A DNA stretch of 64,000 nucleotides, from contig NZ_CP139979.1 of NCBI RefSeq assembly GCF_034424525.1, positions 4,859,501 through 4,923,500 of the forward strand, written 5' to 3'. Position 1 is the stretch's first letter. Every line of letters starts with the position of its first letter. Origin of the DNA: Sphingobium yanoikuyae. GTDB taxonomy: Bacteria > Pseudomonadota > Alphaproteobacteria > Sphingomonadales > Sphingomonadaceae. Below are positions 1 to 64,000 of this stretch, in pieces. The notes under the pieces are model-generated. The model searched no databases. It saw only the letters and a program-made list of their open reading frames with translations, and was not told where the DNA came from. Both the position numbers and the translations under genes were made by a program.

Positions 1-57
1 ATGGCATGGAGATGGCGATGAAGGCACGGTCGGAGGGCCGCTGGATCGGGCCGGATT

Positions 58-408
58 GTGCGGAGGGTCAATGAGAACGGTCGCGTTCATGGGCTGCGGC
101 GTCGACCTGGCCGGGTGACGCAGGGGGAGGGACAAGGCTGCTGGCTCTGCGTCCGCCCGCTCGGCGCGCGGATCGAATGGCATCATCCCGTGCCCAAGAG
201 TTGGGGCGGGCGACAGATGGTGCCGGTCCATCCGATCTGCCACCGCACCATCCATGCCACCCTGTCCAACGCGGAACTGGCCCGCACCTATGCCGATGCC
301 ATGGCCTTGCGCAGCCATCCCGCCATCGCCCGTTTCCTCGGCTGGATCGCCGACAAGCCGGCCGATTTCCATGCGCCCACCCTGTCCGCCGGGCGCCGGC
401 GGCGATGA
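58..408 (+). CDS. HNH-type nuclease-like protein
   Basis: A small 116-residue protein with an HNH-like core. A Cys pair (CWLC) is followed by the WHHP motif, then a PVHPICHRTIH segment that supplies further Cys and His ligands. This matches the short bacterial HNH proteins that bind zinc and often cut DNA; the target here is unknown. The start is uncertain: GTG at 58 gives the full length, while an in-frame GTG at 115 begins just ahead of the first Cys and would remove a basic leader. No neighbour suggests a restriction or phage context. Family assignment is good; activity is inferred. Confidence 0.75.
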   Translation: MRRVNENGRVHGLRRRPGRVTQGEGQGCWLCVRPLGARIEWHHPVPKSWGGRQMVPVHPICHRTIHATLSNAELARTYADAMALRSHPAIARFLGWIADKPADFHAPTLSAGRRRR

Positions 409-488
409 ATCCGCGCGCGCAACATTTCTACTTGCGCCCGCGCGCGCATCGGTAGAGCGTGCCGCCGTGGAACGAACGGGGAGAGGAT

Positions 489-995
489 ATGCGTGACATT
501 CTGACGCTGGGCGGCTTGCTGGCCACCAGCCTGACCCTTGCCGCCTGCGGCAGCGAACCGGCCGCTCCGCCCGCGCAGGAGGAGGAGGCCGCGCCGGCGA
601 TGATGAAGAGCGGGCAATGGACCCTCAGCCGCAAGACCACCGGCTACAACACCCCCACCGTCACGGCGGAGGAATATCAGGCCGCGCTCAAGCAGGTGAG
701 CGAGGACAAGATCTGCATCAAGGTCGATGCCGCCGGCGTGCCCGACGCCGATGCGCTAGCCGGGGCGGAAGGCAGCGACTGCAGTTACAAGGACAAGATG
801 GTGCGCAAGGGCCGGTTGATCGCGACCCTTGCCTGCAAGGCCGGCGCCGGCACCTCCGAAATCGTGGTCGAGGGCAATTTTACCGAGGATACGCTGACCT
901 TCGGCACCACCATGACCAAGACGCAGGGCGGCAAGCCGGTGCTGCGCACCACCCACGACCTGTCCGGCAAGCGCGACGGCGACTGCCCGGCCTGA
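489..995 (+). CDS. DUF3617-like lipoprotein
   Basis: A 168-residue envelope protein. The N-terminus has a short hydrophobic stretch ending in a lipobox (TLAAC), so it should be lipidated and anchored in the membrane. After a Pro/Glu-rich linker the mature domain starts with SGQWTLSRKT and has paired cysteines (KICIK, SDCSY, LACKA), the pattern of DUF3617 proteins of unknown function that are common in sphingomonads. The start at 489 is chosen because a purine-rich ribosome site (gagagga) lies just upstream and the signal peptide follows directly; an upstream in-frame ATG at 459 would add a non-signal leader. Confidence 0.8.
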   Translation: MRDILTLGGLLATSLTLAACGSEPAAPPAQEEEAAPAMMKSGQWTLSRKTTGYNTPTVTAEEYQAALKQVSEDKICIKVDAAGVPDADALAGAEGSDCSYKDKMVRKGRLIATLACKAGAGTSEIVVEGNFTEDTLTFGTTMTKTQGGKPVLRTTHDLSGKRDGDCPA

Positions 996-1020
996 CCGGC
1001 GGGATCGATCCGGGTGGGCC

Positions 1021-1701
1021 TCAGTCCGCCCGGCGGGCCTGGGCATGGATTTCCGCCCGCGACAGCAGCAGGTCGAGGTCTGCGCGGCTGATGTCGAAAT
1101 TGTCGGGCAGTTCGGCCAGCGCCCTGTCGATATCCTCCAGGTGGAATCCTGCCTCCGCGCGCATCTTGTCGGCGATCACCGGCGGCGCGACCGGCTGGTG
1201 CGGATAGCTGTGGCCCGACAGGCGGTGGAAGAACAGGCCGAGGGACACCAGAGCGATCGAATTGATCCCGACCGGCGCAAAGGCGAAGGCATAGCCCGCA
1301 TCATGAATGCCCTGGCTGCCGATCACCGCGGTCAGCGCGGCGGCGCCGCCGGGCGGATGCAGGCAGCGCAGCAGGCTCATCAATATTATCGCAAGGCCCA
1401 CCGCCACGCCGGCCGCGACCATCATGTCGGGGATCAACTGATAGGCGGCGACGCCGATCAGGCTGGACAGGATATTGCCGCCCACCACCGACCAGGGCTG
1501 GGCCAGCGGGCTCGCCGGCACGGCGAAGATCAGCACGGCCGACGCGCCCAGCGGCGCGACGATGATCGGCAGGTCGCCGGCATGCAGGGGCAACTGGCTG
1601 CACACCAATATGGTGAGGCTGATGCCGATCGCCGCGCCCAGGCCCGCGACCAGTCGGTCGATCGGGCGGGCACCGGCCAGCAGAGGCTTGAAAAGATTCA
1701 T
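1021..1701 (-). CDS. HPP family integral membrane protein
   Basis: A 226-residue membrane protein with about four transmembrane segments, the APLGASAVLIF motif in the first half and the family signature LHPPGGAAAL. HPP proteins are inner-membrane proteins; in some organisms they have been linked to nitrite transport, but the role here is unknown. The C-terminal ~60 residues are soluble and charged. The ATG at 1701 is preceded by an AAGGAA ribosome site and starts MNLFKPLLAG, typical for the family; longer readings run into sequence without family similarity. It follows the GT-C-like gene on the same strand with an ~85-bp gap. Confidence 0.88.
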   Translation of the reverse strand: MNLFKPLLAGARPIDRLVAGLGAAIGISLTILVCSQLPLHAGDLPIIVAPLGASAVLIFAVPASPLAQPWSVVGGNILSSLIGVAAYQLIPDMMVAAGVAVGLAIILMSLLRCLHPPGGAAALTAVIGSQGIHDAGYAFAFAPVGINSIALVSLGLFFHRLSGHSYPHQPVAPPVIADKMRAEAGFHLEDIDRALAELPDNFDISRADLDLLLSRAEIHAQARRAD

Positions 1702-1786
1702 TGCGAATATTCCTTTGGCGCAGCCCCTTGCGCCGCCAGGAGGCAAAAGACCACCCCAGTTTTTCTGCCGCGCGGACAAGATCGCC

Positions 1787-3040
1787 TTATCGTGGCGGGC
1801 CAAGGCCGGTCGATGCAGATCCCATGTCGCAGGACAGGGTGGCACAGCTCAAGGCGGCGAATTCCCGCGCCCGGCTTCGCGCGCTCATGGCGGACTGGAT
1901 GGCAATCAGGCCGATCAGGCCAATGACCAGCATGCGTCGCCCCTGCGCCCAGGCCAGTGAGCCCATCACCCCGCACAGGGCGCAGGCGATCGCCGCCAGC
2001 GGCAGGAACATGCGTGGCTTGGGATCGATCGCCAGCGCATAGACCAGCACTGCGAAATGAAAGGCGCCCGCCAGCATCAGCCAGCCGATCAGCCGCCCGC
2101 CGGCGGCCGCACTGCCCAGATGCCGGCGTTGCAGGAGCAGCAATACCAGTGTCACCGGCAGGATGAAGGTAGCGCCATTGGCCATCAGGTTCAGCAGCGC
2201 ATCGACCGTCCAGTGCAGTTCGATCCCCGATGCTGGCCGCCAATGATCGATGAAATCGACATTGAACAGAGGACTGCGATGAATGTCGACGCCCGGCGCC
2301 AGTTCGCCGGTCGGCACGCCACCATGCGCCAGCGACAACCGCCATGACCGCAGGGGATCGCCGGTCGCGCTCCAGTAGAACAGCGTCTCGACCAGCAGTG
2401 GACCAGCCAATCCGCTCAGCAGACGTCCCAGCCCCTGCCATCGCCCGATAGCCAACGCCGCCGCGAAAAAGACCGGCACCATCGCCAGCGATGTCGGCCG
2501 GGTCATCACCGCGAAGGACAGGGCGGTGCCCGACAGGATGAACCAGATTGCGCCATTGCGTTCGCTCGCCCATTGCAGCCCATGGACTGCCGCGAGCAGA
2601 AAGGTGAGTTCAATGATGTCGACGCCGAAATGGAGCATGCGCTCGGAAAAGACCGGCATCATCGCAAAGCATAGCCCGCCGATCAGGCTGGCCCTGCGTC
2701 CGAAACGTCGTTCGACCGTGGCGGTGAACAGGGCGATGGCGCACAGGCTATAGGCCAGCGGCACGATCGCCAATATGATGCGGCTTTCGCCGAGCATCGC
2801 CAGCATCGCGCTCGCCGGAATGACCAGGGTGAAGCGGCGCGCCCAATGATCCCCCGGCAGGCAGTAGCCGTGCTGGCTCGCGCAGCGGGCCGCGTCCAGA
2901 TAATGCTGGTCGTCCCACCCATGCCCGACATAGCCGATCGGCGCGATCGCCATAATCAGCAGCGCCGCCATGATCGCGATCGCGATCGGGGGCAGGGAAA
3001 ATCCGGTGGAAGCCCTATTCTTGGCAAGGGACGTCGCCAT
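1787..3040 (-). CDS. GT-C-like polytopic membrane protein
   Basis: A 417-residue protein with roughly ten hydrophobic segments. The first periplasmic loop after helix 1 contains GWDDQHYLDAAR, which looks like the acidic active-site loop of GT-C (family 39-like) glycosyltransferases that use polyprenyl-phosphate sugars. A second feature is the TRPTSL loop after helix 5. The extra periplasmic C-terminal domain of many GT39 enzymes is absent. By inference it moves a sugar to lipid or protein in the inner membrane; donor and acceptor cannot be told. It is transcribed ahead of the HPP gene. Confidence 0.7.
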   Translation of the reverse strand: MATSLAKNRASTGFSLPPIAIAIMAALLIMAIAPIGYVGHGWDDQHYLDAARCASQHGYCLPGDHWARRFTLVIPASAMLAMLGESRIILAIVPLAYSLCAIALFTATVERRFGRRASLIGGLCFAMMPVFSERMLHFGVDIIELTFLLAAVHGLQWASERNGAIWFILSGTALSFAVMTRPTSLAMVPVFFAAALAIGRWQGLGRLLSGLAGPLLVETLFYWSATGDPLRSWRLSLAHGGVPTGELAPGVDIHRSPLFNVDFIDHWRPASGIELHWTVDALLNLMANGATFILPVTLVLLLLQRRHLGSAAAGGRLIGWLMLAGAFHFAVLVYALAIDPKPRMFLPLAAIACALCGVMGSLAWAQGRRMLVIGLIGLIAIQSAMSARSRAREFAALSCATLSCDMGSASTGLGPPR

Positions 3041-3094
3041 GGAGTTCCTTCATTCCGGCCGTAGAGATCCCATCCTAGACGCTAATGGTTAATG

Positions 3095-4333
3095 CTATTG
3101 CAGCGCGTCGATCGCCCGCTGGTCGCAATGTCTGGGGCCGCGCGGCACCGGGCTGACATTGGGTACCAGCAGCGACTGGCCGATCCGCATCGGCGCGAAG
3201 CGCTTTCGTTCTATCCCCGCGCAGCGCAGATATTGCTCCAGCATCCGCGGCGGCGTGTCGCGCTTCTCGTAGGAGAGGCGGAAGGTGCCCCAGTGGATCG
3301 GGATCGCGGTCGAAGCGCCCAGCCGCTCGAACAGTTCGACCGCGCGGCGCGGGCCGATATGCGCGTCCGATTCCATCTGTCCCGGCCAGAAGCGAAAGGC
3401 GCCGATCGGGATCAGCGCCAGCCGGATCGGCCCGAACCGCGTTGCATCGCCGGTCCAGCCCATGTCGCCCGCGCCGGTGTCACCGGCAAAATAGATATTG
3501 CCCGCCCGCGTCTCGATCAGGAAGCTCGACCAGAGCGCCCGGTTGCGGTCGGTGAACCAGCGGCTGCTCCAATGATGGTTGCGCGTCGCATGGACCCGAT
3601 AGTCCGGGCAATGCTCGTAATTCTCGCACTGGATCACCGCTTCGGGCACAAGTCCGTTCAACTGCGCGCCGGTCACCGACTGACCCCAGTCGAGCGCCAC
3701 CGACGGGATGCCGTTCGCCTTCAATATCGCGTCATTGCCCAGCGCCGTGACGATCCTGGGCCGGTCGCGCTGCCACAGCATCTTGAGTGTCGGGATATCC
3801 AGATGGTCATAATGATTATGGCTGATGACGATCAGGTCGATCCTGGGCAGATCCTTCATCCTGATGCCCGGCTCCGCGACCCGTTTTGGCCCCAGCGGCG
3901 GAAAGGGGCTGGCATGGTCGGACCAGATCGGGTCGGTCAATATGTTGATGCCCGCCGCCTGCACCAGCACGGTCGCATGGCCGACCCAGGTGGCGACCAT
4001 GCCGCGCGGCGCGGCAAAGGGGGCGGGGCGCGCCGGCTTGACCGCCACCGCATCGGGCCATGCGGGGCGATCGTCATTGCCCAGCAGCCAGCGGGCGATG
4101 AAGCCCTGCCGGCTGGTGCCGGGCGGGGCGGGCATGTCGATCGCGCCATCGGGGTTGAAGAAGCGGGCGCCGTCATAATGGCGGCTCGCCGGCCCCTCAT
4201 AATAGATGCGGTCGAGGAAGGGCGGCACGATCACCGTCGCCAGGCAGGCGGCGATCAGCAGGAACAGCAGCGCGACCCCGACAGCCTTCATCATTGCAAC
4301 CGCGCGCGCCATGCCTGCTCCCATGCCCGTCAT
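3095..4333 (-). CDS. Metallo-beta-lactamase-fold hydrolase, NAPE-PLD-like
   Basis: A 412-residue enzyme with one N-terminal transmembrane helix (about residues 15-38), so it is probably membrane-anchored. The metal site motif SHNHYDHLD spans residues 171-179 (H172, H174, D176, H177), followed by the AGDTG and IPIHWGTF segments that supply further ligands. The arrangement matches the NAPE-phospholipase D/RomA branch of the metallo-beta-lactamase superfamily, zinc phosphodiesterases acting on lipids. The substrate is not known. An alternative start at residue 8 (4312) is possible. It is divergent from the sulfatase gene with a 177-bp gap. Confidence 0.85.
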   Translation of the reverse strand: MTGMGAGMARAVAMMKAVGVALLFLLIAACLATVIVPPFLDRIYYEGPASRHYDGARFFNPDGAIDMPAPPGTSRQGFIARWLLGNDDRPAWPDAVAVKPARPAPFAAPRGMVATWVGHATVLVQAAGINILTDPIWSDHASPFPPLGPKRVAEPGIRMKDLPRIDLIVISHNHYDHLDIPTLKMLWQRDRPRIVTALGNDAILKANGIPSVALDWGQSVTGAQLNGLVPEAVIQCENYEHCPDYRVHATRNHHWSSRWFTDRNRALWSSFLIETRAGNIYFAGDTGAGDMGWTGDATRFGPIRLALIPIGAFRFWPGQMESDAHIGPRRAVELFERLGASTAIPIHWGTFRLSYEKRDTPPRMLEQYLRCAGIERKRFAPMRIGQSLLVPNVSPVPRGPRHCDQRAIDALQ

Positions 4334-4510
4334 CGCGCCGCCATAGCGGACCGGCGGGGCAGGGCAAGGCCTCCCTATTGACCCTGACCCATGTTGGCGA
4401 GTGCGCCATTCCCGGCCTCGGGATCAAGGATAACCCTGATACCAACCGGCCCATCGCCGACCTAGCCTTGCGCCGTTCGTCTTCCCCAGTCTGACTCGCA
4501 GGAGCATCGC

Positions 4511-5971
4511 ATGAGCAAAAAGCCGAATATTCTCATCATCTGGGGCGATGACGTCGGGATGTGGAATCTCAGCTGCTATCATCGCGGCATGATGGGCGGC
4601 TCGACCCCCAATATCGATCGCATCGCCAAGAAGGGCATGATCTTCATGGATCATTATGCCCAGGCCTCCTGCACCGCCGGCCGCGCCGCCTTCATCACCG
4701 GCCAATATCCGATCCGCGTCGGCCTCAGCACCGTCGGCCTCGCCGGCGCGCCGCAGGGCATGCAGAAGGAAGATCCCACGATCGCAGAACTGCTCAAGCC
4801 CCATGGCTATGCCACCGGCCAGTTCGGCAAGAACCATCTGGGCGACCGGGACGAGCATCTGCCGACCGCGCATGGCTTCGACGAATTTTTCGGCATCCTC
4901 TATCACCTCAATGCCGGCCAATATTCGGAAGAATATGATTATCCCAAGGATCCCGAAGTGGCCAAGGCCTTCGCCTGGCGCGGCGTGATCCACAGCAAGG
5001 CCGACGGCAAGGGGGGCCAGTCGATCGAGGACAAGGGGCCTTTCGGTTCCGAGCGACAGAAGACGCTCGTCAATGAATTCATGGTCGAATCCAAGCGCTT
5101 CATCACCGATGCGGTGAAGGCCGACAAGCCCTTCTTCGTCTGGCACAACACGACGCGCATGCATTACCAGACCCACCTGCCGCCCGAATATGACGGCGTC
5201 ACCGGCTATGGTCTCTATGCCGACGGCGTGAAGCAGATGGACGATCATGTCGGCGAACTGCTCGACCTGCTCGAAGAACTGGGCGTGGCCGACGACACGT
5301 TCGTCATGTTCTCGACCGACAATGGCGCGGCCTCCAATTCATGGCCCGATGGCGGCAACCAGCCCTTCCGCGGCGAAAAGGGCGTCGGCGGCTATGAAGG
5401 CGGCTTCCGCGTGCCCTGCGTCGTCAGCTGGCCCGGCCATGTGCAGGAAAATGTCGCCACTGGCGAGTTCATGGCGATGGAGGACTGGATGCCCACCATC
5501 CTGTCCGCGCTGGGCGAGCCGGAGCTCAAGGATGAACTGCTCAAGGGCAAGACCATCGGCAGCATGACCTACAAGGTCCATCTCGACGGCTATGACCAGA
5601 CCGAATTGCTCAGCGGCAAGGGCAAGTCGAAGCGCAAGGATTTCTACTATTTCACGGAAACCACGCTGCACGGCCTGCGCTATGGCGACTGGAAGTTCCT
5701 GTTCAAGACGCAGGACAAATGGTTCAACGGCATTCAGGAAAATCTGAACACGCCGCTGATCACCAATTTGAAGCTCGATCCGTTCGAGCGTTTCCATGAA
5801 GCGCGCGGCTTCGACGAGTGGCAGGAAAACCGATCCTGGACGCTGGCGCCGGCCACCGCGCAGATCGCAAAGTTCATGAAGTCGCTTCAGGAATATCCGC
5901 CGCGCATCAAGAGCCTGGATTTCGATCTGGACGCGATGGTGGCGGACGCATCGGCCTCGCAGGCGCGCTGA
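4511..5971 (+). CDS. Type I (formylglycine) arylsulfatase
   Basis: A 486-residue sulfatase. The CTAGR motif at residues 54-58 is the C-x-A-x-R signal in which the Cys is converted to formylglycine, the catalytic nucleophile. The calcium-binding acids are visible at D13-D14 (WGDDVG) and in the later FSTDNGA segment. There is no signal peptide: the protein begins MSKKPNILII, so unlike many bacterial sulfatases it appears cytoplasmic. It should hydrolyse sulfate esters; the substrate is unknown. No sulfatase-modifying enzyme lies in the window. A hairpin separates it from marC. Confidence 0.9.
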   Translation: MSKKPNILIIWGDDVGMWNLSCYHRGMMGGSTPNIDRIAKKGMIFMDHYAQASCTAGRAAFITGQYPIRVGLSTVGLAGAPQGMQKEDPTIAELLKPHGYATGQFGKNHLGDRDEHLPTAHGFDEFFGILYHLNAGQYSEEYDYPKDPEVAKAFAWRGVIHSKADGKGGQSIEDKGPFGSERQKTLVNEFMVESKRFITDAVKADKPFFVWHNTTRMHYQTHLPPEYDGVTGYGLYADGVKQMDDHVGELLDLLEELGVADDTFVMFSTDNGAASNSWPDGGNQPFRGEKGVGGYEGGFRVPCVVSWPGHVQENVATGEFMAMEDWMPTILSALGEPELKDELLKGKTIGSMTYKVHLDGYDQTELLSGKGKSKRKDFYYFTETTLHGLRYGDWKFLFKTQDKWFNGIQENLNTPLITNLKLDPFERFHEARGFDEWQENRSWTLAPATAQIAKFMKSLQEYPPRIKSLDFDLDAMVADASASQAR

Positions 5972-5988
5972 TCGCGACAGGCATGAAG

Positions 5989-6021
5989 CGGATGCCGCAG
6001 GGGCCCGACCTGCGGCATCCG
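5989..6021 (+). other. Intercistronic hairpin after sulfatase gene
   Basis: A perfect 13-bp inverted repeat (5989-6001 with 6009-6021, 7-nt loop) lies 17 bp after the sulfatase stop and ahead of the MarC gene. No T-run follows, so it may protect the 3' end of the upstream message rather than end transcription. Confidence 0.6.
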
Positions 6022-6049
6022 ATGGTTCGGCAGGGCAGGGGTGCGTGCC

Positions 6050-6682
6050 ATGAATGATCTGAGTTTCGTCCTGGTCATCTTCTTCGTCACATTGGGACCG
6101 ATCAAGGTGATCGCCGCCTTTGCCCAGTTGACCAGCCAGTTGCCCGATGGGGAGCGGCGCGCGCTGGCGCTCCGGTCGACCCTGATTGCTACGGCCGTCG
6201 GCTTCCTCATCCTGTTCATCGGCGACAATCTGCGCCAGAATTGGCAGATTGCATCGCCCGACCTGTTGCTGACCGGCGGCGTGCTGCTGCTGATCGGCGC
6301 GCTGGAGGCGGTCAAGAATGCGCAGCATGCCCCCGCGCCCGATGCGCCGCCGACCTCGGCCAAGGGGCTGGCCATGTCGCCGGTGACCTTCCCGATCATC
6401 ATCACGCCCTATGGTATCGTGGCGCTGCTGCTGTTCGCGGCCGTGGCTGGCGATACCCGGACCTTCCTGACCGGCGTGTTCGGGATCTTCCTGGGCATGA
6501 TGGTGGCGGATTTTCTGGCGATGATCTTTGCCCGCCAGTTGCTGGGCTTCATCCATGCCGGTACGTTGATGGCGTTCGGCTGGATGATCGCGGTGCTGCA
6601 GGCGGCGCTGGCGATCCACGCCATCATGTCGGGCCTGCAGCAATATGGCGTCGTGCCCGGACCGCTTCCCGTCGTCCCTTGA
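6050..6682 (+). CDS. MarC family integral membrane protein
   Basis: A 210-residue protein with about six transmembrane helices. The segments FFVTLGPIKVIAAF and MSPVTFPIIITPYGIVALL carry the duplicated Pro/Gly pattern of the MarC/UPF0056 family. These inner-membrane proteins were once tied to multiple antibiotic resistance in Escherichia coli, but that link was not confirmed and the transport substrate is unknown. ATG 6050 gives MNDLSFVLV, directly entering helix 1; a GTG at 6041 would add three residues. A strong terminator follows. Confidence 0.88.
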   Translation: MNDLSFVLVIFFVTLGPIKVIAAFAQLTSQLPDGERRALALRSTLIATAVGFLILFIGDNLRQNWQIASPDLLLTGGVLLLIGALEAVKNAQHAPAPDAPPTSAKGLAMSPVTFPIIITPYGIVALLLFAAVAGDTRTFLTGVFGIFLGMMVADFLAMIFARQLLGFIHAGTLMAFGWMIAVLQAALAIHAIMSGLQQYGVVPGPLPVVP

Positions 6683-6693
6683 TGCGACGGGGT

Positions 6694-6733
6694 GGCGGAT
6701 CAGGCGCCGGCCGGCCCTGATCCGCCCCTTTTT
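6694..6733 (+). terminator. Rho-independent terminator of marC
   Basis: An 11-bp perfect stem (6694-6704 with 6716-6726) has a GC-rich 11-nt loop and is followed by CC and then five T residues on the + strand. It ends 5 bp before the stop codon of the convergent DUF2235 gene. Confidence 0.85.
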
Positions 6734-6738
6734 GCGTG

Positions 6739-7827
6739 TTATGGCTGCAGCATGTCGGGCTTGCGCTTCGCCAGGTCGACCAGCGCTGCCGGCCGCCATT
6801 CGGGCAGCTTGTGCCAGCGTTCGATCGCCGCATCGGACAGGGCTTCATTGGTCCGCCCGGCGTCATGCGGCACGTCGATCGCACGCTCGCCCGATCCGAA
6901 CAGGCGGTAGAAGAAGGTCTGGGATTCGGTCACCGGACCGAGGGGATCGGGATGGTGCGGCGGGAAACCGGGCGGCACCAGCCCGAACGGATCATCCACC
7001 GCCAGTCCCGCGAGCCGGGCGCGCGCCACCATCCATTCCAGCGCGATATCCGACAGGCTGGAATCGGGATTGCCGCCACCGACATCGGCATGGCAGCCGG
7101 GGAACCAGCATTGCTCGACATGCTGGCCTGCGCCCTGCCCCTCGGGGATCGTCCACAATGTCGGCAGGAACGGCTTGCGATGCTCGTCGATCGCCACCGC
7201 ATGAAAGGCGAAGGCGACGCTCGATGACAGGTCGGTGTCGTGAAATTCCCGGTTCACCCGGAACAGATGCTTCAATATCCCCTGGAACAAGGTGTTGGGC
7301 ACGCCCAGCGACCCGACCGTGTCCCACACGCCGACGCACCGGATCGGCGTGCCGTCGGACCAGGCATAGCTTTGCCGGAACAGGCGCGACGCCTCCGATC
7401 GTGGCGCGCGGGTTCCGTCGCGCGAACGATAGAGCGCGAAGGCATCGGGGATCAGGCTTTCATGCTCGGGCCGCAATATGCCGGAATTGCGCACGAAACC
7501 GGCCAGCGACCGGGCGGTATAGGCGCCCCGGCTGAAGCCGAAGAAATAGAGCTGGTCGCCCGGCTGATAGGTGCGCACCAGCCAGGCATAGCAGGACAGG
7601 AGGATGCGGCTGATGCCATAGCCGGTGGCCCCGTCGATCAGCCGCTTGGTCCGCGACGCCATCGACCCGATGCCATTATGATAGAAGACGCGCTGCGCCG
7701 TGCCGTCCTCCGCCATTGCGGGGATCAGGCTGGCCAGCTTCACCACATTGGTCGGGCAGGGCCTACCCTGCTCATTATGGTCGGGCTCGTTCCAGGTGCC
7801 GTCGCAACAGACCACGATGCGCTTCAT
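6739..7827 (-). CDS. DUF2235 alpha/beta hydrolase (Tle1-like fold)
   Basis: A 362-residue protein. It begins MKRIVVCCDGTWNEP, the hallmark start of DUF2235, and has the nucleophile elbow GFSRGAYTAR (G97-F-S99-R-G101) of serine hydrolases, followed by VGVWDTVGSLG and a late H-x-D region (GCHADVGGG). The same domain occurs in the type VI secretion phospholipase family Tle1, but many members are housekeeping proteins. No type VI genes or immunity partner are seen nearby, so an effector role is not supported. The start is placed at 7827 because the family begins there; an upstream GTG/ATG extension at 7884 lacks similarity. Confidence 0.87.
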   Translation of the reverse strand: MKRIVVCCDGTWNEPDHNEQGRPCPTNVVKLASLIPAMAEDGTAQRVFYHNGIGSMASRTKRLIDGATGYGISRILLSCYAWLVRTYQPGDQLYFFGFSRGAYTARSLAGFVRNSGILRPEHESLIPDAFALYRSRDGTRAPRSEASRLFRQSYAWSDGTPIRCVGVWDTVGSLGVPNTLFQGILKHLFRVNREFHDTDLSSSVAFAFHAVAIDEHRKPFLPTLWTIPEGQGAGQHVEQCWFPGCHADVGGGNPDSSLSDIALEWMVARARLAGLAVDDPFGLVPPGFPPHHPDPLGPVTESQTFFYRLFGSGERAIDVPHDAGRTNEALSDAAIERWHKLPEWRPAALVDLAKRKPDMLQP

Positions 7828-7941
7828 CCGTGCCTCCCCATCGGCAGGAAAATGGCCACCCTCCTCTATCGGGCGGGCGGCCATGGTCGCTGCGGGGCAG
7901 CCTGTTTTATAGGAGGAAACGGACGCGCCGGGCGGCGCGGA

Positions 7942-9345
7942 TCAGCCCTGATCCTTATAGGCCATCTGCAAGATGCCCCAGTGGCGCCCGCGCACATGGA
8001 TGGAGGCGATCACCTGCTTCAGCAGGATGACCTCGCCCTCGGCGGTCAGGCGGCGATAGGCCTTGATGCAGAAGGGTTCGGTGATCTTGCACTGTTCGCG
8101 CGTGTCGGGGAAATCGAACACCACGCCCTGGCGCGAAAATTCCGCATTCCATTTCTCGTCGCCCGGCCGCTGGGGCAGCGCACGTTCCGGCATGGCGATC
8201 GCGCCGAAGCTGTTGCGATCGGTGAAGGTCATGCCGAACAAGCCCTTGTAGCCGCGCGCCACTTCCTGCTGCGCGCGCGCCTCGGCCTGCATGATCGGCT
8301 GGATCGGATGGGTGAATTGCGGCGGATTGGTGCCGCGGATCGGCGCATAATATTCGCTGAAGACATCGGCCTCGCCGATGCGGCCGTCATCCAGCGCCTG
8401 CTCGATCGCACGGCCCACCGCCTGCGCGGCGGTCAGGCTGAACCGGATATAGGGCGAATCGGGAATGTCGACGCCGCTTTCCGCCAGATATTGCAGCAGC
8501 ATGTTGGTGTCGTCGCTGGCGATCGACACCCGGCCCGACAGTCGTTGCAGGCCGTCGGCATTGTCGCCCGACGTGCTCGACAGCGCCGACAGGCCGGTGC
8601 GGATCTCGCTGGCGGAACCGACCATGGAGGCGATCCGCTCGGCCACCGCCTCGCTGTTGCTCGACAGGCCCTGCATCAGCGATCCCAGCCGGTCGACCAG
8701 CGCCTCGATATTCTTGGTGTCGGACAGCGCCGTGCGCGCGGTCTGCGCGCCATGGGTGATGCTGTCCAGCATGCCGCCGGCCTCGCTGGTCAGCGCGCCG
8801 ATCGACCGCTCGATCGTCTGGGTCGCGCTCGCCGTTTCCTGCGCCAGCTTCTTCACTTCGGCCGCGACCACGGCAAAGCCGCGCCCCGCGTCACCGGCCC
8901 GTGCCGCCTCGATCGTCGCGTTGAGCGCGAGCAGATTGGTCTGGCTGGCGATGCCGCTGATCACGCTGGTGACATGGGCGACGGTCTTGAGCGCCTCGCC
9001 AAAGCCGTCGAGGCGCGCATGGATACGGCTCACCTGTTCGATCAGGTCGACGAAATTGCCGTTCGCGGTCGACAGCTGCCGTCCCGAATCATCGATGATG
9101 GCGCGGGCGGCGACCGCCTTCTCGCGCGCGTCCTGGCCGACCAGCGACACGCTTTCGCCGTCGCGCGACAATTGCGACGCGGCGCCGCTGATCGCCTCGA
9201 TCGTGCGCGCCTGCTGCGTCACCCGGTCCGCGAGTTCGCTGATATCTGCCTGAAGGTCGAGCGTACGGATACCCAGGTCGCCCGATAATTTGGCGACCTT
9301 CATTACCGCTCGTGCGACGGTTCCCGATTGCGTTTCTGTGCCCAC
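7942..9345 (-). CDS. Soluble methyl-accepting chemoreceptor, reversed domain order
   Basis: A 467-residue chemoreceptor with no transmembrane segment. The signalling hairpin comes first: the highly conserved tip and flank run from about residue 131 to 168 ([20 protein letters not shown] then [15 protein letters not shown]). The C-terminal ~150 residues form a separate domain with two cysteines ([12 protein letters not shown]) and end with [13 protein letters not shown], resembling Cache/PAS-like sensor ends found in other alphaproteobacterial receptors. It would act in the cytoplasm, signalling to CheA/CheW encoded elsewhere. No che genes adjoin it. The ligand is unknown. Confidence 0.88.
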
Positions 9346-9422
9346 GGCAACTGGCTAGCCATGGATGGTAAAATATCGGTTATCATACTGACACGGATGT
9401 CAGCTTCGTCAGAATGACGCTT

Positions 9423-9503
9423 CCGGACCGGCCCACACCCCCACCCGGCCGCCCATCAGGATATCATGTCTGGGAGGCCGGGTGGGGGTGTGGGCCGGTC
9501 CGG
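9423..9503. repeat. Perfect 28-bp inverted repeat
   Basis: Positions 9423-9450 are the exact reverse complement of 9476-9503. The 25-nt loop includes the palindrome gatatc and short flanking ccca/tggg complementarity. It lies upstream of the chemoreceptor start and downstream of the EamA gene, both on the minus strand. No T-run follows on either strand, so it is not a standard intrinsic terminator. It may be a dispersed palindromic repeat. Confidence 0.9.
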
Positions 9504-9509
9504 CTCTTG

Positions 9510-9531
9510 AAATGCGCTCTTTCGCGCATTT
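9510..9531 (-). other. Short hairpin after EamA gene
   Basis: An 8-bp perfect stem (9510-9517 with 9524-9531) lies 11 bp after the stop of the minus-strand EamA gene. No clear T-run follows in the minus-strand direction, so a terminator role is only possible. Confidence 0.45.
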
Positions 9532-9542
9532 TCCAAAAACCC

Positions 9543-10460
9543 CTAAAGCGCACCCAGTAGAGCGAGGACCACGCCGCAGGCGACCAGCATCAGCCCCATC
9601 GCCTCGCTGCGCGCCATGCGTTCGCCCAGGTAGAAATGGCCGAACGCCATGGTGAAGGCGACCTCGATCTGGCCGACGATCCGCACCAGCGCGACCGGCG
9701 CGGTGGCAAAGCCGGTGAACCAGCAGGCCGATCCCATAGCCGACAGGAAGCCGACCTGGCCCGACACGCGCCAGCTGGTGAACACCTTGCGCATCTCGCC
9801 CGGCTCGCGCAGCGCCAGATAGCCGCCCTGGAGCAGCGTCTGCAGCAGCACCGTGACGCTCAGCACGATCAGCGCGGCATGGATCGGATCGCCCCCGCCC
9901 ACCTCCTGCGTCGCGCGGCGGATGCCGATCGCGGTCAGCGCGAAGAAGAATCCCGATGCGATGCCGGTGATCGCCGCCGGCTGGCCTAGCGCGCGCAGGA
10001 AATCCATCGGCCCCATCCGCTTGCCGCCGGTCGACAGCAGCATCACGCCGGCCACGCCACAGCCGATGCCGGCGCAGGTCAGCGTGCTCAGCCGCTCGCC
10101 CATCAGCAGGAAGGACAGGATCGCCCCCTGCACCGCCTCGGTCTTGGAATAAGCGGTGCCGACGACGAAATTGCGATGGCCAAAGGCCATGATCAGCAAA
10201 TTGGTGGCGATGATCTGGGCCAGCCCGCCGGCCAGGCAGAAGGGCAGGAACAGCCGGCCCAGCACGGGGAAGGGCGCGGGGAAGAGCAACTGATAGCCGC
10301 CCAGCAGGATCAGCGCGAAGGGAATGCCGTAAAGATAGCGGACCAGGCCCGCCGCATTGATCGACAGCGTCTTGCCCACGCGCCGCTGCACCGCGGTGCG
10401 CCAGGCTTGCGTGGCCCCGGCCATCAGGGTGGCGGGCAACCAGATCGGGGACGTAATCAT
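9543..10460 (-). CDS. EamA/DMT superfamily transporter
   Basis: A 305-residue protein with ten predicted hydrophobic helices in two five-helix halves, as in drug/metabolite exporters of the EamA type. Recognisable features are the MGERLSTL loop after helix 5 and FYLGERMARSEAMGLML near the end, the family's repeated GE(R/x) turn. The exported or imported solute is unknown. ATG 10460 (MITSPIWLP) is preferred; an in-frame ATG at 10475 adds five residues. It is preceded by the DUF3667 gene on the same strand after 30 bp, so the two may be co-transcribed. Confidence 0.85.
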   Translation of the reverse strand: MITSPIWLPATLMAGATQAWRTAVQRRVGKTLSINAAGLVRYLYGIPFALILLGGYQLLFPAPFPVLGRLFLPFCLAGGLAQIIATNLLIMAFGHRNFVVGTAYSKTEAVQGAILSFLLMGERLSTLTCAGIGCGVAGVMLLSTGGKRMGPMDFLRALGQPAAITGIASGFFFALTAIGIRRATQEVGGGDPIHAALIVLSVTVLLQTLLQGGYLALREPGEMRKVFTSWRVSGQVGFLSAMGSACWFTGFATAPVALVRIVGQIEVAFTMAFGHFYLGERMARSEAMGLMLVACGVVLALLGAL

Positions 10461-10490
10461 GCGCGCCCTATACAATAGGGACGCGACCCG

Positions 10491-11585
10491 TCACCCCATC
10501 ATCATCAGGAAGGCGAAGAACAGCGACAGCGATGCACAGGCAAAGCCGTACAGCAGCGGCAGCCGCAGCAAGGTGCCGCTGCGCGAAAGCTGATAGGCAT
10601 CCTTGAACTGGCGATACATGTGCCAGGCCGCGAACAACAGCAGCACCAGCGTCACCAGCCCATGGGTGATGCCGACCGCCGTCAGAATCATCGACAGCGA
10701 GAAGAGCAGCGACATGAAGGCGATCGAATAGGTCACATAGATCGCATGGTCATACATCTTGAACCGGCGGCTGAACGGGAACAGCAGCCACAGGAAGGGC
10801 AGCGATATGACGATCAGCAGCCAGGAGAATTTATAGGCATTGGCCTTGAGCTTGTAATAGGCGAATTCGGGATCCTTGGCAGCCGCGCTCATTGCCTTGC
10901 CGACCGTTTTGGCGATGCCCTTGTTGAGGCCCTTGTCGACAGTCTTGTCGACCGCCTTGTCGACGTTATCGCCGGTCAGCGAGTCGGTCAGGCCGCTCGC
11001 CAGCGACAGGCCCTTCCGCTCGTCCTGCGCGTCCTTCAGCTTTTCCTGCAATGTCTCGCGCCGGCTCGCGCTGATCCCCGGCTCGGCCAGTTGCGCCTGC
11101 ACCTTGGCGATGCGGGCATCGGCTTTTTCCTCTTCCTTCTTCAGCTCGGCGATTGCCTCGCTGTTCATCTTCACCTGGTTGCGGGCGCCTTCCAGCCCAT
11201 GATGGCTGGTCAGCGAGAAGATCGCGTACATCAGGAAGGCGCTGAACAGGAACAGGGCAAAGGGGGAGACAAACTTGGCCCGCTCGCCATGGATATAGCG
11301 GCGCGTCAATTGTCCGGGGCGCAGCGCCAGCTCGGGCAGGGTGGTGAAGATCTTGCCCTCGAAATGCAGCACGCCATGGGCCAGGTCATGGCCGATCGCG
11401 GCAAAGCTGCGATGCAGATGCGCGGCCTGGCCGCATTCGGGGCAATAATTGCCCGTCACCGCCGTGCCGCAATTCAGGCAGGCGCCATGGCCGGCCTCAT
11501 GGGCTTCCCCATGGCCTGGCTCGACCGCCCGTGCCAGCATGCCCCCGGTGATCGCGTCACCCGCTGCTTCGATTTCCCCTGTCAT
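10491..11585 (-). CDS. DUF3667 zinc-ribbon membrane protein
   Basis: A 364-residue protein of unknown function. Near the N-terminus is a zinc ribbon (CLNC then CPEC, about residues 35-55). It is followed by the DUF3667 block with its conserved segments LHFEGKIFTTLPELALRPG and RRYIHGERAKFVSP, leading into the first membrane helix. A ~100-residue charged coiled-coil region (Lys/Glu/Asp-rich, AELKKEEEKADAR) precedes three to four further helices at the C-terminus. The start at 11585 gives MTGEIEAAG; longer readings run into the upstream promoter region of the divergent receptor gene. Confidence 0.85.
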   Translation of the reverse strand: MTGEIEAAGDAITGGMLARAVEPGHGEAHEAGHGACLNCGTAVTGNYCPECGQAAHLHRSFAAIGHDLAHGVLHFEGKIFTTLPELALRPGQLTRRYIHGERAKFVSPFALFLFSAFLMYAIFSLTSHHGLEGARNQVKMNSEAIAELKKEEEKADARIAKVQAQLAEPGISASRRETLQEKLKDAQDERKGLSLASGLTDSLTGDNVDKAVDKTVDKGLNKGIAKTVGKAMSAAAKDPEFAYYKLKANAYKFSWLLIVISLPFLWLLFPFSRRFKMYDHAIYVTYSIAFMSLLFSLSMILTAVGITHGLVTLVLLLFAAWHMYRQFKDAYQLSRSGTLLRLPLLYGFACASLSLFFAFLMMMG

Positions 11586-11815
11586 GGGCGGGGACGATAA
11601 CAAGGGTGTATGACGCTTGCCAGTCACCTTGGCGCGTGGATCGCATTGTGTTGCATTGTTACAACGCTTGGCAACATTCCGACATGTTCCCATGTTGGGC
11701 AGGGCGAACGTCACCGTCCCGCCACAAATCGCGCCTAGCGGCGATGGCATCCCGGACGGCAGGCGCAGGGGCGCCGCTGTCCCGGACGCAAAAGCAATAT
11801 TATCGGGGAATAACC
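11586..11815. other. Divergent intergenic region before TonB-dependent receptor
   Basis: This 230-bp gap holds the promoters of the DUF3667 gene (minus) and the receptor gene (plus). It is less GC-rich than the genes and contains several short TTG/CAA and ATG/CAT complementary runs around 11645-11700 (for example gacatgttcccatgttgg), but no operator that can be named. Confidence 0.4.
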
Positions 11816-14107
11816 TTGTCGAAATTCACTTTCGCACGGTCGGCGCTGCTGCTGACCTCGGCCTTCGGTGCGCTCGCCCTTGGTGGCGTCGCCCATGCGC
11901 AGGAAGCGGGCGCTGACGCCGGCCAGCTCGACCAGATCGTCGTGACCGCCGAGCGCCGCTCGGAAAATCTGCAGAAGGTGCCCGTCTCGGTCGGCGTCGT
12001 GCAGGGCGATGCGCTGCGCAACCTGACCGCCGGCGGCGGCGACATTCTCGAACTCGCCGCCCGCGTGCCCGGCCTTTACGCCGAAACCACCACCGGCCGC
12101 ATCTTCCCGCGCTTCTACATTCGCGGCCTTGGCAATATCGACTTCTATCTCGGCGCATCGCAGCCGGTGTCGATCATCCAGGACGATGTTGTGCTGGAGC
12201 ATGTCGTGCTGAAGTCGAACCCGGTGTTCGACGTCAACCAGGTGGAAGTGCTGCGCGGCCCGCAGGGTTCGCTGTTCGGCCGCAACACCACGGCGGGCAT
12301 CATCAAGTTCGACACCATCCGTCCGTCGATGGATTGGGAAGGTCGCGCCCAGGCCAGCTATGGCAGCTATAACACCGTCACCTTCGACGGCGGCATCGGT
12401 GGCCCGATCGTCGCGGACAAGCTCGCCTTCCGCGTCTCGGCCCTCTACCAGCATCGCGACGACTGGGTCGACAATACATACACCGGCCCCAGCGCCGACG
12501 GCACCGTGTCGCCGAAGAAGGATGCGATGGGCGGCTATAATGAGAAGGACGTGCGCCTTCAGCTGCTGATGACGCCGACCGAAAATGTCTCGATGCTGAC
12601 CAGCGTCCATGCCCGCGACTATGACGGCACCTCGACCATCTTCCATCGCGCCGGCCTCACCAAGGGCAGCAACAGCGTGTCGGGCGAACCCCGCTCGAAG
12701 ATCGCGCTCGACGAAGCGATGAACAACCCGCAGGCATACAAGACCTATGGCGCGTCGGAAAATATCGCGATCGACATGGGCCCCGTCACCCTGACCTCGA
12801 TCACCGCCTATGAAACCACGTCGGGCTACAGCCGTGGCGACACCGATGGCGGCGCGGGCGCGGATTATCCGGTGAACGGCGTGGCCAACGGCTTCGGCCA
12901 GAGCCAGGGCAATGTCCGCGATCTCGACCAGCTGACGCAGGAAGTCCGCCTCGCCAGCAACGGCGACAGCGCCTTCAAGTGGCAGGTTGGCGGCATGTAT
13001 TTCGACAGCCGCGACACCACCGATTTCTACCAGCGCGCCTATTTCCTGACCGGCACCGCCAACAATCCCAACAACTGGGTGCGTCTGCGCAACAAGAATG
13101 AAAGCTGGGGCCTGTTCGGCCAGGCGAGCTACGAAGTGGTACCGGGCCTGACCATCACCGCCGGCGGCCGCTACACCAAGGACACGAAGGAAACCCGTCT
13201 GGTCCGCGCCACCGCCAATGCGGCGGGCGTCTCGACCTATGCCGGCCGTCGCTATGTGAAGCTGACCGGCAAGGAACCGAGCTGGGACGTCAGCGCGCTG
13301 TATGAAGTCAGCCCCGAGGTCAGCCTCTATGCCCGCGTCGCGCGCGGCTTCCGTGGCCCGACCATCCAGGGCCGCTCGGCCGTGTTCAACAGCGACTTCA
13401 CCACGGCGGATTCGGAAACGATCATGTCGTACGAAGGCGGCATCAAGACCAACCTGCTGGGCAACCGCCTGCGCTTCAACCTGTCGGGCTTCGCCTGGAA
13501 GGTGAAGGACATCCAGCTCAACGGCAATGACGTGAACGGCAATGGCGTGTTGTTCAACGCCGACGCGGCCAAGGCCTATGGTCTGGAAGCCGATCTGGAA
13601 GCGCGTCCGTTCGACAATCTCACTTTGTCGGCCGGCCTCAGCCTGCTGCACAGCGAGATCAACGACAAGAATGTCTATGCCCAGGTCTGTACGCTGAACA
13701 GCGTGGTCGTCTGCACCGTGGAAGACCCGACCGTCACCAACGCGCGCGGCGTCTTTGCCCAGATCGACGGCAACCCGCTGCCCAACGCGCCGAAATACAC
13801 CGCCAACATCGCGGCCCGTTACGACGTACCGCTGGGCAATGGCGGCAAGATCTTCGCGGCAACCGACTGGAACATCCAGGGCTACACCAACTTCGTCCTC
13901 TACAAGACGAAGGAGTTCTACTCGAAGGGCGACTTCGAAGGCGGCCTGAAGATCGGCTACACCGCGCCGGACGGCAAGTACGAGATCGCCGCCTTCGCCC
14001 GCAACATCACGGGCGAGAAGAATATGAAGGGCGTGATCGAGAACTACATGGCCCCGGTGTTCAACGAACCCCGCATCATCGGCCTGTCCTTGAGCGGCAA
14101 GCTGTAA
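11816..14107 (+). CDS. TonB-dependent outer-membrane receptor
   Basis: A 763-residue outer-membrane receptor. A signal peptide ends at AHAQ, followed by the TonB-box-like DQIVVTAERR and a plug domain (VPVSVGVVQGDAL, FYIRGLGN, VEVLRGPQGSLFGRNTTAG). The rest is a beta-barrel with many aromatic-alternating strands. It imports a large substrate with energy from TonB-ExbB-ExbD; the substrate is unknown and there are no companion enzymes. The start is taken as TTG 11816, because a GGGGA ribosome site lies about 7 bp upstream and the signal peptide (SKFTFARSALLL) begins there. The barrel ends in GKL rather than the usual terminal Phe. Confidence 0.92.
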   Translation: MSKFTFARSALLLTSAFGALALGGVAHAQEAGADAGQLDQIVVTAERRSENLQKVPVSVGVVQGDALRNLTAGGGDILELAARVPGLYAETTTGRIFPRFYIRGLGNIDFYLGASQPVSIIQDDVVLEHVVLKSNPVFDVNQVEVLRGPQGSLFGRNTTAGIIKFDTIRPSMDWEGRAQASYGSYNTVTFDGGIGGPIVADKLAFRVSALYQHRDDWVDNTYTGPSADGTVSPKKDAMGGYNEKDVRLQLLMTPTENVSMLTSVHARDYDGTSTIFHRAGLTKGSNSVSGEPRSKIALDEAMNNPQAYKTYGASENIAIDMGPVTLTSITAYETTSGYSRGDTDGGAGADYPVNGVANGFGQSQGNVRDLDQLTQEVRLASNGDSAFKWQVGGMYFDSRDTTDFYQRAYFLTGTANNPNNWVRLRNKNESWGLFGQASYEVVPGLTITAGGRYTKDTKETRLVRATANAAGVSTYAGRRYVKLTGKEPSWDVSALYEVSPEVSLYARVARGFRGPTIQGRSAVFNSDFTTADSETIMSYEGGIKTNLLGNRLRFNLSGFAWKVKDIQLNGNDVNGNGVLFNADAAKAYGLEADLEARPFDNLTLSAGLSLLHSEINDKNVYAQVCTLNSVVVCTVEDPTVTNARGVFAQIDGNPLPNAPKYTANIAARYDVPLGNGGKIFAATDWNIQGYTNFVLYKTKEFYSKGDFEGGLKIGYTAPDGKYEIAAFARNITGEKNMKGVIENYMAPVFNEPRIIGLSLSGKL

Positions 14108-14120
14108 GACTAAGGTTATT

Positions 14121-14145
14121 CCACCCCATGCTGTGCATGGGGTGG
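14121..14145. other. 11-bp hairpin after receptor gene
   Basis: A perfect 11-bp stem (14121-14131 with 14135-14145, 3-nt loop) follows the receptor stop by 13 bp. No T-run follows, so it probably acts together with the terminator just downstream. Confidence 0.6.
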
Positions 14146-14153
14146 GGCCAAAG

Positions 14154-14191
14154 AAAAAGGCGCGTCATCCGATGGGATGGCGCGCCTTTTT
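14154..14191. terminator. Bidirectional intrinsic terminator
   Basis: A stem of 11 bp (14154-14164 with 14181-14191) is extended by an inner catcc/ggatg pair. It is A-rich on the left and T-rich on the right, so it has a T-tail on either strand. It separates the receptor gene from the convergent small gene that ends at 14194. Confidence 0.9.
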
Positions 14192-14193
14192 CG

Positions 14194-14445
14194 TCAGCTC
14201 GGCTTGATCGGCGCCAGCGTGACATTCTGCCAGTCGGGCTCATGATGCGGCTCGCGCCCCATTGTCCAGTTGCTCTGCAGTCGCACCAGCGGGTTGGGCG
14301 CACACCAGATTTCTCCGCTATCGCTCAGACCCGTCACCCAGATCAGATTATGCTCCTGCCCATAATCGATGACGGCGAAGGCATAGCCTTTGCCCTTGCC
14401 TTCGATCATGACGGGCAAGGGCGGTTCGAGCTGCGTGAAGGACAT
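14194..14445 (-). CDS. Small hypothetical protein
   Basis: An 83-residue protein with no recognised domain. It reads as a compact mixed alpha/beta polypeptide: an early Gly/Lys stretch (EGKGKGYAFAVIDYG), then LIWVTGLSDSGEIWCAPNPLVR, which resembles a strand-turn-strand carrying one Cys, and a Trp/His-rich tail. No signal peptide or membrane helix is seen. ATG 14445 has a GGAG ribosome site at suitable distance; ATG 14475 would add ten Ser-rich residues. It ends against a bidirectional terminator, which supports it as a real transcript. Confidence 0.6.
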   Translation of the reverse strand: MSFTQLEPPLPVMIEGKGKGYAFAVIDYGQEHNLIWVTGLSDSGEIWCAPNPLVRLQSNWTMGREPHHEPDWQNVTLAPIKPS

Positions 14446-14554
14446 GGATGAACTCCGGCTTTGGGTGCCGGACATAATGCGGCGCGCGAAACGGGGTTCC
14501 CGTCTCGCGCGCCGCCTTGATCCGTATCAATTAGATAGTTGCTGACGGGCGATC

Positions 14555-16075
14555 TTACGCCCCTTCGAGCAGCTTTTCTTGTCTGATCTTCTCCTGCCAC
14601 ACCAGCGGGGCGAGGCGGTGGACATTCTGGCCTTCGCTATCGACGGCGACGGTGACGGGCATGTCCTCCACCGTGAACTCGTAGATGGCCTCCATGCCCA
14701 GGTCTTCAAACCCGACGACCTTGGCTTCCTTGATCGCGCGGGCGACCAGATAGGCCGCGCCGCCGACCGCCATCAGATAGGCGCTCTTGTGCTTGGCGAT
14801 GCTGTCGGTCGCGGCCGGGCCGCGCTCGGCCTTGCCGACGCAGGCGGCCAGGCCCTGTTCCAGCATCATGTCCATGAACTTGTCCATGCGCGTCGCGGTG
14901 GTCGGGCCAGCCGGTCCGACCACTTCGTCGCGCACCGGATCGACCGGGCCGACATAATAAATCACGCGGCCCTTGAAATCGACCGGCAGCTCCTCGCCCT
15001 TCTCCAGCATGTCGGCGATCCGCTTGTGCGCAGCGTCGCGGCCGGTCAGCATCTTGCCGTTCAGCAGCAGGCGGTCGCCATGCTTCCAGCCCTGCACCTG
15101 TTCCGGCGTCAGATTGTCGAGATCGACGCGGATCGCTTCCTTGCTCGGCTTCCAGTCGACCTGCGGCCATTCACTGAGCTTGGGCGCTTCCAGATAGGCC
15201 GGGCCGGACCCGTCGAGGGTGAAATGCGCGTGGCGGGTCGCGGCGCAATTGGGGATCATCGCCACGGGCTTGCCCGCCGCATGGCAGGGATAGTCGTGGA
15301 TCTTGATGTCGAGCACGGTGGCCAGGCCACCCAGGCCCTGCGCGCCGATGCCCAGCGCATTGACCTTGTCGAACAGCTCGATGCGCAGTTCCTCGATCTT
15401 GTTCTGCGGACCGCGTGCCTTGAGTTCGCCCATGTCGATCGGGTCCATCAGGCTTTCCTTGGCCAGCGCCACGGCCTTTTCCGCGGTGCCGCCGATGCCG
15501 ATGCCCAGCATGCCGGGCGGGCACCAGCCAGCGCCCATCTGCGGCACCATTTCCAGCACCCAGTCGACGATCGAATCGCTGGGGTTCATCATCTTGAACT
15601 TGGTCTTGTTCTCCGACCCGCCGCCCTTGGCCGCGACGTCGATCGTCACCTTGTTGCCCGGCACCATTTCCACGTTCAGCACGCAGGGCGTGTTGTCCTT
15701 GGTGTTCTGGCGGCTGAAGGCGGGATCCTTCAGGATCGACGCGCGCAGGCGGTTTTCGGGGTTCAGGTAAGCGCGGCGCACGCCCTCGTCGATCACCTCC
15801 TGCATCGACCGGCTGTTATCGTCCAGCCGACACTCCATGCCCCACTTCACGAACACGTTGACGATGCCGGTGTCCTGGCAGATCGGGCGGTGGCCTTCGG
15901 CGCACATGCGGCTGTTGGTCAGGATCTGGGCGATGGCGTCCTTCGCCGCCGGATTGGCTTCGGCTTCATAGGCCTTACCCAGTGCCCGGATATAATCCAT
16001 CGGGTGATAGTAGGAAATGAACTGGAGTGCGTCGGCGACGCTCTCGATGAGGTCGGCGGTCTTGATGACGGTCAT
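14555..16075 (-). CDS. fum: Fumarate hydratase, class I (4Fe-4S)
   Basis: A 506-residue enzyme that interconverts fumarate and L-malate in the TCA cycle. The N-terminal alpha domain holds the three cluster cysteines in CQDTG, GWCPPG and IPNCAATRH. The C-terminal beta domain carries GPAGPTTATRMD and ends with the fused class I arrangement. The length is standard for the single-chain class I type, which contains an oxygen-sensitive 4Fe-4S cluster and is unrelated to FumC. It is transcribed alone on the minus strand. Confidence 0.95.
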   Translation of the reverse strand: MTVIKTADLIESVADALQFISYYHPMDYIRALGKAYEAEANPAAKDAIAQILTNSRMCAEGHRPICQDTGIVNVFVKWGMECRLDDNSRSMQEVIDEGVRRAYLNPENRLRASILKDPAFSRQNTKDNTPCVLNVEMVPGNKVTIDVAAKGGGSENKTKFKMMNPSDSIVDWVLEMVPQMGAGWCPPGMLGIGIGGTAEKAVALAKESLMDPIDMGELKARGPQNKIEELRIELFDKVNALGIGAQGLGGLATVLDIKIHDYPCHAAGKPVAMIPNCAATRHAHFTLDGSGPAYLEAPKLSEWPQVDWKPSKEAIRVDLDNLTPEQVQGWKHGDRLLLNGKMLTGRDAAHKRIADMLEKGEELPVDFKGRVIYYVGPVDPVRDEVVGPAGPTTATRMDKFMDMMLEQGLAACVGKAERGPAATDSIAKHKSAYLMAVGGAAYLVARAIKEAKVVGFEDLGMEAIYEFTVEDMPVTVAVDSEGQNVHRLAPLVWQEKIRQEKLLEGA

Positions 16076-16176
16076 CTACCCTGGTCCCTATTCTTGCGGC
16101 CCGCCTCTGCACGGCAGGTCCCTGCAAGGCGGGGCTATAGGCCTTTGAGACGATGAGTCCAGAAGAGGGTTGCGGT

Positions 16177-16833
16177 TCAGGACGCAAGCGGCCCGTCGGC
16201 AAAGGGAAAATTCTGCCACCAGGGCTGCATCTCGCACAGCACCCGCGCAAAGCTCGGCCGCGTCTCCAGCCGGTTCAGATAGGCGCCCAGCACCGGATGG
16301 TCGGCGCGCAGCGGCACGATCCTGTCGGCATAGTATAGCGAGGGCGCCGCCGCGCAGTCGGCCAGCGACAGATGATCGCCCGCCGCCCAGCTCCGCCCCG
16401 CCAGCCGATCCTCCAGCAATGCATAGATGCTGCGCAGCGCCGCCACATTGGCCGTCACGCCACGAGGATCGCGCGCCTCTTCGGGCCGCAGCCGGTCGGC
16501 CACCAGCGCCTGCATCGGCCCCATGACATAATTGTCGAACAACCGGTCCATCAGCCGCACCTCGATCGCCGCATCGCCATCGACCGGGATCGGGCGAAAG
16601 GTGCCGGGTTCGTGGCGGCCCAGATATTCGACGATGATGCTCGCCTCCGCGATCGTTGCGCCGCGCACCGGGTCGTGCAGCACGGGGAATTTGCCGAGCG
16701 GCCAGAGCGCCTGCCATTCGGCCAGGGCCGCTTCATCCTCCAGGACGCGCGGGGTGAAGGGCGTGCCATTTTCGTAGAAGGCGATCAGCACCTTCCAGCA
16801 ATAGGAGGAGAGGGGATGGTAATAGAGGATCAT
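16177..16833 (-). CDS. Glutathione S-transferase family protein
   Basis: A 218-residue GST-fold protein. The N-terminal thioredoxin-like domain begins MILYYHPLSSYCWKV, with the catalytic position being Ser or Tyr near S9-S10, and contains the cis-Pro glutathione-binding segment GKFPVLHDP followed by IAEASIIVEYL. The C-terminal helical domain has the conserved LSLADCAAAPSL N-capping box. It is likely a cytoplasmic conjugating or isomerase enzyme with unknown substrate. The start at 16833 matches the family; an open frame continues upstream to 17154, but that part is unlike any GST. Confidence 0.87.
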   Translation of the reverse strand: MILYYHPLSSYCWKVLIAFYENGTPFTPRVLEDEAALAEWQALWPLGKFPVLHDPVRGATIAEASIIVEYLGRHEPGTFRPIPVDGDAAIEVRLMDRLFDNYVMGPMQALVADRLRPEEARDPRGVTANVAALRSIYALLEDRLAGRSWAAGDHLSLADCAAAPSLYYADRIVPLRADHPVLGAYLNRLETRPSFARVLCEMQPWWQNFPFADGPLAS

Positions 16834-17053
16834 GCCTGCCTCCCGATCGCTGCGGATGGATTCGCCTGCCTTCCCATCATCATAGCGTATCGCGCGGCGA
16901 TATGCAGGGGGACGATAAAGGCAGCGATTCAACAGATTGTGGTCGTGTTCGTGCCTCTGCCCCCATGTCATGATTTTGTCGCCAATCGCGCGACGCGCGC
17001 ATTTGCGTGGCAAGGCAAATTTATTTTTTAATTTCATAGGCCCCCCTTGTCTT

Positions 17054-17070
17054 TTCCAAGGCCCTTGGAA
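17054..17070. promoter_or_regulatory. 17-nt perfect palindrome
   Basis: The sequence ttccaaggcccttggaa is a perfect palindrome with 8-nt arms about one central base. It lies in the GST/nrdA intergenic region. It looks like a dimeric regulator site; which regulator binds is unknown. Confidence 0.45.
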
Positions 17071-17180
17071 GTCCGCGCGTCGCTGCGCTATGGGGTGGCG
17101 TGTCAGCGACGAAACGAATCCAGGCGTCGATGAACCGAGTCCCCGAACTGTCATTTACCCTCTTGCGTGTCGGCGGGGCT

Positions 17181-17230
17181 GTGGCACTATCTGTGGTATC
17201 GGGACCAAGGGGGTCACCCAATAGATTGTG
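17181..17230. promoter_or_regulatory. Possible tandem NrdR boxes
   Basis: The 16-mer at 17215-17230 (cacccaatagattgtg) reads on the other strand as CACAAT-CTATTG-GGTG, close to the NrdR pattern of an AT-rich core flanked by CAC/GTG. A weaker element (gtggcactatctgtgg, 17181-17196) lies about three helical turns upstream. Their place ahead of nrdA supports NrdR control, but the match is imperfect. Confidence 0.35.
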
Positions 17231-17396
17231 ATTGCGTTGTCGGACCTGCTTCCGGCGATACGGGGCTTTTGTCCTTGCGATCGGATCGGTTGACCCCATT
17301 TCTGTCCCGGCCCGATCGGGTTCATGCTATGATGTCTGGGTGCGCCCTGGCATCGCTGGACCGAATCGAACGGAACAGGAACAATCGGGGGCTCGC

Positions 17397-19334
17397 ATGG
17401 ACTTTCGAGATAGTGAACAAGGTGGAAACGGCGACGTGGCGACGGTAATGGACGAGCGTATCGAGGATCTGGTGGACAAGGCCGAGCCCAAGGCTGCCAA
17501 GGGCAAGGCGACCGAGTCCGCGTCGTCCAAGATTCATGAGCGTCGTTTTCATGTCGTGACGGATTCGTCGCGCGATGCGCTGCTGACCGAATTCGGCAAG
17601 GATACGCTGAACGATCGCTATCTGCTGCCCGGCGAGAGCTATCAGGATCTGTTCGCCCGCGTCGCCGCCGCCTATTCGGACGATGCCGACCATGCGCAGC
17701 GCGTCTATGACTATATCTCCAAGCTCTGGTTCATGCCGGCAACGCCCGTGCTGTCGAACGGCGGCACCGGCCGCGGCCTGCCGATCAGCTGCTATCTGAA
17801 CTCGGTTGACGACAGCCTGGAAGGCATCGTCAACACCTGGAACGAGAATGTCTGGCTCGCCTCGCGCGGCGGCGGCATCGGCACCTATTGGGGCAGCGTG
17901 CGCGGCATCGGTGAGCCGGTTGGCCTCAACGGCAAGACTAGCGGCATCATCCCCTTCGTCCGCGTGATGGATTCGCTGACCTTGGCGATCAGCCAGGGCT
18001 CGCTGCGTCGTGGCTCGGCCGCCTGCTATCTCGACGTCTCCCACCCGGAGATCGAGGAGTTCCTGGAAATCCGCAAGACGAGCGGCGACTTCAACCGCAA
18101 GGCGCTCAACCTGCACCATGGCGTGCTGCTGACCGATGAGTTCATGGAAGCGGTGCGCGATGGCAGTGATTTCAACCTGCGCAGCCCCAAGGACCAGTCG
18201 GTTCGCGGCACCGTCAATGCCCGCGCCCTGTTCCAGAAGCTGGTCGAGGTCCGCCTTGCCACCGGCGAACCCTATATCGTCTTCTCCGACACGGTGAACC
18301 GGATGATGCCCAAGCATCATCGCGACCTGGGGCTCAAGGTCTCGACGTCGAACCTCTGCTCGGAAATCACTCTGCCGACGGGCCGCGACCATCTCGGCCA
18401 GGATCGCACGGCGGTCTGCTGCCTCTCCTCGATGAACCTGGAAACCTGGGATCAGTGGAAGGATCATCCGACCTTCGCGGAAGACATCATGCGCTTCCTC
18501 GACAATGTGCTGCAGGACTATATCGACCGCGCCCCGCCGGAAATGGCCCGCGCCAAATATAGCGCCAGCCGTGAACGCTCGGTGGGCCTGGGCGTCATGG
18601 GCTTCCACAGCTTCCTGCAGGCACGCGGCATCCCGTTCGAAGGCGCCATGGCCAAGTCGTGGAACCTGCGCATCTTCAAGCATATCAATGCCAAGGTGAA
18701 CGAGGCGTCGATGATGCTGGCGCAGGAGCGCGGGCCGTGCCCCGACGCCGCCGACCAGGGCGTGATGGAACGGTTCAGCTGCAAGATGGCGATCGCGCCG
18801 ACCGCGTCGATCTCGATCATCTGCGGCGGCACCTCGGCCTGTATCGAGCCGATCCCGGCGAACATCTACACCCACAAGACGCTCTCGGGCAGCTTCGCGG
18901 TGAAGAATCCCTATCTGGAAAAACTGCTGGTCGAAAAGGCCAAGGATTCGAGCGCCGTATGGAACTCGATCCTGGAACGCGGCGGCTCGGTCCAGCATCT
19001 CGACTTCCTCACCCAGGAAGAAAAGGATGTGTACAAGACCAGCTTCGAGATCGACCAGCGCTGGCTGCTCGAACTGGCGGCCGATCGCACCCCCTATATC
19101 GACCAGGCGCAGTCGCTGAACCTGTTCATCCCGGCCGATGTCGAGAAGTGGGATCTGCTGATGCTCCACTTCCGCGCCTGGGAACTGGGCATCAAGTCAC
19201 TCTATTATCTGCGCTCCAAGTCGGTGCAGCGCGCCGGCTTCGCCGGTGGCGTGGAAGCGGACAACACGATCGACGCCCCCAAGTTCGAGATCGGCGAGAC
19301 CACCGACTATGACGAGTGCCTCGCCTGCCAGTGA
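17397..19334 (+). CDS. nrdA: Ribonucleoside-diphosphate reductase, alpha subunit (class I)
   Basis: A 645-residue catalytic subunit that reduces ribonucleotides to deoxyribonucleotides for DNA synthesis. Active-site residues are visible: the N-C-E triad N319-C321-E323, the redox pair C132 (PISCYLNS) and C341 (AVCCLSS), the tyrosine pair in SLYYLRS, and the C-terminal shuttle cysteines C641 and C644 (CLACQ). No N-terminal ATP-cone is present, so the usual dATP off-switch seems missing. ATG 17397 is preceded by a GGGGG ribosome site; a later in-frame ATG at 17448 is also possible. It is separated from nrdB by a DUF559 gene. Confidence 0.95.
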   Translation: MDFRDSEQGGNGDVATVMDERIEDLVDKAEPKAAKGKATESASSKIHERRFHVVTDSSRDALLTEFGKDTLNDRYLLPGESYQDLFARVAAAYSDDADHAQRVYDYISKLWFMPATPVLSNGGTGRGLPISCYLNSVDDSLEGIVNTWNENVWLASRGGGIGTYWGSVRGIGEPVGLNGKTSGIIPFVRVMDSLTLAISQGSLRRGSAACYLDVSHPEIEEFLEIRKTSGDFNRKALNLHHGVLLTDEFMEAVRDGSDFNLRSPKDQSVRGTVNARALFQKLVEVRLATGEPYIVFSDTVNRMMPKHHRDLGLKVSTSNLCSEITLPTGRDHLGQDRTAVCCLSSMNLETWDQWKDHPTFAEDIMRFLDNVLQDYIDRAPPEMARAKYSASRERSVGLGVMGFHSFLQARGIPFEGAMAKSWNLRIFKHINAKVNEASMMLAQERGPCPDAADQGVMERFSCKMAIAPTASISIICGGTSACIEPIPANIYTHKTLSGSFAVKNPYLEKLLVEKAKDSSAVWNSILERGGSVQHLDFLTQEEKDVYKTSFEIDQRWLLELAADRTPYIDQAQSLNLFIPADVEKWDLLMLHFRAWELGIKSLYYLRSKSVQRAGFAGGVEADNTIDAPKFEIGETTDYDECLACQ

Positions 19335-19340
19335 TCAGAT

Positions 19341-19395
19341 TCCCTCTCCCTGTGGGAGAGGGAGGGAGCCGCGCAGCGGCGGAAGGGTGAGGGCG
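19341..19395. repeat. Left inverted repeat of DUF559 cassette
   Basis: This begins 7 bp after the nrdA stop. It contains a perfect 10-bp hairpin (19341-19350 with 19354-19363), then a GC-rich spacer and the run agggtgagggcga. The whole is an imperfect inverted copy of 19741-19800. The DUF559 start codon directly follows. Confidence 0.85.
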
Positions 19396-19764
19396 ATGCG
19401 CAATTACCGCGATCTGCCTTCAGGGGCCGTGGATCAGGCCCGCGCTCTCCGCCGTAACGCCACGGAGGCTGAAAAACGTCTCTGGCGTGCCTTGCGTGAA
19501 CAGCTTCCGACCGTGAAATTCCGCCGCCAGGTGCCCCATGGTGCCTATGTCGCGGATTTCCTCTGTTTTTCTGGCAAGCTGGTCGTCGAGGTCGATGGCG
19601 CAAGTCATGCGGAGAGCGCTGAGCAAGATGCTGTCCGAACCCGTTATTTCGAGACCCAGGGCTATCAGATCCTGCGTTTCTGGAACCATGAAGTCATGGA
19701 AAATACCGAAGGCGTCGTAGCGGTCATCGCGGCGCGTCTCTCGCCCTCACCCTCCCACGCCTGA
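19396..19764 (+). CDS. DUF559 nuclease-like protein inside nrd operon
   Basis: A 122-residue protein of the DUF559 family, distantly related to very-short-patch-repair and other PD-(D/E)xK endonucleases. After an N-terminal helix pair (ATEAEKRLWRALR) come FRRQVPHGAYVADFLC and KLVVEVDGASH, giving the likely metal-binding residues D54, E65 and D67, then a final strand-helix FWNHEVMENTEGV. Its stop codon lies inside the right inverted repeat, so the last residues (SPSPSHA) are encoded by repeat sequence. It interrupts nrdA and nrdB, unrelated in function, which points to insertion as a cassette. Confidence 0.88.
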   Translation: MRNYRDLPSGAVDQARALRRNATEAEKRLWRALREQLPTVKFRRQVPHGAYVADFLCFSGKLVVEVDGASHAESAEQDAVRTRYFETQGYQILRFWNHEVMENTEGVVAVIAARLSPSPSHA

Positions 19765-19800
19765 CGGCGCGGGCCCCTCCCTCTCCCGATGGGAGAGGGG
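19741..19800. repeat. Right inverted repeat of DUF559 cassette
   Basis: This is the imperfect reverse complement of the left repeat. It has the run tcgccctcaccct, a GC-rich spacer, and a 9-bp hairpin (19779-19787 with 19791-19799, loop gat). It overlaps the 3' end of the DUF559 gene and ends 28 bp before the nrdB start. Confidence 0.85.
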
Positions 19801-19827
19801 AAGAAAAGATTTCGCGGAGTAACCCAT

Positions 19828-20880
19828 ATGCCCCTTCTTCAAGCCTCCAAGGTCTACAAGCCCTTCGAATATCCCTGGGCCTATGAATTTTGGAAGCGCC
19901 AGCAGCAGCTCCACTGGCTGCCCGAGGAAGTGCCTCTGGGCGAGGATTGTCGTGACTGGGCGCAGAAGCTCAGTGACCATGAGCGCAACCTGCTGACCCA
20001 GATTTTCCGCTTCTTCACCCAGGCCGACGTGGAAGTGCAAGATTGCTACCACGAGAAGTACGGCCGCGTGTTCAAGCCGACCGAGATCAAGATGATGCTG
20101 ACCGCGTTCAGCAACATGGAAACGGTCCATATCGCCGCCTACTCGCATCTGCTCGACACGATCGGCATGCCCGAAAGCGAATATTCGGCCTTCCTCCAAT
20201 ATAAGGAGATGAAGGACAAGCATGACTATCTCGCCCAGTTCGGCGTCGATACGGACGAGGATATCGCCAAGACGCTGGCGATGTTCGGCGGCTTCACCGA
20301 AGGCCTCCAGCTCTTCGCCTCCTTCGCGATGCTGATGAACTTCCCGCGCTTCAACAAGATGAAGGGCATGGGCCAGATCGTCACCTGGTCGGTCCGCGAC
20401 GAAACCCTGCATTGCGAGGGCATCATCAAGCTGTTCCACAGCTTCGTGAAGGAACGCGACTGCCTGACCGCGTCGGTCAAGGACGACATCATGGACATGT
20501 GCCAGAAGACCGTCCGGATCGAGGACGCGTTCGTCGACCTGGTCTTCGAAATGGGCCCGGTTCCCGGCATGACGCCCAAGGACATCAAGAAATATGTCCG
20601 CTACATCGCCGACTGGCGCCTGGGGCAGCTGGGCCTCAAGCCCATCTACATGATCGACGAGCATCCGCTGCCTTGGCTGACCCCGCTGCTCAACGGCGTG
20701 GAGCATGCCAATTTCTTCGAAACCCGCGCGACCGAATATTCGAAGGGCGCGACCCGTGGCCAGTGGAACGACGTCTGGGACGCGTTCGACCGCCGCAAGA
20801 AGCTCAAGGGCGCCGAAGCGGCCAATGTCGACGAAAGCGATCCGGACATGTTCAAGGCCGCCGGCATCGCGGCGGAATAA
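19828..20880 (+). CDS. nrdB: Ribonucleoside-diphosphate reductase, beta subunit (class I)
   Basis: A 350-residue radical-generating subunit. The carboxylate-bridged metal site is shown by E98-x-x-H101 (METVHIAAY) with the radical tyrosine Y105, and by the second pair in RDETLHCEG. E69 (DVEVQD) and the TEGLQLFASF helix add ligands. It forms the holoenzyme with NrdA; electrons pass through its C-terminus. No ATP-cone is present here either. ATG 19828 has GCGGAG upstream. An 18-bp hairpin starts directly after its stop codon. Confidence 0.95.
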   Translation: MPLLQASKVYKPFEYPWAYEFWKRQQQLHWLPEEVPLGEDCRDWAQKLSDHERNLLTQIFRFFTQADVEVQDCYHEKYGRVFKPTEIKMMLTAFSNMETVHIAAYSHLLDTIGMPESEYSAFLQYKEMKDKHDYLAQFGVDTDEDIAKTLAMFGGFTEGLQLFASFAMLMNFPRFNKMKGMGQIVTWSVRDETLHCEGIIKLFHSFVKERDCLTASVKDDIMDMCQKTVRIEDAFVDLVFEMGPVPGMTPKDIKKYVRYIADWRLGQLGLKPIYMIDEHPLPWLTPLLNGVEHANFFETRATEYSKGATRGQWNDVWDAFDRRKKLKGAEAANVDESDPDMFKAAGIAAE

Positions 20881-20919
20881 GATCACAGCGCGACGCGCCA
20901 TGCGCGTTGCGCTGTGATC
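20881..20919 (+). other. 18-bp hairpin abutting nrdB stop codon
   Basis: Positions 20881-20898 pair with 20902-20919, with a single G-T wobble and a 3-nt loop. It starts at the base after the TAA of nrdB. No T-run follows, so it may stabilise the 3' end or pause polymerase; the true terminator lies at 21007. Confidence 0.7.
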
Positions 20920-21006
20920 AAGCCCGCGCGGCGCTGACGCGTTTAAGGCTGCTGATCAGCCAGCATCACGGCAGCTTGCAAAGGGCTTTCGATCTGTTCG
21001 AGGGGA

Positions 21007-21037
21007 GGGGAGGCGCGGGGAGCGCCTCCCCTTTTTT
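21007..21037 (+). terminator. Strong intrinsic terminator
   Basis: A perfect 10-bp GC-rich stem (21007-21016 with 21022-21031, 5-nt loop) is followed by six T residues. It ends the nrd transcript, or a possible short RNA from the ~90 bp between the first hairpin and this one. Confidence 0.9.
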
Positions 21038-21121
21038 GTGCGCTGCTGGAGCGCCCCGCATCGCGTCCATAACGGACCAGTCTCGCGCCGGAATGGCGAT
21101 GCCCTGGGCTATGGTCCGGTC

Positions 21122-21376
21122 ATGACCAGCCCCGTCGATCCCCCATCTCCGCCATTCTACGTCTTCGTCTGCAATGTCTGCGGCAGCGATCAGGTCACGC
21201 GCGAAGCCTGGGCGGCCTGGGATGTCGCGACCCAGGCCTGGATTCTCAACACGGCCTTCGACTTTGCCTATTGCCATCGCTGCCTGGGCTATGCGCAGCT
21301 CGACCGGCTGCTGCTGACCAGCCCGCCATCCGGCTTGCCGTCCCGCGCCCCGGCCTTCCCGCCGGCGCCGGGCTGA
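21122..21376 (+). CDS. Small zinc-ribbon-like protein
   Basis: An 84-residue protein of unknown function with two CxxC knuckles: CNVC at about residues 17-20 and CHRC near 52-55, likely binding one zinc ion. Between them lie REAWAAWDVATQAWILNTAFD, a Trp-rich amphipathic helix. The C-terminus is Pro-rich and probably disordered. No catalytic motif is present. It could be a protein- or nucleic-acid-binding adaptor. The ATG at 21122 directly precedes the conserved part; an upstream in-frame ATG at 21038 lies against the terminator. Confidence 0.65.
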   Translation: MTSPVDPPSPPFYVFVCNVCGSDQVTREAWAAWDVATQAWILNTAFDFAYCHRCLGYAQLDRLLLTSPPSGLPSRAPAFPPAPG

Positions 21377-21430
21377 ACCACGTAGCGGGCGTGACGCTTC
21401 CTTAACCGCCGCCATGCCAGACCGGTCGCC

Positions 21431-21625
21431 ATGCTCGGCGTCCGACTCCGCTCCCTCTTCACCAGCCGCTGGATGGCCCTGCTCTGGGCAATATTGGTGC
21501 TGCTGAGCGCGATCCAGTTCGTGGGCAGCGATGGCGGTAATCAGGCCGGCGTGGATCAGGCCGCGACCGCGGCGCTGGACGGCCTCGACAACAGCCAGCG
21601 CGCCATCATCGCCAACGCGCTCTGA
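21431..21625 (+). CDS. Small membrane-anchored hypothetical protein
   Basis: A 64-residue protein. Residues about 13-31 (WMALLWAILVLLSAIQFV) form one transmembrane helix or uncleaved signal anchor behind a basic start (GVRLRSLFTSR). The remaining ~30 residues are polar (QAATAALDGLDNSQRAIIANAL) and would form one amphipathic helix. No family is recognised. Coding bias agrees with the neighbours, and it lies alone between two structured regions. Confidence 0.5.
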   Translation: MLGVRLRSLFTSRWMALLWAILVLLSAIQFVGSDGGNQAGVDQAATAALDGLDNSQRAIIANAL

Positions 21626-21913
21626 AAGGCACGGGGCGGGCGTCGCGGGCGCGCTGTCCTATTCCTTCCCGCCGGACTATATTGCCGTCCGGCGTCGGGC
21701 CTGTCTCTGACGCTCACTTGTTCCAAAATGACAAGTGTTGGAAATTAAATGTCAGAATGTGCGGGAAATATGCGAAGTTAAGCGCAGCATTTCCTATTTC
21801 GGGGGAGGGGTGCTGCGCTTGGTCTCGTCATTCTGTTTCGATCATGCAACATTGTTCCCGGCAAACTGTTCTGACCCGCATCCCGTCGATGCGGAAAGTG
21901 GAGGACCGATGCG
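21626..21913 (+). other. Structured leader region before glycine-zipper gene
   Basis: This 288-bp stretch has no convincing gene. It holds a 7-bp hairpin (21671-21677 with 21687-21693) and two interleaved 6-bp complementary pairs at 21715-21743 that could form a pseudoknot in RNA, followed by an AT-richer stretch. It may be the promoter and 5' leader of the next gene. Confidence 0.45.
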
Positions 21914-22576
21914 ATGCCCAATGCCCTGAAGGCCATGATCGCCACGCTCGCCCTTGGGGCGATGGCCATTTCCACCCTGCCTGCTGCTGCCCAGCATCGG
22001 CCGAACGATCATCGCCCCGGTGGCAGCCAGCATGGCCGTCCCGGCGGTTCCAACGCGCATCGGCCGCCCAGCCATGGCGGCAATCATGCCCAGCGACCGC
22101 CGTCGCGCCCTGGTGCCCAGCGTCCGCCCCAGCATGGGCGGCCGGGGGCTGGCCGCCCGCCCCAGCCGGGCCGGCCCGGCAATGGTCGTCCGCCCCAATA
22201 TGGCCGTCCCGGCAACCATCGCCCACCGCCGCCCCGTGGCAATTATCGCCGGCCCGGACCGCCGGTCTATGCCTATGACTGGAACCGGCCCGATCCGCGC
22301 TATGGCGGCCGCTATCGCCCCGACCGCTATTATCGCGGCGGCTATGCGCCGATCCGGGTCGACCGCAGCATGCGCATCTATCGCGGCTATGACGACCGCT
22401 ATTATTGCCGCCGTTCGGACGGCACCACCGGCCTCATCATCGGCGGCGCGATCGGCGCGCTGATCGGCGGCCAGCTTGATCGCGGCTATTCCAACACGGC
22501 GGGCATATTGATCGGCGGCGGCGCCGGCGCGCTGCTCGGCCGCGAGATCGACCGCGGCAGCCTCAGCTGTCGCTGA
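21914..22576 (+). CDS. Secreted His/Pro-rich protein with glycine-zipper domain
   Basis: A 220-residue envelope protein. A signal peptide ends at AAAQ. Residues ~27-115 are a low-complexity His/Pro/Gly/Arg stretch with a repeated unit close to GRPGxxRPPQ, probably disordered and possibly metal-binding through its histidines. A Tyr/Arg-rich linker follows (DRYYRGGYAPIRV). The C-terminus is a glycine zipper, GLIIGGAIGALIGG and GILIGGGAGALLG, the 17 kDa surface-antigen-like 2TM motif that inserts in membranes. It ends in Cys-Arg. Its job is unknown; related proteins affect envelope integrity. Confidence 0.8.
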   Translation: MPNALKAMIATLALGAMAISTLPAAAQHRPNDHRPGGSQHGRPGGSNAHRPPSHGGNHAQRPPSRPGAQRPPQHGRPGAGRPPQPGRPGNGRPPQYGRPGNHRPPPPRGNYRRPGPPVYAYDWNRPDPRYGGRYRPDRYYRGGYAPIRVDRSMRIYRGYDDRYYCRRSDGTTGLIIGGAIGALIGGQLDRGYSNTAGILIGGGAGALLGREIDRGSLSCR

Positions 22577-22582
22577 TCGGGG

Positions 22583-22608
22583 AAAGGGGGCGAGGCGCCC
22601 CCTTTTTT
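22583..22608. terminator. Intrinsic terminator between convergent genes
   Basis: A 10-bp stem (22583-22592 with 22596-22605, loop agg) is followed by T residues to 22608 on the + strand. It ends the glycine-zipper gene and abuts the stop of the minus-strand nuclease gene. Confidence 0.88.
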
Positions 22609-23216
22609 CAGCACCAGGGGTGGCGGCGTCCGTCCCAGGTCCGGGCCAGCCCTTCGGCCACCAGTTGCTGGCCGATCGACTGGCCGTCGCGCGTCACGAT
22701 CCGCAGCGCGCGGCCATATTTGTCGGTCGCCCGCCCGTCGATCTCCAGCGAGAAGGGGCCGGCATTCATCAGTTGCTGCAACCGGCTGGTCGCCCGCGCG
22801 CCCAGCGCGCCTTCCTCCGGGCAGCGCGGCCCATGGGTTTCGGGCGTGTCGATGTCGGCGATCCGATATTTCTCGCCCCGGAACCAGAAAGTGTCGCCAT
22901 CGACGACGCAATTGGTTCCGCCGCCGCTATGGCAATAGCCGAAATCGGCCGACAGCTGGTCGGCGCTGGCGCTTGACGGTGTCATGCCGGTCGACGCCGT
23001 CGGCATCGCGATCTCGGGCGCCAGTCGCGCCCACCAGTCGGGCGCCTGCCAGCCGATCATCATCCCCAGCGCCAGCACCAATCCCAGTGTCTTGCCGCTG
23101 AAGCCGCTGCGCTGGGGTGCGGGGCGACGAAAGCGCGCCTGTCCGGCACGCGCCGCCTCCCGGCGCCAGAGTGTGTCGATGCGGTCGGGGGTGAATCGGT
23201 CGGGGCGTCTGGACAT
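22608..23216 (-). CDS. SNase-like (thermonuclease) membrane-anchored protein
   Basis: A 202-residue protein. A basic N-terminus is followed by one hydrophobic helix (about residues 42-60), placing the rest outside the cytoplasm. The OB-fold nuclease domain shows NCVVDGDTFWFRGEKYRIADIDTPE, with the calcium-binding Asp in VDGDT and the DIDTPE motif, then the catalytic-type segment DKYGRALRIV. It resembles staphylococcal nuclease-family enzymes but is short after the domain. It would cut nucleic acids in the periplasm. It is divergent from the globin gene. Confidence 0.85.
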   Translation of the reverse strand: MSRRPDRFTPDRIDTLWRREAARAGQARFRRPAPQRSGFSGKTLGLVLALGMMIGWQAPDWWARLAPEIAMPTASTGMTPSSASADQLSADFGYCHSGGGTNCVVDGDTFWFRGEKYRIADIDTPETHGPRCPEEGALGARATSRLQQLMNAGPFSLEIDGRATDKYGRALRIVTRDGQSIGQQLVAEGLARTWDGRRHPWC

Positions 23217-23295
23217 GGCGCGCCCCTAGCAGGTTCAGGAAAAACAGAGGGTTAAATCTGATCCGGCTTGTCGCCATTTCGGGGCGAACCGGCGT

Positions 23296-23309
23296 TTGAT
23301 CGGGATCAA
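23296..23309. promoter_or_regulatory. Perfect FNR/FixK-type box
   Basis: TTGAT-CGGG-ATCAA matches the FNR consensus TTGAT-N4-ATCAA in every arm position. Its centre is 65 bp upstream of the truncated haemoglobin start. It also lies 80 bp from the start of the divergent nuclease gene. Confidence 0.8.
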
Positions 23310-23367
23310 TGTGGGAAGCGCAGGGGATGCGCAGGGTGCGCCGGCCTCAGCCCATGGAGATTGCCGC

Positions 23368-23784
23368 ATGAACGCCGCCGCGCCGCCCAGCCCCTATGTC
23401 CGCATCGGCGGCGAACCGGTCGTCCGCGCCATTGCAGATCGTTTCTATGACCTGCTGGAAAGCGACCCGGCCTATGTCGAGCTGCGCGCCATTCATGCCG
23501 CCGACCTCTCGGCCGTGCGCCACGGCCTCACCCGCTTCCTGTGCGGCTGGCTGGGCGGCCCGCGAGACTGGTTTCAGCGCGGCACCTGCATCATGTCGCT
23601 GCACCGCGCCTTTCCGATCACGCCGCAACTGGCCGATCAATGGGCGACGGCGGCCGCCTGCGCGATCGCCCTGCAGGAGGATCTCGACACCGACATTGCC
23701 GACGCCATGGCGGAAGCGCTCGGCCATATGGCGCGGGGCATGATCAATTTCGGCCTTGCGCCGGCACAGGCGCACCCCGCCTAG
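23368..23784 (+). CDS. Group II truncated haemoglobin-like protein
   Basis: A 138-residue globin with the two-over-two fold. Visible features are RFYDLLESDPAYVELRAIH in the A-E helices, the FLCGWLGGPRDWF segment typical of group II globins, and the proximal His candidate H79 in MSLHRAFPI. It binds haem and could handle oxygen, nitric oxide or peroxide; the exact chemistry is not known. ATG 23368 lies well after a perfect FNR-type box, which suggests induction at low oxygen. It carries several small changes from the usual RHLPF motif. Confidence 0.82.
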   Translation: MNAAAPPSPYVRIGGEPVVRAIADRFYDLLESDPAYVELRAIHAADLSAVRHGLTRFLCGWLGGPRDWFQRGTCIMSLHRAFPITPQLADQWATAAACAIALQEDLDTDIADAMAEALGHMARGMINFGLAPAQAHPA

Positions 23785-23787
23785 CGG

Positions 23788-24102
23788 CTAGTCGTCATCC
23801 TCGTTGAGGATTTCGTCCTCCTCGCCATCATCCTCGTCGTCCATGCGCGGCTCGCCATCGAACGCGCCCTCATCGATCCAGCCGGACCGGTCCATCTCGT
23901 TCATCTTGTCGACCAGGTCGGGGACATCGTCGGGGATGATCTGCGCCGGGTTGGGCCGCCCGCCATGCTCGCTCTCTTCGCTCAGGTCGCTGGTCCGGCC
24001 CAGCGCATCGTCGGCGACGTCGTTCGCTTGGGTGCCGGCGTCGGCCTGTTCGCTATTCTCCTCACTCTCGTCGGGGAAGGGGCGATTGTCGGACATCGTC
24101 AT
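23788..24102 (-). CDS. Small acidic hypothetical protein
   Basis: A 104-residue very acidic protein rich in Asp and Glu (SEENSEQADAG, ending DEDDGEEDEILNEDDD), with no hydrophobic core; it is probably disordered. A central segment, IIPDDVPDLVDKMNEMDRSGWIDEGAFDGE, is the likely conserved motif. ATG 24102 has an AAGGAG ribosome site 8 bp upstream; a second ATG at 24096 follows at once. Its role is unknown; proteins like this can be partners or regulators. It converges on the globin gene with 3 bp between the two stops. Confidence 0.65.
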   Translation of the reverse strand: MTMSDNRPFPDESEENSEQADAGTQANDVADDALGRTSDLSEESEHGGRPNPAQIIPDDVPDLVDKMNEMDRSGWIDEGAFDGEPRMDDEDDGEEDEILNEDDD

Positions 24103-24267
24103 GGCGCGTCTCCTTGCAGGGGCATGTCCCCCTCCAACGATCACCCCATTTTCCCGTTCCGCGCAAGCGCGTCCGGAAACGCACTGGACAGCGCGGAACC
24201 AAGGGGGCAAAGGCCGTCGCGATCCTTTTCGCCCCGATCCTTTTCGCATCGCAACAGGAATCCCTCC

Positions 24268-24648
24268 ATGTCCCGCCAGCTCATTTCCTCCGGCTCGCCC
24301 TTCGAGGCGCAGGTCGGCTATTCGCGCGCCGTCGTTCAGGGCGACTGGTGCTTCGTCGCCGGCACCACCGGCACCGATCCCGAAACCAAGATCATGCCCG
24401 AAAGCGTGGTCGATCAGGGCGTCAACGCGCTCAAGGTGATCGGCAAGGCGCTCGAAGACGCCGGCTTCTCCTTTGCCGATGTCGTCCGCGTCACCTATTA
24501 TATCACCGACCCTGCCTATTGGGACGATCTGGGCAAGGCCACCGCGCCCATCTTTGGCGAGATCCGCCCGGCCGCCAGTTGCGTCGTCGCTGGCCTCATC
24601 AAGCCGGAGATGAAGATCGAAATCGAAGTCACCGCCTTCAAAGGGTAA
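24268..24648 (+). CDS. RidA/YjgF family protein
   Basis: A 126-residue member of the Rid superfamily, which removes reactive enamine/imine intermediates in amino-acid metabolism. The sequence has the family order: SGSPFEAQVGYSRAV, VAGTTG, QALKVIGKALEDAGFSFADVVRVTYY-like helix, and a C-terminal EIEVTAF strand. The start ATG 24268 follows AGGAATCC. The ligand Arg typical of the archetype RidA is not obvious, so it may belong to another Rid subgroup. It begins a short operon with the next two genes. Confidence 0.88.
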   Translation: MSRQLISSGSPFEAQVGYSRAVVQGDWCFVAGTTGTDPETKIMPESVVDQGVNALKVIGKALEDAGFSFADVVRVTYYITDPAYWDDLGKATAPIFGEIRPAASCVVAGLIKPEMKIEIEVTAFKG

Positions 24649-24663
24649 CAGGGACACATCATC

Positions 24664-25020
24664 ATGATTACCATGTACGGCATCAAGAATTGCGACACGA
24701 TCAAGAAGGCCCGCAACTGGCTGGACAATGAGCGCGTCGCCTATAATTTCCACGACTATAAGGTCGCCGGCGTCGACAAGGAGAAGCTGGAGGAATGGGT
24801 GATGGAGCATGGTTGGGAAACCATCCTCAACCGCTCCGGCACCACCTTCAAAGCGCTCGACGCGGGGGACAAGGCGCATATCGACGCGGACAAGGCGATC
24901 CTGCTGATGATCACCAACCCCTCGATGATCAAGCGCCCGATCCTCGACACCGGCAAGGGCACGGTCGTCGGCTTCAAGGCGACGACCTATGAAAATGCGC
25001 TGAAAGGCGTGATGGCGTGA
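24664..25020 (+). CDS. ArsC/Spx-family reductase (YffB-like)
   Basis: A 118-residue thioredoxin-fold protein. It starts MITMYGIKNCDTIKKA, with the single redox Cys C10 in the position of the ArsC catalytic Cys. It later has the RSGTTFKAL and PSMIKRPIL segments of the ArsC/YffB branch. Most such proteins are glutathione-dependent reductases of unknown substrate, not true arsenate reductases; no other ars genes are present. It begins 15 bp after the RidA stop and ends overlapping the next gene, so the three are likely co-transcribed. Confidence 0.87.
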   Translation: MITMYGIKNCDTIKKARNWLDNERVAYNFHDYKVAGVDKEKLEEWVMEHGWETILNRSGTTFKALDAGDKAHIDADKAILLMITNPSMIKRPILDTGKGTVVGFKATTYENALKGVMA

Positions 25021-26063
25021 TCGGACGGGGGCTGCTGGGCATCGGGGCATTGCTGATGATGGGCCTGCTCCCCCTTTCCGCCGTCCGGGCCGCCGACCCG
25101 CTGATCATCGCGCATCGCGGTGCCAGCGGCGAGCGGCCCGAACATACGCTCGCCAGCTATGAGCGGGCGATCGACCAGGGCGCCGACTATATCGAGCCCG
25201 ATCTGGTCCTGACCAGGGATGGCGTGCTGGTCGCCCGGCATGAGAACGAGATTGGCGGCACTACCGACGTCGCCGACCATCCCGAATTTGCCGATCGCAA
25301 GACCACGAAGACGATCGACGGCATCGAAATGACCGGCTGGTTCACCGAGGATTTCACCCTCGGCGAACTGCGCACTTTGCGGGCGCGGGAACGTCTGCCT
25401 GATCTGCGCCCGGCCAATGTCCGCTTCAACGATCTCTATCTCATCCCGACCTTCGAGGAGATATTGAAGCTGGTCCGCGCTAAGGAAGCGGAGCAGCATC
25501 GTCGCATCGGCCTCTATCCCGAAACCAAGCATCCCAGCTATTTCGCCGGCATCGGCCTGCCGCACCAGCAGGCGCTGCTCGATCTGCTCGGCAAATATGG
25601 CTACACCAATGCCGACGATCCGGTCTTCATCCAGTCGTTCGAGGTCGGCAATCTGAAGGCCCTGCATGAAGCGACCCGGCTGCGCCTCATCCAGCTCGTC
25701 GATGCCGAAGGCGGCCCCGCTGACGAACCTGGCACGACCTATGCCGACATGATGAGCGTCTCCGGGCTGGAGGCGATTGCCGGCTATGCCACAGGCCTCG
25801 GCCCGTCCGCCGCCATGGTGCTGGCACCCGATGGGGCGACCGCGCTGGTTGGCCGTGCCCATGATGCCGGGCTTCAGGTCCATATCTGGACGCTACGGAT
25901 GGAAAACAGCTTCCTGCCCGACCAGTATAAGCGACCGGACGATCCGCAGGGCCGGGGCGATTTTGCCGGCTATGTCCAGGCGATCGCATCGACGGGCGTC
26001 GACGGCATTTTCAGCGATTTCCCCAGGCAGGCGCGCGACGCTCTGAGCAACGCGCAGCCCTGA
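25017..26063 (+). CDS. glpQ: Glycerophosphodiester phosphodiesterase, periplasmic type
   Basis: A 348-residue enzyme that hydrolyses glycerophosphodiesters to glycerol-3-phosphate and an alcohol. A signal peptide ends near AVRAAD. The catalytic region has IIAHRGASGERPEHTLASYE (first His and Glu) and YIEPDLVLTRDG (metal-binding Glu and Asp), and later LYPETKHP. Its length and motifs match GlpQ-type enzymes. The start is GTG 25017, overlapping the previous stop by 4 bases (GTGA), which implies translational coupling. Product glycerol-3-phosphate could feed GlpD encoded at 50.6 kb. Confidence 0.9.
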   Translation: MIGRGLLGIGALLMMGLLPLSAVRAADPLIIAHRGASGERPEHTLASYERAIDQGADYIEPDLVLTRDGVLVARHENEIGGTTDVADHPEFADRKTTKTIDGIEMTGWFTEDFTLGELRTLRARERLPDLRPANVRFNDLYLIPTFEEILKLVRAKEAEQHRRIGLYPETKHPSYFAGIGLPHQQALLDLLGKYGYTNADDPVFIQSFEVGNLKALHEATRLRLIQLVDAEGGPADEPGTTYADMMSVSGLEAIAGYATGLGPSAAMVLAPDGATALVGRAHDAGLQVHIWTLRMENSFLPDQYKRPDDPQGRGDFAGYVQAIASTGVDGIFSDFPRQARDALSNAQP

Positions 26064-26157
26064 TCGGCAACATCGCATAAATTAAAGCGGATTTTCCCTT
26101 CTCTACCCTGCGGCTCGACTTGCCAAAGCCGGGCCGCAGGCGAATAACGAACAGACC

Positions 26158-26583
26158 ATGCTGTCCCAGAAGACCCGTTACGCCATCCGCGCGCTCCAGC
26201 ATCTTGCCGACCGCTATCGCCAGGGGCCCGTGCCCCTCAACGAGATTGCGACGCGCCAGAATATCCCGGCGAAATTCCTGACGGTGATCCTGTCCGAATT
26301 GTCGCGCGAAGGGCTGGTGGCGACCCAACGGGGGCGCGACGGCGGCTATTGGCTGGCCTTGGCGCCGGTCGACATCAGCTATGGCGACATCGTCCGCCTG
26401 ACCCGCGGGTCACTCGCGCTCACCCCTTGTGCCAGCCGCTTCGCCCATGAAAGCTGCACCAACTGCCTGCCCGAAAGCGAATGTCGCCTGCACCGGGTGA
26501 TGCTGCGCGTGCGCGACGAAACCGCCAAGGTGCTCGACAGCATCAGCCTCGCCGAACCCTTCGCGGCCGAAGGGTTGGGGTAG
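26158..26583 (+). CDS. Rrf2 family transcriptional regulator
   Basis: A 141-residue regulator. The N-terminal winged helix-turn-helix is MLSQKTRYAIRALQHLA to RDGGYWLA. It is followed by cysteines C91, C100, C103 and C109 (PCASRF, CTNCLPESECR), an arrangement like that of Rrf2 proteins that bind an iron-sulfur cluster and sense oxidants, nitric oxide or iron status. The target genes are unknown; it precedes a hydrolase gene by 65 bp and could regulate that or its own promoter. Confidence 0.9.
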   Translation: MLSQKTRYAIRALQHLADRYRQGPVPLNEIATRQNIPAKFLTVILSELSREGLVATQRGRDGGYWLALAPVDISYGDIVRLTRGSLALTPCASRFAHESCTNCLPESECRLHRVMLRVRDETAKVLDSISLAEPFAAEGLG

Positions 26584-26648
26584 GGCGCCGAAGGCGCAGG
26601 CGTGCCGACGCCCTTGCGCTCGCCCCGCCGCTTCGCCACATCGGCAGC

Positions 26649-27305
26649 ATGACCACGCCGCCGCTCAAAGCCGCCCTGATCCCCGTCACCCCGCTGCAGC
26701 AGAACTGCACCCTCTTCTGGTGTACGGAAACGATGCGCGGCGCCTTCGTCGATCCGGGCGGCGACTTGCCGGTGCTGAAGAAGGCGGCGGCGCAGCATGG
26801 CGTCACGATCGAGAAGATTCTCGTCACCCATGGCCATATCGACCATTGCGGCCAGGCCGGCGTGCTGGCCCGCGACCTCGATGTCCCGATCGAGGGGCCG
26901 CATGAGGAGGATCGCTTCTGGATCGACCGCCTGCCGCAGGATGGCCAACGCTGGGGCATTCCCGGCGAGAGTTTCGAGCCGGATCGCTGGCTGGTCGATG
27001 GCGACCAGGTGACGGTCGGCAATCTGACCTTCGACGTCTATCATTGCCCCGGCCACACGCCGGGCCATGTCGTCTTCCACCATGCGCCGAGCCAGCTCGC
27101 GATCGTGGGCGACGTGCTGTTCAAGGGGTCGATCGGCCGCACCGACTTCCCGCGCGGCAATCATCAGGACTTGATCGACGCGATCACAGGCAAGCTCTGG
27201 CCGCTCGGCGGCCAGACCGCCTTCGTCCCCGGCCATGGCGAGATGAGCAATTTCGCCTATGAACGGCGCACCAATCCCTATGTGGCCGATTCCGTTCTCG
27301 GTTAA
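26649..27305 (+). CDS. Glyoxalase II-like metallo-beta-lactamase hydrolase
   Basis: A 218-residue metallo-hydrolase. The metal motif is THGHIDHCG (H61, H63, D65, H66), followed by CPGHTPGH and VGDVLFKGSIGRTDFPRG, and a last ligand in VPGHGEMS. This order is that of the GloB/YcbL group, thioester hydrolases in methylglyoxal detoxification and related thiol esters. YcbL-type proteins lack the C-terminal helical domain of full glyoxalase II, as here. The ATG at 26649 directly precedes the conserved core. Confidence 0.88.
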   Translation: MTTPPLKAALIPVTPLQQNCTLFWCTETMRGAFVDPGGDLPVLKKAAAQHGVTIEKILVTHGHIDHCGQAGVLARDLDVPIEGPHEEDRFWIDRLPQDGQRWGIPGESFEPDRWLVDGDQVTVGNLTFDVYHCPGHTPGHVVFHHAPSQLAIVGDVLFKGSIGRTDFPRGNHQDLIDAITGKLWPLGGQTAFVPGHGEMSNFAYERRTNPYVADSVLG

Positions 27306-27730
27306 ACCCGCGCCATCGCCGGCGGGGCAGGCACGGCGCGAGTCGCGCCACAGGCGATATAGAGCGCCGCGACCGCCAGGCCGAGCATCACGATCCAGGT
27401 GAGCAGCGCGCCGCCCGCGCGCCAGACCGTCGGCTTGTCGGCGTCCATGCCAAAGCCATGGGCGATTCGCGCCAGCGCATAGATCATCGCCCCGATCCAC
27501 AGCCATAGCGGCGCGCCGATCGCCATCTCGATCAGGCCAAAGAGAATCAGCACGATCGGCGTATATTCGATGAAATTGGCGTGCGCCCGCATCCGCCGTG
27601 CCAGCAGCATATTTCCCGAGTCGCCGTGCAAAAGCTTCGCGCCCACGCGGATTCGCGCGCAGCGCACCGCCAGCCAGAAATTGATGAGCGCACAGGCCGC
27701 AGCCAGTGTAAGCGTGATCGGCAACAACAT
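27302..27730 (-). CDS. MAPEG family membrane protein
   Basis: A 142-residue protein with four hydrophobic helices. The MAPEG motif is visible as RRMRAHANFIEYTPIVLILFGL, including the E-x-x-P glutathione-site pattern, followed by ARIAHGFGM. MAPEG proteins in eukaryotes make or use glutathione conjugates; in bacteria the substrate is mostly unknown. Start ATG 27730 has a GGGGG ribosome site upstream; ATG 27736 is two codons earlier. It converges on the hydrolase gene, with 4 bases of overlap at the 3' ends. Confidence 0.85.
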   Translation of the reverse strand: MLLPITLTLAAACALINFWLAVRCARIRVGAKLLHGDSGNMLLARRMRAHANFIEYTPIVLILFGLIEMAIGAPLWLWIGAMIYALARIAHGFGMDADKPTVWRAGGALLTWIVMLGLAVAALYIACGATRAVPAPPAMARV

Positions 27731-27936
27731 GGGCATCCCCCTATTCGACGGGCGGCCACCATAGGCGCGGCGGGCCGGCGGGCAAGGAAGGACTTGCACC
27801 ATCTGCAAAAACGGCTATAGGCGCAGGGCTTCGCGATCACCCGGGCCGCATGGTCTGCGGCACCCGTGCCGTCGGCGTCTCATTTGGAAACCGGCCAGTC
27901 GCATAACCAGATTTAATTACGGAAACAGGTGCCGAC

Positions 27937-28116
27937 ATGGCTGTCCCCAAAAGGAAAACTTCCCCGTCCAAGCGTGGCATGCGTCGCAGCCACGATTCGC
28001 TGCGCGTCGAAGCATTCCAGGAATGCTCGAACTGCGGTGAACTGAAGCGTCCCCACAATCTGTGCGACGCGTGCGGCCATTATAACGGCCGCGAAGTCAT
28101 CGCCGTCGGGGCGTAA
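27937..28116 (+). CDS. rpmF: Ribosomal protein L32
   Basis: A 59-residue basic protein of the large ribosomal subunit. It begins [20 protein letters not shown] and has the zinc-binding pair of knuckles CSNCGE and CDACGH, so it is the Cys4 (C+) form. The gene is missed by tracks with a 60-residue cutoff. It heads the conserved rpmF-plsX-fabH order that links ribosome and membrane lipid synthesis in many bacteria. The gap to plsX is 33 bp. Confidence 0.97.
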
Positions 28117-28149
28117 GACTTTTTCGATCTCCGCAAAGGGGTGATCTCA

Positions 28150-29208
28150 GTGTCCAGCCAACCGCGAATCGCAATTGACGCGATGGGCGGGGATGAAGGC
28201 GTGCGGGTGATGATGGCAGGCGTTGCGCTTGCCCGTCGCCGGCACGAAGGACTCCGCTTCACCCTTTTCGGCGACGAGACCCGGATCAAGGCGGCTCTCG
28301 ACAACCACCCCAATTTGCGGGCGGCGTCGGAAGTCGTGCATTCCGACACGATCGTCGAGGGCACGGACAAGCCCAGCGTCGCGATTCGCAAGAAGAGCAG
28401 CTCGATGAGCATGGCGATCAACGCCGTGAAGTCGGGTGATGCCGGTGCGGCGGTTTCCGCCGGCAATACCGGTGCGCTCATGGCGATGGCGAAGCTGGCG
28501 CTGCGCACGATGCCCGGTGTCGATCGGCCTGCGCTGGCAGCGATGCTGCCGACCCTTGGCGACAATGATGTCGTCATGCTCGACCTTGGTGCCAATACCG
28601 AGTGCGATGCGCGCAATCTCGTCCAGTTCGCGGTGATGGGTGCGGCCTATGCCCGCATCGCCCTCGATCTGGAGCGGCCGCGCGTGCGCCTGCTCAACAT
28701 CGGCACCGAAGAGCTCAAGGGCACGGACGAGATCCGTGATGCCGCCGCCGTGCTGCGCGCAGCCGACACCCTGCCATTCTCGTTCGACGGCTTTACCGAA
28801 GGCGACAAGATCGGCCGCGGGGAAACCGATGTAATCGTGTGCGACGGCTTCTCGGGCAATGTCGCGCTCAAGACGGCCGAGGGCACCGCCCGCTTCGTCG
28901 CCGACCTGCTGCGCCGCGCCTTCTCCAGTTCGCTGCGGTCCAAGATCGGCTTCCTGATCTCGAAGCCGGCGATGCATCTGCTCAAGCATCATCTCGATCC
29001 CAACAATCATAATGGCGCCGTCTTCCTCGGCCTCAACGGGGTCGTGGTGAAGAGCCATGGCAGCGCTGACGCCAAGGGCGTGGCCAATGCGGTGCATGTC
29101 GCCGCCCGCCTGCTGGAAGAGGATATCACGCGACGCATCGCCGCCGACATGGCCGGGGTGCAGGATCTGTCCGCCGTCGCGTCCAAATTGGAGCTGCCCG
29201 TCAAGTGA
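28150..29208 (+). CDS. plsX: Phosphate acyltransferase
   Basis: A 352-residue enzyme that turns acyl-ACP into acyl-phosphate for the first step of phospholipid synthesis. It begins [15 protein letters not shown], with the [10 protein letters not shown] and [10 protein letters not shown] motifs, and ends in the standard helical region. GTG 28150 is preferred because it is spaced 9-10 bp from AAAGG; a GTG at 28141 is too close to that site. Its stop overlaps the fabH start by one base. Confidence 0.95.
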
Positions 29209-30173
29209 TGCGTCGATCCGTTCTCCTGGGCACGGGCTCGGCCCTGCCCGCACGCGTCGTCACCAATGCGGAACTGGCGCAGACCGTCGACACCAGCGAC
29301 GAATGGATCGTCGAACGGACCGGCATCCGCACCCGCTATATCGCCGGCGAGGGGGAGACCACGACCACGCTGGCGACCGATGCCGCGAAGCGCGCGCTGG
29401 AGGCGGCCGGCCTTGCCGCGCAGGATATCGATCTCATCATCCTGGCGACTGCGACCCCGGACCAGACCTTCCCGGCCAGCGCCACGCTGGTGCAAGCCGC
29501 GCTCGGCATCGATGACTGCGTCGCCTTCGACGTCGCGGCCGTCTGCTCGGGCTTCCTCTATGCGATGACGGTCGCCGATTCGATGATCCGCTCGGGCGCG
29601 GCGCAGCGCGCGCTGGTGATCGGCGCGGAAACCTTCAGCCGCATTCTCGATTGGGAAGATCGCGCGACCTGCGTGCTGTTCGGCGATGGTGCCGGCGCCG
29701 TCGTGCTCGGCGCGGAGGAAAGCGCGGAAGGCCAGCGTGGCATCCTCGCCGCCAAGCTGCATGCCGATGGCCGCCACAACCAGCTTCTCTATGTCGATGG
29801 CGGTCCCTCGACCACCCAGACGGTGGGCAAGGTCCGCATGAAGGGGCAGGAAGTGTTCCGCCATGCGGTGGTGAATCTCGCCACCGTGCTCAAGGAAGTG
29901 ATGGCGATGGCGGAGATGACGCCCGCCGACATCGACTGGCTGGTGCCACACCAGGCCAATGCCCGGATTCTCGACGCGACCGCGCGCAAGCTCAAGCTTT
30001 CCCCGGACAAGGTCGTCGTCACCGTCGACCAGCATGCCAACACCTCGGCCGCCTCGGTGCCGCTGGCGTTGGACGCGGCGACCCGCGATGGCCGGATCAA
30101 GGCCGGCGATCTGATCGTGCTGGAAGCGATGGGCGGTGGCTTCACCTGGGGCGCCTGCGTCCTGCGGGTCTGA
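29208..30173 (+). CDS. fabH: 3-oxoacyl-ACP synthase III
   Basis: A 321-residue condensing enzyme that starts fatty-acid chains from acetyl-CoA and malonyl-ACP. The catalytic triad is visible: C113 ([10 protein letters not shown]), H248 (VPHQANARI) and N278 (HANTSAAS). ATG 29208 shares one base with the plsX stop (TGATG), so translation is coupled; GTG 29205 is a weaker alternative. Length and order are normal. It is the third gene of the rpmF-plsX-fabH unit. Confidence 0.96.
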
Positions 30174-30298
30174 TACGGCGGCGAAACGATCGCCCCTACG
30201 TATCTGACCTGCTTGCCGAATCACCCAACATGCATCACATTTGTGTCGCAATCATTTGCCCCGGCAGATGATGCAGGGGGGCACATTGGGGATTTGCG

Positions 30299-30595
30299 AT
30301 GACCGGCACTGGCACACTGACCCGCGCTGATCTGGCGGAGAGCGTCAATCGTCACATTGGCTTGTCCCGCGCGGAAGCGGCGGCACTGGTCGAATCGATC
30401 CTGGAACATATGTCGACTGCGCTGGAGCGCGGCGAAAATGTGAAAATTTCGAGTTTCGGTACCTTCGTCCTGCGCGACAAGAATGAGCGCATGGGGCGCA
30501 ACCCGAAGACCGGGATCGAGGTGCCGATCGAGCCGCGCCGGGTGCTCACATTCCGCGCGAGCCAGACGATGCGGGACCGCGTTGCCTCGACCTGA
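30299..30595 (+). CDS. ihfA: Integration host factor, alpha subunit
   Basis: A 98-residue DNA-bending protein of the HU/IHF family. It shows [32 protein letters not shown] in the helical dimer part and the arm with [23 protein letters not shown]. It differs from HU by the alpha-type sequence and its usual neighbour, a MerR gene, as in other alphaproteobacteria. It works as a heterodimer with IHF beta, encoded elsewhere. The 125-bp gap upstream should hold its own promoter. Confidence 0.93.
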
Positions 30596-30677
30596 GGCAA
30601 TTCGGTCAGCTTTTGTAATATTGGCGTATATTTACCGTAGTTGACCTTTACGGGACTATGGGTGCAACATTGCGCCC

Positions 30678-31022
30678 ATGGAAAAGGCCGAGGGCGCATT
30701 TCTGACCATCAGCGAACTGGCGACAGAGCTGGGTCTTGCCCAACATATTTTGCGCTATTGGGAAACCCGCTTTCCGCAATTGCGTCCGCTCCAGCGATCG
30801 GGCAACCGGCGCTACTATCGTCCTGCCGATGTGGCGCTGGCACGGCGCATCAACCAGTTGCTCAATGTCGAGGGCTTCACGGTCAAGGGCGCGCAGAAGG
30901 CGCTGGCCTATGGCACGGACGATATAGCGGTCGATCCGCTGCCCGCCGCGACGCCGGAGCCGGACCTGATCGCCCGGCTCGAAGCCATCCGGGCCGATCT
31001 GGCGCGGGCCTTGGGTCGCTGA
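30678..31022 (+). CDS. MerR family transcriptional regulator
   Basis: A 114-residue regulator with an N-terminal MerR helix-turn-helix: FLTISELATELGLAQHILRYWETRFPQL, then RSGNRRYYRPADVALARRINQLL. The C-terminal part is short and lacks Cys or His metal ligands, so it is not a classic mercury or metal sensor. Genes of this type follow ihfA in many alphaproteobacteria, but the target is not known. It converges on the acetyltransferase gene with a gap of 6 bp. Confidence 0.9.
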   Translation: MEKAEGAFLTISELATELGLAQHILRYWETRFPQLRPLQRSGNRRYYRPADVALARRINQLLNVEGFTVKGAQKALAYGTDDIAVDPLPAATPEPDLIARLEAIRADLARALGR

Positions 31023-31028
31023 TCGCGA

Positions 31029-31553
31029 TCAGAGCGTCCGGGCATAGACAAGGTCGCGGAACGGCACGTCCCCGACCATGAAGGTCAGTTCGCCGATCTC
31101 GACAAAATCATGCCGGGCATAGAAGCGCCGCGCCCGATCATTCTGTGGATAGACGGCCAGCAGTAGCCGACGTGCGCCGCGTTGCCGGGCTTCCGCCAGC
31201 ACCAGCGCCATCAGCGCGTCGCCATTGCCGCCACCCTGCCACCCGCTCAGCAGATAGATGCGCTTGAGTTCGACATCCGTCCGGTCGTCAGTCGGCACCG
31301 GCAGGTCGGGCGGGGTGATCAGCGCATAGCCGACCGGCGCGCCCAATGGCGTCTCGCCGATCAGGATCGTCTGGGCCGGATCGGCGAGGGCGGCGCGATA
31401 ATAGTCCTCGCCATGCGCCTTGCGGATATGGGCGACCAGCGCCTCGCCGGGATGGTCATGGGCAAAGCTGGCCAGGAAGGTGGCGCCGCCCAATATCGAC
31501 AATGCGGCGGCGTCGGAGGCGACAGCCGGTCGCCAGTGAATCGGCGTGGTCAA
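31029..31553 (-). CDS. GNAT family N-acetyltransferase
   Basis: A 174-residue acetyltransferase. The acetyl-CoA-binding region is LKRIYLLSGWQGGGNGDALMALVLAEA (the R/Q-x-x-G-x-G/A loop is present in modified form as QGGGNG), then RLLLAVYPQNDRARRFYARHDF, the usual motif B. The substrate is unknown. No ATG is available near the family start: TTG 31553, two bases after the stop of sixA, is the likely start, implying translational coupling; the open frame reaches 31646 but lies within sixA. Confidence 0.82.
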   Translation of the reverse strand: MTTPIHWRPAVASDAAALSILGGATFLASFAHDHPGEALVAHIRKAHGEDYYRAALADPAQTILIGETPLGAPVGYALITPPDLPVPTDDRTDVELKRIYLLSGWQGGGNGDALMALVLAEARQRGARRLLLAVYPQNDRARRFYARHDFVEIGELTFMVGDVPFRDLVYARTL

Positions 31554-31555
31554 GC

Positions 31556-32098
31556 TCAGCGCGATCCCGGCCCCAGCGCCGGGTCCAGGTCGCGGGGACG
31601 GGTGAAGCTCAGCAATGTGCCGCACTTGTCCGTCGTAGCCTCCCACTGGTCGATGGCGAGATCCATCACCGCGATGCTGGCGGTCGGGAATTTGATCTCC
31701 ACATCCTCGCGCAGCGGATTGGCGCCATCATCGGGGACCAGGCTCAGGATCAGTTCCTCGAAACCGGGATTATGCCCTGCCATCAGCACGCTGTCCGCCT
31801 CGTCCGGCAAATCGCGCAGCACGTCGATCAGGGTCGGGGCAGAGGCCAGATAGATGCGCCGGTCCCAGCGCGCGTCCAGCGTTTCGCCATAGCCGGTGAA
31901 GAAGGTATCGAGCGTCTGCACGACGCGGGCAGCGGGGGAGGCGACCAGCAGGTCGAACCGCATATCCTTGCGCGCGGCGAACTGGCCCATCAACAGCGCG
32001 GCCTTTTCCCCCCGGCGGTTGAGCGGCCGGTCGAAATCCCGCGCGACCGGATCGTCCCAATCGGACTTGGCATGGCGCAACAGGGTCAACCGCTTCAT
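31556..32098 (-). CDS. Histidine phosphatase (SixA-like)
   Basis: A 180-residue phosphatase of the phosphoglycerate-mutase-like fold. It begins with the catalytic RHA motif (TLLRHAKSDWDDP) and has the later His in MAGHNPGFEEL. Small proteins of this type resemble SixA, which dephosphorylates histidine residues of phosphorelay proteins, but a small-molecule substrate is possible. It overlaps no upstream gene and lies 92 bp from the helicase stop. The next gene (acetyltransferase) starts two bases after its stop. Confidence 0.87.
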   Translation of the reverse strand: MKRLTLLRHAKSDWDDPVARDFDRPLNRRGEKAALLMGQFAARKDMRFDLLVASPAARVVQTLDTFFTGYGETLDARWDRRIYLASAPTLIDVLRDLPDEADSVLMAGHNPGFEELILSLVPDDGANPLREDVEIKFPTASIAVMDLAIDQWEATTDKCGTLLSFTRPRDLDPALGPGSR

Positions 32099-32189
32099 TC
32101 TCGCTCCAGCTCCTCGCGCCTTGTCGCGGCGGAATATCTCCTGCCGACTCGCAAAAACGCAGAAAACAAAGGCGCCGTGCCCTGTCGGG

Positions 32190-34943
32190 TCACCGCATGC
32201 CGGGTTCGCTTCCCTGATGCCCTAACGTTGTTCGGTCGCCAAGACCAGCGTCCTGCATGTCCCGCGCCTGCATCTTTGCGCTGACGGCGATGATCGCCTC
32301 GTCCAGCGTCAGCCGGCGGATCGGCGTGCCGGGCGGGAAGGCGCTCAGCAGTCGGCTCGGCATGGCGGCGGACAGGATCACGAAACTGCCCTTGTCCTCG
32401 GCGCGGCGGATCAGCCGGCCGAACGCCTGCGCCAGCCGCGCCCGGATCAGCCGGTCGTCATAGGCGCTGCCACCCCCCGCCAGGCGCCGGGCGGCATGCA
32501 GCACGGTCGGCTTGGACCAGGGCACGCCCTCCATCACCACCAGCCGCAGCGAATGGCCGGGCACATCGACGCCGTCGCGCAGCGCATCTGTGCCCAGCAG
32601 CGATGCGCGCGGATCGTCGCGGAAGATATCGACCAATGTGCCGGTATCCATCGGATCGACATGCTGGGCATAGAGCGGCAGGCCGGCGCGGGCGAGCCGG
32701 TCGGCGATGCGCGCATGCACCGCCCGCAGCCGCCGGATCGCGGTGAACAGGCCCAGCGTGCCGCCACCCGATGCCTCGATCAGCCGGGCATAGGCGCCCG
32801 ACATGGCGGCGATGTCGCCGCGCTTGATGTCGGTGACGATCAGCACTTCGGCGCGATCGGGATAGTCGAACGGGCTGGCCGCCTCGAACCGCTCGGCGCT
32901 GTGCGGCAAATGGGTGACGCCGCTGCGCGCCTCGGCATTGGACCAGTCGCCGCCGCCCTTCAGCGTGGCGGAAGTGACGATCACCCCCTGCGCGGGTTGC
33001 AGCACTGCCTCGGCCAGCGGCCGGGTCGGGTCGAGCCAGTGGCGGTGCAGACCGATATCATATTCGCGCCCTTCCACCCGGTCGACGGTCATCCAGTCGA
33101 CGAAATCGGGGTCGGCCGGGCCGCCGATCCGGGCCAGCAGCGCCAGCCAGGCGCTGATCAGGTCGCGGCGCCAGCCCAGCGATCCGATCGCCCCTTCGAT
33201 CCGCGCCCGCGCCGCGCCGTCGAGCCAGTCGGGCGCATCCTCCAATACCGCCTCCAGCCGCTTGGACAGGCGGACGAGAGGCTTCAGCAGCGCATCGAGG
33301 GCGATCGCCGCTTCCTGCGCCGCCTCGACCAGCGGGCCATCGGGTTCGGCCAGTTCTGTCTCCAGCCCATAGCCGGCATCGGCCTCGCCACTGTCGGCGG
33401 CGCGCGCGAAGACGGTGCCGCGCACCGTGGCGAGCAGTTCCTCCAGCGGTCCGAAAGGCTCGCCCGCGACGATCCGTTTCAGCCAGTCGTCGGCCGGTAA
33501 AGCGCGTGCAGCTTCCACCGCGGTGCGGATCGCCTCGCCGCCTTCCTCGTCATAGCTGGCAAGGTCGGACAGGCGCGCCGCCAGGCCCCGGCGGCGGCCG
33601 CGCGATCCGCCTTCCGGTCCCATCACCCAGCGCCGCAGTTCGATCGCCTCCTGCCCCGACAGTGCGACCGAGAAGGTCGAATCGGCGGCGTCGAACAGAT
33701 GATGGCCCTCATCGAAGACGATGCGTTGCGGGCGCTGCCCGGTCTCGCGGCCGCGCGCGGCGTTGATCATCACCAGCGCATGATTGGCGATGACGATGTC
33801 CGCCTCGGCCGATGCCCGCGCCGACCGTTCGATGAAGCATTTCCGGTAATGCGGGCAGCCGGCATAGATGCACTCGCCGCGCCGGTCGGTCAGCGCGGTG
33901 GAGCCGTTGCGCCGGAACAGGATGGCCAGCCAGCCGGGCAGGTCGCCGCCCACCATGTCGCCATCCTTGGAAAAGGCGGCCCAGCGCGCGACCAGTTGCG
34001 CCAATATGGCGGCGCGGCCGGCAAAACCGCCCTGCAACGCATCTTCCAGATTGAGCAGGCAGAGATAATTTTCCCGCCCCTTGCGCACCACCACACGTCG
34101 CGCGGCGGTCGCCGGATCGGGGAACAGGCGCAGCGATTCCCGGTCGAGCTGGCGTTGCAGCGCCTTGGTATAGGTGGATATCCACACCGTGCCCTGCGCC
34201 TGCGCCGCCCATAGCGAGGCGGGAGCGAGATAGCCCAGCGTCTTGCCGATGCCGGTGCCGGCTTCCGCCAGCAACATATTGGGCTGGTCGCGATGGCTGC
34301 GCGGGCGAAAGGCCTCCATTGCGGCGGCGGCATAGGCGCGCTGGCCGGGGCGGGGTTCGGCGCTCGGTCCGGTCAGGCTGTCAAGCCGCGCCAGCACGGC
34401 CTCCTCCTCCATCGCCACGGTGCGCGGGGCAGGGCGGGGTGCGGCCTCCTCCCATTCGGGCAGCTTGGAAAAGAGCCAGCGTTCGGCCTCCGCCGGGCGG
34501 CTGATGCGCGGCGCGACCAGCGGCGACCAGGGCCAGCGCAGCCGGTGCAGCGCCTGCGCCGCGGTCCAGCCGCCTTCTCTTTCTTTCCATTCCGGGGAAT
34601 CGAGCCGGTCGAGCAGGGCCCGCGCCGCCATCTGCAACAGGGCCGGGATATCGCCTTCCTGTGCCGGTTGCGGCAGGTCCAGCGCCTCGGCCAGCCCCTT
34701 GGGCGTGGGCACCAGGAAGCGGGCTGGATGGACGAAGGCCCAGAGTTCCAGCAGGTCGAGGCCGTTGAGATCGGGATAGCCCAGCCGCTGGCCGGTCAGC
34801 GGTGCATTGAGCAGCAGCGTCGGCGTCTCGGCGGTGCGGGCAATGGCCTGCCCCTTGGCGACGCCCATGGTGCGGCTGCCTTCGCGCAGCCAGATGCCGC
34901 CATGGCTGGCATGGAGGGCGGGCAGGGCAGCAGGATCGATCAC
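32190..34943 (-). CDS. DinG-type ATP-dependent DNA helicase
   Basis: A 917-residue superfamily 2 helicase of the XPD/DinG group. Walker A is AEAGTGIGKT (residues 226-235), and the DEAH-like box is DEGH at 411-414. An iron-sulfur site is formed by C295, C358, C363 and C369. Motif VI is QAFGRLIRR near residue 850. Such enzymes unwind 5'-to-3' and resolve R-loops, D-loops or G-quadruplexes. The N-terminal ~200 residues, with no helicase motif, are typical of the alphaproteobacterial form. It is divergent by a short gap from nothing else on the minus strand. Confidence 0.93.
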   Translation of the reverse strand: MIDPAALPALHASHGGIWLREGSRTMGVAKGQAIARTAETPTLLLNAPLTGQRLGYPDLNGLDLLELWAFVHPARFLVPTPKGLAEALDLPQPAQEGDIPALLQMAARALLDRLDSPEWKEREGGWTAAQALHRLRWPWSPLVAPRISRPAEAERWLFSKLPEWEEAAPRPAPRTVAMEEEAVLARLDSLTGPSAEPRPGQRAYAAAAMEAFRPRSHRDQPNMLLAEAGTGIGKTLGYLAPASLWAAQAQGTVWISTYTKALQRQLDRESLRLFPDPATAARRVVVRKGRENYLCLLNLEDALQGGFAGRAAILAQLVARWAAFSKDGDMVGGDLPGWLAILFRRNGSTALTDRRGECIYAGCPHYRKCFIERSARASAEADIVIANHALVMINAARGRETGQRPQRIVFDEGHHLFDAADSTFSVALSGQEAIELRRWVMGPEGGSRGRRRGLAARLSDLASYDEEGGEAIRTAVEAARALPADDWLKRIVAGEPFGPLEELLATVRGTVFARAADSGEADAGYGLETELAEPDGPLVEAAQEAAIALDALLKPLVRLSKRLEAVLEDAPDWLDGAARARIEGAIGSLGWRRDLISAWLALLARIGGPADPDFVDWMTVDRVEGREYDIGLHRHWLDPTRPLAEAVLQPAQGVIVTSATLKGGGDWSNAEARSGVTHLPHSAERFEAASPFDYPDRAEVLIVTDIKRGDIAAMSGAYARLIEASGGGTLGLFTAIRRLRAVHARIADRLARAGLPLYAQHVDPMDTGTLVDIFRDDPRASLLGTDALRDGVDVPGHSLRLVVMEGVPWSKPTVLHAARRLAGGGSAYDDRLIRARLAQAFGRLIRRAEDKGSFVILSAAMPSRLLSAFPPGTPIRRLTLDEAIIAVSAKMQARDMQDAGLGDRTTLGHQGSEPGMR

Positions 34944-34992
34944 CCGCCCGGCTTAGGGCAAGGCGAACAAAAGGGAAACCGAAATGCGCCGA

Positions 34993-35364
34993 TCAATTGG
35001 TCCGGCGGCCAAAACCCATGGGGCCGGAATAGGTGAAGGCGGGCGCAGCCGGTCGGGGCTGGAACGCCACCGGCGCGCGGCGGGCCAGGCGCGCCATTTC
35101 CAGCTGTTCGAACAACGGCCCTTCGGTCAGGATATAGGGGAAACGGATGCCCATCCGGTCCTCTTCCGACCAGCGCACCGTGCCGAACACGCTATAGCCG
35201 TCAATATCCAGCTGACACTGGCTTCCGGTCGGCAGCGAACAGCCGACGACCTGCGCGCCGCCCGCGCTCAGATCGACGATCGTCCCTTCCAGGCTGTCGA
35301 GCACGGTCGTGATGGTGATCGCGATGTCGACGGGAATCCGTTCGCGGCTGCGGGGTGTCTGCAT
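34993..35364 (-). CDS. PilZ domain protein
   Basis: A 123-residue protein that is mostly one PilZ domain, the receptor for cyclic di-GMP. The binding motifs are RSRERIPV (R-x-x-x-R) at the N-terminus and DLSAGGAQV (D-x-S-x-x-G) about 25 residues later. The C-terminal tail is Pro/Arg-rich. It can link cyclic di-GMP level to motility or envelope traits, but no partner is visible. ATG 35364 is preferred because GGAGG precedes it by 5 bp; ATG 35376 would contain that site. A diguanylate cyclase is encoded at 55.4 kb. Confidence 0.87.
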   Translation of the reverse strand: MQTPRSRERIPVDIAITITTVLDSLEGTIVDLSAGGAQVVGCSLPTGSQCQLDIDGYSVFGTVRWSEEDRMGIRFPYILTEGPLFEQLEMARLARRAPVAFQPRPAAPAFTYSGPMGFGRRTN

Positions 35365-35495
35365 GGGAGCCTCCATATGACCAGACCATGGAGGAACAGG
35401 GTGAACAAAATCTAAATATGAAGCCCGGTTTAACGCGTTTTTGCCTCCAAAAGCCGTTCCCTTTCGCCCTTCGCGGCGGTAGGGGCTTTGGCATC

Positions 35496-37076
35496 ATGAC
35501 CATATCCGACATTCTCCGCACCGCCGCGAACGCGTCCAAGGCCTGGCCCTATGAGGAGGCGCGCAAGCTTCTCAAGCGTTACCCCAATGGCGCGCCGGAG
35601 AAAGGCCATATCCTGTTCGAGACCGGCTATGGCCCGTCGGGCCTGCCGCATATCGGCACCTTCAACGAAGTGCTGCGCACCACCATGGTCCGCAACGCCT
35701 TCCACGCGCTGTCGGACATCCCGACCCGGCTGGTGGCGTTCAGCGACGATCTGGACGGCTTCCGCAAGGTACCGGACAATGTGCCGAACCAGGCGATGCT
35801 GGCCGACTATCTGGGCAAGCCGCTGACCCAGGTGCCCGATCCGTTCGAGAAATATGAAAGCTTCGCACATCACAATAATGCGATGCTGCGCGAATTTCTC
35901 GACAGCTTCGGCTTCGACTATGAATTCGTGTCCGCGACCGAACGCTATCAGGCCGGTGCCTTCGACGAAGCGCTGCGCCAGGTGCTGCGCCGCTATCAGG
36001 CGATCATGGACATCATGCTGCCGACCCTGCGCAAGGAACGGCAGGCGACCTATTCGCCGGTGCTGCCGATCAGCCCCAAGAGCGGCATCGTGCTGCAGGT
36101 TCCGGTCGAGGTGGTCGATGCCGAGGCTGGTATCGTCCGCTTCGTCGACGAAGGCGAGACGATCGAGCAGTCGATCCTGGGCGGCGGCGCCAAGCTGCAG
36201 TGGAAGGTCGACTGGGCGATGCGTTGGTATGCGCTGGGCGTCGACTATGAAATGGCGGGCAAGGATCTGATCGACTCGGTCACCCAGTCGTCGAAAATCT
36301 GTCGCGCGCTCGGCGGCCGTCCGCCCGAGGGCTTCAACTACGAGATGTTCCTCGACGAAAAGGGCGAGAAGATTTCCAAGTCGAAGGGCAATGGCCTCAG
36401 CCTCGAACAATGGCTAACCTATGGTCCGCAGGAAAGCCTGGCCTTCTACGCCTATCGCGAGCCCAAGAAGGCCAAGCAGCTGCACATGGGCGTGATCCCG
36501 CGCGCGGTCGACGAATATTGGCAGTTCCGCGGCAATTATCCCAAGCAGGCGATCGAGCAGCAGCTGGGCAATCCGGTCCATCATATCCATGATGGCAAGC
36601 TGCCGCAGGGCGAGTTGCCGGTGACCTTCGGCCTGCTGCTGAATCTGGTCGGCGTGATGGGCGATGCCAGCCGCGAACAGGTGTGGAGCTATCTCCAAAA
36701 TTATGTGCCCGGCGCCAGCGCGGAAACCTATCCGGAACTGGACGCGCTGATCGGCCATGCGCTCGCCTATCATCGCGATTTCGTCGCGCCGACGCTCCAG
36801 CGCCGGGCGCCGCACGCCAACGAAGCCGCCGCACTGCGCCAGCTGGACGAAGAACTGGCCGCCTTGCCGGCCGATGCCAGCGCGGAGGATATCCAGAATA
36901 TCGTCTATGCCATCGGCAAGGATGAAGCCTTTGGCTTTGCCGAACTGCGCGACTGGTTCAAGGCGCTCTACCAGACGCTGCTGGGCGCCGATCAAGGGCC
37001 GCGCATGGGCAGCTTCATCGCGCTCTATGGCATCGACAACAGCCGCAAGCTGATTGCGCAGGCGCTGGCCGCCTGA
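35496..37076 (+). CDS. lysK: Lysyl-tRNA synthetase, class I
   Basis: A 526-residue synthetase that charges tRNA-Lys. It is the class I form: the HIGH motif is at residues 52-55 (PHIGTF) and the KMSKS-like KISKSKGN at 292-299. The length is close to other alphaproteobacterial LysK enzymes, which use this form in place of the class II LysS. ATG 35496 begins MTISDILRTA; the open frame starts earlier at 35355 but overlaps the PilZ promoter. An intrinsic terminator follows at 37214. Confidence 0.95.
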   Translation: MTISDILRTAANASKAWPYEEARKLLKRYPNGAPEKGHILFETGYGPSGLPHIGTFNEVLRTTMVRNAFHALSDIPTRLVAFSDDLDGFRKVPDNVPNQAMLADYLGKPLTQVPDPFEKYESFAHHNNAMLREFLDSFGFDYEFVSATERYQAGAFDEALRQVLRRYQAIMDIMLPTLRKERQATYSPVLPISPKSGIVLQVPVEVVDAEAGIVRFVDEGETIEQSILGGGAKLQWKVDWAMRWYALGVDYEMAGKDLIDSVTQSSKICRALGGRPPEGFNYEMFLDEKGEKISKSKGNGLSLEQWLTYGPQESLAFYAYREPKKAKQLHMGVIPRAVDEYWQFRGNYPKQAIEQQLGNPVHHIHDGKLPQGELPVTFGLLLNLVGVMGDASREQVWSYLQNYVPGASAETYPELDALIGHALAYHRDFVAPTLQRRAPHANEAAALRQLDEELAALPADASAEDIQNIVYAIGKDEAFGFAELRDWFKALYQTLLGADQGPRMGSFIALYGIDNSRKLIAQALAA

Positions 37077-37213
37077 TCGGAAAGAAGCGGGGGAACCATC
37101 GCGCGCGAGGGGCGTTTCGCGAACGGTCCACCCCCCTTTCGGACTGATGGCGTGCCTGGCACGGCATCGGCCGCGCCCGCCCGGAAACGGGGGGCGCGGC
37201 CAAGGGGGTAAAG

Positions 37214-37249
37214 AAAGGCCCCGGACATCGCTGTCCGGGGCCTTTTCTG
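37214..37249. terminator. Bidirectional terminator after lysK
   Basis: A perfect 14-bp stem (37214-37227 with 37232-37245, loop tcgc) is followed by TCTG and further Ts on the + strand, and by a CTTTCTTT run on the minus strand. It separates lysK from the convergent RcnB-like gene. A separate GC-rich hairpin lies just upstream at 37169-37202. Confidence 0.9.
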
Positions 37250-37263
37250 TTTCGTCGTCCGGC

Positions 37264-37734
37264 TTACCAGAAGAAGCCGCGATGGACGGTCATGACCCGG
37301 CCGGTACGCACATTCACCAGCATCACGTCATTATAGTGGCGGACCCAACGCTGATTGGCGGCCGGACGGGGCAGGCGATAGCGATAGGGATCGGCGATAT
37401 AATAGCGCGAGCTATAATAGGCCGGGCGAAGCTGAGCGCCGGCATTCCAGCGCGAATAGCGGAAGGGCGCATTCCAGTTGCCGGCGCGATAGACGTCGCG
37501 GTGGCTGCGGCGATAATCCTGCCAGTCTTCCCGCGCTTCCTGGCGGGAGTCGCGGACGTCGCGACGGGCTTCCTTCACATCGCGGCGATCGCCATAGCGC
37601 TGGGCTGCGCGCAGGTCGCGCTGGTCTTCGCGCAGCCGCTGCTCGCTGCGGCGGGCTTCGCCATAGGATTGGGCAGAAGCGACGCTGGGGACGACGGTGG
37701 CCGCAAGAAGGCCAAGGATGATGATCTTGCGCAT
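37264..37734 (-). CDS. RcnB-like secreted protein (first copy)
   Basis: A 156-residue periplasmic protein. The signal peptide ends at SVASAQ. The middle is an Arg/Asp/Glu-rich helix with repeated RR-x-x-R/DVRD patterns (about residues 22-80). The conserved C-terminus has YYIADPYRYRLPRP, then QRWVRHYNDVMLVNVRTGRVMTVHRGFFW. This matches the RcnB family, named for a nickel/cobalt homeostasis factor of E. coli, but the metal role is not shown here. A homologous gene lies at 38686-39615. ATG 37734 follows the family; the frame extends upstream without similarity. Confidence 0.8.
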   Translation of the reverse strand: MRKIIILGLLAATVVPSVASAQSYGEARRSEQRLREDQRDLRAAQRYGDRRDVKEARRDVRDSRQEAREDWQDYRRSHRDVYRAGNWNAPFRYSRWNAGAQLRPAYYSSRYYIADPYRYRLPRPAANQRWVRHYNDVMLVNVRTGRVMTVHRGFFW

Positions 37735-37907
37735 ATTTCTACTCCCATCAATCTGGAGGCTCGGGGACGCTTCCAACCGCTTCAAGCGGGGCAGGTTCCC
37801 TTACCAACATGTTGAATATGGAGTGGATTCGCTGAACCGTCCGGGAACGGCGCTGTCAGGAACCAGTCATTTATGTCGCAAAGTGTAATGGCGCGCGACC
37901 TTCTGGG

Positions 37908-38585
37908 TCAGCGAACCCAGGGACGTTCGCGAAACCATTTGGTCACGACATATTTGGTGCCCTGAGCCACTGGCCGGGCGGCGTGCAGGCTATAGGGGTT
38001 GGGCGCACCGTCGGGCTTCAGGTTGTTCCAGATCAGGATCATCCCCTCGATCGGCGGCACCATGAATTCGCAGCGCGGAAAATGGGTCTCGCCCCCGCCC
38101 TCGACCGGCGACAAATAGATCATCGCCGTCCAGTTACGCTGGCCGCCGGTCTTGCGCATGTCGGGCCAATAGCTGGCATTGACCGGGAAATAGTCGCAAT
38201 GGACCTTATATTCCTGGCCCTGGGTATAGCGCTGCCCCTGCAATGTCTCGCCATGGTCGGGCTCCAGCCCGGTCATCGCACAGATGCGGGCGCTGATCGC
38301 ATGGACCAGCGGGTCTTCCCGGTCGAGATTGCAGCTGTGGCTGGTGCGATAATCGGCATTTTCCCGCCCGGTGAACAGGGTAGAGGGCTGGGCACCGGCA
38401 TCGATGATCGCGCGCATCACCGCGCATTCTTCGGCGCCCAGGAAATCCTGCCGCCCATAGATTTCCAGATGGGGGCTGTCGATGCGGCTGACCAGCGGGT
38501 TGCGGTTCAGTTTCTCGCGCACCCGATCGCCGATCGCGGCGCGGGCCGGCGACGCGGTGCCGCCATCATCCACTATCTCGTTCAT
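37908..38585 (-). CDS. 2-oxoglutarate-Fe(II) dioxygenase (prolyl 4-hydroxylase-like)
   Basis: A 225-residue oxygenase of the cupin-like jelly-roll fold. The iron site is H-x-D in KVHCDYF (with the distal His in SLHAARPV), and the C-terminal GTKYVVTKWFRERP supplies the basic residue that holds 2-oxoglutarate. The region GETLQGQRYTQGQEY and the domain length match P4H-type enzymes. It could hydroxylate Pro or another residue, or a small molecule; the target is unknown. ATG 38585 has GGGAGG upstream. It lies between two RcnB-like genes on the same strand. Confidence 0.88.
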   Translation of the reverse strand: MNEIVDDGGTASPARAAIGDRVREKLNRNPLVSRIDSPHLEIYGRQDFLGAEECAVMRAIIDAGAQPSTLFTGRENADYRTSHSCNLDREDPLVHAISARICAMTGLEPDHGETLQGQRYTQGQEYKVHCDYFPVNASYWPDMRKTGGQRNWTAMIYLSPVEGGGETHFPRCEFMVPPIEGMILIWNNLKPDGAPNPYSLHAARPVAQGTKYVVTKWFRERPWVR

Positions 38586-38623
38586 GCCGCCTCCCTGCCA
38601 TTTCCCGTCGGCGCTGCGCAATG

Positions 38624-38656
38624 AAAAAGGGCCCGGTGCGGTGTCGCACCGGGCCC
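38624..38656 (-). terminator. Intrinsic terminator of second RcnB-like gene
   Basis: A 12-bp perfect stem (38629-38640 with 38645-38656, loop gtgt) is followed on the minus strand by TTTTT at 38628-38624. It lies 30 bp after the stop of the gene at 38686 and ahead of the dioxygenase gene, so the two may be separate transcripts. Confidence 0.88.
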
Positions 38657-38685
38657 AGTGTCCTGAAGGCCAGTTCAGGAGGCTG

Positions 38686-39615
38686 TCACCAGAAGAAGTT
38701 GCGGATCACGTCGACGACATAGCCATCGCGGATATCGACCAGCAGCGCGTCGTCATAATAGCGGATCCAGCGCATCGTGCCGTAGGCCGGCGGCAGGCGG
38801 TAATAATAGGGATCGTTCAGCCAGTAATTGCTGCCATAGAGCGGACCCGACAGGAACACGCCGATCGAGAAGCTGCGATAGCCATAATTCCAGCCCGACG
38901 GCGCATAATAGCGGCCCATGCGGTAACGGTCGCCATAGCGGCTGCGATAGCCATACCAGTCATAGCGCCGGTCCTGGCGCCAGCCATTGTCCCAGCGGCG
39001 CTGGTCGGCCCAACGGGTGCGATCGTCATAGCGGGGGCCACCATTGTTCCAATTGCCCGGATAGCCGGGACGATCGCCGCGCCGGTCATTGTCGCTCCAG
39101 CGCCGATCGTCGGGGCGGCCATCGCGATTACGATCATTCCAGTCACGCCCGTTGCGATCGCGGTCCCAGACCTGCCGGTTCCAATCGGCGCGACTATCCG
39201 GGCGGGCGTCGGGCCGGCGTCCATCACCGCGTCCGTCCGGGCGGTCGGGGCGGGTGACCGGCTGCATGCCGGGGGTCGGATTGCCGGGACGCTGCCAATT
39301 GCCATTGGGGCGATCGGCGCGTTGATCGGGCCGCTGGTCCGGCCGGCTTACCCGCTCGGGGCCACCCTGCCAGCGCTGTGCAGGCGCCGCCATTTGCGGA
39401 CGTCCGCCAGCATTGCCATTGCCGCGATCACCGCCACCCTGCCAGCGGGTGCCGCCCTGGGAACCGCGCATGTCGCCGCCCCGGTTTCCGGGATTGCCGG
39501 CGCCACGCTCGCCGCGCGGACCGCCGCCATTGTCGCCACGCTGGGCATAGGCCGGTGCCACGCCGCCCAGCAGCGTCGCACCCATCAGGCCGGCCAGCAT
39601 CCATTTCCTCAGCAT
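38686..39615 (-). CDS. RcnB-like secreted protein with long disordered region (second copy)
   Basis: A 309-residue secreted protein. The signal peptide ends at PAYAQ. Residues ~25-200 are low-complexity Gly/Arg/Asp/Asn/Pro sequence with repeated RPDxR, RGDN and DRRW units. The C-terminal ~60 residues are the RcnB-like domain, with LNDPYYYRLPPAYGTMRWIRYYDDALLVDIRDGYVVDVIRNFFW sharing the YRLP, W-(V/I)-R-(H/Y)-Y and FFW positions of the first copy. Function is unknown; the disordered part could bind polyanions or metal. Confidence 0.78.
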   Translation of the reverse strand: MLRKWMLAGLMGATLLGGVAPAYAQRGDNGGGPRGERGAGNPGNRGGDMRGSQGGTRWQGGGDRGNGNAGGRPQMAAPAQRWQGGPERVSRPDQRPDQRADRPNGNWQRPGNPTPGMQPVTRPDRPDGRGDGRRPDARPDSRADWNRQVWDRDRNGRDWNDRNRDGRPDDRRWSDNDRRGDRPGYPGNWNNGGPRYDDRTRWADQRRWDNGWRQDRRYDWYGYRSRYGDRYRMGRYYAPSGWNYGYRSFSIGVFLSGPLYGSNYWLNDPYYYRLPPAYGTMRWIRYYDDALLVDIRDGYVVDVIRNFFW

Positions 39616-39811
39616 CGTTCCGATTCCTCGTGCGGGAACCATCTGTTCCCTTCATGCCGCATCTCTACGCCGATGGCGATGTCGCGATGCTGAACTCTTC
39701 TGTCAGCGATTTGAAAGATTCTGTCCCGGAACAATGGACAATCTCGATCATTCCATCCATCCCACCATCTTGCATCGGAAAAGCCCGGTAAATGGGCTGT
39801 TCGGCGCAAAG

Positions 39812-39825
39812 CTGATCCAGATCAG
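39812..39825. promoter_or_regulatory. FNR-like imperfect palindrome before haem oxygenase
   Basis: CTGAT-CCAG-ATCAG is a perfect palindrome that differs from the FNR consensus TTGAT-N4-ATCAA at the outermost base of each arm. Its centre is 41.5 bp before the start codon of the haem oxygenase gene. Confidence 0.4.
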
Positions 39826-39859
39826 TGCAGTGCCGACAAACAACCTTTAGGACCAACGG

Positions 39860-40399
39860 GTGATAAGAACCGCCGATGCCGGCCGCACAAGACAGGCCCT
39901 GCGCGCCGCGACGATGGAGAGCCATCAACGGGTCGATGACCTGTTTTCCCATTTTTCGCTCGCTTCCGCGCCCGATTACCGGGCGTTCCTGCGCGCCCAT
40001 GCCCGCGCGATCGCCGCGCTGGAGCCGGTCGCCCAGCCCGATTCGCCGCGCCTCGCGCTGATGGCGCAGGATCTGGCGGCCTTGGGGGAGGCTATGCCTG
40101 CGCCGCTGTCGATGCCGTCCACTGGCGGCGACGGCTTTCGCTGGGGCCTGCTCTATGCGCTCGAAGGATCGCGCTTGGGCGGCGCGATGCTTGCGCGCCA
40201 GGTCGCCCAGGATCTGCTCCGCGCCTATCTTTCGGCCGTTCATGCCAAGGGCGGCTGGGTTGCGTTCCAGCAGCAACTGGATGCCGCAGCGGCTGAGGGC
40301 GATGCGGACTGGCTGGACGATGCGATCGCCGGGGCGCGGGCCGCCTTCACCCTGTTCGAAGCCGGCGCGCGCGCCGAGCGGGAGGTCGCCTGTGACTGA
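39860..40399 (+). CDS. bphO: Haem oxygenase (biliverdin-forming)
   Basis: A 179-residue haem oxygenase that opens haem to biliverdin, carbon monoxide and iron. The proximal haem His is H22 (ATMESHQRVD), and the distal-helix glycine motif is LLYALEGSRLGGAML. The length is normal for the small bacterial type. It starts with GTG 39860 and its stop overlaps the phytochrome start by eight bases, so the pair is translationally coupled. By context it supplies the chromophore for the phytochrome. Confidence 0.93.
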   Translation: MIRTADAGRTRQALRAATMESHQRVDDLFSHFSLASAPDYRAFLRAHARAIAALEPVAQPDSPRLALMAQDLAALGEAMPAPLSMPSTGGDGFRWGLLYALEGSRLGGAMLARQVAQDLLRAYLSAVHAKGGWVAFQQQLDAAAAEGDADWLDDAIAGARAAFTLFEAGARAEREVACD

Positions 40400-42956
40400 T
40401 GTGACCAGCCCGGAAGCCCAGGGCTTCGCCGTCGACATCAATAATTGCGATCGCGAGCCGATTCATGTGCTTGGCACGGTCCAGCCCTTCGGCTTTCTCG
40501 TTGCCCTGACCGCCGACTGGCTGGTGTCGCGCGTCTCGACCAACAGTGCCGACCATATCGGCCTGGCGCCGGACCAGATGCTGGGCCAGCCGATCAGCGC
40601 GCTCTTCACCGCCGATGCGATCCACACGCTGCGCAACCGCATCACCCTGCTGCGTGGCCCCGATTCGGTGGAGCGGGTCTTCTCGCTGCCGCTGGTGGAG
40701 GGCGGTGCGCCGTTCGACGTTGCTGTCCATTTCTCCGGCCAACTGGTGGTGATCGAGGCGGAGCCTGCCGTGCCCGACGAGATGGAGGCCAGTTCCATGG
40801 TCCGCTCGATGGTTGCACGGCTGGCGCAGGCGGACAGCATGACCGCCTTCCTGCGCGATGGCGCGCGCCAGGTCCGGGCGCTCACCGGCTTCGACCGGGT
40901 GATGGTTTATCGCTTTGCCGACAATGGCGATGGCGAGGTGGTGGCGGAGGCGCTGCGTCCCGGAATCGACAGTTTCTTCGGCCTGCATTATCCGGCCTCC
41001 GACATCCCGGCGCAGGCGCGCGCGCTCTACATGCGCAACATCTTCCGGGTGATCGCCGACATCAACGCGCCGCCGGTGCCGGTCATCCCGGCGCTCGATC
41101 CCGCCGGCGCCGCGCTCGACATGTCGCTCTGCGTCACCCGCGCGGTGTCGCCGATCCATATCGAATATCTGCGCAACATGGGGGTGGGGGCCTCGCTCTC
41201 CATCTCAATCATCGTCGATGGCAAGCTGTGGGGCCTGTTCGCCTGCCATCATTATGCGCCGCGCCTGCCCAGCTTCGCGCAGCGCAGTGCCGCCGAACTG
41301 TTCGGCCAGATCTTCTCGATGATGCTGGAAGGGCGCGAGCGGGCGGAAACCGCCAGCTATGAGGGCAAGGCCCGCCAGGTCGCCGACCGGCTGCTCTCCG
41401 CCGTCGCGCAGGATCATGACTTGATGTCCAATGCCCGCTGGCTGGGCGACATCATCTTCGACACGATCCCCGCCGATGGCGTGGGTATCTATATCGACGG
41501 GCAGATGACCCTGTCGGGCCTGACACCGGACGAGCCGTCCTTCGCCGCGATCGTGTCGATGCTCAACCGCACCGCCGCCAGCCAGGTCTATACCACCGAC
41601 AGTATCGCCCGCATCATGCCGGAAGCGCTGGCCCATGCCGATCGCGCCGCCGGCCTGCTCGCCATTCCGATCTCGCGCCGGCCGCGCGACTATGTCGTGC
41701 TGTTCCGCGCCGAACAGCTGCGCTCGGTCCGTTGGGCCGGCAAGCAGGACAAGCATATCGAATATGGCCCCAACGGCCCGCGCCTGACCCCGCGCAAGAG
41801 CTTCGAGGAATGGTCGGAACTGGTGAAGGGCACGGCCGTCGCCTTCATGCCGGCCGAACTGCGTGTCGCCGAAGCGCTGCGCACGGCGCTGCTGGAAGTG
41901 ATCCTGCGCCTGTCCGATTCCGCTGACGAGGAACGGCAGCGCGCGCATGAGAAGCAGGAATTGCTGATCGCGGAACTCAACCACCGCGTCCGCAATATTC
42001 TCGCGCTGATCCGTGGCCTGATTTCCCAGACCCGCGACAGCGCCATGTCGGTCGACCAGTTCATTGGCACGCTGGAAAGCCGCGTCCATGCGCTGGCCCG
42101 CGCCCATGACCAGATCACCGCTGATCGCTGGGCGCCCGCGCGTCTTTATGACCTGATCGAGGTGGAGGCCGGCGCCTATCTCGGCGACCGGCGTGACCGG
42201 GTGAAGCTGACCGGCCCCAATGTGCTGCTGACCCCCGCCGCCTTCACCGTGCTGGCGCTTGTCATCCACGAACTGCTGACCAATGCGGCCAAATATGGCG
42301 CGCTGTCCGACAATGGATCGGTCGCGATCGACTGGCATGTCGACGCCGAGGGCAGCCTGCTGCTCCACTGGTTGGAAAGCGGCGGTCCGGCGGTCGTCGC
42401 GCCCTCGCGCCGGGGCTTCGGCTCGACCGTGATCGAGCGTTCCATTCCCTATGATCTGGATGGCCGGGCGGAGGTCAATTATCGGCTGGCGGGGCTGGAG
42501 GCGCGCTTCTGCATTCCGTCCGCCCATGTTGCCTCGATCCTGCCCGACGTGGCCGGCACCGATCGCGCCAAGCCGGCGCCCGCTCCCTCACCGCATCTGC
42601 TCAAGGGGCGGCAGATTTTGCTGGTCGAGGATAATATGATCATCGCCATGGATGGCGAGGATGCGCTGCGCGACCTCGGCGCGCAGGTGGTGACTGCCGC
42701 CAGCATCGGCCGCGCGCATGAGGCGATCACGCTCCATCCGGTCGACCTCGCCGTGCTCGACTTCAATCTGGGCAATGAAACCAGCCTGCCGATCGCCGAC
42801 ATGCTGGCGGAACGCGGCGTGCCCTTCCTGTTCGCCACCGGCTATGGCGACGGGGTCGACCTGCCGGATCGTTTCAGCGACGTCATCCTGCTCAAGAAAC
42901 CCTATTCGGGCGCGACCCTGGCCCAGGCGATCGCCCCGATGCTGGCCAGGGGCTGA
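40392..42956 (+). CDS. bphP: Bacteriophytochrome hybrid sensor kinase
   Basis: An 854-residue photoreceptor. The N-terminal Cys C19 (NNCDREPIH) is the biliverdin attachment site. The PAS-GAF-PHY core follows, with the signature YPASDIPAQARALYMRN in the GAF domain. The kinase module has H531 in ELNHRVRNILALIRG, which is an HWE-family type, and a C-terminal response regulator with phosphoacceptor D790 (LDFNLG). It senses red/far-red light and passes phosphate to its own receiver or on to an unknown partner. The start is GTG 40392, with GGAGG six bases upstream. Confidence 0.94.
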   Translation: MTDVTSPEAQGFAVDINNCDREPIHVLGTVQPFGFLVALTADWLVSRVSTNSADHIGLAPDQMLGQPISALFTADAIHTLRNRITLLRGPDSVERVFSLPLVEGGAPFDVAVHFSGQLVVIEAEPAVPDEMEASSMVRSMVARLAQADSMTAFLRDGARQVRALTGFDRVMVYRFADNGDGEVVAEALRPGIDSFFGLHYPASDIPAQARALYMRNIFRVIADINAPPVPVIPALDPAGAALDMSLCVTRAVSPIHIEYLRNMGVGASLSISIIVDGKLWGLFACHHYAPRLPSFAQRSAAELFGQIFSMMLEGRERAETASYEGKARQVADRLLSAVAQDHDLMSNARWLGDIIFDTIPADGVGIYIDGQMTLSGLTPDEPSFAAIVSMLNRTAASQVYTTDSIARIMPEALAHADRAAGLLAIPISRRPRDYVVLFRAEQLRSVRWAGKQDKHIEYGPNGPRLTPRKSFEEWSELVKGTAVAFMPAELRVAEALRTALLEVILRLSDSADEERQRAHEKQELLIAELNHRVRNILALIRGLISQTRDSAMSVDQFIGTLESRVHALARAHDQITADRWAPARLYDLIEVEAGAYLGDRRDRVKLTGPNVLLTPAAFTVLALVIHELLTNAAKYGALSDNGSVAIDWHVDAEGSLLLHWLESGGPAVVAPSRRGFGSTVIERSIPYDLDGRAEVNYRLAGLEARFCIPSAHVASILPDVAGTDRAKPAPAPSPHLLKGRQILLVEDNMIIAMDGEDALRDLGAQVVTAASIGRAHEAITLHPVDLAVLDFNLGNETSLPIADMLAERGVPFLFATGYGDGVDLPDRFSDVILLKKPYSGATLAQAIAPMLARG

Positions 42957-43021
42957 CAGGAAACAGTCGGTTTCCGCCTGGCGCGTTGCGCGGGCGGCGC
43001 CGACATCCGATCTAGGCGGGC

Positions 43022-43831
43022 ATGAAACAGCCTGCCTTGTTCATCCCCCATGGCGGTGGTCCCTGCTTCTTCATGGACCCCGCCGATCCCCAGCACCCGC
43101 ACAGTGACGCCATGTGGCAGCCGATGCAGGATTATCTTGCCGGCCTGATCGCCGACCTGCCGGAACGGCCGCGCGCGATCCTGCTGGTGTCCGGCCATTG
43201 GGAAACGCCGGGCTTCACCGTCCATGACGGCACCCGTCCGCCCTTGCTGTTCGACTATTTCGGCTTTCCGCCGCACACCTATCAGCTCCGCTGGGACGCG
43301 CCGGGCGCACCCGCGCTTGCCGATCGTGCGGCCGAACTGCTGGAACAGGCGGGCTTTCCCACAGCGCGCGAATCCGAACGGGGCTGGGACCATGGCGTCT
43401 TCATCCCGATGAAGGTCGCGCTGCCCAATGCCGACATTCCGGTCGCGCAATTGTCCTTGCGCCGCGATCTCGATCCGGCCGCCCATATCGCCGCCGGCCG
43501 CGCGCTGGCGCCGCTGCGCGATGAAGGCGTGCTGATCGTCGGATCGGGCATGAGCTTCCATAATCTACGCGTGCGCGGCGCGATGGCGACGGCGCCCTCG
43601 CGCGAATGGGACGATGCGCTGCGCGATGCCGTGACCGATCCCGATCCGGCTCGCCGGGCGGCGCGCATCGCCGCCTGGAATCATCTGCCCCATGCCCGCT
43701 TCGCCCATCCGCGCGAGGAACATCTGCTGCCGCTGATGGTGGCGCTGGGGGCCGGCGGCGAGGATGCCGCCATCTGCGCCCATCGCAGCACGGTGCTGGG
43801 CTGGACGGTTTCCGGCTATCGTTTCGGTTAA
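43022..43831 (+). CDS. LigB-type extradiol dioxygenase family protein
   Basis: A 269-residue protein of the class III extradiol ring-cleavage dioxygenase family. Metal-binding His residues are in FIPHGGGP (H10) and SGHWE, with further conserved WDHGVFIPM and GSGMSFHNLR. The sequence matches the DODA/YgiD group, which opens the ring of DOPA or similar catechols, often with zinc or iron. The substrate here is unknown. It lies 65 bp after the phytochrome gene on the same strand and could be read in the same transcript. Confidence 0.9.
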   Translation: MKQPALFIPHGGGPCFFMDPADPQHPHSDAMWQPMQDYLAGLIADLPERPRAILLVSGHWETPGFTVHDGTRPPLLFDYFGFPPHTYQLRWDAPGAPALADRAAELLEQAGFPTARESERGWDHGVFIPMKVALPNADIPVAQLSLRRDLDPAAHIAAGRALAPLRDEGVLIVGSGMSFHNLRVRGAMATAPSREWDDALRDAVTDPDPARRAARIAAWNHLPHARFAHPREEHLLPLMVALGAGGEDAAICAHRSTVLGWTVSGYRFG

Positions 43832-43840
43832 GGCCGATAT

Positions 43841-44392
43841 CTAGGGTTTGCGCAGCGCCGGCACGGCCCGCACCGCTTCGTCCGGCGTGATGCCGGGCGG
43901 CGGTGCGGCCTGGATCGGACCGTCGCCGGCCTGATCCTCGTCGCGCATGATCCGGCCGGCACGCTTGATCGCGCCGCGCAGCCGGGGATAGACGCCGCAG
44001 CGACAGATATTGGTGATCGCCGCATCGATCTCCGCATCGGTCGGGTCGTTGGTCCGCCGCAGCAATACCGACGCCGCCATGATGATGCCGGACATGCAAT
44101 AACCGCATTGGGAGACATTTTCGGCCGCGAACGCCTGTTGCAGCGGATGGCCGCGATCGGGCGACAGCGCCTCGATCGTCGTCACGAACCGGCCCTCGGT
44201 CTTGCCGATCGTCACCTGGCAGGACCGCACGGCCTCGCCGTCGATATCCACGGTACAGGCGCCGCAATCGCCGGTGCCGCAGCCATATTTGGTCCCCGTC
44301 AGGTTCGACGCGTCGCGCAGCGCCCACAGCAGGGGCGTCTCGGGATCCATCCGATATTGCACCGGTCGGTCGTTGACGGTGAAGCGCGTCAT
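43841..44392 (-). CDS. (2Fe-2S)-binding subunit of xanthine-oxidase-type enzyme
   Basis: A 183-residue electron-transfer subunit with two 2Fe-2S sites. The plant-type ferredoxin domain has KYGCGTGDCGACTVDIDG and SCQV; the second, helical domain has QCGYCMSG and NICRCGVYPRL. The C-terminus carries an extra Pro-rich ~30 residues. This is the small subunit of IorA/CoxS-type molybdenum hydroxylases. The molybdenum subunit that should accompany it is not in this window. Its start overlaps the stop of the DUF2721 gene (ATGA), an odd operon partner. Confidence 0.9.
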   Translation of the reverse strand: MTRFTVNDRPVQYRMDPETPLLWALRDASNLTGTKYGCGTGDCGACTVDIDGEAVRSCQVTIGKTEGRFVTTIEALSPDRGHPLQQAFAAENVSQCGYCMSGIIMAASVLLRRTNDPTDAEIDAAITNICRCGVYPRLRGAIKRAGRIMRDEDQAGDGPIQAAPPPGITPDEAVRAVPALRKP

Positions 44393-44871
44393 GCCGCCTC
44401 TTCCTCCTCCACCTTGTGGTAGAGTACCTCGTTGCGGATATGGATGGTGCGTGACGCCAGGCGGATTTCCTGGATGAAGGTGCCGAACGCGGCCGCCTGC
44501 AGCACCATCGCCAGGCTGAACAGGATCGCCACCGGCGTACCCAGATGGGCGTTGAACAAATTGCCCGCGAACAGCAGGATGACGACCAGACAGACCGCGC
44601 AGGCCGACGCCACCGACAGGAAGATCGCGCCATTGACCACGCTCATGCGCCGGTCGAGCACGCGGATCTCGCTCACCATCCGGTCATGCTCCTTGCCGCG
44701 CGTGCTCAGCACCCATTCCTCGACCGCGCGGGCGCGATCGATGATGCGGGCCAGTCGGCTGACGCAGACGTTCAGGAACGCGCCGATACCGGCGAGCAGG
44801 AAGACGGGGGCAAGCGCCAGCTGGATCGTCTGGGCGACCTGGCTGACCTGCGGAAGGGGGATCATTGTCAT
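44389..44871 (-). CDS. DUF2721 membrane protein
   Basis: A 160-residue membrane protein with three hydrophobic segments: the first ~20 residues after the start (TIQLALAPVFLLAGIGAFLNV), and a pair VVNGAIFLSVASACAVCLVVILLFAG and VAILFSLAMVLQAAAFGTFI. Between helices 1 and 2 is a basic Arg-rich loop (RLARIIDRARAVE). This is the DUF2721 pattern; function unknown. ATG 44871 overlaps the stop of the upstream gene (ATGA); ATG 44865 is better spaced from an AGAAGGA ribosome site. Its own stop overlaps the iron-sulfur gene start. Confidence 0.85.
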   Translation of the reverse strand: MTMIPLPQVSQVAQTIQLALAPVFLLAGIGAFLNVCVSRLARIIDRARAVEEWVLSTRGKEHDRMVSEIRVLDRRMSVVNGAIFLSVASACAVCLVVILLFAGNLFNAHLGTPVAILFSLAMVLQAAAFGTFIQEIRLASRTIHIRNEVLYHKVEEEEAA

Positions 44872-45086
44872 TTCCTTCTCCCTATCAACCAGTGGACAAG
44901 GACAAAAGTGGCGATGCCTGCGAGAGGTGTAAGGATCAGGGTGATCGCTGCCTGTCGTTTCCCGGCTGCGCATTGGGTGTCACCGGCATCAATATGACAA
45001 TCGCCAATGACGAGCGCTACGAAGAGGACGAGCAATGCGCACATGACGGGCAATGCTGCGATACAGCCGCAGCGTCCGCCCGTCAT
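44868..45086 (-). CDS. Small two-helix membrane protein
   Basis: A 72-residue protein with two hydrophobic helices: VMCALLVLFVALVIG and ITLILTPLAGIATFVLVHWLIG. Between them is a short acidic loop with two Cys (CHIDAGDTQC). The C-terminus is basic (GRRK). No family is recognised. Its stop codon overlaps the DUF2721 start, which supports it as a real, coupled gene. An in-frame ATG at residue 15 could give a 58-residue form. Confidence 0.6.
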   Translation of the reverse strand: MTGGRCGCIAALPVMCALLVLFVALVIGDCHIDAGDTQCAAGKRQAAITLILTPLAGIATFVLVHWLIGRRK

Positions 45087-45100
45087 GTCAGGTCTATAGG

Positions 45101-46312
45101 TCAGGCCGCGCCCTTGGACGAGGGCGTGTTGACGCCCATCGACTTGAGATACTGCTTGATGTTGCGCGCCGCCTGGCGGAGCCGTTGCTCATTCTCGACC
45201 ATGGCGATGCGGACATAGCCTTCGCCATCCTCGCCATAGCCCACGCCCGGCGCGACCGCGACCTTGGCATGGGTCAGCAGCTGCTTGGAAAATTCCAGGC
45301 TCCCCATGTCCTTGAGCGCGGGCGGCAGCGGCGCCCAGGCGAACATCGACGCGCGCGGCGCGGGAATGTCCCATCCGGCGCGGGAAAAGCTCTCGACCAT
45401 CACGTCGCGGCGCTTGTGATAGAGTTCGCGATTCTTGGCGACGATGTCCTGCGGGCCGTTGAGCGCGGCGCAGGCGGCCGCCTGGATCGGCGTGAAGGCG
45501 CCATAGTCGAGATAGGATTTCACCCGGCTCATCGCCGCGATCAGCTGCTTGTTGCCGACCGCAAAGCCGATGCGCCATCCGGCCATCGAATAGGTCTTGG
45601 ACAGGGACGTGAACTCGATCGCGACATCCTTGGCGCCCGGCACCTGCAGGATGGAGGGCGTCGGATTGCCGTCATAATAAAGCTCGGAATAAGCGAGGTC
45701 GCTCAGCACCCAGACCTTGTTCTCCTTCGCCCAGGCGACCAGACGCTCGTAAAAGGCCAAGTCCACCGTCTCGGCCGTCGGGTTGGACGGATAATTGACC
45801 ACCAGGATCGACGGGCGCGGCACGGTGAAGGCCATGGCGCGGTCGAGCGCGCGGAAATAATTCTCGTCCGGCGTCGTCGGCACCGACCGGATGGTGGCCC
45901 CTGCGATGATGAAGCCGAACATGTGGATCGGGTAGCTGGGGTTGGGCGCCAGCACCACGTCGCCCGGCGCGGTGATCGCGGTGGCGAGGCTGGCAAGCCC
46001 CTCCTTCGACCCCATGGTCACGACGACTTCGGTTTCCGGGTCGACATCGACGCCGAAACGGCGGCCATAATAATTGGCCTGCGCCTTGCGCAGGCCCGGA
46101 ATCCCCTTGGACTGGGAATAGCCATGGGCGTCCGGCTTGCTGGCGACTTCGACCAGCTTGGCGATGACATGATCGGGCGGCGGCAGGTCGGGATTGCCCA
46201 TGCCCAGGTCGATAATATCCTCTCCCGCGGCGCGGGCTGCGGCTCGCATCGCGTTCACTTCGGCGATGACATAGGGCGGCAGGCGCTTCATGCGGTAGAA
46301 TTCTTCGGACAT
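45101..46312 (-). CDS. Aminotransferase class I/II (AlaC-like)
   Basis: A 403-residue PLP enzyme. The PLP lysine is in TSLSKTYSMAGWR, with NYPSNPTAE and DLAYSELYY as cofactor-ring contacts, and RIAMVENEQR near the C-terminus. The sequence is closest to the alanine/LL-diaminopimelate-type group (AlaC), which makes alanine from pyruvate; genes of this kind are often next to hom and glpX in sphingomonads, which here lie 12 kb away. ATG 46312 is preferred; earlier in-frame starts lack support. Confidence 0.88.
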   Translation of the reverse strand: MSEEFYRMKRLPPYVIAEVNAMRAAARAAGEDIIDLGMGNPDLPPPDHVIAKLVEVASKPDAHGYSQSKGIPGLRKAQANYYGRRFGVDVDPETEVVVTMGSKEGLASLATAITAPGDVVLAPNPSYPIHMFGFIIAGATIRSVPTTPDENYFRALDRAMAFTVPRPSILVVNYPSNPTAETVDLAFYERLVAWAKENKVWVLSDLAYSELYYDGNPTPSILQVPGAKDVAIEFTSLSKTYSMAGWRIGFAVGNKQLIAAMSRVKSYLDYGAFTPIQAAACAALNGPQDIVAKNRELYHKRRDVMVESFSRAGWDIPAPRASMFAWAPLPPALKDMGSLEFSKQLLTHAKVAVAPGVGYGEDGEGYVRIAMVENEQRLRQAARNIKQYLKSMGVNTPSSKGAA

Positions 46313-46455
46313 TATAGGGGCTTTCCTGAAAGCTCTCGGTAAGGAATAGTGCGTGGCACGCATTCGGCGTGTCACAATCTGGCTATAACCCGCCAGGCTG
46401 CGGCGCGCCAGTGAAAGCGGCTGATATCGGCAATGCCAGGAGGAGGAAGGTGGCC

Positions 46456-48195
46456 ATGGAAACGCAGGATGTCCTGGAGCCCCATCTCCCGACCCTGGCG
46501 GAGATGCAGAAATGGACCCAGGTGCTGGGCCGCGCGCAGCAATTGATGCTGGAGCAGGCGGCGGGCGCGACCGGCCGGGTGCTGCCCTTCGATCCCGAAA
46601 CCGTCGCCCGCATCCAGACCAGCTTTGCCGATGAAGGGCTGGCGCTGTGGCAGCGCTTCCTCGATTCCGGCGGCCTGCTGCGCGACCAGCCCGATCCGCC
46701 GCCGGCCGACAGCCCGGCCGCGCGCAAGGACCGGCGCTTTGCCGATCCCGCCTGGACGACCCATCCCTTCTACGACCTGATCCGGCAAAGCTATCTGCTG
46801 ATCTCCGACTATCTGATGAACCTGGCCGATGCGGTCGACGGCGTCGATCCCAAGGCGAAGGCCAAGCTGCGCTTTGCCACCACCGGCATGCTCGATGCGA
46901 TGGCGCCGTCCAACTTTCCGCTGATGAATCCGACGGTCGTGGAAAAAACGATCCAGAGCGGCGGCGAGAATCTGGTGAAGGGCCTCCAGCATATGCTGGC
47001 CGATATGGAGAAGGGCCAGCTCACCCATACCGATGGCACTCAGTTCGAACTGGGGCGCAACATCGCCGCGACGCCGGGCAAGGTGGTTCACGAAACCCCG
47101 CTCTACCAGCTCATCCATTATGCGCCCTCGACGGCCAAGGTGCTGGCGACGCCGCTCATCATCTTCCCGCCCTGGATCAACCGCTTCTACATTCTCGATC
47201 TCTCGCCCGAAAAAAGCTTCGTCAAATGGGCGGTGGACCAGGGGATCAGCGTCTTCCTCGTCTCGTGGAAATCGGCCGACGCCTCGATGAAGGACATGGT
47301 CTGGGACGATTATATCCTGAACGGCCAGGTCGACGCGATCGATACGGTGCGCGACCTGTTGAACGTGCCCAGCCTCCACACCATCGGCTATTGCGTGGCC
47401 GGCACGACGCTGGCCGCCACGCTGGCGCTGCTGGCGGCGCGGGGCGAAGCCGACAAGGTGGCGAGCGCGACCTTCTTCACGGCGCAAGTGGATTTCAGCG
47501 CGGCCGGCGACCTCACTTTGTTCGTCGATGACGAGCAGATGAAGCTGGTCGACCGTCTCTCCTCCAGCGGCTTCCTCGACGGGCGCTACATGGCGGCGAC
47601 CTTCAACCTGCTGCGCGGGCGCGACCTCATCTGGAACTATGTGGTCAACAACTACCTGCTCGGCATGGACTATCCGCCCTTCGACCTGCTCTACTGGAAT
47701 GGCGACACCACCAACCTGCCGGCGCGCTGGCATCGCGACTATCTGACTCAGCTCTATCGCGACAATATGCTGGTGGTGCCCGGCGCGATCAGCGTCGCGG
47801 GCACGCCGATCGACCTGACGCAGATCCACACCCCCGCCTATGTCCAGGCCGGCAAGGAGGATCATATCGCCCCGCTCGAAAGCGTGTGGAAACTGACCGA
47901 GCATCTCGCCGGGCCGGTGCGCTTCCTGCTGGCAGGCTCGGGCCACATCGCCGGCGTCATCAACCCGCCGGTCGCGCAGAAATATCAATATTGGACCGCC
48001 GATGCACCGCAGCCGACGCTGGATGATTTTGTTGCAGCTGCGCGCGAGACCAAGGGCAGTTGGTGGCCCGACTGGGCCGAATGGCTGCGCGGCATCGATT
48101 CGCGCGAGGTGGCTGTCCGCGGCGCGCGCAAGCCGGGCGGCGGCAAGCTTCGGGCAATAGAAGATGCGCCCGGACGTTACGTAAAAGCCCGTTAG
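46456..48195 (+). CDS. phaC: Poly(3-hydroxyalkanoate) synthase, class I
   Basis: A 579-residue polymerase that joins 3-hydroxyacyl-CoA units into polyhydroxyalkanoate on storage granules. The catalytic triad is C313 (GYCVAG, the altered lipase box), D469 (GKEDHIAPL) and H497 (GSGHIAG). The N-terminal domain and the length are those of class I enzymes, which work without a PhaE partner. ATG 46456 has a strong AGGAGGA-type site. The following phasin gene is the expected granule partner. Confidence 0.95.
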   Translation: METQDVLEPHLPTLAEMQKWTQVLGRAQQLMLEQAAGATGRVLPFDPETVARIQTSFADEGLALWQRFLDSGGLLRDQPDPPPADSPAARKDRRFADPAWTTHPFYDLIRQSYLLISDYLMNLADAVDGVDPKAKAKLRFATTGMLDAMAPSNFPLMNPTVVEKTIQSGGENLVKGLQHMLADMEKGQLTHTDGTQFELGRNIAATPGKVVHETPLYQLIHYAPSTAKVLATPLIIFPPWINRFYILDLSPEKSFVKWAVDQGISVFLVSWKSADASMKDMVWDDYILNGQVDAIDTVRDLLNVPSLHTIGYCVAGTTLAATLALLAARGEADKVASATFFTAQVDFSAAGDLTLFVDDEQMKLVDRLSSSGFLDGRYMAATFNLLRGRDLIWNYVVNNYLLGMDYPPFDLLYWNGDTTNLPARWHRDYLTQLYRDNMLVVPGAISVAGTPIDLTQIHTPAYVQAGKEDHIAPLESVWKLTEHLAGPVRFLLAGSGHIAGVINPPVAQKYQYWTADAPQPTLDDFVAAARETKGSWWPDWAEWLRGIDSREVAVRGARKPGGGKLRAIEDAPGRYVKAR

Positions 48196-48258
48196 AGGCG
48201 CGGATTTCAGCCATTCCCCATTGGCCGCTGATCAGTGCCAAGCCATCAATATGTCTGA

Positions 48259-48323
48259 TTTGTTGCACTGCACAATGGGCCTTGTAATCCTTTGGGATAA
48301 GGCTTATTGTGCAGTGCAACAAA
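48259..48323. promoter_or_regulatory. Paired PhaR-like operators before phasin gene
   Basis: Two 17-nt elements (48259-48275 and 48307-48323) are exact reverse complements, each holding a TTGCACTGCAC-type core; over 25 nt the match is 23 of 25. TGC-AC-TGCA motifs are the kind bound by PhaR, the repressor of phasin genes. The second element ends immediately before the ribosome site (cggagga) of the phasin gene, so repressor binding would block its promoter. Confidence 0.72.
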
Positions 48324-48336
48324 CGGAGGATGGTCG

Positions 48337-49203
48337 ATGGCCGTTACCCCTAAGTCTGCGCGTGCCAAGCCGGTCGCGAAAAGCGGTTCCGCAACCTTGT
48401 CTGCCAGTGAGGCACTCAAGGCGGCTGAGTCCGCCCTGGGTGAAAAGCCCGCGCCCAAAAAGCCTGCCCCGCGCAAACCCGTCGCCAAGGCTGCTCCGGC
48501 AAAGGCGTCCGCGCCCAAGCCGGTAGCAAAGAAGCCGGCGTCGGTCGCTGCTGCTGCTAAAGCCCCTGCTGCGGAACCGGCACCCGTTGCCGATCCGGTG
48601 GCGGTGGTCGCGGCGACGACGGCGGTGGATGCCGCACCCGAACCGATTGTTGAAGATGTTGAGGCGGTAGTGGCTCCGGAGCCTGTGTCCGCCCCGAAGA
48701 CCAAAGCGAAGACGCTGCCTGCCACGGAAGGAACATTGATCATGAACGATATCCTCGAAACCGGTAAGAAGTTCGCCGAAGATACCAAGGCCAAGATGGA
48801 AACGGCCTATGCCGACCTGAATGAGAAGGCGAAGGCCGGTGTCGAAAAGTCGACCAAGGCGATGGAAGAGCTGAGCGACATCGCCAAGGGCAATGTCGAA
48901 GCGCTGGTGGAATCGGGCAAGATCGCGGCCAAGGGCTTCGAGACGCTGGGCCAGGAAGCCGTCGACTACAGCCGCAAGAGCTTCGAGAAGGCGACTGCCT
49001 CGATCAAGAGCTTCTCGACCGCCAAGACCCCGACCGAATTCTTCCAGCTGCAGAGCCAGTTCCTGTCGAGCAGCTTCGACGAGTTCACCAAGGAAGCCGC
49101 CAAGAGCAGCGAAGCCTTCATGAAGCTGGCCGGCGACATCAGCCAGCCGCTGACCGCGCGCGTGACCCTGGTCACCGACAAGGTGAAGTCGCTCGCCGCC
49201 TGA
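48337..49203 (+). CDS. Phasin with histone-like N-terminal tail
   Basis: A 288-residue granule protein. Residues ~1-135 are a low-complexity Lys/Ala/Pro stretch with repeated AKP/KPA units (KSARAKPVAKS, PAPKKPAPRKPVAKAAPAKA), like the DNA-binding tail of PhaF-type phasins or histone H1, turning acidic before the core. The phasin core (about residues 136-288, from MNDILETGKKF) has the amphipathic helices ETAYADLNEKAKAGVEK to EAVDYSRKSFEKATASIKSF. The core starts with an in-frame ATG at 48742 behind GGAAGGA, so a short form may also be made. Expression is likely PhaR-controlled. Confidence 0.87.
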   Translation: MAVTPKSARAKPVAKSGSATLSASEALKAAESALGEKPAPKKPAPRKPVAKAAPAKASAPKPVAKKPASVAAAAKAPAAEPAPVADPVAVVAATTAVDAAPEPIVEDVEAVVAPEPVSAPKTKAKTLPATEGTLIMNDILETGKKFAEDTKAKMETAYADLNEKAKAGVEKSTKAMEELSDIAKGNVEALVESGKIAAKGFETLGQEAVDYSRKSFEKATASIKSFSTAKTPTEFFQLQSQFLSSSFDEFTKEAAKSSEAFMKLAGDISQPLTARVTLVTDKVKSLAA

Positions 49204-49262
49204 GGCGGGCTGATTTCACAGCCGAATTCCCGGGCCGATATCCGGCCGGGATGACGAACAAG

Positions 49263-49294
49263 GGCGGTGCTCCGGTCGGAGCATCGCCTTTTTT
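49263..49294 (+). terminator. Intrinsic terminator of phasin gene
   Basis: An 11-bp stem (49263-49273 with 49278-49288, one G-T wobble) and a 4-nt loop are followed by six T residues. Confidence 0.85.
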
Positions 49295-49380
49295 CTCGCC
49301 GGGGAAACGTGGTTACGCAGCGATGGCATGCGGTCGGCCCCCTTGCCTTGGCAGGACAAATCGCCATATTCTTCTGCATC

Positions 49381-49752
49381 ATGAACCATCTCTTCAACGC
49401 ATCGGCAGGCGCGCCCTTCAGGGCCGGTCCGGATCAGGACGATACGGGCGACAATGACCCGAACATCGGCGTCGCCACGCGTACCCGCACCCGCACCAAG
49501 AAGCCGTCGCTCTACAAGGTGCTGATGCTGAATGACGATTACACGCCGATGGAGTTCGTCGTGCATGTCCTTCAGCATTTCTTCCGCATGGACATGGAGG
49601 AAGCGACGCGGGTGATGCTGCACGTCCATCAGCGCGGCGTCGGCGTGTGCGGCATCTTCAGCTATGAAGTGGCCGAGACCAAGGTGAACCAGGTGATGGA
49701 CTTCGCCCGGCAGAACCAGCATCCGCTGCAATGCACGCTGGAAAAGGCCTGA
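49381..49752 (+). CDS. clpS: ClpS adaptor of the ClpAP protease
   Basis: A 123-residue N-recognin that hands N-degron proteins to ClpA. The core begins [29 protein letters not shown], with the binding-pocket residues in NDDYTPMEF and in [11 protein letters not shown], and ends [16 protein letters not shown]. The N-terminal ~30 residues are polar and Asp-rich, as is common. The clpA gene, often adjacent, is not present downstream. ATG 49381 is chosen from the family pattern. Confidence 0.92.
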
Positions 49753-49805
49753 TATCATCGGGTAAGGGCGCGCGCTTAACCTTTTCTTGGTCAGTGTAGC
49801 GCCTC

Positions 49806-49833
49806 TATTTCAATCAATTACATGATTGAAATA
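49806..49833. promoter_or_regulatory. AT-rich 11-6-11 perfect inverted repeat
   Basis: The 11-nt arm tatttcaatca (49806-49816) is followed by a 6-nt spacer and then its exact reverse complement (49823-49833). It is AT-rich in a GC-rich genome and lies 62 bp before the next gene. It has the form of a dimeric-repressor operator (TetR/MarR-type). The regulator is unknown. Confidence 0.6.
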
Positions 49834-49895
49834 CAATGTTTTTTCAGACTTATTCGGCATGAATGGTCCCGCTAAACGAAGTGGGGACTTCCAGC

Positions 49896-50495
49896 ATGAC
49901 GACTATCAGCAGTTACAACAGCATGACCATGCCGCCATCGCCGCGCATGTCGATGACCAATCGCATCGACGCCGCGGTGGAGGCCGGTTCCATCTCGGAA
50001 ACGGATGGCGACGCGCTCGAAACCGCGCTCGATTCCATCGATTCCGCGCTCAACAGCTCCGCCAGTTCGGGCAGTTCACGGCTTGATCCGTCCTCGATGA
50101 AGGATCGGATCGATTCCCTGATCGACGAGCAGGTGTCGGCCGGCACCCTGACCGAGGATCAGGCGGCGCAGTTGCAGAGCCTCTTTGCCCAGGGACCGGG
50201 CGGCGCGGAGGCGTCGTCTGGCGACGAGATGAGCATCGACGGCCTGGCCGCCATGGACGGGATGCAGGGGCCGCAAGGCATGCGCGGCCCACCGCCGCCG
50301 CGCCCGGTCGAGGACAGCAGCGATGACGACAGCACGACCAGCGAGACGAGCGCGACCAGCGCCACCGATCAGCTGGATTCGATCATCGCCTTCCTCGAAA
50401 ATCTCCGCTCCAGCCTCAGCCAGTCGCTCTACGGATCGACCAGCAGCGCCACGAGCAGCAGCAATAGCGGTCTGGTGGTCGACAGCCTCGCCTGA
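49896..50495 (+). CDS. Hypothetical protein with acidic helical repeats
   Basis: A 199-residue protein without a signal peptide or membrane helix. Two similar segments, RIDAAVEAGSISETDGDALETALDSID and RIDSLIDEQVSAGTLTEDQAAQLQSLF, each look like a pair of short helices with an acidic connecting turn (the G-x-(I/L)-(S/T) turn). The rest is low-complexity: Ser/Asp-rich (DSSDDDSTTSETSATSATD) and Gly/Met/Pro-rich, ending in a Ser-rich tail with one helix (QLDSIIAFLENLRSSL). ATG 49896 has GGGG upstream and follows an operator-like inverted repeat. Confidence 0.62.
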   Translation: MTTISSYNSMTMPPSPRMSMTNRIDAAVEAGSISETDGDALETALDSIDSALNSSASSGSSRLDPSSMKDRIDSLIDEQVSAGTLTEDQAAQLQSLFAQGPGGAEASSGDEMSIDGLAAMDGMQGPQGMRGPPPPRPVEDSSDDDSTTSETSATSATDQLDSIIAFLENLRSSLSQSLYGSTSSATSSSNSGLVVDSLA

Positions 50496-50531
50496 CGGCG
50501 CGCCCTTCTGACGAGCGCGGGGGCTCGCAGA

Positions 50532-50577
50532 CATCCGGCCGGCACCATGGGCTATCGCGCATGGGGCTGGCCGGATG
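50532..50577. other. Long imperfect hairpin before glpD
   Basis: The 9-bp perfect base (50532-50540 with 50569-50577) is extended by further pairs with one mismatch to a loop of about 12 nt. It is followed by AATTTTC. It may end the upstream transcript or shape the glpD leader. Confidence 0.55.
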
Positions 50578-50638
50578 AATTTTCACGATCTTGCCTTCGT
50601 TAATATCGGGGGCAGCATTTTGCCGCTAGAAGGGCGGC

Positions 50639-52147
50639 GTGACGCAGGAGACGGCCCCTTTCATCCACGACCTTGCCGTGATCGGCGGCGGGGTGAACGG
50701 GTGCGGCATCGCGCGCGATGCGGCGGGGCGGGGGGCCAGCGTGTTGCTGCTCGAACGGGGCGACCTGGCACAGGGCACTTCCTCGGCCTCGACCAAGCTC
50801 ATCCATGGCGGGCTGCGCTATCTGGAACATCGGGCCTTCGGCCTGGTCCGCGAATCCCTGGCTGAACGGGAAAGGCTGTGGCGCATCGCGCCGCACATCA
50901 TCCAGCCGATGCGTTTCGTCCTGCCCTGGGTCGAGGGGCTGCGCCCGCGCTGGCTGCTGCGCTTCGGCCTCTTCCTCTACGATCATATTGGTGGTCGCCG
51001 CGCCCTGCTGGCGACGGAGGCGATCGACCTGCGCCAGCATGTCGCCGGCGCGCCGCTGCGGGCGGGGTTCGGCCCTGCCTATGTCTATTCGGACGGCTGG
51101 GTCGACGACGCCCGCCTGGTCATCCTCAATGCCCGCGACGCCGCCGATCATGGCGCGGATATCCGCCCCCGCATGCAGGTGCTGCGGCTGGAGCAGGCCG
51201 GCGATCATTGGCGCATCCATGCGCGCGATGCGGCCGGGCAGGCGCAGACCTTCCATGCGCGGGTCGTGGTCAATGCCACTGGTCCCGCCGTGCTCGACCT
51301 GCTGGATCGGGCTGATCGCCGCGCCGATCGGCTCATCCGGCTGGTGCGCGGATCGCATATCGTCGTGCCGCGCCTGTTCGACCATGGCATGGCCTATTTC
51401 TTCCAGCTGCCCGACGGCCGCATCTTCTTCGCCATCCCCTATCAGCATCTCTACACGCTGATCGGCACCACCGACCGCGATCATCAGGATGGCGTCGATC
51501 CGATCGAGGCCAGTGCCGAGGAAATCGCCTATCTGTGCGAGGGCGCGAACCGCTATTTCGCCCGGTCGATCAGCCCCGCCGATGTCGTCTGGGCCTTTGC
51601 CGGCGTCCGGCCGCTGATCGACGATGGATCGGCCCGGTCGGAATCGGCGACGCGCGGCTATCATCTCGACCTCGACCGGGAGGAGGACGCGCCGCCGCTG
51701 CTCAGCATCTATGGCGGCAAGATCACCACCTACCGTCATCTCGCGGCCGATGCGATCGCCCTGCTGAAGCCGCTCGTGCCTGCGCTCGCGGGCGATGACT
51801 GGACGGCGGATGCGCCGCTCCCCGGCGGCGATTTCCCGATGACCGGCCTGGCTGATCTCGTCGCCGCGCTGGCGGGCGACTATCCTTTCCTCGATCTCGA
51901 CACGGCCGAACGGATCGGCTGCGCCTATGGCACCCGTGCCCGCGACTGGCTGGGCGCGGCGCGCGACTGGTCGGACCTGGGCCGGGATTTCGGCCATGGC
52001 CTGACCGAAGCGGAACTCTGCTACCTGCTCGCGCGCGAATGGGCAGAGACCAGTGAGGATATTCTCTGGCGCCGGACCAAATTGGGTCTGCGCTTCGACG
52101 CCGCGCAACTGGCCGCGCTCGATGCCTGGCTTGAGGAGAGGGCATGA
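50639..52147 (+). CDS. glpD: Glycerol-3-phosphate dehydrogenase (FAD, aerobic)
   Basis: A 502-residue membrane-associated flavoenzyme that oxidises glycerol-3-phosphate to dihydroxyacetone phosphate, passing electrons to ubiquinone. The FAD-binding fingerprint is LAVIGGGVNGCGIARDAAGRG near the N-terminus, with the LIHGGLRYLE and YGGKITTYR motifs following. GTG 50639 is the only start ahead of the fingerprint. Its stop overlaps the glpK start by four bases. No glpF or glpR is visible. Confidence 0.94.
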   Translation: MTQETAPFIHDLAVIGGGVNGCGIARDAAGRGASVLLLERGDLAQGTSSASTKLIHGGLRYLEHRAFGLVRESLAERERLWRIAPHIIQPMRFVLPWVEGLRPRWLLRFGLFLYDHIGGRRALLATEAIDLRQHVAGAPLRAGFGPAYVYSDGWVDDARLVILNARDAADHGADIRPRMQVLRLEQAGDHWRIHARDAAGQAQTFHARVVVNATGPAVLDLLDRADRRADRLIRLVRGSHIVVPRLFDHGMAYFFQLPDGRIFFAIPYQHLYTLIGTTDRDHQDGVDPIEASAEEIAYLCEGANRYFARSISPADVVWAFAGVRPLIDDGSARSESATRGYHLDLDREEDAPPLLSIYGGKITTYRHLAADAIALLKPLVPALAGDDWTADAPLPGGDFPMTGLADLVAALAGDYPFLDLDTAERIGCAYGTRARDWLGAARDWSDLGRDFGHGLTEAELCYLLAREWAETSEDILWRRTKLGLRFDAAQLAALDAWLEERA

Positions 52148-53616
52148 CCGACCGCTATCTGCTGGTGCTGGACGAGGGGACCACCTCGACCCGCGCGATG
52201 CTCTATGCCCCCGACGGCCGCCGCATCGCGATGGCGCAGGCGGAACTGACCCAATATTATCCACAGCCCGGCTGGGTCGAGCATGACGCCGCCGAAATCT
52301 GGACCCGCACGCGCGATTGTGCCCGCCAGATGGTGGACCGGGCGGGTGGCGCGGACCGGATCGCAGCCATCGGCATCACCAACCAGCGCGAGACGGTGGT
52401 TGCCTGGGACCGGCGCACCGGCGAACCGCTGGCACCCGCCATCGTCTGGCAGGATCGACGCACGGCGGCGCAATGCACGGCGCTGCGCGAAACCGGTCAT
52501 GAAGCGATGCTGCAACAGCGTACCGGCCTTGTCGTCGATCCCTATTTTTCCGCCAGCAAGATGCGCTGGCTGATCGATAATGTCCCGGCCGTGGCAGAGG
52601 CGGGGGATAGGCTGGCGCTCGGCACGATCGAAAGTTGGCTGGTATGGAAACTGACCGGTGGCCTGCATGTCAGCGACGCCAGCAATGCCAGCCGCACCCA
52701 GCTGGTGGCGCTCGACGGCACCGACTGGGATCCGGCGCTTTGCGACCTGTTCGGCGTGCCCTGTGCCGCGCTCCCCGAAATCGTCGACAATGCCGGCACC
52801 TTTGGCGAGACGCTGGGGGAATTGTTCGGCGGCGCCATCCCGATCCGCGGACTGGCGGGCGATCAGCAGGCGGCCAGCATCGGTCAGGCCTGCTTGACGC
52901 CTGGCGATGCCAAGGCGACCCTGGGCACCGGCGCCTTCATCCTCGCCAATATGGGCGCGCAGATGCCGGCCTCGCGCCATCGCCTGCTCGGCACTCTGCT
53001 CTACCGGATCGGCGACCAGCGCATCTATGCGCTGGAAGGATCGATCTTCATTGCCGGCAATCTCATCAAATGGCTGCGCGATCAGCTCGGCCTGATCGGA
53101 TCAGCGGCGGAGACGGAGGCGCTGGCCCGCTCCGTGCCTGACAGCGGCGGCGTGCTGATGCTGCCGGCGCTGGCGGGGCTGGGCGCGCCGCACTGGCGGC
53201 CCGATGTGAACGGCGTCATCGCTGGCCTCACCCAGGGATCGACCCGCGCGCATATCGTCCGAGCCGCGCTCGAATCCCTCTCGCACCAATTGTCCGACCT
53301 CGCCACCGCCTTCGCCGCCGACGGCGCGCCCTGGCGCCAGTTGCGGATCGACGGTGGCATGAGCGCCAATGACTGGATCGCCCAGGATATCGCTGATATG
53401 CTTGATGTCAGTGTGGATCGTCCGGCGGATGTGGAAACCACGGCGCTGGGTGCGGCCATGCTGGCAGGGCTGGGGGCTGGATTGTTCCGCTCCCTGGACG
53501 AGGCCGCGACGATGGCAGGGAAGACGACTCGATTTGATCCGGCGATGCTGCCGCAGCCGCGTGATGCGCGACTGTCGGCATGGCACTGCCTGCGCGATCG
53601 GGCGCTGACCTCCTGA
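52144..53616 (+). CDS. glpK: Glycerol kinase
   Basis: A 490-residue kinase that phosphorylates glycerol to glycerol-3-phosphate with ATP. The first phosphate-binding motif is LVLDEGTTSTRAM, and later ones are TNQRETVVAWDR and GAFILAN with IDGGMSANDW for adenosine. ATG 52144 overlaps the glpD stop (ATGA), so the two enzymes are translationally coupled. With glpD and the periplasmic GlpQ at 25.0 kb the cell can use glycerol and glycerophosphodiesters. Confidence 0.95.
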   Translation: MTDRYLLVLDEGTTSTRAMLYAPDGRRIAMAQAELTQYYPQPGWVEHDAAEIWTRTRDCARQMVDRAGGADRIAAIGITNQRETVVAWDRRTGEPLAPAIVWQDRRTAAQCTALRETGHEAMLQQRTGLVVDPYFSASKMRWLIDNVPAVAEAGDRLALGTIESWLVWKLTGGLHVSDASNASRTQLVALDGTDWDPALCDLFGVPCAALPEIVDNAGTFGETLGELFGGAIPIRGLAGDQQAASIGQACLTPGDAKATLGTGAFILANMGAQMPASRHRLLGTLLYRIGDQRIYALEGSIFIAGNLIKWLRDQLGLIGSAAETEALARSVPDSGGVLMLPALAGLGAPHWRPDVNGVIAGLTQGSTRAHIVRAALESLSHQLSDLATAFAADGAPWRQLRIDGGMSANDWIAQDIADMLDVSVDRPADVETTALGAAMLAGLGAGLFRSLDEAATMAGKTTRFDPAMLPQPRDARLSAWHCLRDRALTS

Positions 53617-53643
53617 ATCGGGCGATCTTCAGATTGACCGTAA

Positions 53644-53666
53644 AAATCGATCACCCAATCCGATTT
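53644..53666. promoter_or_regulatory. Possible OxyR/LysR-type site before catalase
   Basis: AAATCG-N11-CGATTT is an interrupted palindrome with T-N11-A-like geometry, centred 76 bp upstream of the catalase start. LysR-type regulators such as OxyR bind sites of this shape. The match to a named consensus is only partial. Confidence 0.35.
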
Positions 53667-53730
53667 AATCAGTTTTTCTGAAACTTCGCGGGGCCTTAGC
53701 CTGTTCTCATCCAAAGCTGAGGAGGACGAT

Positions 53731-55230
53731 ATGGTCGATAAGCCAGTGATGACGACAAGCGCGGGTGCGCCGATTGCCGATAACCAGAACAGCCTGAGCG
53801 CAGGCCCGCGCGGTCCGCTGCTGCTCCAGGATTATCAGCTGCTCGAAAAGCTGGCGCACCAGAATCGCGAACGCATTCCCGAACGCGTCGTCCATGCCAA
53901 GGGCTGGGGTGCCTATGGCACGCTGACCATCACCGGCGACATCTCCCAATATACCAAGGCGAAGGCGCTGCAGCCGGGCGCGCAGACGCCGATGATCCTG
54001 CGCTTCTCGACCGTGGCCGGCGAGTTGGGCGCGGCCGATGCCGAGCGCGACGTGCGCGGCTTCGCGATGAAATTCTATACGCCCGAGGGCAATTGGGATC
54101 TGGTCGGCAACAACACGCCGGTTTTCTTCGTGCGTGATCCGCTGAAATTCCCCGATTTCATCCACACGCAGAAGCGTCATCCGCGCACCAATCTGCGCTC
54201 GCCAACGGCGATGTGGGACTTCTGGTCCTTGAGCCCCGAATCGCTGCACCAGGTGACGATCCTGATGTCGGATCGTGGCCTGCCGACCGATGTGCGCCAC
54301 ATCAACGGCTATGGCAGCCACACTTTCAGCTTCATCAACGACGCTGGCGAGCGCTTCTGGGTGAAGTTCCACTTCAAGACGATGCAGGGCCATCGCCACT
54401 GGACCAATGAGGAGGCCGCGGATGTCGTCGGCCGCACCCGTGAATCCACGCAGGAGGATCTGTTCGAGGCGATCGAGAAGGGCGACTTCCCCAAATGGAA
54501 GATGCAGGTCCAGATCATGCCGGAACTGGATGCGGACAAGACGCCCTATAATCCGTTCGACCTCACAAAGGTCTGGCCGCATGCCGATTATCCGCCGATC
54601 GACGTCGGCGTGCTGGAACTGAACCGCAACGCCGACAATTATTTCGCGGAGATCGAGCAGGCCGCCTTCTCGCCGTCCAACATCGTGCCGGGCATCGGCT
54701 TCTCGCCCGACAAGATGCTGCAGGCGCGCATCTTCTCCTATGCCGACGCGCACCGGCACCGGATCGGCACCCATTATGAGGCGCTGCCGGTCAATGCCCC
54801 CAAATGCCCGGTGCATCATTATCACAAGGACGGGGCGATGCGCTTCTTCCCGAACAACCCCAACCCGGCCGCCTATTATGAGCCCAACAGCTTTGGCGGC
54901 CCGGTCGAGGATCAGCGCTTTCTGGAGCCGCCGCTGAAGATTTCGGGCGATGCCGACCGCTATAATCATCGCGAAGGCAATGATGATTTCGGCCAGCCGC
55001 GCGCGCTGTTCAACCTGTTCGACGATGCGCAGAAGGCGCGGCTCTTCGCCAATATCGCCGCCGCCATGGGCGATATCCCGGACGAGATCGAGGAGCGCCA
55101 GTGCAAGCTCTTTGATCAGGTCCATCCCGACTATGGCGCCGGCGTGCGCCAGGCGCGGGCGACGATCAAGGATCGCAATCCGTCGATTTCGGCCCCGACC
55201 GATGCGCTGTTGGCTGACGCATCCAGTTGA
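53731..55230 (+). CDS. katA: Monofunctional haem catalase
   Basis: A 499-residue small-subunit clade catalase that turns hydrogen peroxide into water and oxygen. Catalytic residues are visible: distal H55 (VVHAKG), distal N128 (GNNTPVFF) and the proximal haem-ligand tyrosine Y337 ([13 protein letters not shown]). The length matches the ~490-500-residue clade 3 type, which often also binds NADPH. ATG 53731 has a clear AGGAGG site. It ends before a strong terminator. Confidence 0.95.
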
Positions 55231-55248
55231 ATAGACTTGTAATATTGT

Positions 55249-55287
55249 AAAAACAGGCACCGATGATGATCACCGGGGCCTGTTTTT
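55249..55287. terminator. Intrinsic terminator of catalase gene
   Basis: A stem of aaaaacaggc with its complement (55249-55258 with 55278-55287), extended inward past one mismatch, has five T residues at the right arm. It can work on both strands. Confidence 0.88.
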
Positions 55288-55359
55288 ATCTATTCGCTGT
55301 GAAATAGTCGGCGGCATAGGAATATATATTAACATTGTCCGCTTAACCCGGATGGGAAC

Positions 55360-57141
55360 ATGACGCGGCCCGCCCTTCGCCATATTTCCCTGAAAATGTC
55401 GGTATTTACCGGCCTGCTTTACTTTGCGGTCGCGTCGCTTGCTCTGCTGACCTCGCGATTCGAAGGCGGCTTGGCGTTCATCTGGGGCGCCAATGCCCTG
55501 CTGATGGCGGAAATGATGACCGCGCGCATGCGCGCCTGGCCGCGTCTCATCCTCTCCTGCATGATCGCCAGCACGATCGCGACCGCGCTGTTCGGCATCG
55601 GCGCAATGGCGGCGGTGCCGATGGCTATCCTCAATGTCGGGGAGGCGCTGGTGGTTGCCTATATCTGCCGCCGGCTTGGTGTCGGGCGACAGATCGCCGC
55701 ATCGATGCGCGAACTGTGCATCTTCATCTTCGCACTGGCGGGCGTTGCCAATGTCCTTGCCGGTATCGGTGCCGGGCTGGTGGTCTCCACTTTGCTGGGT
55801 GGTGATTTTCCCCATATCTGGCTGCAATGGTATAGCGGCCATGTGCTGGGCGGCCTCATCTGCACGCCGCTGCTGCTGATCCTGCTGCAGGGCGAGGTAA
55901 GCCGCTGGGCGCGCCAGGCTCGGCCGATCGAGCGGCTGGAGGCGTTCGGCCTGCTGTCCGCCTTTGCCCTGTGCGCCTGGTGGATCTTCTATCGCGTCGA
56001 TTATCCCATGCTGTTCGCCTCGTTGCTGCCGCTGGTGCTGATCGCCTTCCGCACCGGCTATGCGGGGTCGGCGGCGGCGATCGTCATCCTGGCGCTGATC
56101 GGCGGCACGGCGACCATGACCGGCCATGGACCGCTCCGTCTGGTCGCGGCCAGCATTCCCGAACGCATCCAGTTCTTCCAATTCTATCTGGCGCTCAGCT
56201 TCCTGCTGTCGGTCCCCGTGGCCGCCGAACTCAACAGCCGTCGCCGGCTGATCCGCATGCTGCGCGACAGCGAGGCGCGCTATCGCGCCTTCGCCGAACA
56301 TAGTGGCGATGGCGTGGTCAATCTCAGCATCGACGGCATCATCCAATATGTCTCGCCCTCGGCCGTGGACCAGATCGGCATCGACGCCGACCGGTTGCTG
56401 GGCCAGCCGGCTGTCGACCTGATCGACCCGGAATATCGCCCCTTCGCCATCGTCACCCATCGCCGCGCGCTCGCCCATCCGGGGGAGGCGCATGCGGTCG
56501 AATTTCGCCCCAACCGGCCGGACAATGATTTCGACTGGTACGAGATGCTGGTCCGCGCCGTGCTGGACGAGCAGGGGCGGGCGATCGGGGTCATCAGCAC
56601 GGTGCGCGACATTTCCCGCCACAAGGCGCGCCAGCGAGCGCTGCACCAGGCCGCGGCGCAGGATGCCCTGACCGGTGCCGATAGCCGCCGCGCGTTGCAG
56701 GAAAAGCTGGACGACCAGATCGCCCGCGTCGCGGCCGGCGGGCAGGCTTGCCTGCTGCTGATCGACATCGACCATTTCAAGTCGGTCAATGACCGCCACG
56801 GCCATGCTGCCGGCGACCGGGTGCTGGTGGGCTTTGTCGAGCGGCTGCGCCAGGCACTGCGTGGCACCGGCAGCGTCGGGCGCCTGGGCGGCGAGGAATT
56901 TGCCGTGCTGCTGCCCGATGTCGATCTGGAACGGGCCGAGCGCATCTGCGAGCATCTGCGCACCCGCGTCGGGGTGCGGCCTTTCCCGCTCGGCAATGGC
57001 GAGGATATCGCCATCACCTTCAGCGCGGGCCTTGTCGAACTGGACGGCAGCGCCAGCGCCGCGACCCTGATGGAGGCGGCGGACAAGGCGCTCTATGCCG
57101 CCAAGGGCAGCGGTCGCAACTGCCTGCGCTTCGCCGCCTGA
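55360..57141 (+). CDS. Diguanylate cyclase (MASE1-PAS-GGDEF)
   Basis: A 593-residue inner-membrane protein that makes cyclic di-GMP. The N-terminal half is a MASE1-like sensory domain with about eight helices (FIWGANALLMAEMM, ISGHVLGGLICTPLLL-type loop). A PAS domain follows (YRAFAEHSGDGVVNLSIDG to VISTVRDISRHKARQ). The catalytic GGDEF domain has GGEEF at residues 510-514 and DIDHFKSVND. The inhibitory I-site has R501-x-x-G504 where R-x-x-D is normal, so feedback control may be lost. The PilZ protein at 35.0 kb is a possible reader. Confidence 0.92.
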   Translation: MTRPALRHISLKMSVFTGLLYFAVASLALLTSRFEGGLAFIWGANALLMAEMMTARMRAWPRLILSCMIASTIATALFGIGAMAAVPMAILNVGEALVVAYICRRLGVGRQIAASMRELCIFIFALAGVANVLAGIGAGLVVSTLLGGDFPHIWLQWYSGHVLGGLICTPLLLILLQGEVSRWARQARPIERLEAFGLLSAFALCAWWIFYRVDYPMLFASLLPLVLIAFRTGYAGSAAAIVILALIGGTATMTGHGPLRLVAASIPERIQFFQFYLALSFLLSVPVAAELNSRRRLIRMLRDSEARYRAFAEHSGDGVVNLSIDGIIQYVSPSAVDQIGIDADRLLGQPAVDLIDPEYRPFAIVTHRRALAHPGEAHAVEFRPNRPDNDFDWYEMLVRAVLDEQGRAIGVISTVRDISRHKARQRALHQAAAQDALTGADSRRALQEKLDDQIARVAAGGQACLLLIDIDHFKSVNDRHGHAAGDRVLVGFVERLRQALRGTGSVGRLGGEEFAVLLPDVDLERAERICEHLRTRVGVRPFPLGNGEDIAITFSAGLVELDGSASAATLMEAADKALYAAKGSGRNCLRFAA

Positions 57142-57188
57142 CGGTCCGGCGGAACGGGAACGTCTTTCCCGCCCGAAAAATCGGTGAT

Positions 57189-57201
57189 GTTATGTTGTAA
57201 C
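57189..57201. promoter_or_regulatory. Zur-like box before MerC gene
   Basis: GTTATGTTGTAAC resembles the alphaproteobacterial Zur box core GTTA-x-x-x-TAAC, a TA-rich palindrome. It is 31 bp before the start of the MerC-family gene. The right context has further TA content. Confidence 0.45.
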
Positions 57202-57232
57202 TTATGCCGGTCTCGACTATGTAGCACGCACC

Positions 57233-57610
57233 ATGCTGCTTAGCTTCCGTCACGCCCTGGAATCCGGACGCCTTGATCGCCTCGCGATGGCGCTTTCGGG
57301 CCTGTGCGTCGCGCATTGTTTCCTGACCGCGGTGGTGCTGGGCCTGCTGGCATCGGCTGGCGGCATTTTCGACAGTCCGATCTTCCATGAAGCGGGGCTG
57401 GCGCTGGCGATCTTGATGGGCGCGATCGCGCTCGGTCATGGTGCGCTCGTCCATCGCTTCATGATGCCCGCCGCGATCGGTTCGCTGGGCCTTGGCATCA
57501 TGGCCGGCGCGCTGACCATGGACCATGGCTGGCAGGAAAGCGCCTATACGCTGCTTGGAGTCGCCATCCTCGCGCTCGGCCACGATCTCAACCACCGCGC
57601 CAGCCACTGA
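57233..57610 (+). CDS. MerC domain membrane protein
   Basis: A 125-residue protein with four hydrophobic helices. The N-terminal helix pair begins LDRLAMALSGLCVAHCFLTAV, which places the two metal-binding cysteines of the MerC family (C-x-x-x-C in LCVAHC) inside the first membrane helix. MerC takes mercury across the membrane in mer operons, but no merA, merT or merR is present here. A role in zinc or other metal traffic is therefore as likely, in line with the Zur-like box upstream. Confidence 0.85.
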   Translation: MLLSFRHALESGRLDRLAMALSGLCVAHCFLTAVVLGLLASAGGIFDSPIFHEAGLALAILMGAIALGHGALVHRFMMPAAIGSLGLGIMAGALTMDHGWQESAYTLLGVAILALGHDLNHRASH

Positions 57611-57659
57611 CCGCCGGCGATTATCGGGGGCTGGTCTTCCCGCATCGATGACCACGAAA

Positions 57660-57683
57660 AAGGGGGCCTTTCGGCCCCCTTCG
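57660..57683. terminator. Bidirectional terminator between MerC gene and glpX
   Basis: A 9-bp GC-rich stem (57660-57668 with 57673-57681, loop tttc) is flanked by A-rich sequence on the left, giving a T-run for the minus-strand glpX transcript, and by CGTCTTTT on the right. Confidence 0.87.
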
Positions 57684-57705
57684 TCTTTTCGTCCTGTCCG
57701 CCCGA

Positions 57706-58689
57706 TCAGGCGTCCTTGCGCTCGACGCGATGCTCGCCCTTGACCCAGCGCACGGTGCCGGTGCTGGCGCGCATCACTACGCTCTCGGTGGTCAGCTTGT
57801 CGCCCGGCAGATGCTTCACGCCCGCCAGCAGCGATCCGTCGGTCACGCCGGTCGCGGCAAAGATGCAGTCGCCCTTGGCCAGTTCCTTGAGGTCATAGAC
57901 CTTGTCCAGGTCGGTGATGCCCCACTTATAAGCGCGCTGCTTCTCGTCATCGTTGCGGAACAGCAGGCGGCCCTTGAACTGGCCACCCACGCAGCGCAGC
58001 GCGGCACAGGCCAGCACGCCCTCGGGCGCGCCGCCCGAACCCATATAGATGTCGATCGTGGTTTCGGGATTGGTGGTCGCGATCACGCCGGCAACGTCGC
58101 CGTCCGGGATCAGCATGATGCCGCAACCGATCGCGCGCAGTTCGGCGATCAGCTTCTCGTGGCGCGGGCGATCCAGCACGCAGACGATGATTTCATGCGG
58201 ATCGACGCCCTTGGCCTTGGCCACCGCCTCGACATTTTCCTTCACCGACTTGTTGAGGTCGATGATGTTGTCGGGATAGCCCGGACCGACGGCGATCTTG
58301 TCCATATAGACGTCGGGCGCGTTGAGCAGGCCGCCTTCTTCCGAAATGGCGAGCACGGCCAGCGCGTTCGGGCCGGCCTTGGCGGTGATGGTGGTGCCTT
58401 CCAGCGGATCGAGCGCGATGTCGATCTTGGGGCCCTTGCCGATCGCATTGCCGACCTTCTCGCCGATATAGAGCATCGGCGCCTCGTCGCGCTCGCCCTC
58501 GCCGATCACGACGGTGCCGTCCATATAGAGGTCGTTGAAGGCCAGGCGCATCGCCTCGACCGCAGCGGCGTCGGCGGCCTTCTCGTCGCCCCGACCGACC
58601 AGCTTGGATGCGGCGATTGCAGCCGCTTCGGTGACGCGCACCATTTCGAGTACCAAGACGCGATCGAGAATCGAACTAGCCTGCACCAT
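57706..58689 (-). CDS. glpX: Fructose-1,6-bisphosphatase, class II
   Basis: A 327-residue gluconeogenic phosphatase. The metal and phosphate site is in GEGERDEAPMLY and DPLEGTT, with VIATTNPETTIDIYMGSGGAPEG downstream. GlpX-type enzymes need Mn and are unrelated to class I FBPases. ATG 58689 (MVQASSILDRVLV) is preceded by GGAG; the frame runs to 58755 without similarity. It lies near hom, which is the usual order in alphaproteobacteria, but here a divergent small gene separates them. Confidence 0.93.
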   Translation of the reverse strand: MVQASSILDRVLVLEMVRVTEAAAIAASKLVGRGDEKAADAAAVEAMRLAFNDLYMDGTVVIGEGERDEAPMLYIGEKVGNAIGKGPKIDIALDPLEGTTITAKAGPNALAVLAISEEGGLLNAPDVYMDKIAVGPGYPDNIIDLNKSVKENVEAVAKAKGVDPHEIIVCVLDRPRHEKLIAELRAIGCGIMLIPDGDVAGVIATTNPETTIDIYMGSGGAPEGVLACAALRCVGGQFKGRLLFRNDDEKQRAYKWGITDLDKVYDLKELAKGDCIFAATGVTDGSLLAGVKHLPGDKLTTESVVMRASTGTVRWVKGEHRVERKDA

Positions 58690-58882
58690 AGCCACTCCTC
58701 TGCTGTAACTGATAGAGCAGGGCGATAGGATGTCCGCCTCTGCTTGTCGACCCAACTTGCCCGGCTCGCAAAGCTTTTCATAGTCGTGATGCCACGGATG
58801 GACGCGCCTTTGCCTTATATGGCATTCCGCAGCGTCCAGCCGCTGCCATCATCCCGCCATGTTCGACTGTTCAGATGTCGTC

Positions 58883-59347
58883 ATGCGGTGGGTCTTGTCT
58901 TTCCCTCTTTTGCTGATCGGCCTGCCGCCGGTGGCCGCGCAGGATATCGTGCCGGTGGATGAAGCGCCGCTCGCCCAGCGTACCGCGATGGAGCAATATC
59001 AGGCGCGCACCGCTGTCGTCCGGCCCTGCGATCGCAGCGGCGGCGGCATCGTCGTCTGCGGCAGCCGGGCGGAGCGCAATGCGAAGGAACGGCTGCCGCT
59101 ACCGCGCGAACCGGTCGAGGGGCGACCGCTTGCCGGTGACACGCCCCGCGCTTCCGCTGCCGCACCCAGGCAAGGCGCCTGCGGTGTCGTCGGCGGGCAG
59201 GGGACGGGTTGCGTCGGTGGTGGCGTGCCGATCCTGGGCGCTGCCATGCTGGCCGGCAAGGCCATCACCCATTTGCTCGACCCCGACGCCGACATGGCGC
59301 CACCGCCGCCCCTGCCGGATTCGGTCAAGGGCGCCGGCCAGCACTGA
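58883..59347 (+). CDS. Secreted hypothetical protein, sphingomonad type
   Basis: A 154-residue exported protein. A signal peptide runs from RWVLSFPLLLIGLPPVAAQ. The mature part has CDRSGGGIVVCGSRAERNAKER, a Cys pair motif common in sphingomonad secreted proteins of unknown role, and a second Cys pair in GACGVVGGQGTGCVGGG, followed by LLDPDADMAPPPPLP. ATG 58883 directly precedes the signal peptide; ATG 58859 would put acidic residues in front of it. It faces hom tail-to-tail. Confidence 0.7.
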   Translation: MRWVLSFPLLLIGLPPVAAQDIVPVDEAPLAQRTAMEQYQARTAVVRPCDRSGGGIVVCGSRAERNAKERLPLPREPVEGRPLAGDTPRASAAAPRQGACGVVGGQGTGCVGGGVPILGAAMLAGKAITHLLDPDADMAPPPPLPDSVKGAGQH

Positions 59348-59367
59348 TCCCACCGGTCCCGGCGCGA

Positions 59368-60672
59368 TCAATCCAGAATATGCATGACCATCGGCGTGTC
59401 GAGCAGGCTGTCGGAGCCGGCCAGCCGTTCCAGCGTCTCGCGCACGCAGCGTTCCTCGCCGGCATGGGTGACGATCGCCACCAGCACGCCGTCGGCCTGG
59501 TTGGCGCCGCGCTGGATCATGCTCTCGATCGAGACGCCGGCATCGCGGGTCGCGGCGGCAATCTCGGCCAGCACGCCGGGGCGATCCTGCACCTTGAAGC
59601 GCAGATAGGCGCGGCCGATCCGCTGGCCGGCGTCGGCCGGCTGTTGCGGGGTCAGGGCGGCGACCGGCATTGCCAGCGCATCGCCATATTCGTCGCGCGC
59701 CACGTCGATCAGGTCGGCAACCACGGCCGAAGCGGTCGGGCCGTCACCCGCGCCACGCCCCTGGAAGAAGAGACGACCGACGAAATTGCCCTCGGCCACC
59801 ACGGCATTGAGCGAACCGTCGACATGGGCCAGCGGATGATCGAGCGGCACCAGCATCGGATGGACGCGCTGGAACAGGCCTTCCGGGCCGTTCTCCGCCA
59901 TGCCGACCAGGCGGATGCGGAAGCCCAGCGCCGCTGCCTCGGCGATGTCGGCGGCGATCACATGGCGGATGCCGGTGGTCGCGACATGGTCGAAGTCCAG
60001 TTCGGTGCCAAAGGCCAGGCTGGCGAGGATGGTCAGCTTGTGCGCGGCATCGACGCCGTCAATGTCGAAGCTCGGATCGGCCTCGGCATAGCCCAGTTCT
60101 TGGGCTTCCTTCAGCACCTCGTCAAAGCCCCGGCCTTCCTTCTCCATGGTGGTCAGGATGTAATTGCAGGTGCCGTTGAGGATGCCATAGACGCGGCTGA
60201 TCTCGTTGGCGGCCGCGCCTTCGCGCATGCCCTTGATGACCGGGATGCCGCCGGCGACCGCCGCTTCATATTTGAGCGCTACGCCCGCCTTCTCGGCCCG
60301 GCTGGCAAGGTCGAGGCCATGATGGGCCAGCATCGCCTTGTTCGCGGTGACGAACGGCTTGCCGGCGGCCAGGCACTGGCGCGCGAGGGTGAGGGCCGGG
60401 CCGTCGGCACCGCCGATCAGTTCGACCACCACGTCGATATCGTCGCGGGTCGCCAGCGTCGTCATGTCGTCGACCCACTCATAGGGGGACAGGTCGACGC
60501 CACGATCCTTGTTACGGTCGCGCGCGGAGATGGCGACGACCTGAATCGGGCAACCGGCACGGCGGGCAATCAGGTCGCCATTGGTGTTGAGCAGGCGAAT
60601 GACGCCGCCACCCACCGTTCCGAGGCCAACGAGCGCGACGCGCAGCGGGGCATGGCGGTGGAGATTGGTCAT
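59368..60672 (-). CDS. hom: Homoserine dehydrogenase
   Basis: A 434-residue enzyme that reduces aspartate semialdehyde to homoserine, the branch point to threonine and methionine. The NAD(P)-binding fold begins LVGLGTVGGGVIRLL. Next come the catalytic segments TANKAMLAHHG, GGIPVIKGMREG and NGTCNYILTTME, and then EAQELGYAEADPSFDIDG. The C-terminal ~75 residues are an ACT domain (VQDRPGVLAEIAAATRDAGVSIESM), which should bind threonine for feedback control. ATG 60672 follows the family start. Confidence 0.95.
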   Translation of the reverse strand: MTNLHRHAPLRVALVGLGTVGGGVIRLLNTNGDLIARRAGCPIQVVAISARDRNKDRGVDLSPYEWVDDMTTLATRDDIDVVVELIGGADGPALTLARQCLAAGKPFVTANKAMLAHHGLDLASRAEKAGVALKYEAAVAGGIPVIKGMREGAAANEISRVYGILNGTCNYILTTMEKEGRGFDEVLKEAQELGYAEADPSFDIDGVDAAHKLTILASLAFGTELDFDHVATTGIRHVIAADIAEAAALGFRIRLVGMAENGPEGLFQRVHPMLVPLDHPLAHVDGSLNAVVAEGNFVGRLFFQGRGAGDGPTASAVVADLIDVARDEYGDALAMPVAALTPQQPADAGQRIGRAYLRFKVQDRPGVLAEIAAATRDAGVSIESMIQRGANQADGVLVAIVTHAGEERCVRETLERLAGSDSLLDTPMVMHILD

Positions 60673-60781
60673 GGCGTTTCCTGGTCCTTCGCACTGTAAG
60701 AGCCGCGCTGATAGCGGCCCGAACGCCGCTGTCCAAGGAAAAGCACAGTGGCGCCTAATTGAAAGATAAGTGCGTAGGCGG

Positions 60782-61660
60782 TCAGTTCGGCTTTCGATTG
60801 CGTGCGCAGCGGCCAAGTGCATTGAGGACGAACTGATAATCGGCGCGCGCCGCTTCGGCGTCCTGCACTGCCAGGGTGCGAACCGAGCGGGCCGGCAAAG
60901 TGGCCGGCAGGCTGCAGCTCAGCCGATACCAGAGCAGGCTGCCGGGGGCAGGGGCGCGGGCGGCTTCGTCGACGATTTCGCCCAGCGCCACGGCCCAGCT
61001 GGGCTGTTGTCCGGGGCGGCGGATGATCGACAGCGACACCGGATCGCCATTTTCGGTGCGCAGGAAAATCTGGGTCTCGCCTTCGCCGGCGATCGTGCCG
61101 GCAACATGGAAAGCGTCGCCCAGGCCGATGATTCGCGGCGGTGCGTCCGGCGCAACCAGCGCCGATAGAACGGTCTTTACCCGTTCGACCTCGGCGGGGG
61201 TGGCGGCGATCTGCGCATCGCGCGCAATCAGCTGAATCTGGCCCGGCCGCCCGCCCGGACGGGCGAACAACAGCACTTGCGCCTTCTTCAGCTTGGGTAT
61301 CTTGCCCTTCGAATCGAGGCGGGCGTCATAGAGGTAGCCAACGGTCGGGCTTATGCCCCCTTCGCCGCGAATCAGTGCGGTCACTTCGGCCTCGACATAG
61401 ACCCTGCGATAGCCCGCGGGGACGTCCGGAGCCTGTTCGGGCTTCAACGGGACGATGTTGCTTATGCGCACGTTGGCAACCAGCGGTGCCGCATCGGACA
61501 GGTCCGCAATGTCGGCGTAGGTCAATCCGGCGGCAACCGTCGATGATTGCGCTGTCATCGAATTTGTCTGAGAAAATGCCGGAAAAACGGCGGTATATGA
61601 GGCGGAAATGAGGCACAGCGAGGCGAGTGTCTTCATGGCCATGGTGGATTTCTTCTGCAT
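60782..61660 (-). CDS. Secreted conserved hypothetical protein
   Basis: A 292-residue exported protein with a signal peptide (KTLASLCLISASYTAVFPAFSQ). The mature domain has DIADLSDAAPLVANVRISNI and RVYVEAEVTALIRGEGG, then VGYLYDARLDSKGKIPKLKKAQVLLFARP, reading as an all-beta fold with two late cysteines (RLSCSL, GRCARN). No enzyme motif is seen; it resembles sphingomonad envelope proteins of unknown role. Start ATG 61660 or the internal ATGs at 61642 and 61636 are all possible. It is on the same strand as hom, 109 bp upstream. Confidence 0.72.
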   Translation of the reverse strand: MQKKSTMAMKTLASLCLISASYTAVFPAFSQTNSMTAQSSTVAAGLTYADIADLSDAAPLVANVRISNIVPLKPEQAPDVPAGYRRVYVEAEVTALIRGEGGISPTVGYLYDARLDSKGKIPKLKKAQVLLFARPGGRPGQIQLIARDAQIAATPAEVERVKTVLSALVAPDAPPRIIGLGDAFHVAGTIAGEGETQIFLRTENGDPVSLSIIRRPGQQPSWAVALGEIVDEAARAPAPGSLLWYRLSCSLPATLPARSVRTLAVQDAEAARADYQFVLNALGRCARNRKPN

Positions 61661-61909
61661 CTTCGTCCTATGCTGTCAGCCCGTGGCAGGGATGTCACAG
61701 GCAAGTCATTCCGGTGTGTGATGGTAAACGCAAGCCGGTAGTTCGATAAAGCGTTTGCGTGCCACGATGCGCCGCGATAGGAGTTCGCACGGTAGCAAAT
61801 GGACGGATAAGGGCCAAAGGTGGTCGGGGATAGCCCCGGGCAGCTCGGGCCGTTTTTGGCTGATTTGTACAACCCACTGGTAAGATGAGTTAAGGAGTGT
61901 CGTTGCCGA

Positions 61910-62572
61910 ATGGCCTATGCTGACCACTCGCAAGGATCGAGTCGCACGATATCGATCGTCATCGTCGCCCTGATTCACGCTGTTCTCGGCTATGCCTTCG
62001 TCACCGGTCTTGGCATGAAATATGTCAAAAAGGCGGCGGAACAGCTGAACGTGATCGACGTGAAGGAGGAGCCCCCGCCACCTGACGAGGAGCCGCCGCC
62101 GCCGCCGCCGGACAAGCCGATTGAGCCTCCGCCGGTCGTCGCGCCGCCGCCGATCGTCCAGACCCCGGCCCCCGCGCCGCCGATCCAGACGGTTCGGACG
62201 CCGCCGCCGGTGTTCAATGAGGTTCCGGTGCCCGCACCGCCGCCGGCCCCGCCGCCGCCGCCCGCTGCAAAGCAGGCTGCAAAGGGCGTGTCGCCGCGTG
62301 GCAATCCGGGTTCCTGGGCAACCACGGAAGACTATCCTTCGCGCGCTCTGCGTGAAGAAAAGCAGGGGACCACTGGTTTCCGTCTTGAAGTGGGCGCCGA
62401 TGGCCGTGTCACGAGCTGCACCGTTACGCAGTCGAGTGGCTCGCCTGAACTGGACGACGCAACTTGTAAGCTGGTTTCCCGCCGCGCGCGCTTTAGCCCC
62501 GCGGAAGATGACCAGGGTAACAAGATCCCGTCGACCTACGCGAACCGCATTCAGTGGCGGATCCCGCAGTAA
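61910..62572 (+). CDS. tonB: TonB energy-transducing protein
   Basis: A 220-residue periplasm-spanning protein that passes energy from ExbB-ExbD to outer-membrane receptors. One helix (TISIVIVALIHAVLGYAFVTGL) anchors it. Then a Pro/Glu-rich rod (EEPPPPDEEPPPPPP to PAPPPAPPPPP) spans the periplasm, and the C-terminal domain has GTTGFRLEVGADGRVTSCTVTQSSG, the strand-helix pattern of TonB-C. A TAAGGAG site precedes the ATG. It is followed by exbB, with which it forms one functional unit. Confidence 0.94.
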   Translation: MAYADHSQGSSRTISIVIVALIHAVLGYAFVTGLGMKYVKKAAEQLNVIDVKEEPPPPDEEPPPPPPDKPIEPPPVVAPPPIVQTPAPAPPIQTVRTPPPVFNEVPVPAPPPAPPPPPAAKQAAKGVSPRGNPGSWATTEDYPSRALREEKQGTTGFRLEVGADGRVTSCTVTQSSGSPELDDATCKLVSRRARFSPAEDDQGNKIPSTYANRIQWRIPQ

Positions 62573-62643
62573 TTTAAACGGGAGGGCAGGCGCCCGGCGC
62601 CGCTCTCCCCTTTCACGATCCTTTTGAGAGGGAAGTCTTGAAC

Positions 62644-63399
62644 ATGTTGATGTATCTCGCAGCCGCGGCGCCCAAGCCGGAAAACCCGTACGGCCTGATG
62701 GAAGCCCTGGAGCAGGGCGGCACCATTGCCTGGACCGTCTTCATCATCCTCTGCGCCATGTCGGTCGGCACTTTCTACATCCTGTTCACCAAGCTGATCG
62801 AACAGCAGAAGGTGATCAGCCAGGGCAAGAAGATCCGTGCGACCTTCTGGCGCGCCGCTTCGCTGAAGGAAGCTTCGGCCAAGCTCGAAAAGAACTCGGC
62901 CTACAAGCAGATCGTCGATGACGGCATCAAGGCTCAGGAAGAGCATGGCAAGCTGAAGGATCCGGTCGAAGCCCATGACTGGCTGCACGGCTCGCTGGCT
63001 CGCTCGGAAGCCGCGATCAACTCGTCGCTCGGTGGCGGCCTGGCGTTCCTCGCCACCGTCGGTTCGACCTCGCCGTTCATCGGTCTGTTCGGTACCGTTA
63101 TCGGCATCTACCGCGCTCTGATCAAGATCGGTGCTGCCGGTCAGGCCTCGATCGACGCCGTTGCCGGCCCGGTCGGTGAAGCTCTGATCATGACCGCGCT
63201 GGGTCTGGCCGTGGCCGTTCCCGCCGTTCTGGCCTACAACTTCCTGCAGCGCCGCAACAAGGCGATCTCGGAACAGCTGAACGGCTTCACCGTCGACCTG
63301 CTGGCCTACCTGGTTTCGGACGGCGCCGTGAAGCCGACCGTTGCTGCCGCTCCGGCCGCTGCTGCTGCCAAGCCGGCTGCTGCGCCGACCAAGGCCTAA
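62644..63399 (+). CDS. exbB: ExbB/MotA-TolQ family proton channel protein
   Basis: A 251-residue inner-membrane channel subunit. Three helices are visible: GTIAWTVFIILCAMSVGTFYI, then after a long cytoplasmic loop LAFLATVGSTSPFIGLFGTVIGIYRAL, and MTALGLAVAVPAVLAYNFL. These carry the ExbB/TolQ signatures (the T/S and FGTV-IG motif lining the pore). It assembles as a pentamer around ExbD. Start ATG 62644 has GAGGGA about ten bases upstream; TTG 62638 is closer to the site but rarer. The tail is Ala/Pro-rich. Confidence 0.93.
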   Translation: MLMYLAAAAPKPENPYGLMEALEQGGTIAWTVFIILCAMSVGTFYILFTKLIEQQKVISQGKKIRATFWRAASLKEASAKLEKNSAYKQIVDDGIKAQEEHGKLKDPVEAHDWLHGSLARSEAAINSSLGGGLAFLATVGSTSPFIGLFGTVIGIYRALIKIGAAGQASIDAVAGPVGEALIMTALGLAVAVPAVLAYNFLQRRNKAISEQLNGFTVDLLAYLVSDGAVKPTVAAAPAAAAAKPAAAPTKA

Positions 63400-63423
63400 T
63401 CGCCTTAAGACGCCGGTTCGGGC

Positions 63424-63468
63424 GCCGGGTGGCGGCTGCGACCACCCGGCCCCTGCCGGACAGGGGCC
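63424..63468 (+). other. Tandem hairpins between exbB and exbD
   Basis: Two adjacent stems occur in the 113-bp gap: 9 bp (63424-63432 with 63442-63450) and 8 bp (63448-63455 with 63461-63468). They overlap by three bases, so they would compete with each other. No T-run follows. Confidence 0.6.
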
Positions 63469-63512
63469 CCGGTTAACGGGGCACCTACGACACCAAGGTT
63501 AGGATTGTATCA

Positions 63513-64000
63513 ATGGCAATGAGTGTTGGCTCCGACGGCGGTGACGACAAGCCGATGTCCGACATCAACACGACGCCGCTCGTCGACGTCATGCTGGTGT
63601 TGCTCATCATCTTTCTCATCGCGGTCCCGGTCGTCGTCCAGACGGTCGATCTGCAACTTCCCAAGGTGGCGTTCGAGCCGACCACGACGAAACCCGAAAA
63701 TGTTTCCTTGTCGGTCACCTCGGCGCCCGACGGCAGCTGTGCGGTTTACTGGAACCTGACCAAGGTCAGCTCCGACGAACTGCTCGATCGCGCCGTCGCC
63801 AAGCTGGAAGCGGACATCAAGAAGGCTGGTGGTGTTGAAAATCTGACGCCCGAGGATCTGCCCGAAGTGCATATCCGCGGCGACATCAATACCCCCTATC
63901 GTTGCATCGGCGGCACCATCTACACGATGCAGCGCGCCGGTTTCCCGAAGGTGGGCTTCATCTCCGAACCGGAACCCGGTTCGACGACGACCCGCCTCTG
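63513..64000 (+). CDS. exbD: ExbD/TolR family protein (cut by window end)
   Basis: The first ~162 residues of a biopolymer transport protein; the window ends inside the gene. It has the N-terminal short cytoplasmic part (MSDINTTPLVDVM) carrying the key Asp, D24 in LVDVMLVLLIIFLIAVPVV, whose side chain takes part in proton flow, followed by one membrane helix. The periplasmic domain is longer than average, with VSLSVTSAPDGSCAVYW and LPEVHIRGDINTPYRC. It works with ExbB and TonB, encoded just upstream. Confidence 0.92.
   Translation, partial: MAMSVGSDGGDDKPMSDINTTPLVDVMLVLLIIFLIAVPVVVQTVDLQLPKVAFEPTTTKPENVSLSVTSAPDGSCAVYWNLTKVSSDELLDRAVAKLEADIKKAGGVENLTPEDLPEVHIRGDINTPYRCIGGTIYTMQRAGFPKVGFISEPEPGSTTTRL

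Follow-up and report, generated by a model that had tools for sequence, protein, structure and literature searches.

Why does a small nuclease gene lie between nrdA and nrdB, and is it a settled member of this essential-gene operon or a unit that spreads on its own account? The locus is located in a window of 64,000 nucleotides from Sphingobium yanoikuyae, the whole stretch of DNA that was analysed, and the initial annotation had described it as a cassette bounded by inverted repeats and similar in form to REP-associated elements. The reading favoured here, with a probability of roughly 0.56, is that of an autonomous, hairpin-ended nuclease unit with a homing-like mode of life, the spread of which is driven by its nuclease; the cutting and copying steps are inferred.

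Architecture of the unit

The DUF559 unit with inverted hairpin ends between nrdA and nrdB is confirmed. Its parts and the two host genes are arranged as follows:

17232..19334, + strand: nrdA, the upstream host gene (open reading frame as listed; stop codon 19332-19334)
19342-19799: DUF559 unit of 458 bp, filled by one 122-residue gene
19342..19396, + strand: left terminal repeat, with hairpin 1 (19342-19362), hairpin 2 (19368-19380) and G-rich tail (19381-19393)
19342..19362, no strand assigned: left hairpin 1, CCCTCTCCC-TGT-GGGAGAGGG
19396..19764, + strand: DUF559 (PF04480) nuclease gene of the PD-(D/E)XK/Vsr fold, 122 aa, profile match E 2.1e-38
19741..19799, - strand: right terminal repeat, with tail, hairpin 2 (19754-19773) and hairpin 1 (19779-19799)
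19828..20880, + strand: nrdB, the downstream host gene (ATG at 19828)

The two ends of the unit are inverted repeats of one another, with 48 identities over the 55 positions of the left end and a score of 27.5, whereas 2940 random control places of equal geometry in the window reach 15.5 at most. The imperfect inverted ends of about 55 bp in the initial annotation are thereby borne out, and so are the hairpins in them, except that each end contains two and not one. Hairpin 1 consists of CCCTCTCCC, three nucleotides and GGGAGAGGG at both ends, hairpin 2 is a GC hairpin at both ends, and both G-rich tails face the gene. As had been annotated, the gene fills the space between the repeats: its start coincides with the inner border of the left terminal repeat, and its stop codon (19762-19764) lies within the right repeat, in the loop of hairpin 2, so that the last residues of the protein are encoded by the repeat. 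Repeat-encoded C-termini are also seen in many other DUF559 proteins (e.g. SPSPSHA and PHPNPSPEGEGL; L001-L005, L046, L162); a literature search, the scope of which excluded bioRxiv and most subscription journals, returned no relevant paper on the letters of the repeat or on repeat-encoded peptides.

The left terminal repeat could be aligned and folded in 12 of the 13 species examined. Of 13 species, 11 yielded a sequence for hairpin 2 of the right end at the nrd site; three base pairs of this hairpin are doubly compensated, in a 7-to-4 split that may hence reflect few events. A second, gene-less unit is apparently nested at the right end of some nrd cassettes (L029, L033, L038). Nothing in the stretches searched reached an Rfam gathering score. 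The left end overlaps a sub-threshold match to sX4 (window 19319-19455, - strand, 23 of 70 bits), and a unit of this kind may be the origin of the sX4 sRNA.

The nuclease

The protein encoded at 19396-19764 matches DUF559 with 131 bits (curated cut-off 20.6), as annotated, and the only other Pfam match is MTES_1575. Nine residues are invariant in 19 proteins (E26, R44, Q45, D54, E65, D67, H71, D78 and R81); of these, D54, E65, D67 and H71, which are of the PD-(D/E)XK type, are also invariant columns in 54 proteins, and the catalytic-type residues of the window protein are intact. The gene is under purifying selection, with a median dN/dS of 0.21 among nrd-site genes (86 usable of 91 pairs). 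The structure most similar to the predicted fold (model pLDDT 88.9) is the DUF559 structure 3hrl; the next is the homing endonuclease I-Bth0305I, and Vsr ranks only slightly lower; the model thus matches the fold of the EDxHD homing endonuclease catalytic domain. A role as a defence gene was considered and rejected, PADLOC matches being weak and covering only part of large proteins.

DUF559 loci with hairpin ends elsewhere

Six DUF559 genes are present in the genome, five with such ends and one (L006) without, and the family occurs in 85 of the 94 genomes of the genus. Three samples of loci, all favouring high-scoring relatives, were scored for inverted ends. The genus sample comprises 75 loci (the genome's own six plus 29 plus 40 from the upper part of the ranked list, five of them at the nrd site), 71 of which have inverted hairpin-plus-G-rich-tail ends scoring at least 17, with a maximum of 15.5 in 296 control windows shifted within the tested loci, which supports the cassette reading of the initial annotation and its comparison with REP-associated elements. 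In the class sample, the family was found in 93 of 289 genomes, and of the best 30 loci there, 19 scored above all 177 controls. Among named loci across bacteria, three of which are in the class sample too, 56 of 79 beat all 444 controls (80 had been taken; L236, a run of N, was set aside). Loci not above the controls number 4/75, 11/30 and 23/79, respectively. The named loci include Pseudoxanthomonas, Luteimonas, Herbaspirillum, Mesorhizobium, a Chloroflexi bin and a Gastranaerophilales bin. Further operon sites of DUF559 units are sufB-sufC (Sphingomonas parapaucimobilis, L162), paaD-paaZ (Deinococcus) and yqeY-dnaG, and the upstream flank of cassette L003 matches the sufB-sufC site of L162.

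The type of end follows the lineage of the nuclease, also where the sites are unrelated, chiefly in one clade. Among genus pairs with unshared flanks, 47 have proteins that are at least 55% identical (41 of these pairs lie within clade M); their mean end similarity is 32-49, compared to 14-15.6 for the remaining 2190 unshared-flank pairs; across all unshared-flank pairs, the rank correlation between ends and proteins is only 0.077, within the permutation range (maximum 0.119). Clade M itself is found at several unrelated sites with ends that are alike. Both flanks are common to 114 of the 130 genus pairs whose proteins are at least 70% identical. Some DUF559 lineages look vertical, e.g. clade R: the rank correlations of protein and flank are 0.92/0.88 in clade R, 0.52/0.62 in P, 0.28/0.37 in Q, -0.06/0.07 in N (five loci) and 0.09/0.16 at the nrd site.

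Gene-less units

Further copies of the repeats, for which the initial annotation had proposed a search, are found as similar repeats elsewhere, both with and without a DUF559 gene. The exact hairpin type of the window has only one copy outside cassettes in its genome: CTCTCCC(0-12)GGGAGAG occurs five times in total, with four copies belonging to cassette ends (L001 and L002) and one lying elsewhere (reversed-pattern control 0). The pattern CCCTCCC(0-14)GGGAGGG yields 57 hairpins (reversed control 1), many of which are paired at a distance of about 98 bases; the ends of these paired units are mostly most similar to those of cassettes L003-L005.

Genomes with an active clade contain scattered gene-less units that have ends of this kind, most clearly in the case of clade M. 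All 13 genomes with a clade-M gene contain the exact end motif of this clade, as opposed to 12 of the 81 genomes that lack one (Fisher 1.7e-9, uncorrected for kinship); here, a clade-M gene is defined by at least 61% identity to L046, a limit chosen after viewing the list, in which the next gene has 60% (G077). Gene-less copies number 29 in the 13 genomes with the gene versus 17 in the 81 without, and any such copy is found in 6/13 versus 9/81 genomes (p 0.0055, likewise uncorrected for kinship); this tally sets aside two contig-end matches of one genome, including L338, a gene-bearing unit cut by the contig end. In G029, G031 and G059, the clade-M gene-less units are 122-155 bases long, with an interior identity of 0.80-0.92 on average and about 0.60 in the flanks (20 measured of 21 given and 24 seen; left out are L324, the right part of which differs, the unpaired L332, and L338). 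A loosely conserved GCGGACG-type stretch recurs outside several hairpins (flanks of L319-L326 and L333-L337; L087, L099), perhaps as a further part of the unit or as a preferred target.

Turnover at the nrdA-nrdB junction

nrdA was found in 93 of the 94 genus genomes, with 80-99% identity over a 498-base query. In the 30 most similar nrdA-nrdB junctions, the unit is present in 14; the other 16 hold a left-end hairpin (5) or other DNA or a short gap (11). The two closest relatives (nrdA 99% and 98%) are devoid of the unit at this site, as shown by the comparison of junctions that the initial annotation had suggested; the empty sites for which it proposed to look were not encountered, the unit-less junctions holding other DNA or a leftover hairpin. 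The gap is also a general turnover site, at which several kinds of small open reading frames and CGTC-type REPs replace one another (junctions L014-L040).

Unit presence and unit type at nrdA-nrdB are independent of the flanking genes. On a tree of nrdA and nrdB DNA, the host tree being built from nrdAB alone, presence requires 9 changes compared to a shuffled mean of 10.2, and 159 of 500 shufflings are as low. The nrd-site units fall into two types by protein and ends; mapped onto a tree of the genes that flank them, these types require 5 changes (shuffled mean 4.9), and a single clade is rejected there (AU p 4e-26). In the protein tree, the 15 nrd-site proteins group, each type being well supported by itself; one other gene, L053, falls inside with weak support (94/18; 2 changes). 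Strictly speaking, the nrd-site genes therefore do not form a single clade, and the two types may have arrived independently. The patchy presence and the scrambled types point to site-bound lineages that change hosts, with flanks not clearly carried along.

A vertically inherited, fixed operon member would be favoured by the grouping of the nrd-site proteins and by the many pairs with shared flanks, and the vertical reading is retained for clade R; at nrdA-nrdB it is rejected on the evidence of the host tree. Nor do all sphingomonads carry the gene here with repeats confined to this place, as the initial annotation would have expected of a fixed member.

Empty sites, losses and gains

No clean empty site was found among the 15 stretches aligned out of 20 retrieved (flanks of five cassettes and 12 gene-less units; G093, G075, G036), and an intact, uninterrupted target was likewise not found for the clade-M unit of G093, Azospirillum replicons and two E. 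coli repeat sites. Every site searched for an empty allele was either occupied or contained a single hairpin, another insert or replaced DNA. The compared sites, none of which offered a clean pre-insertion allele, show no target duplication. The proposal that an empty junction serves as the target of the nuclease is thus not supported by the junctions compared.

Single-hairpin alleles occur in G075, which has one hairpin at four sites (those of cassettes L002, L003 and L004 and of the gene-less L090) where G000 has a two-hairpin unit; the flanks of the two genomes match at all four sites, less exactly to the right of L004. G036, which is more distant, does have L004 and L090; the G075 alleles of these two therefore appear to have arisen through loss, by a deletion between the two palindromes, and parsimony favours loss rather than gain for both. 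The site of the clade-M cassette L069 has four different contents in the close relatives G093, G000, G036 and G075, one of them another hairpin pair.

Mechanism and alternative explanations

We infer that nuclease-driven spread by hairpin cutting is the likeliest explanation. It could proceed in the following manner: The nuclease would recognise the hairpins of its own ends in single-stranded or cruciform form and nick or cut there. The site would then acquire the unit, or a derivative without the gene, through repair of the break, in the manner of homing endonucleases. Deletion of the unit would be possible as well, by virtue of its paired palindromes, with one hairpin remaining; in some relatives, a single hairpin alone is kept at the position of the unit.

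Ordinary homologous recombination in nrdA and nrdB could instead swap the intergenic segment between species, the DUF559 unit being a passenger and its nuclease uninvolved. Host recombination could move any insert, since the nrdA-nrdB gap also exchanges inserts unrelated to DUF559, and nrdA is conserved enough (80-99% over the query above). Recombination should leave a tract of excess within-type likeness close to the junction; a weak signal exists 60-300 bases into nrdB (45 of 500 permutations as high), but it is absent from the 60 junction-adjacent bases on both sides (112 and 486 of 500 permutations as high), which counts against this explanation, as do the occurrence of clade M at several unrelated sites, its ends of identical type and its dispersed gene-less copies. 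We consider it unlikely.

Break repair might also be the wrong step in an otherwise similar scheme: the nuclease may act in a RAYT-like manner, handling the hairpins as single-stranded DNA, with gene-less doublets moved by transposition. The compensated stem changes fit such handling, as does the layout familiar from RAYT-REPIN systems, i.e. inverted palindromes on either side of a small gene, doublets without the gene scattered over the same genome, and genes that are mostly site-bound; we rate this as rather unlikely. Distinctly improbable is a Vsr-like repair or stress nuclease flanked by ordinary terminators or mRNA-stabilising palindromes. A T-run follows one right end (L003), and the Caulobacter DUF559 protein VsrA is reported to be responsible for an SOS response in cells without a cytosine methyltransferase (PMC12907096); mutually inverted copies in 71 of 75 loci, their match to the nuclease clade and the dispersed gene-less pairs are not expected of terminators.

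Relation to known systems

The best reading is that of a unit resembling RAYT-REPIN in layout but equipped with a Vsr-fold nuclease: the window enzyme belongs to DUF559, with no match to a Y1 (HUH) transposase in Pfam, and the GTAG tag described for REP hairpins in PMC3733652 is absent beside both window hairpins. Palindromic repeats with a CGTC tag are common in the same class, the alphaproteobacteria, where they are reported as seeming to be without a dedicated transposase (PMC3733652). The window ends differ in having no CGTC tag; CGTC-like repeats occur separately in the nrdA-nrdB junction of relatives (L016, L019). In contrast to I-Bth0305I (EDxHD), the DUF559 gene is situated between the nrdA and nrdB reading frames rather than in an intron or intein and has hairpin ends of its own, and, in contrast to Vsr, its protein is far under the cut-off of the TIGR00632 model (15.1 vs 97.85 bits). 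The short, dispersed, gene-less inverted-repeat units are reminiscent of MITEs, but their partner would be a DUF559 nuclease instead of a classical transposase, and target duplication was not seen.

More broadly, and at somewhat less than even odds, DUF559/YcjD could be the enzyme partner of bacteria-wide, orphan palindromic repeats consisting of a pyrimidine/purine hairpin and a G-rich tail. Together they would constitute a third kind of REP system, driven by nuclease-mediated homing rather than transposition, in which gene-less copies are mobilised in trans and which E. coli K-12 ycjD would represent in the laboratory. Titles or abstracts linking a DUF559 nuclease to repeats were not found in a search that excluded bioRxiv and most subscription journals. 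DUF559 is widespread, and if it were the engine of hairpin repeats, many intergenic repeats across bacteria would gain an enzyme, the essential-gene operon nrdAB would be a natural homing site, and the multiplication of REP-like palindromes without RAYT would become testable in the laboratory, e.g. with ycjD in E. coli K-12.

A candidate E. coli representative

The E. coli gene ycjD, located between sapF and fabI, belongs to the DUF559 family, and at least 80% of a 901-base ycjD query is covered in 3362 of 5426 genomes. The hairpin-tail repeat is found at ycjD on the right side only and at a median of 14 places per E. coli genome. In three genomes without ycjD, efflux genes adjoin sapF, so that this locus is not a simple empty site. 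As a lead only, repeat copy number appears higher with ycjD (16 rows vs 9, of 25 spread rows from related strains, ycjD status being taken from coverage, with confirmation for a single row); three rows counted as ycjD-less still have 10, 10 and 15 copies. At tkt-ypfG (L347, L353-L358), the same spot is occupied, depending on the strain, by the ycjD-type hairpin with tail or by GCCGGATG..TTATCCGGCCTAC, which we take to be a classical REP-like sequence.
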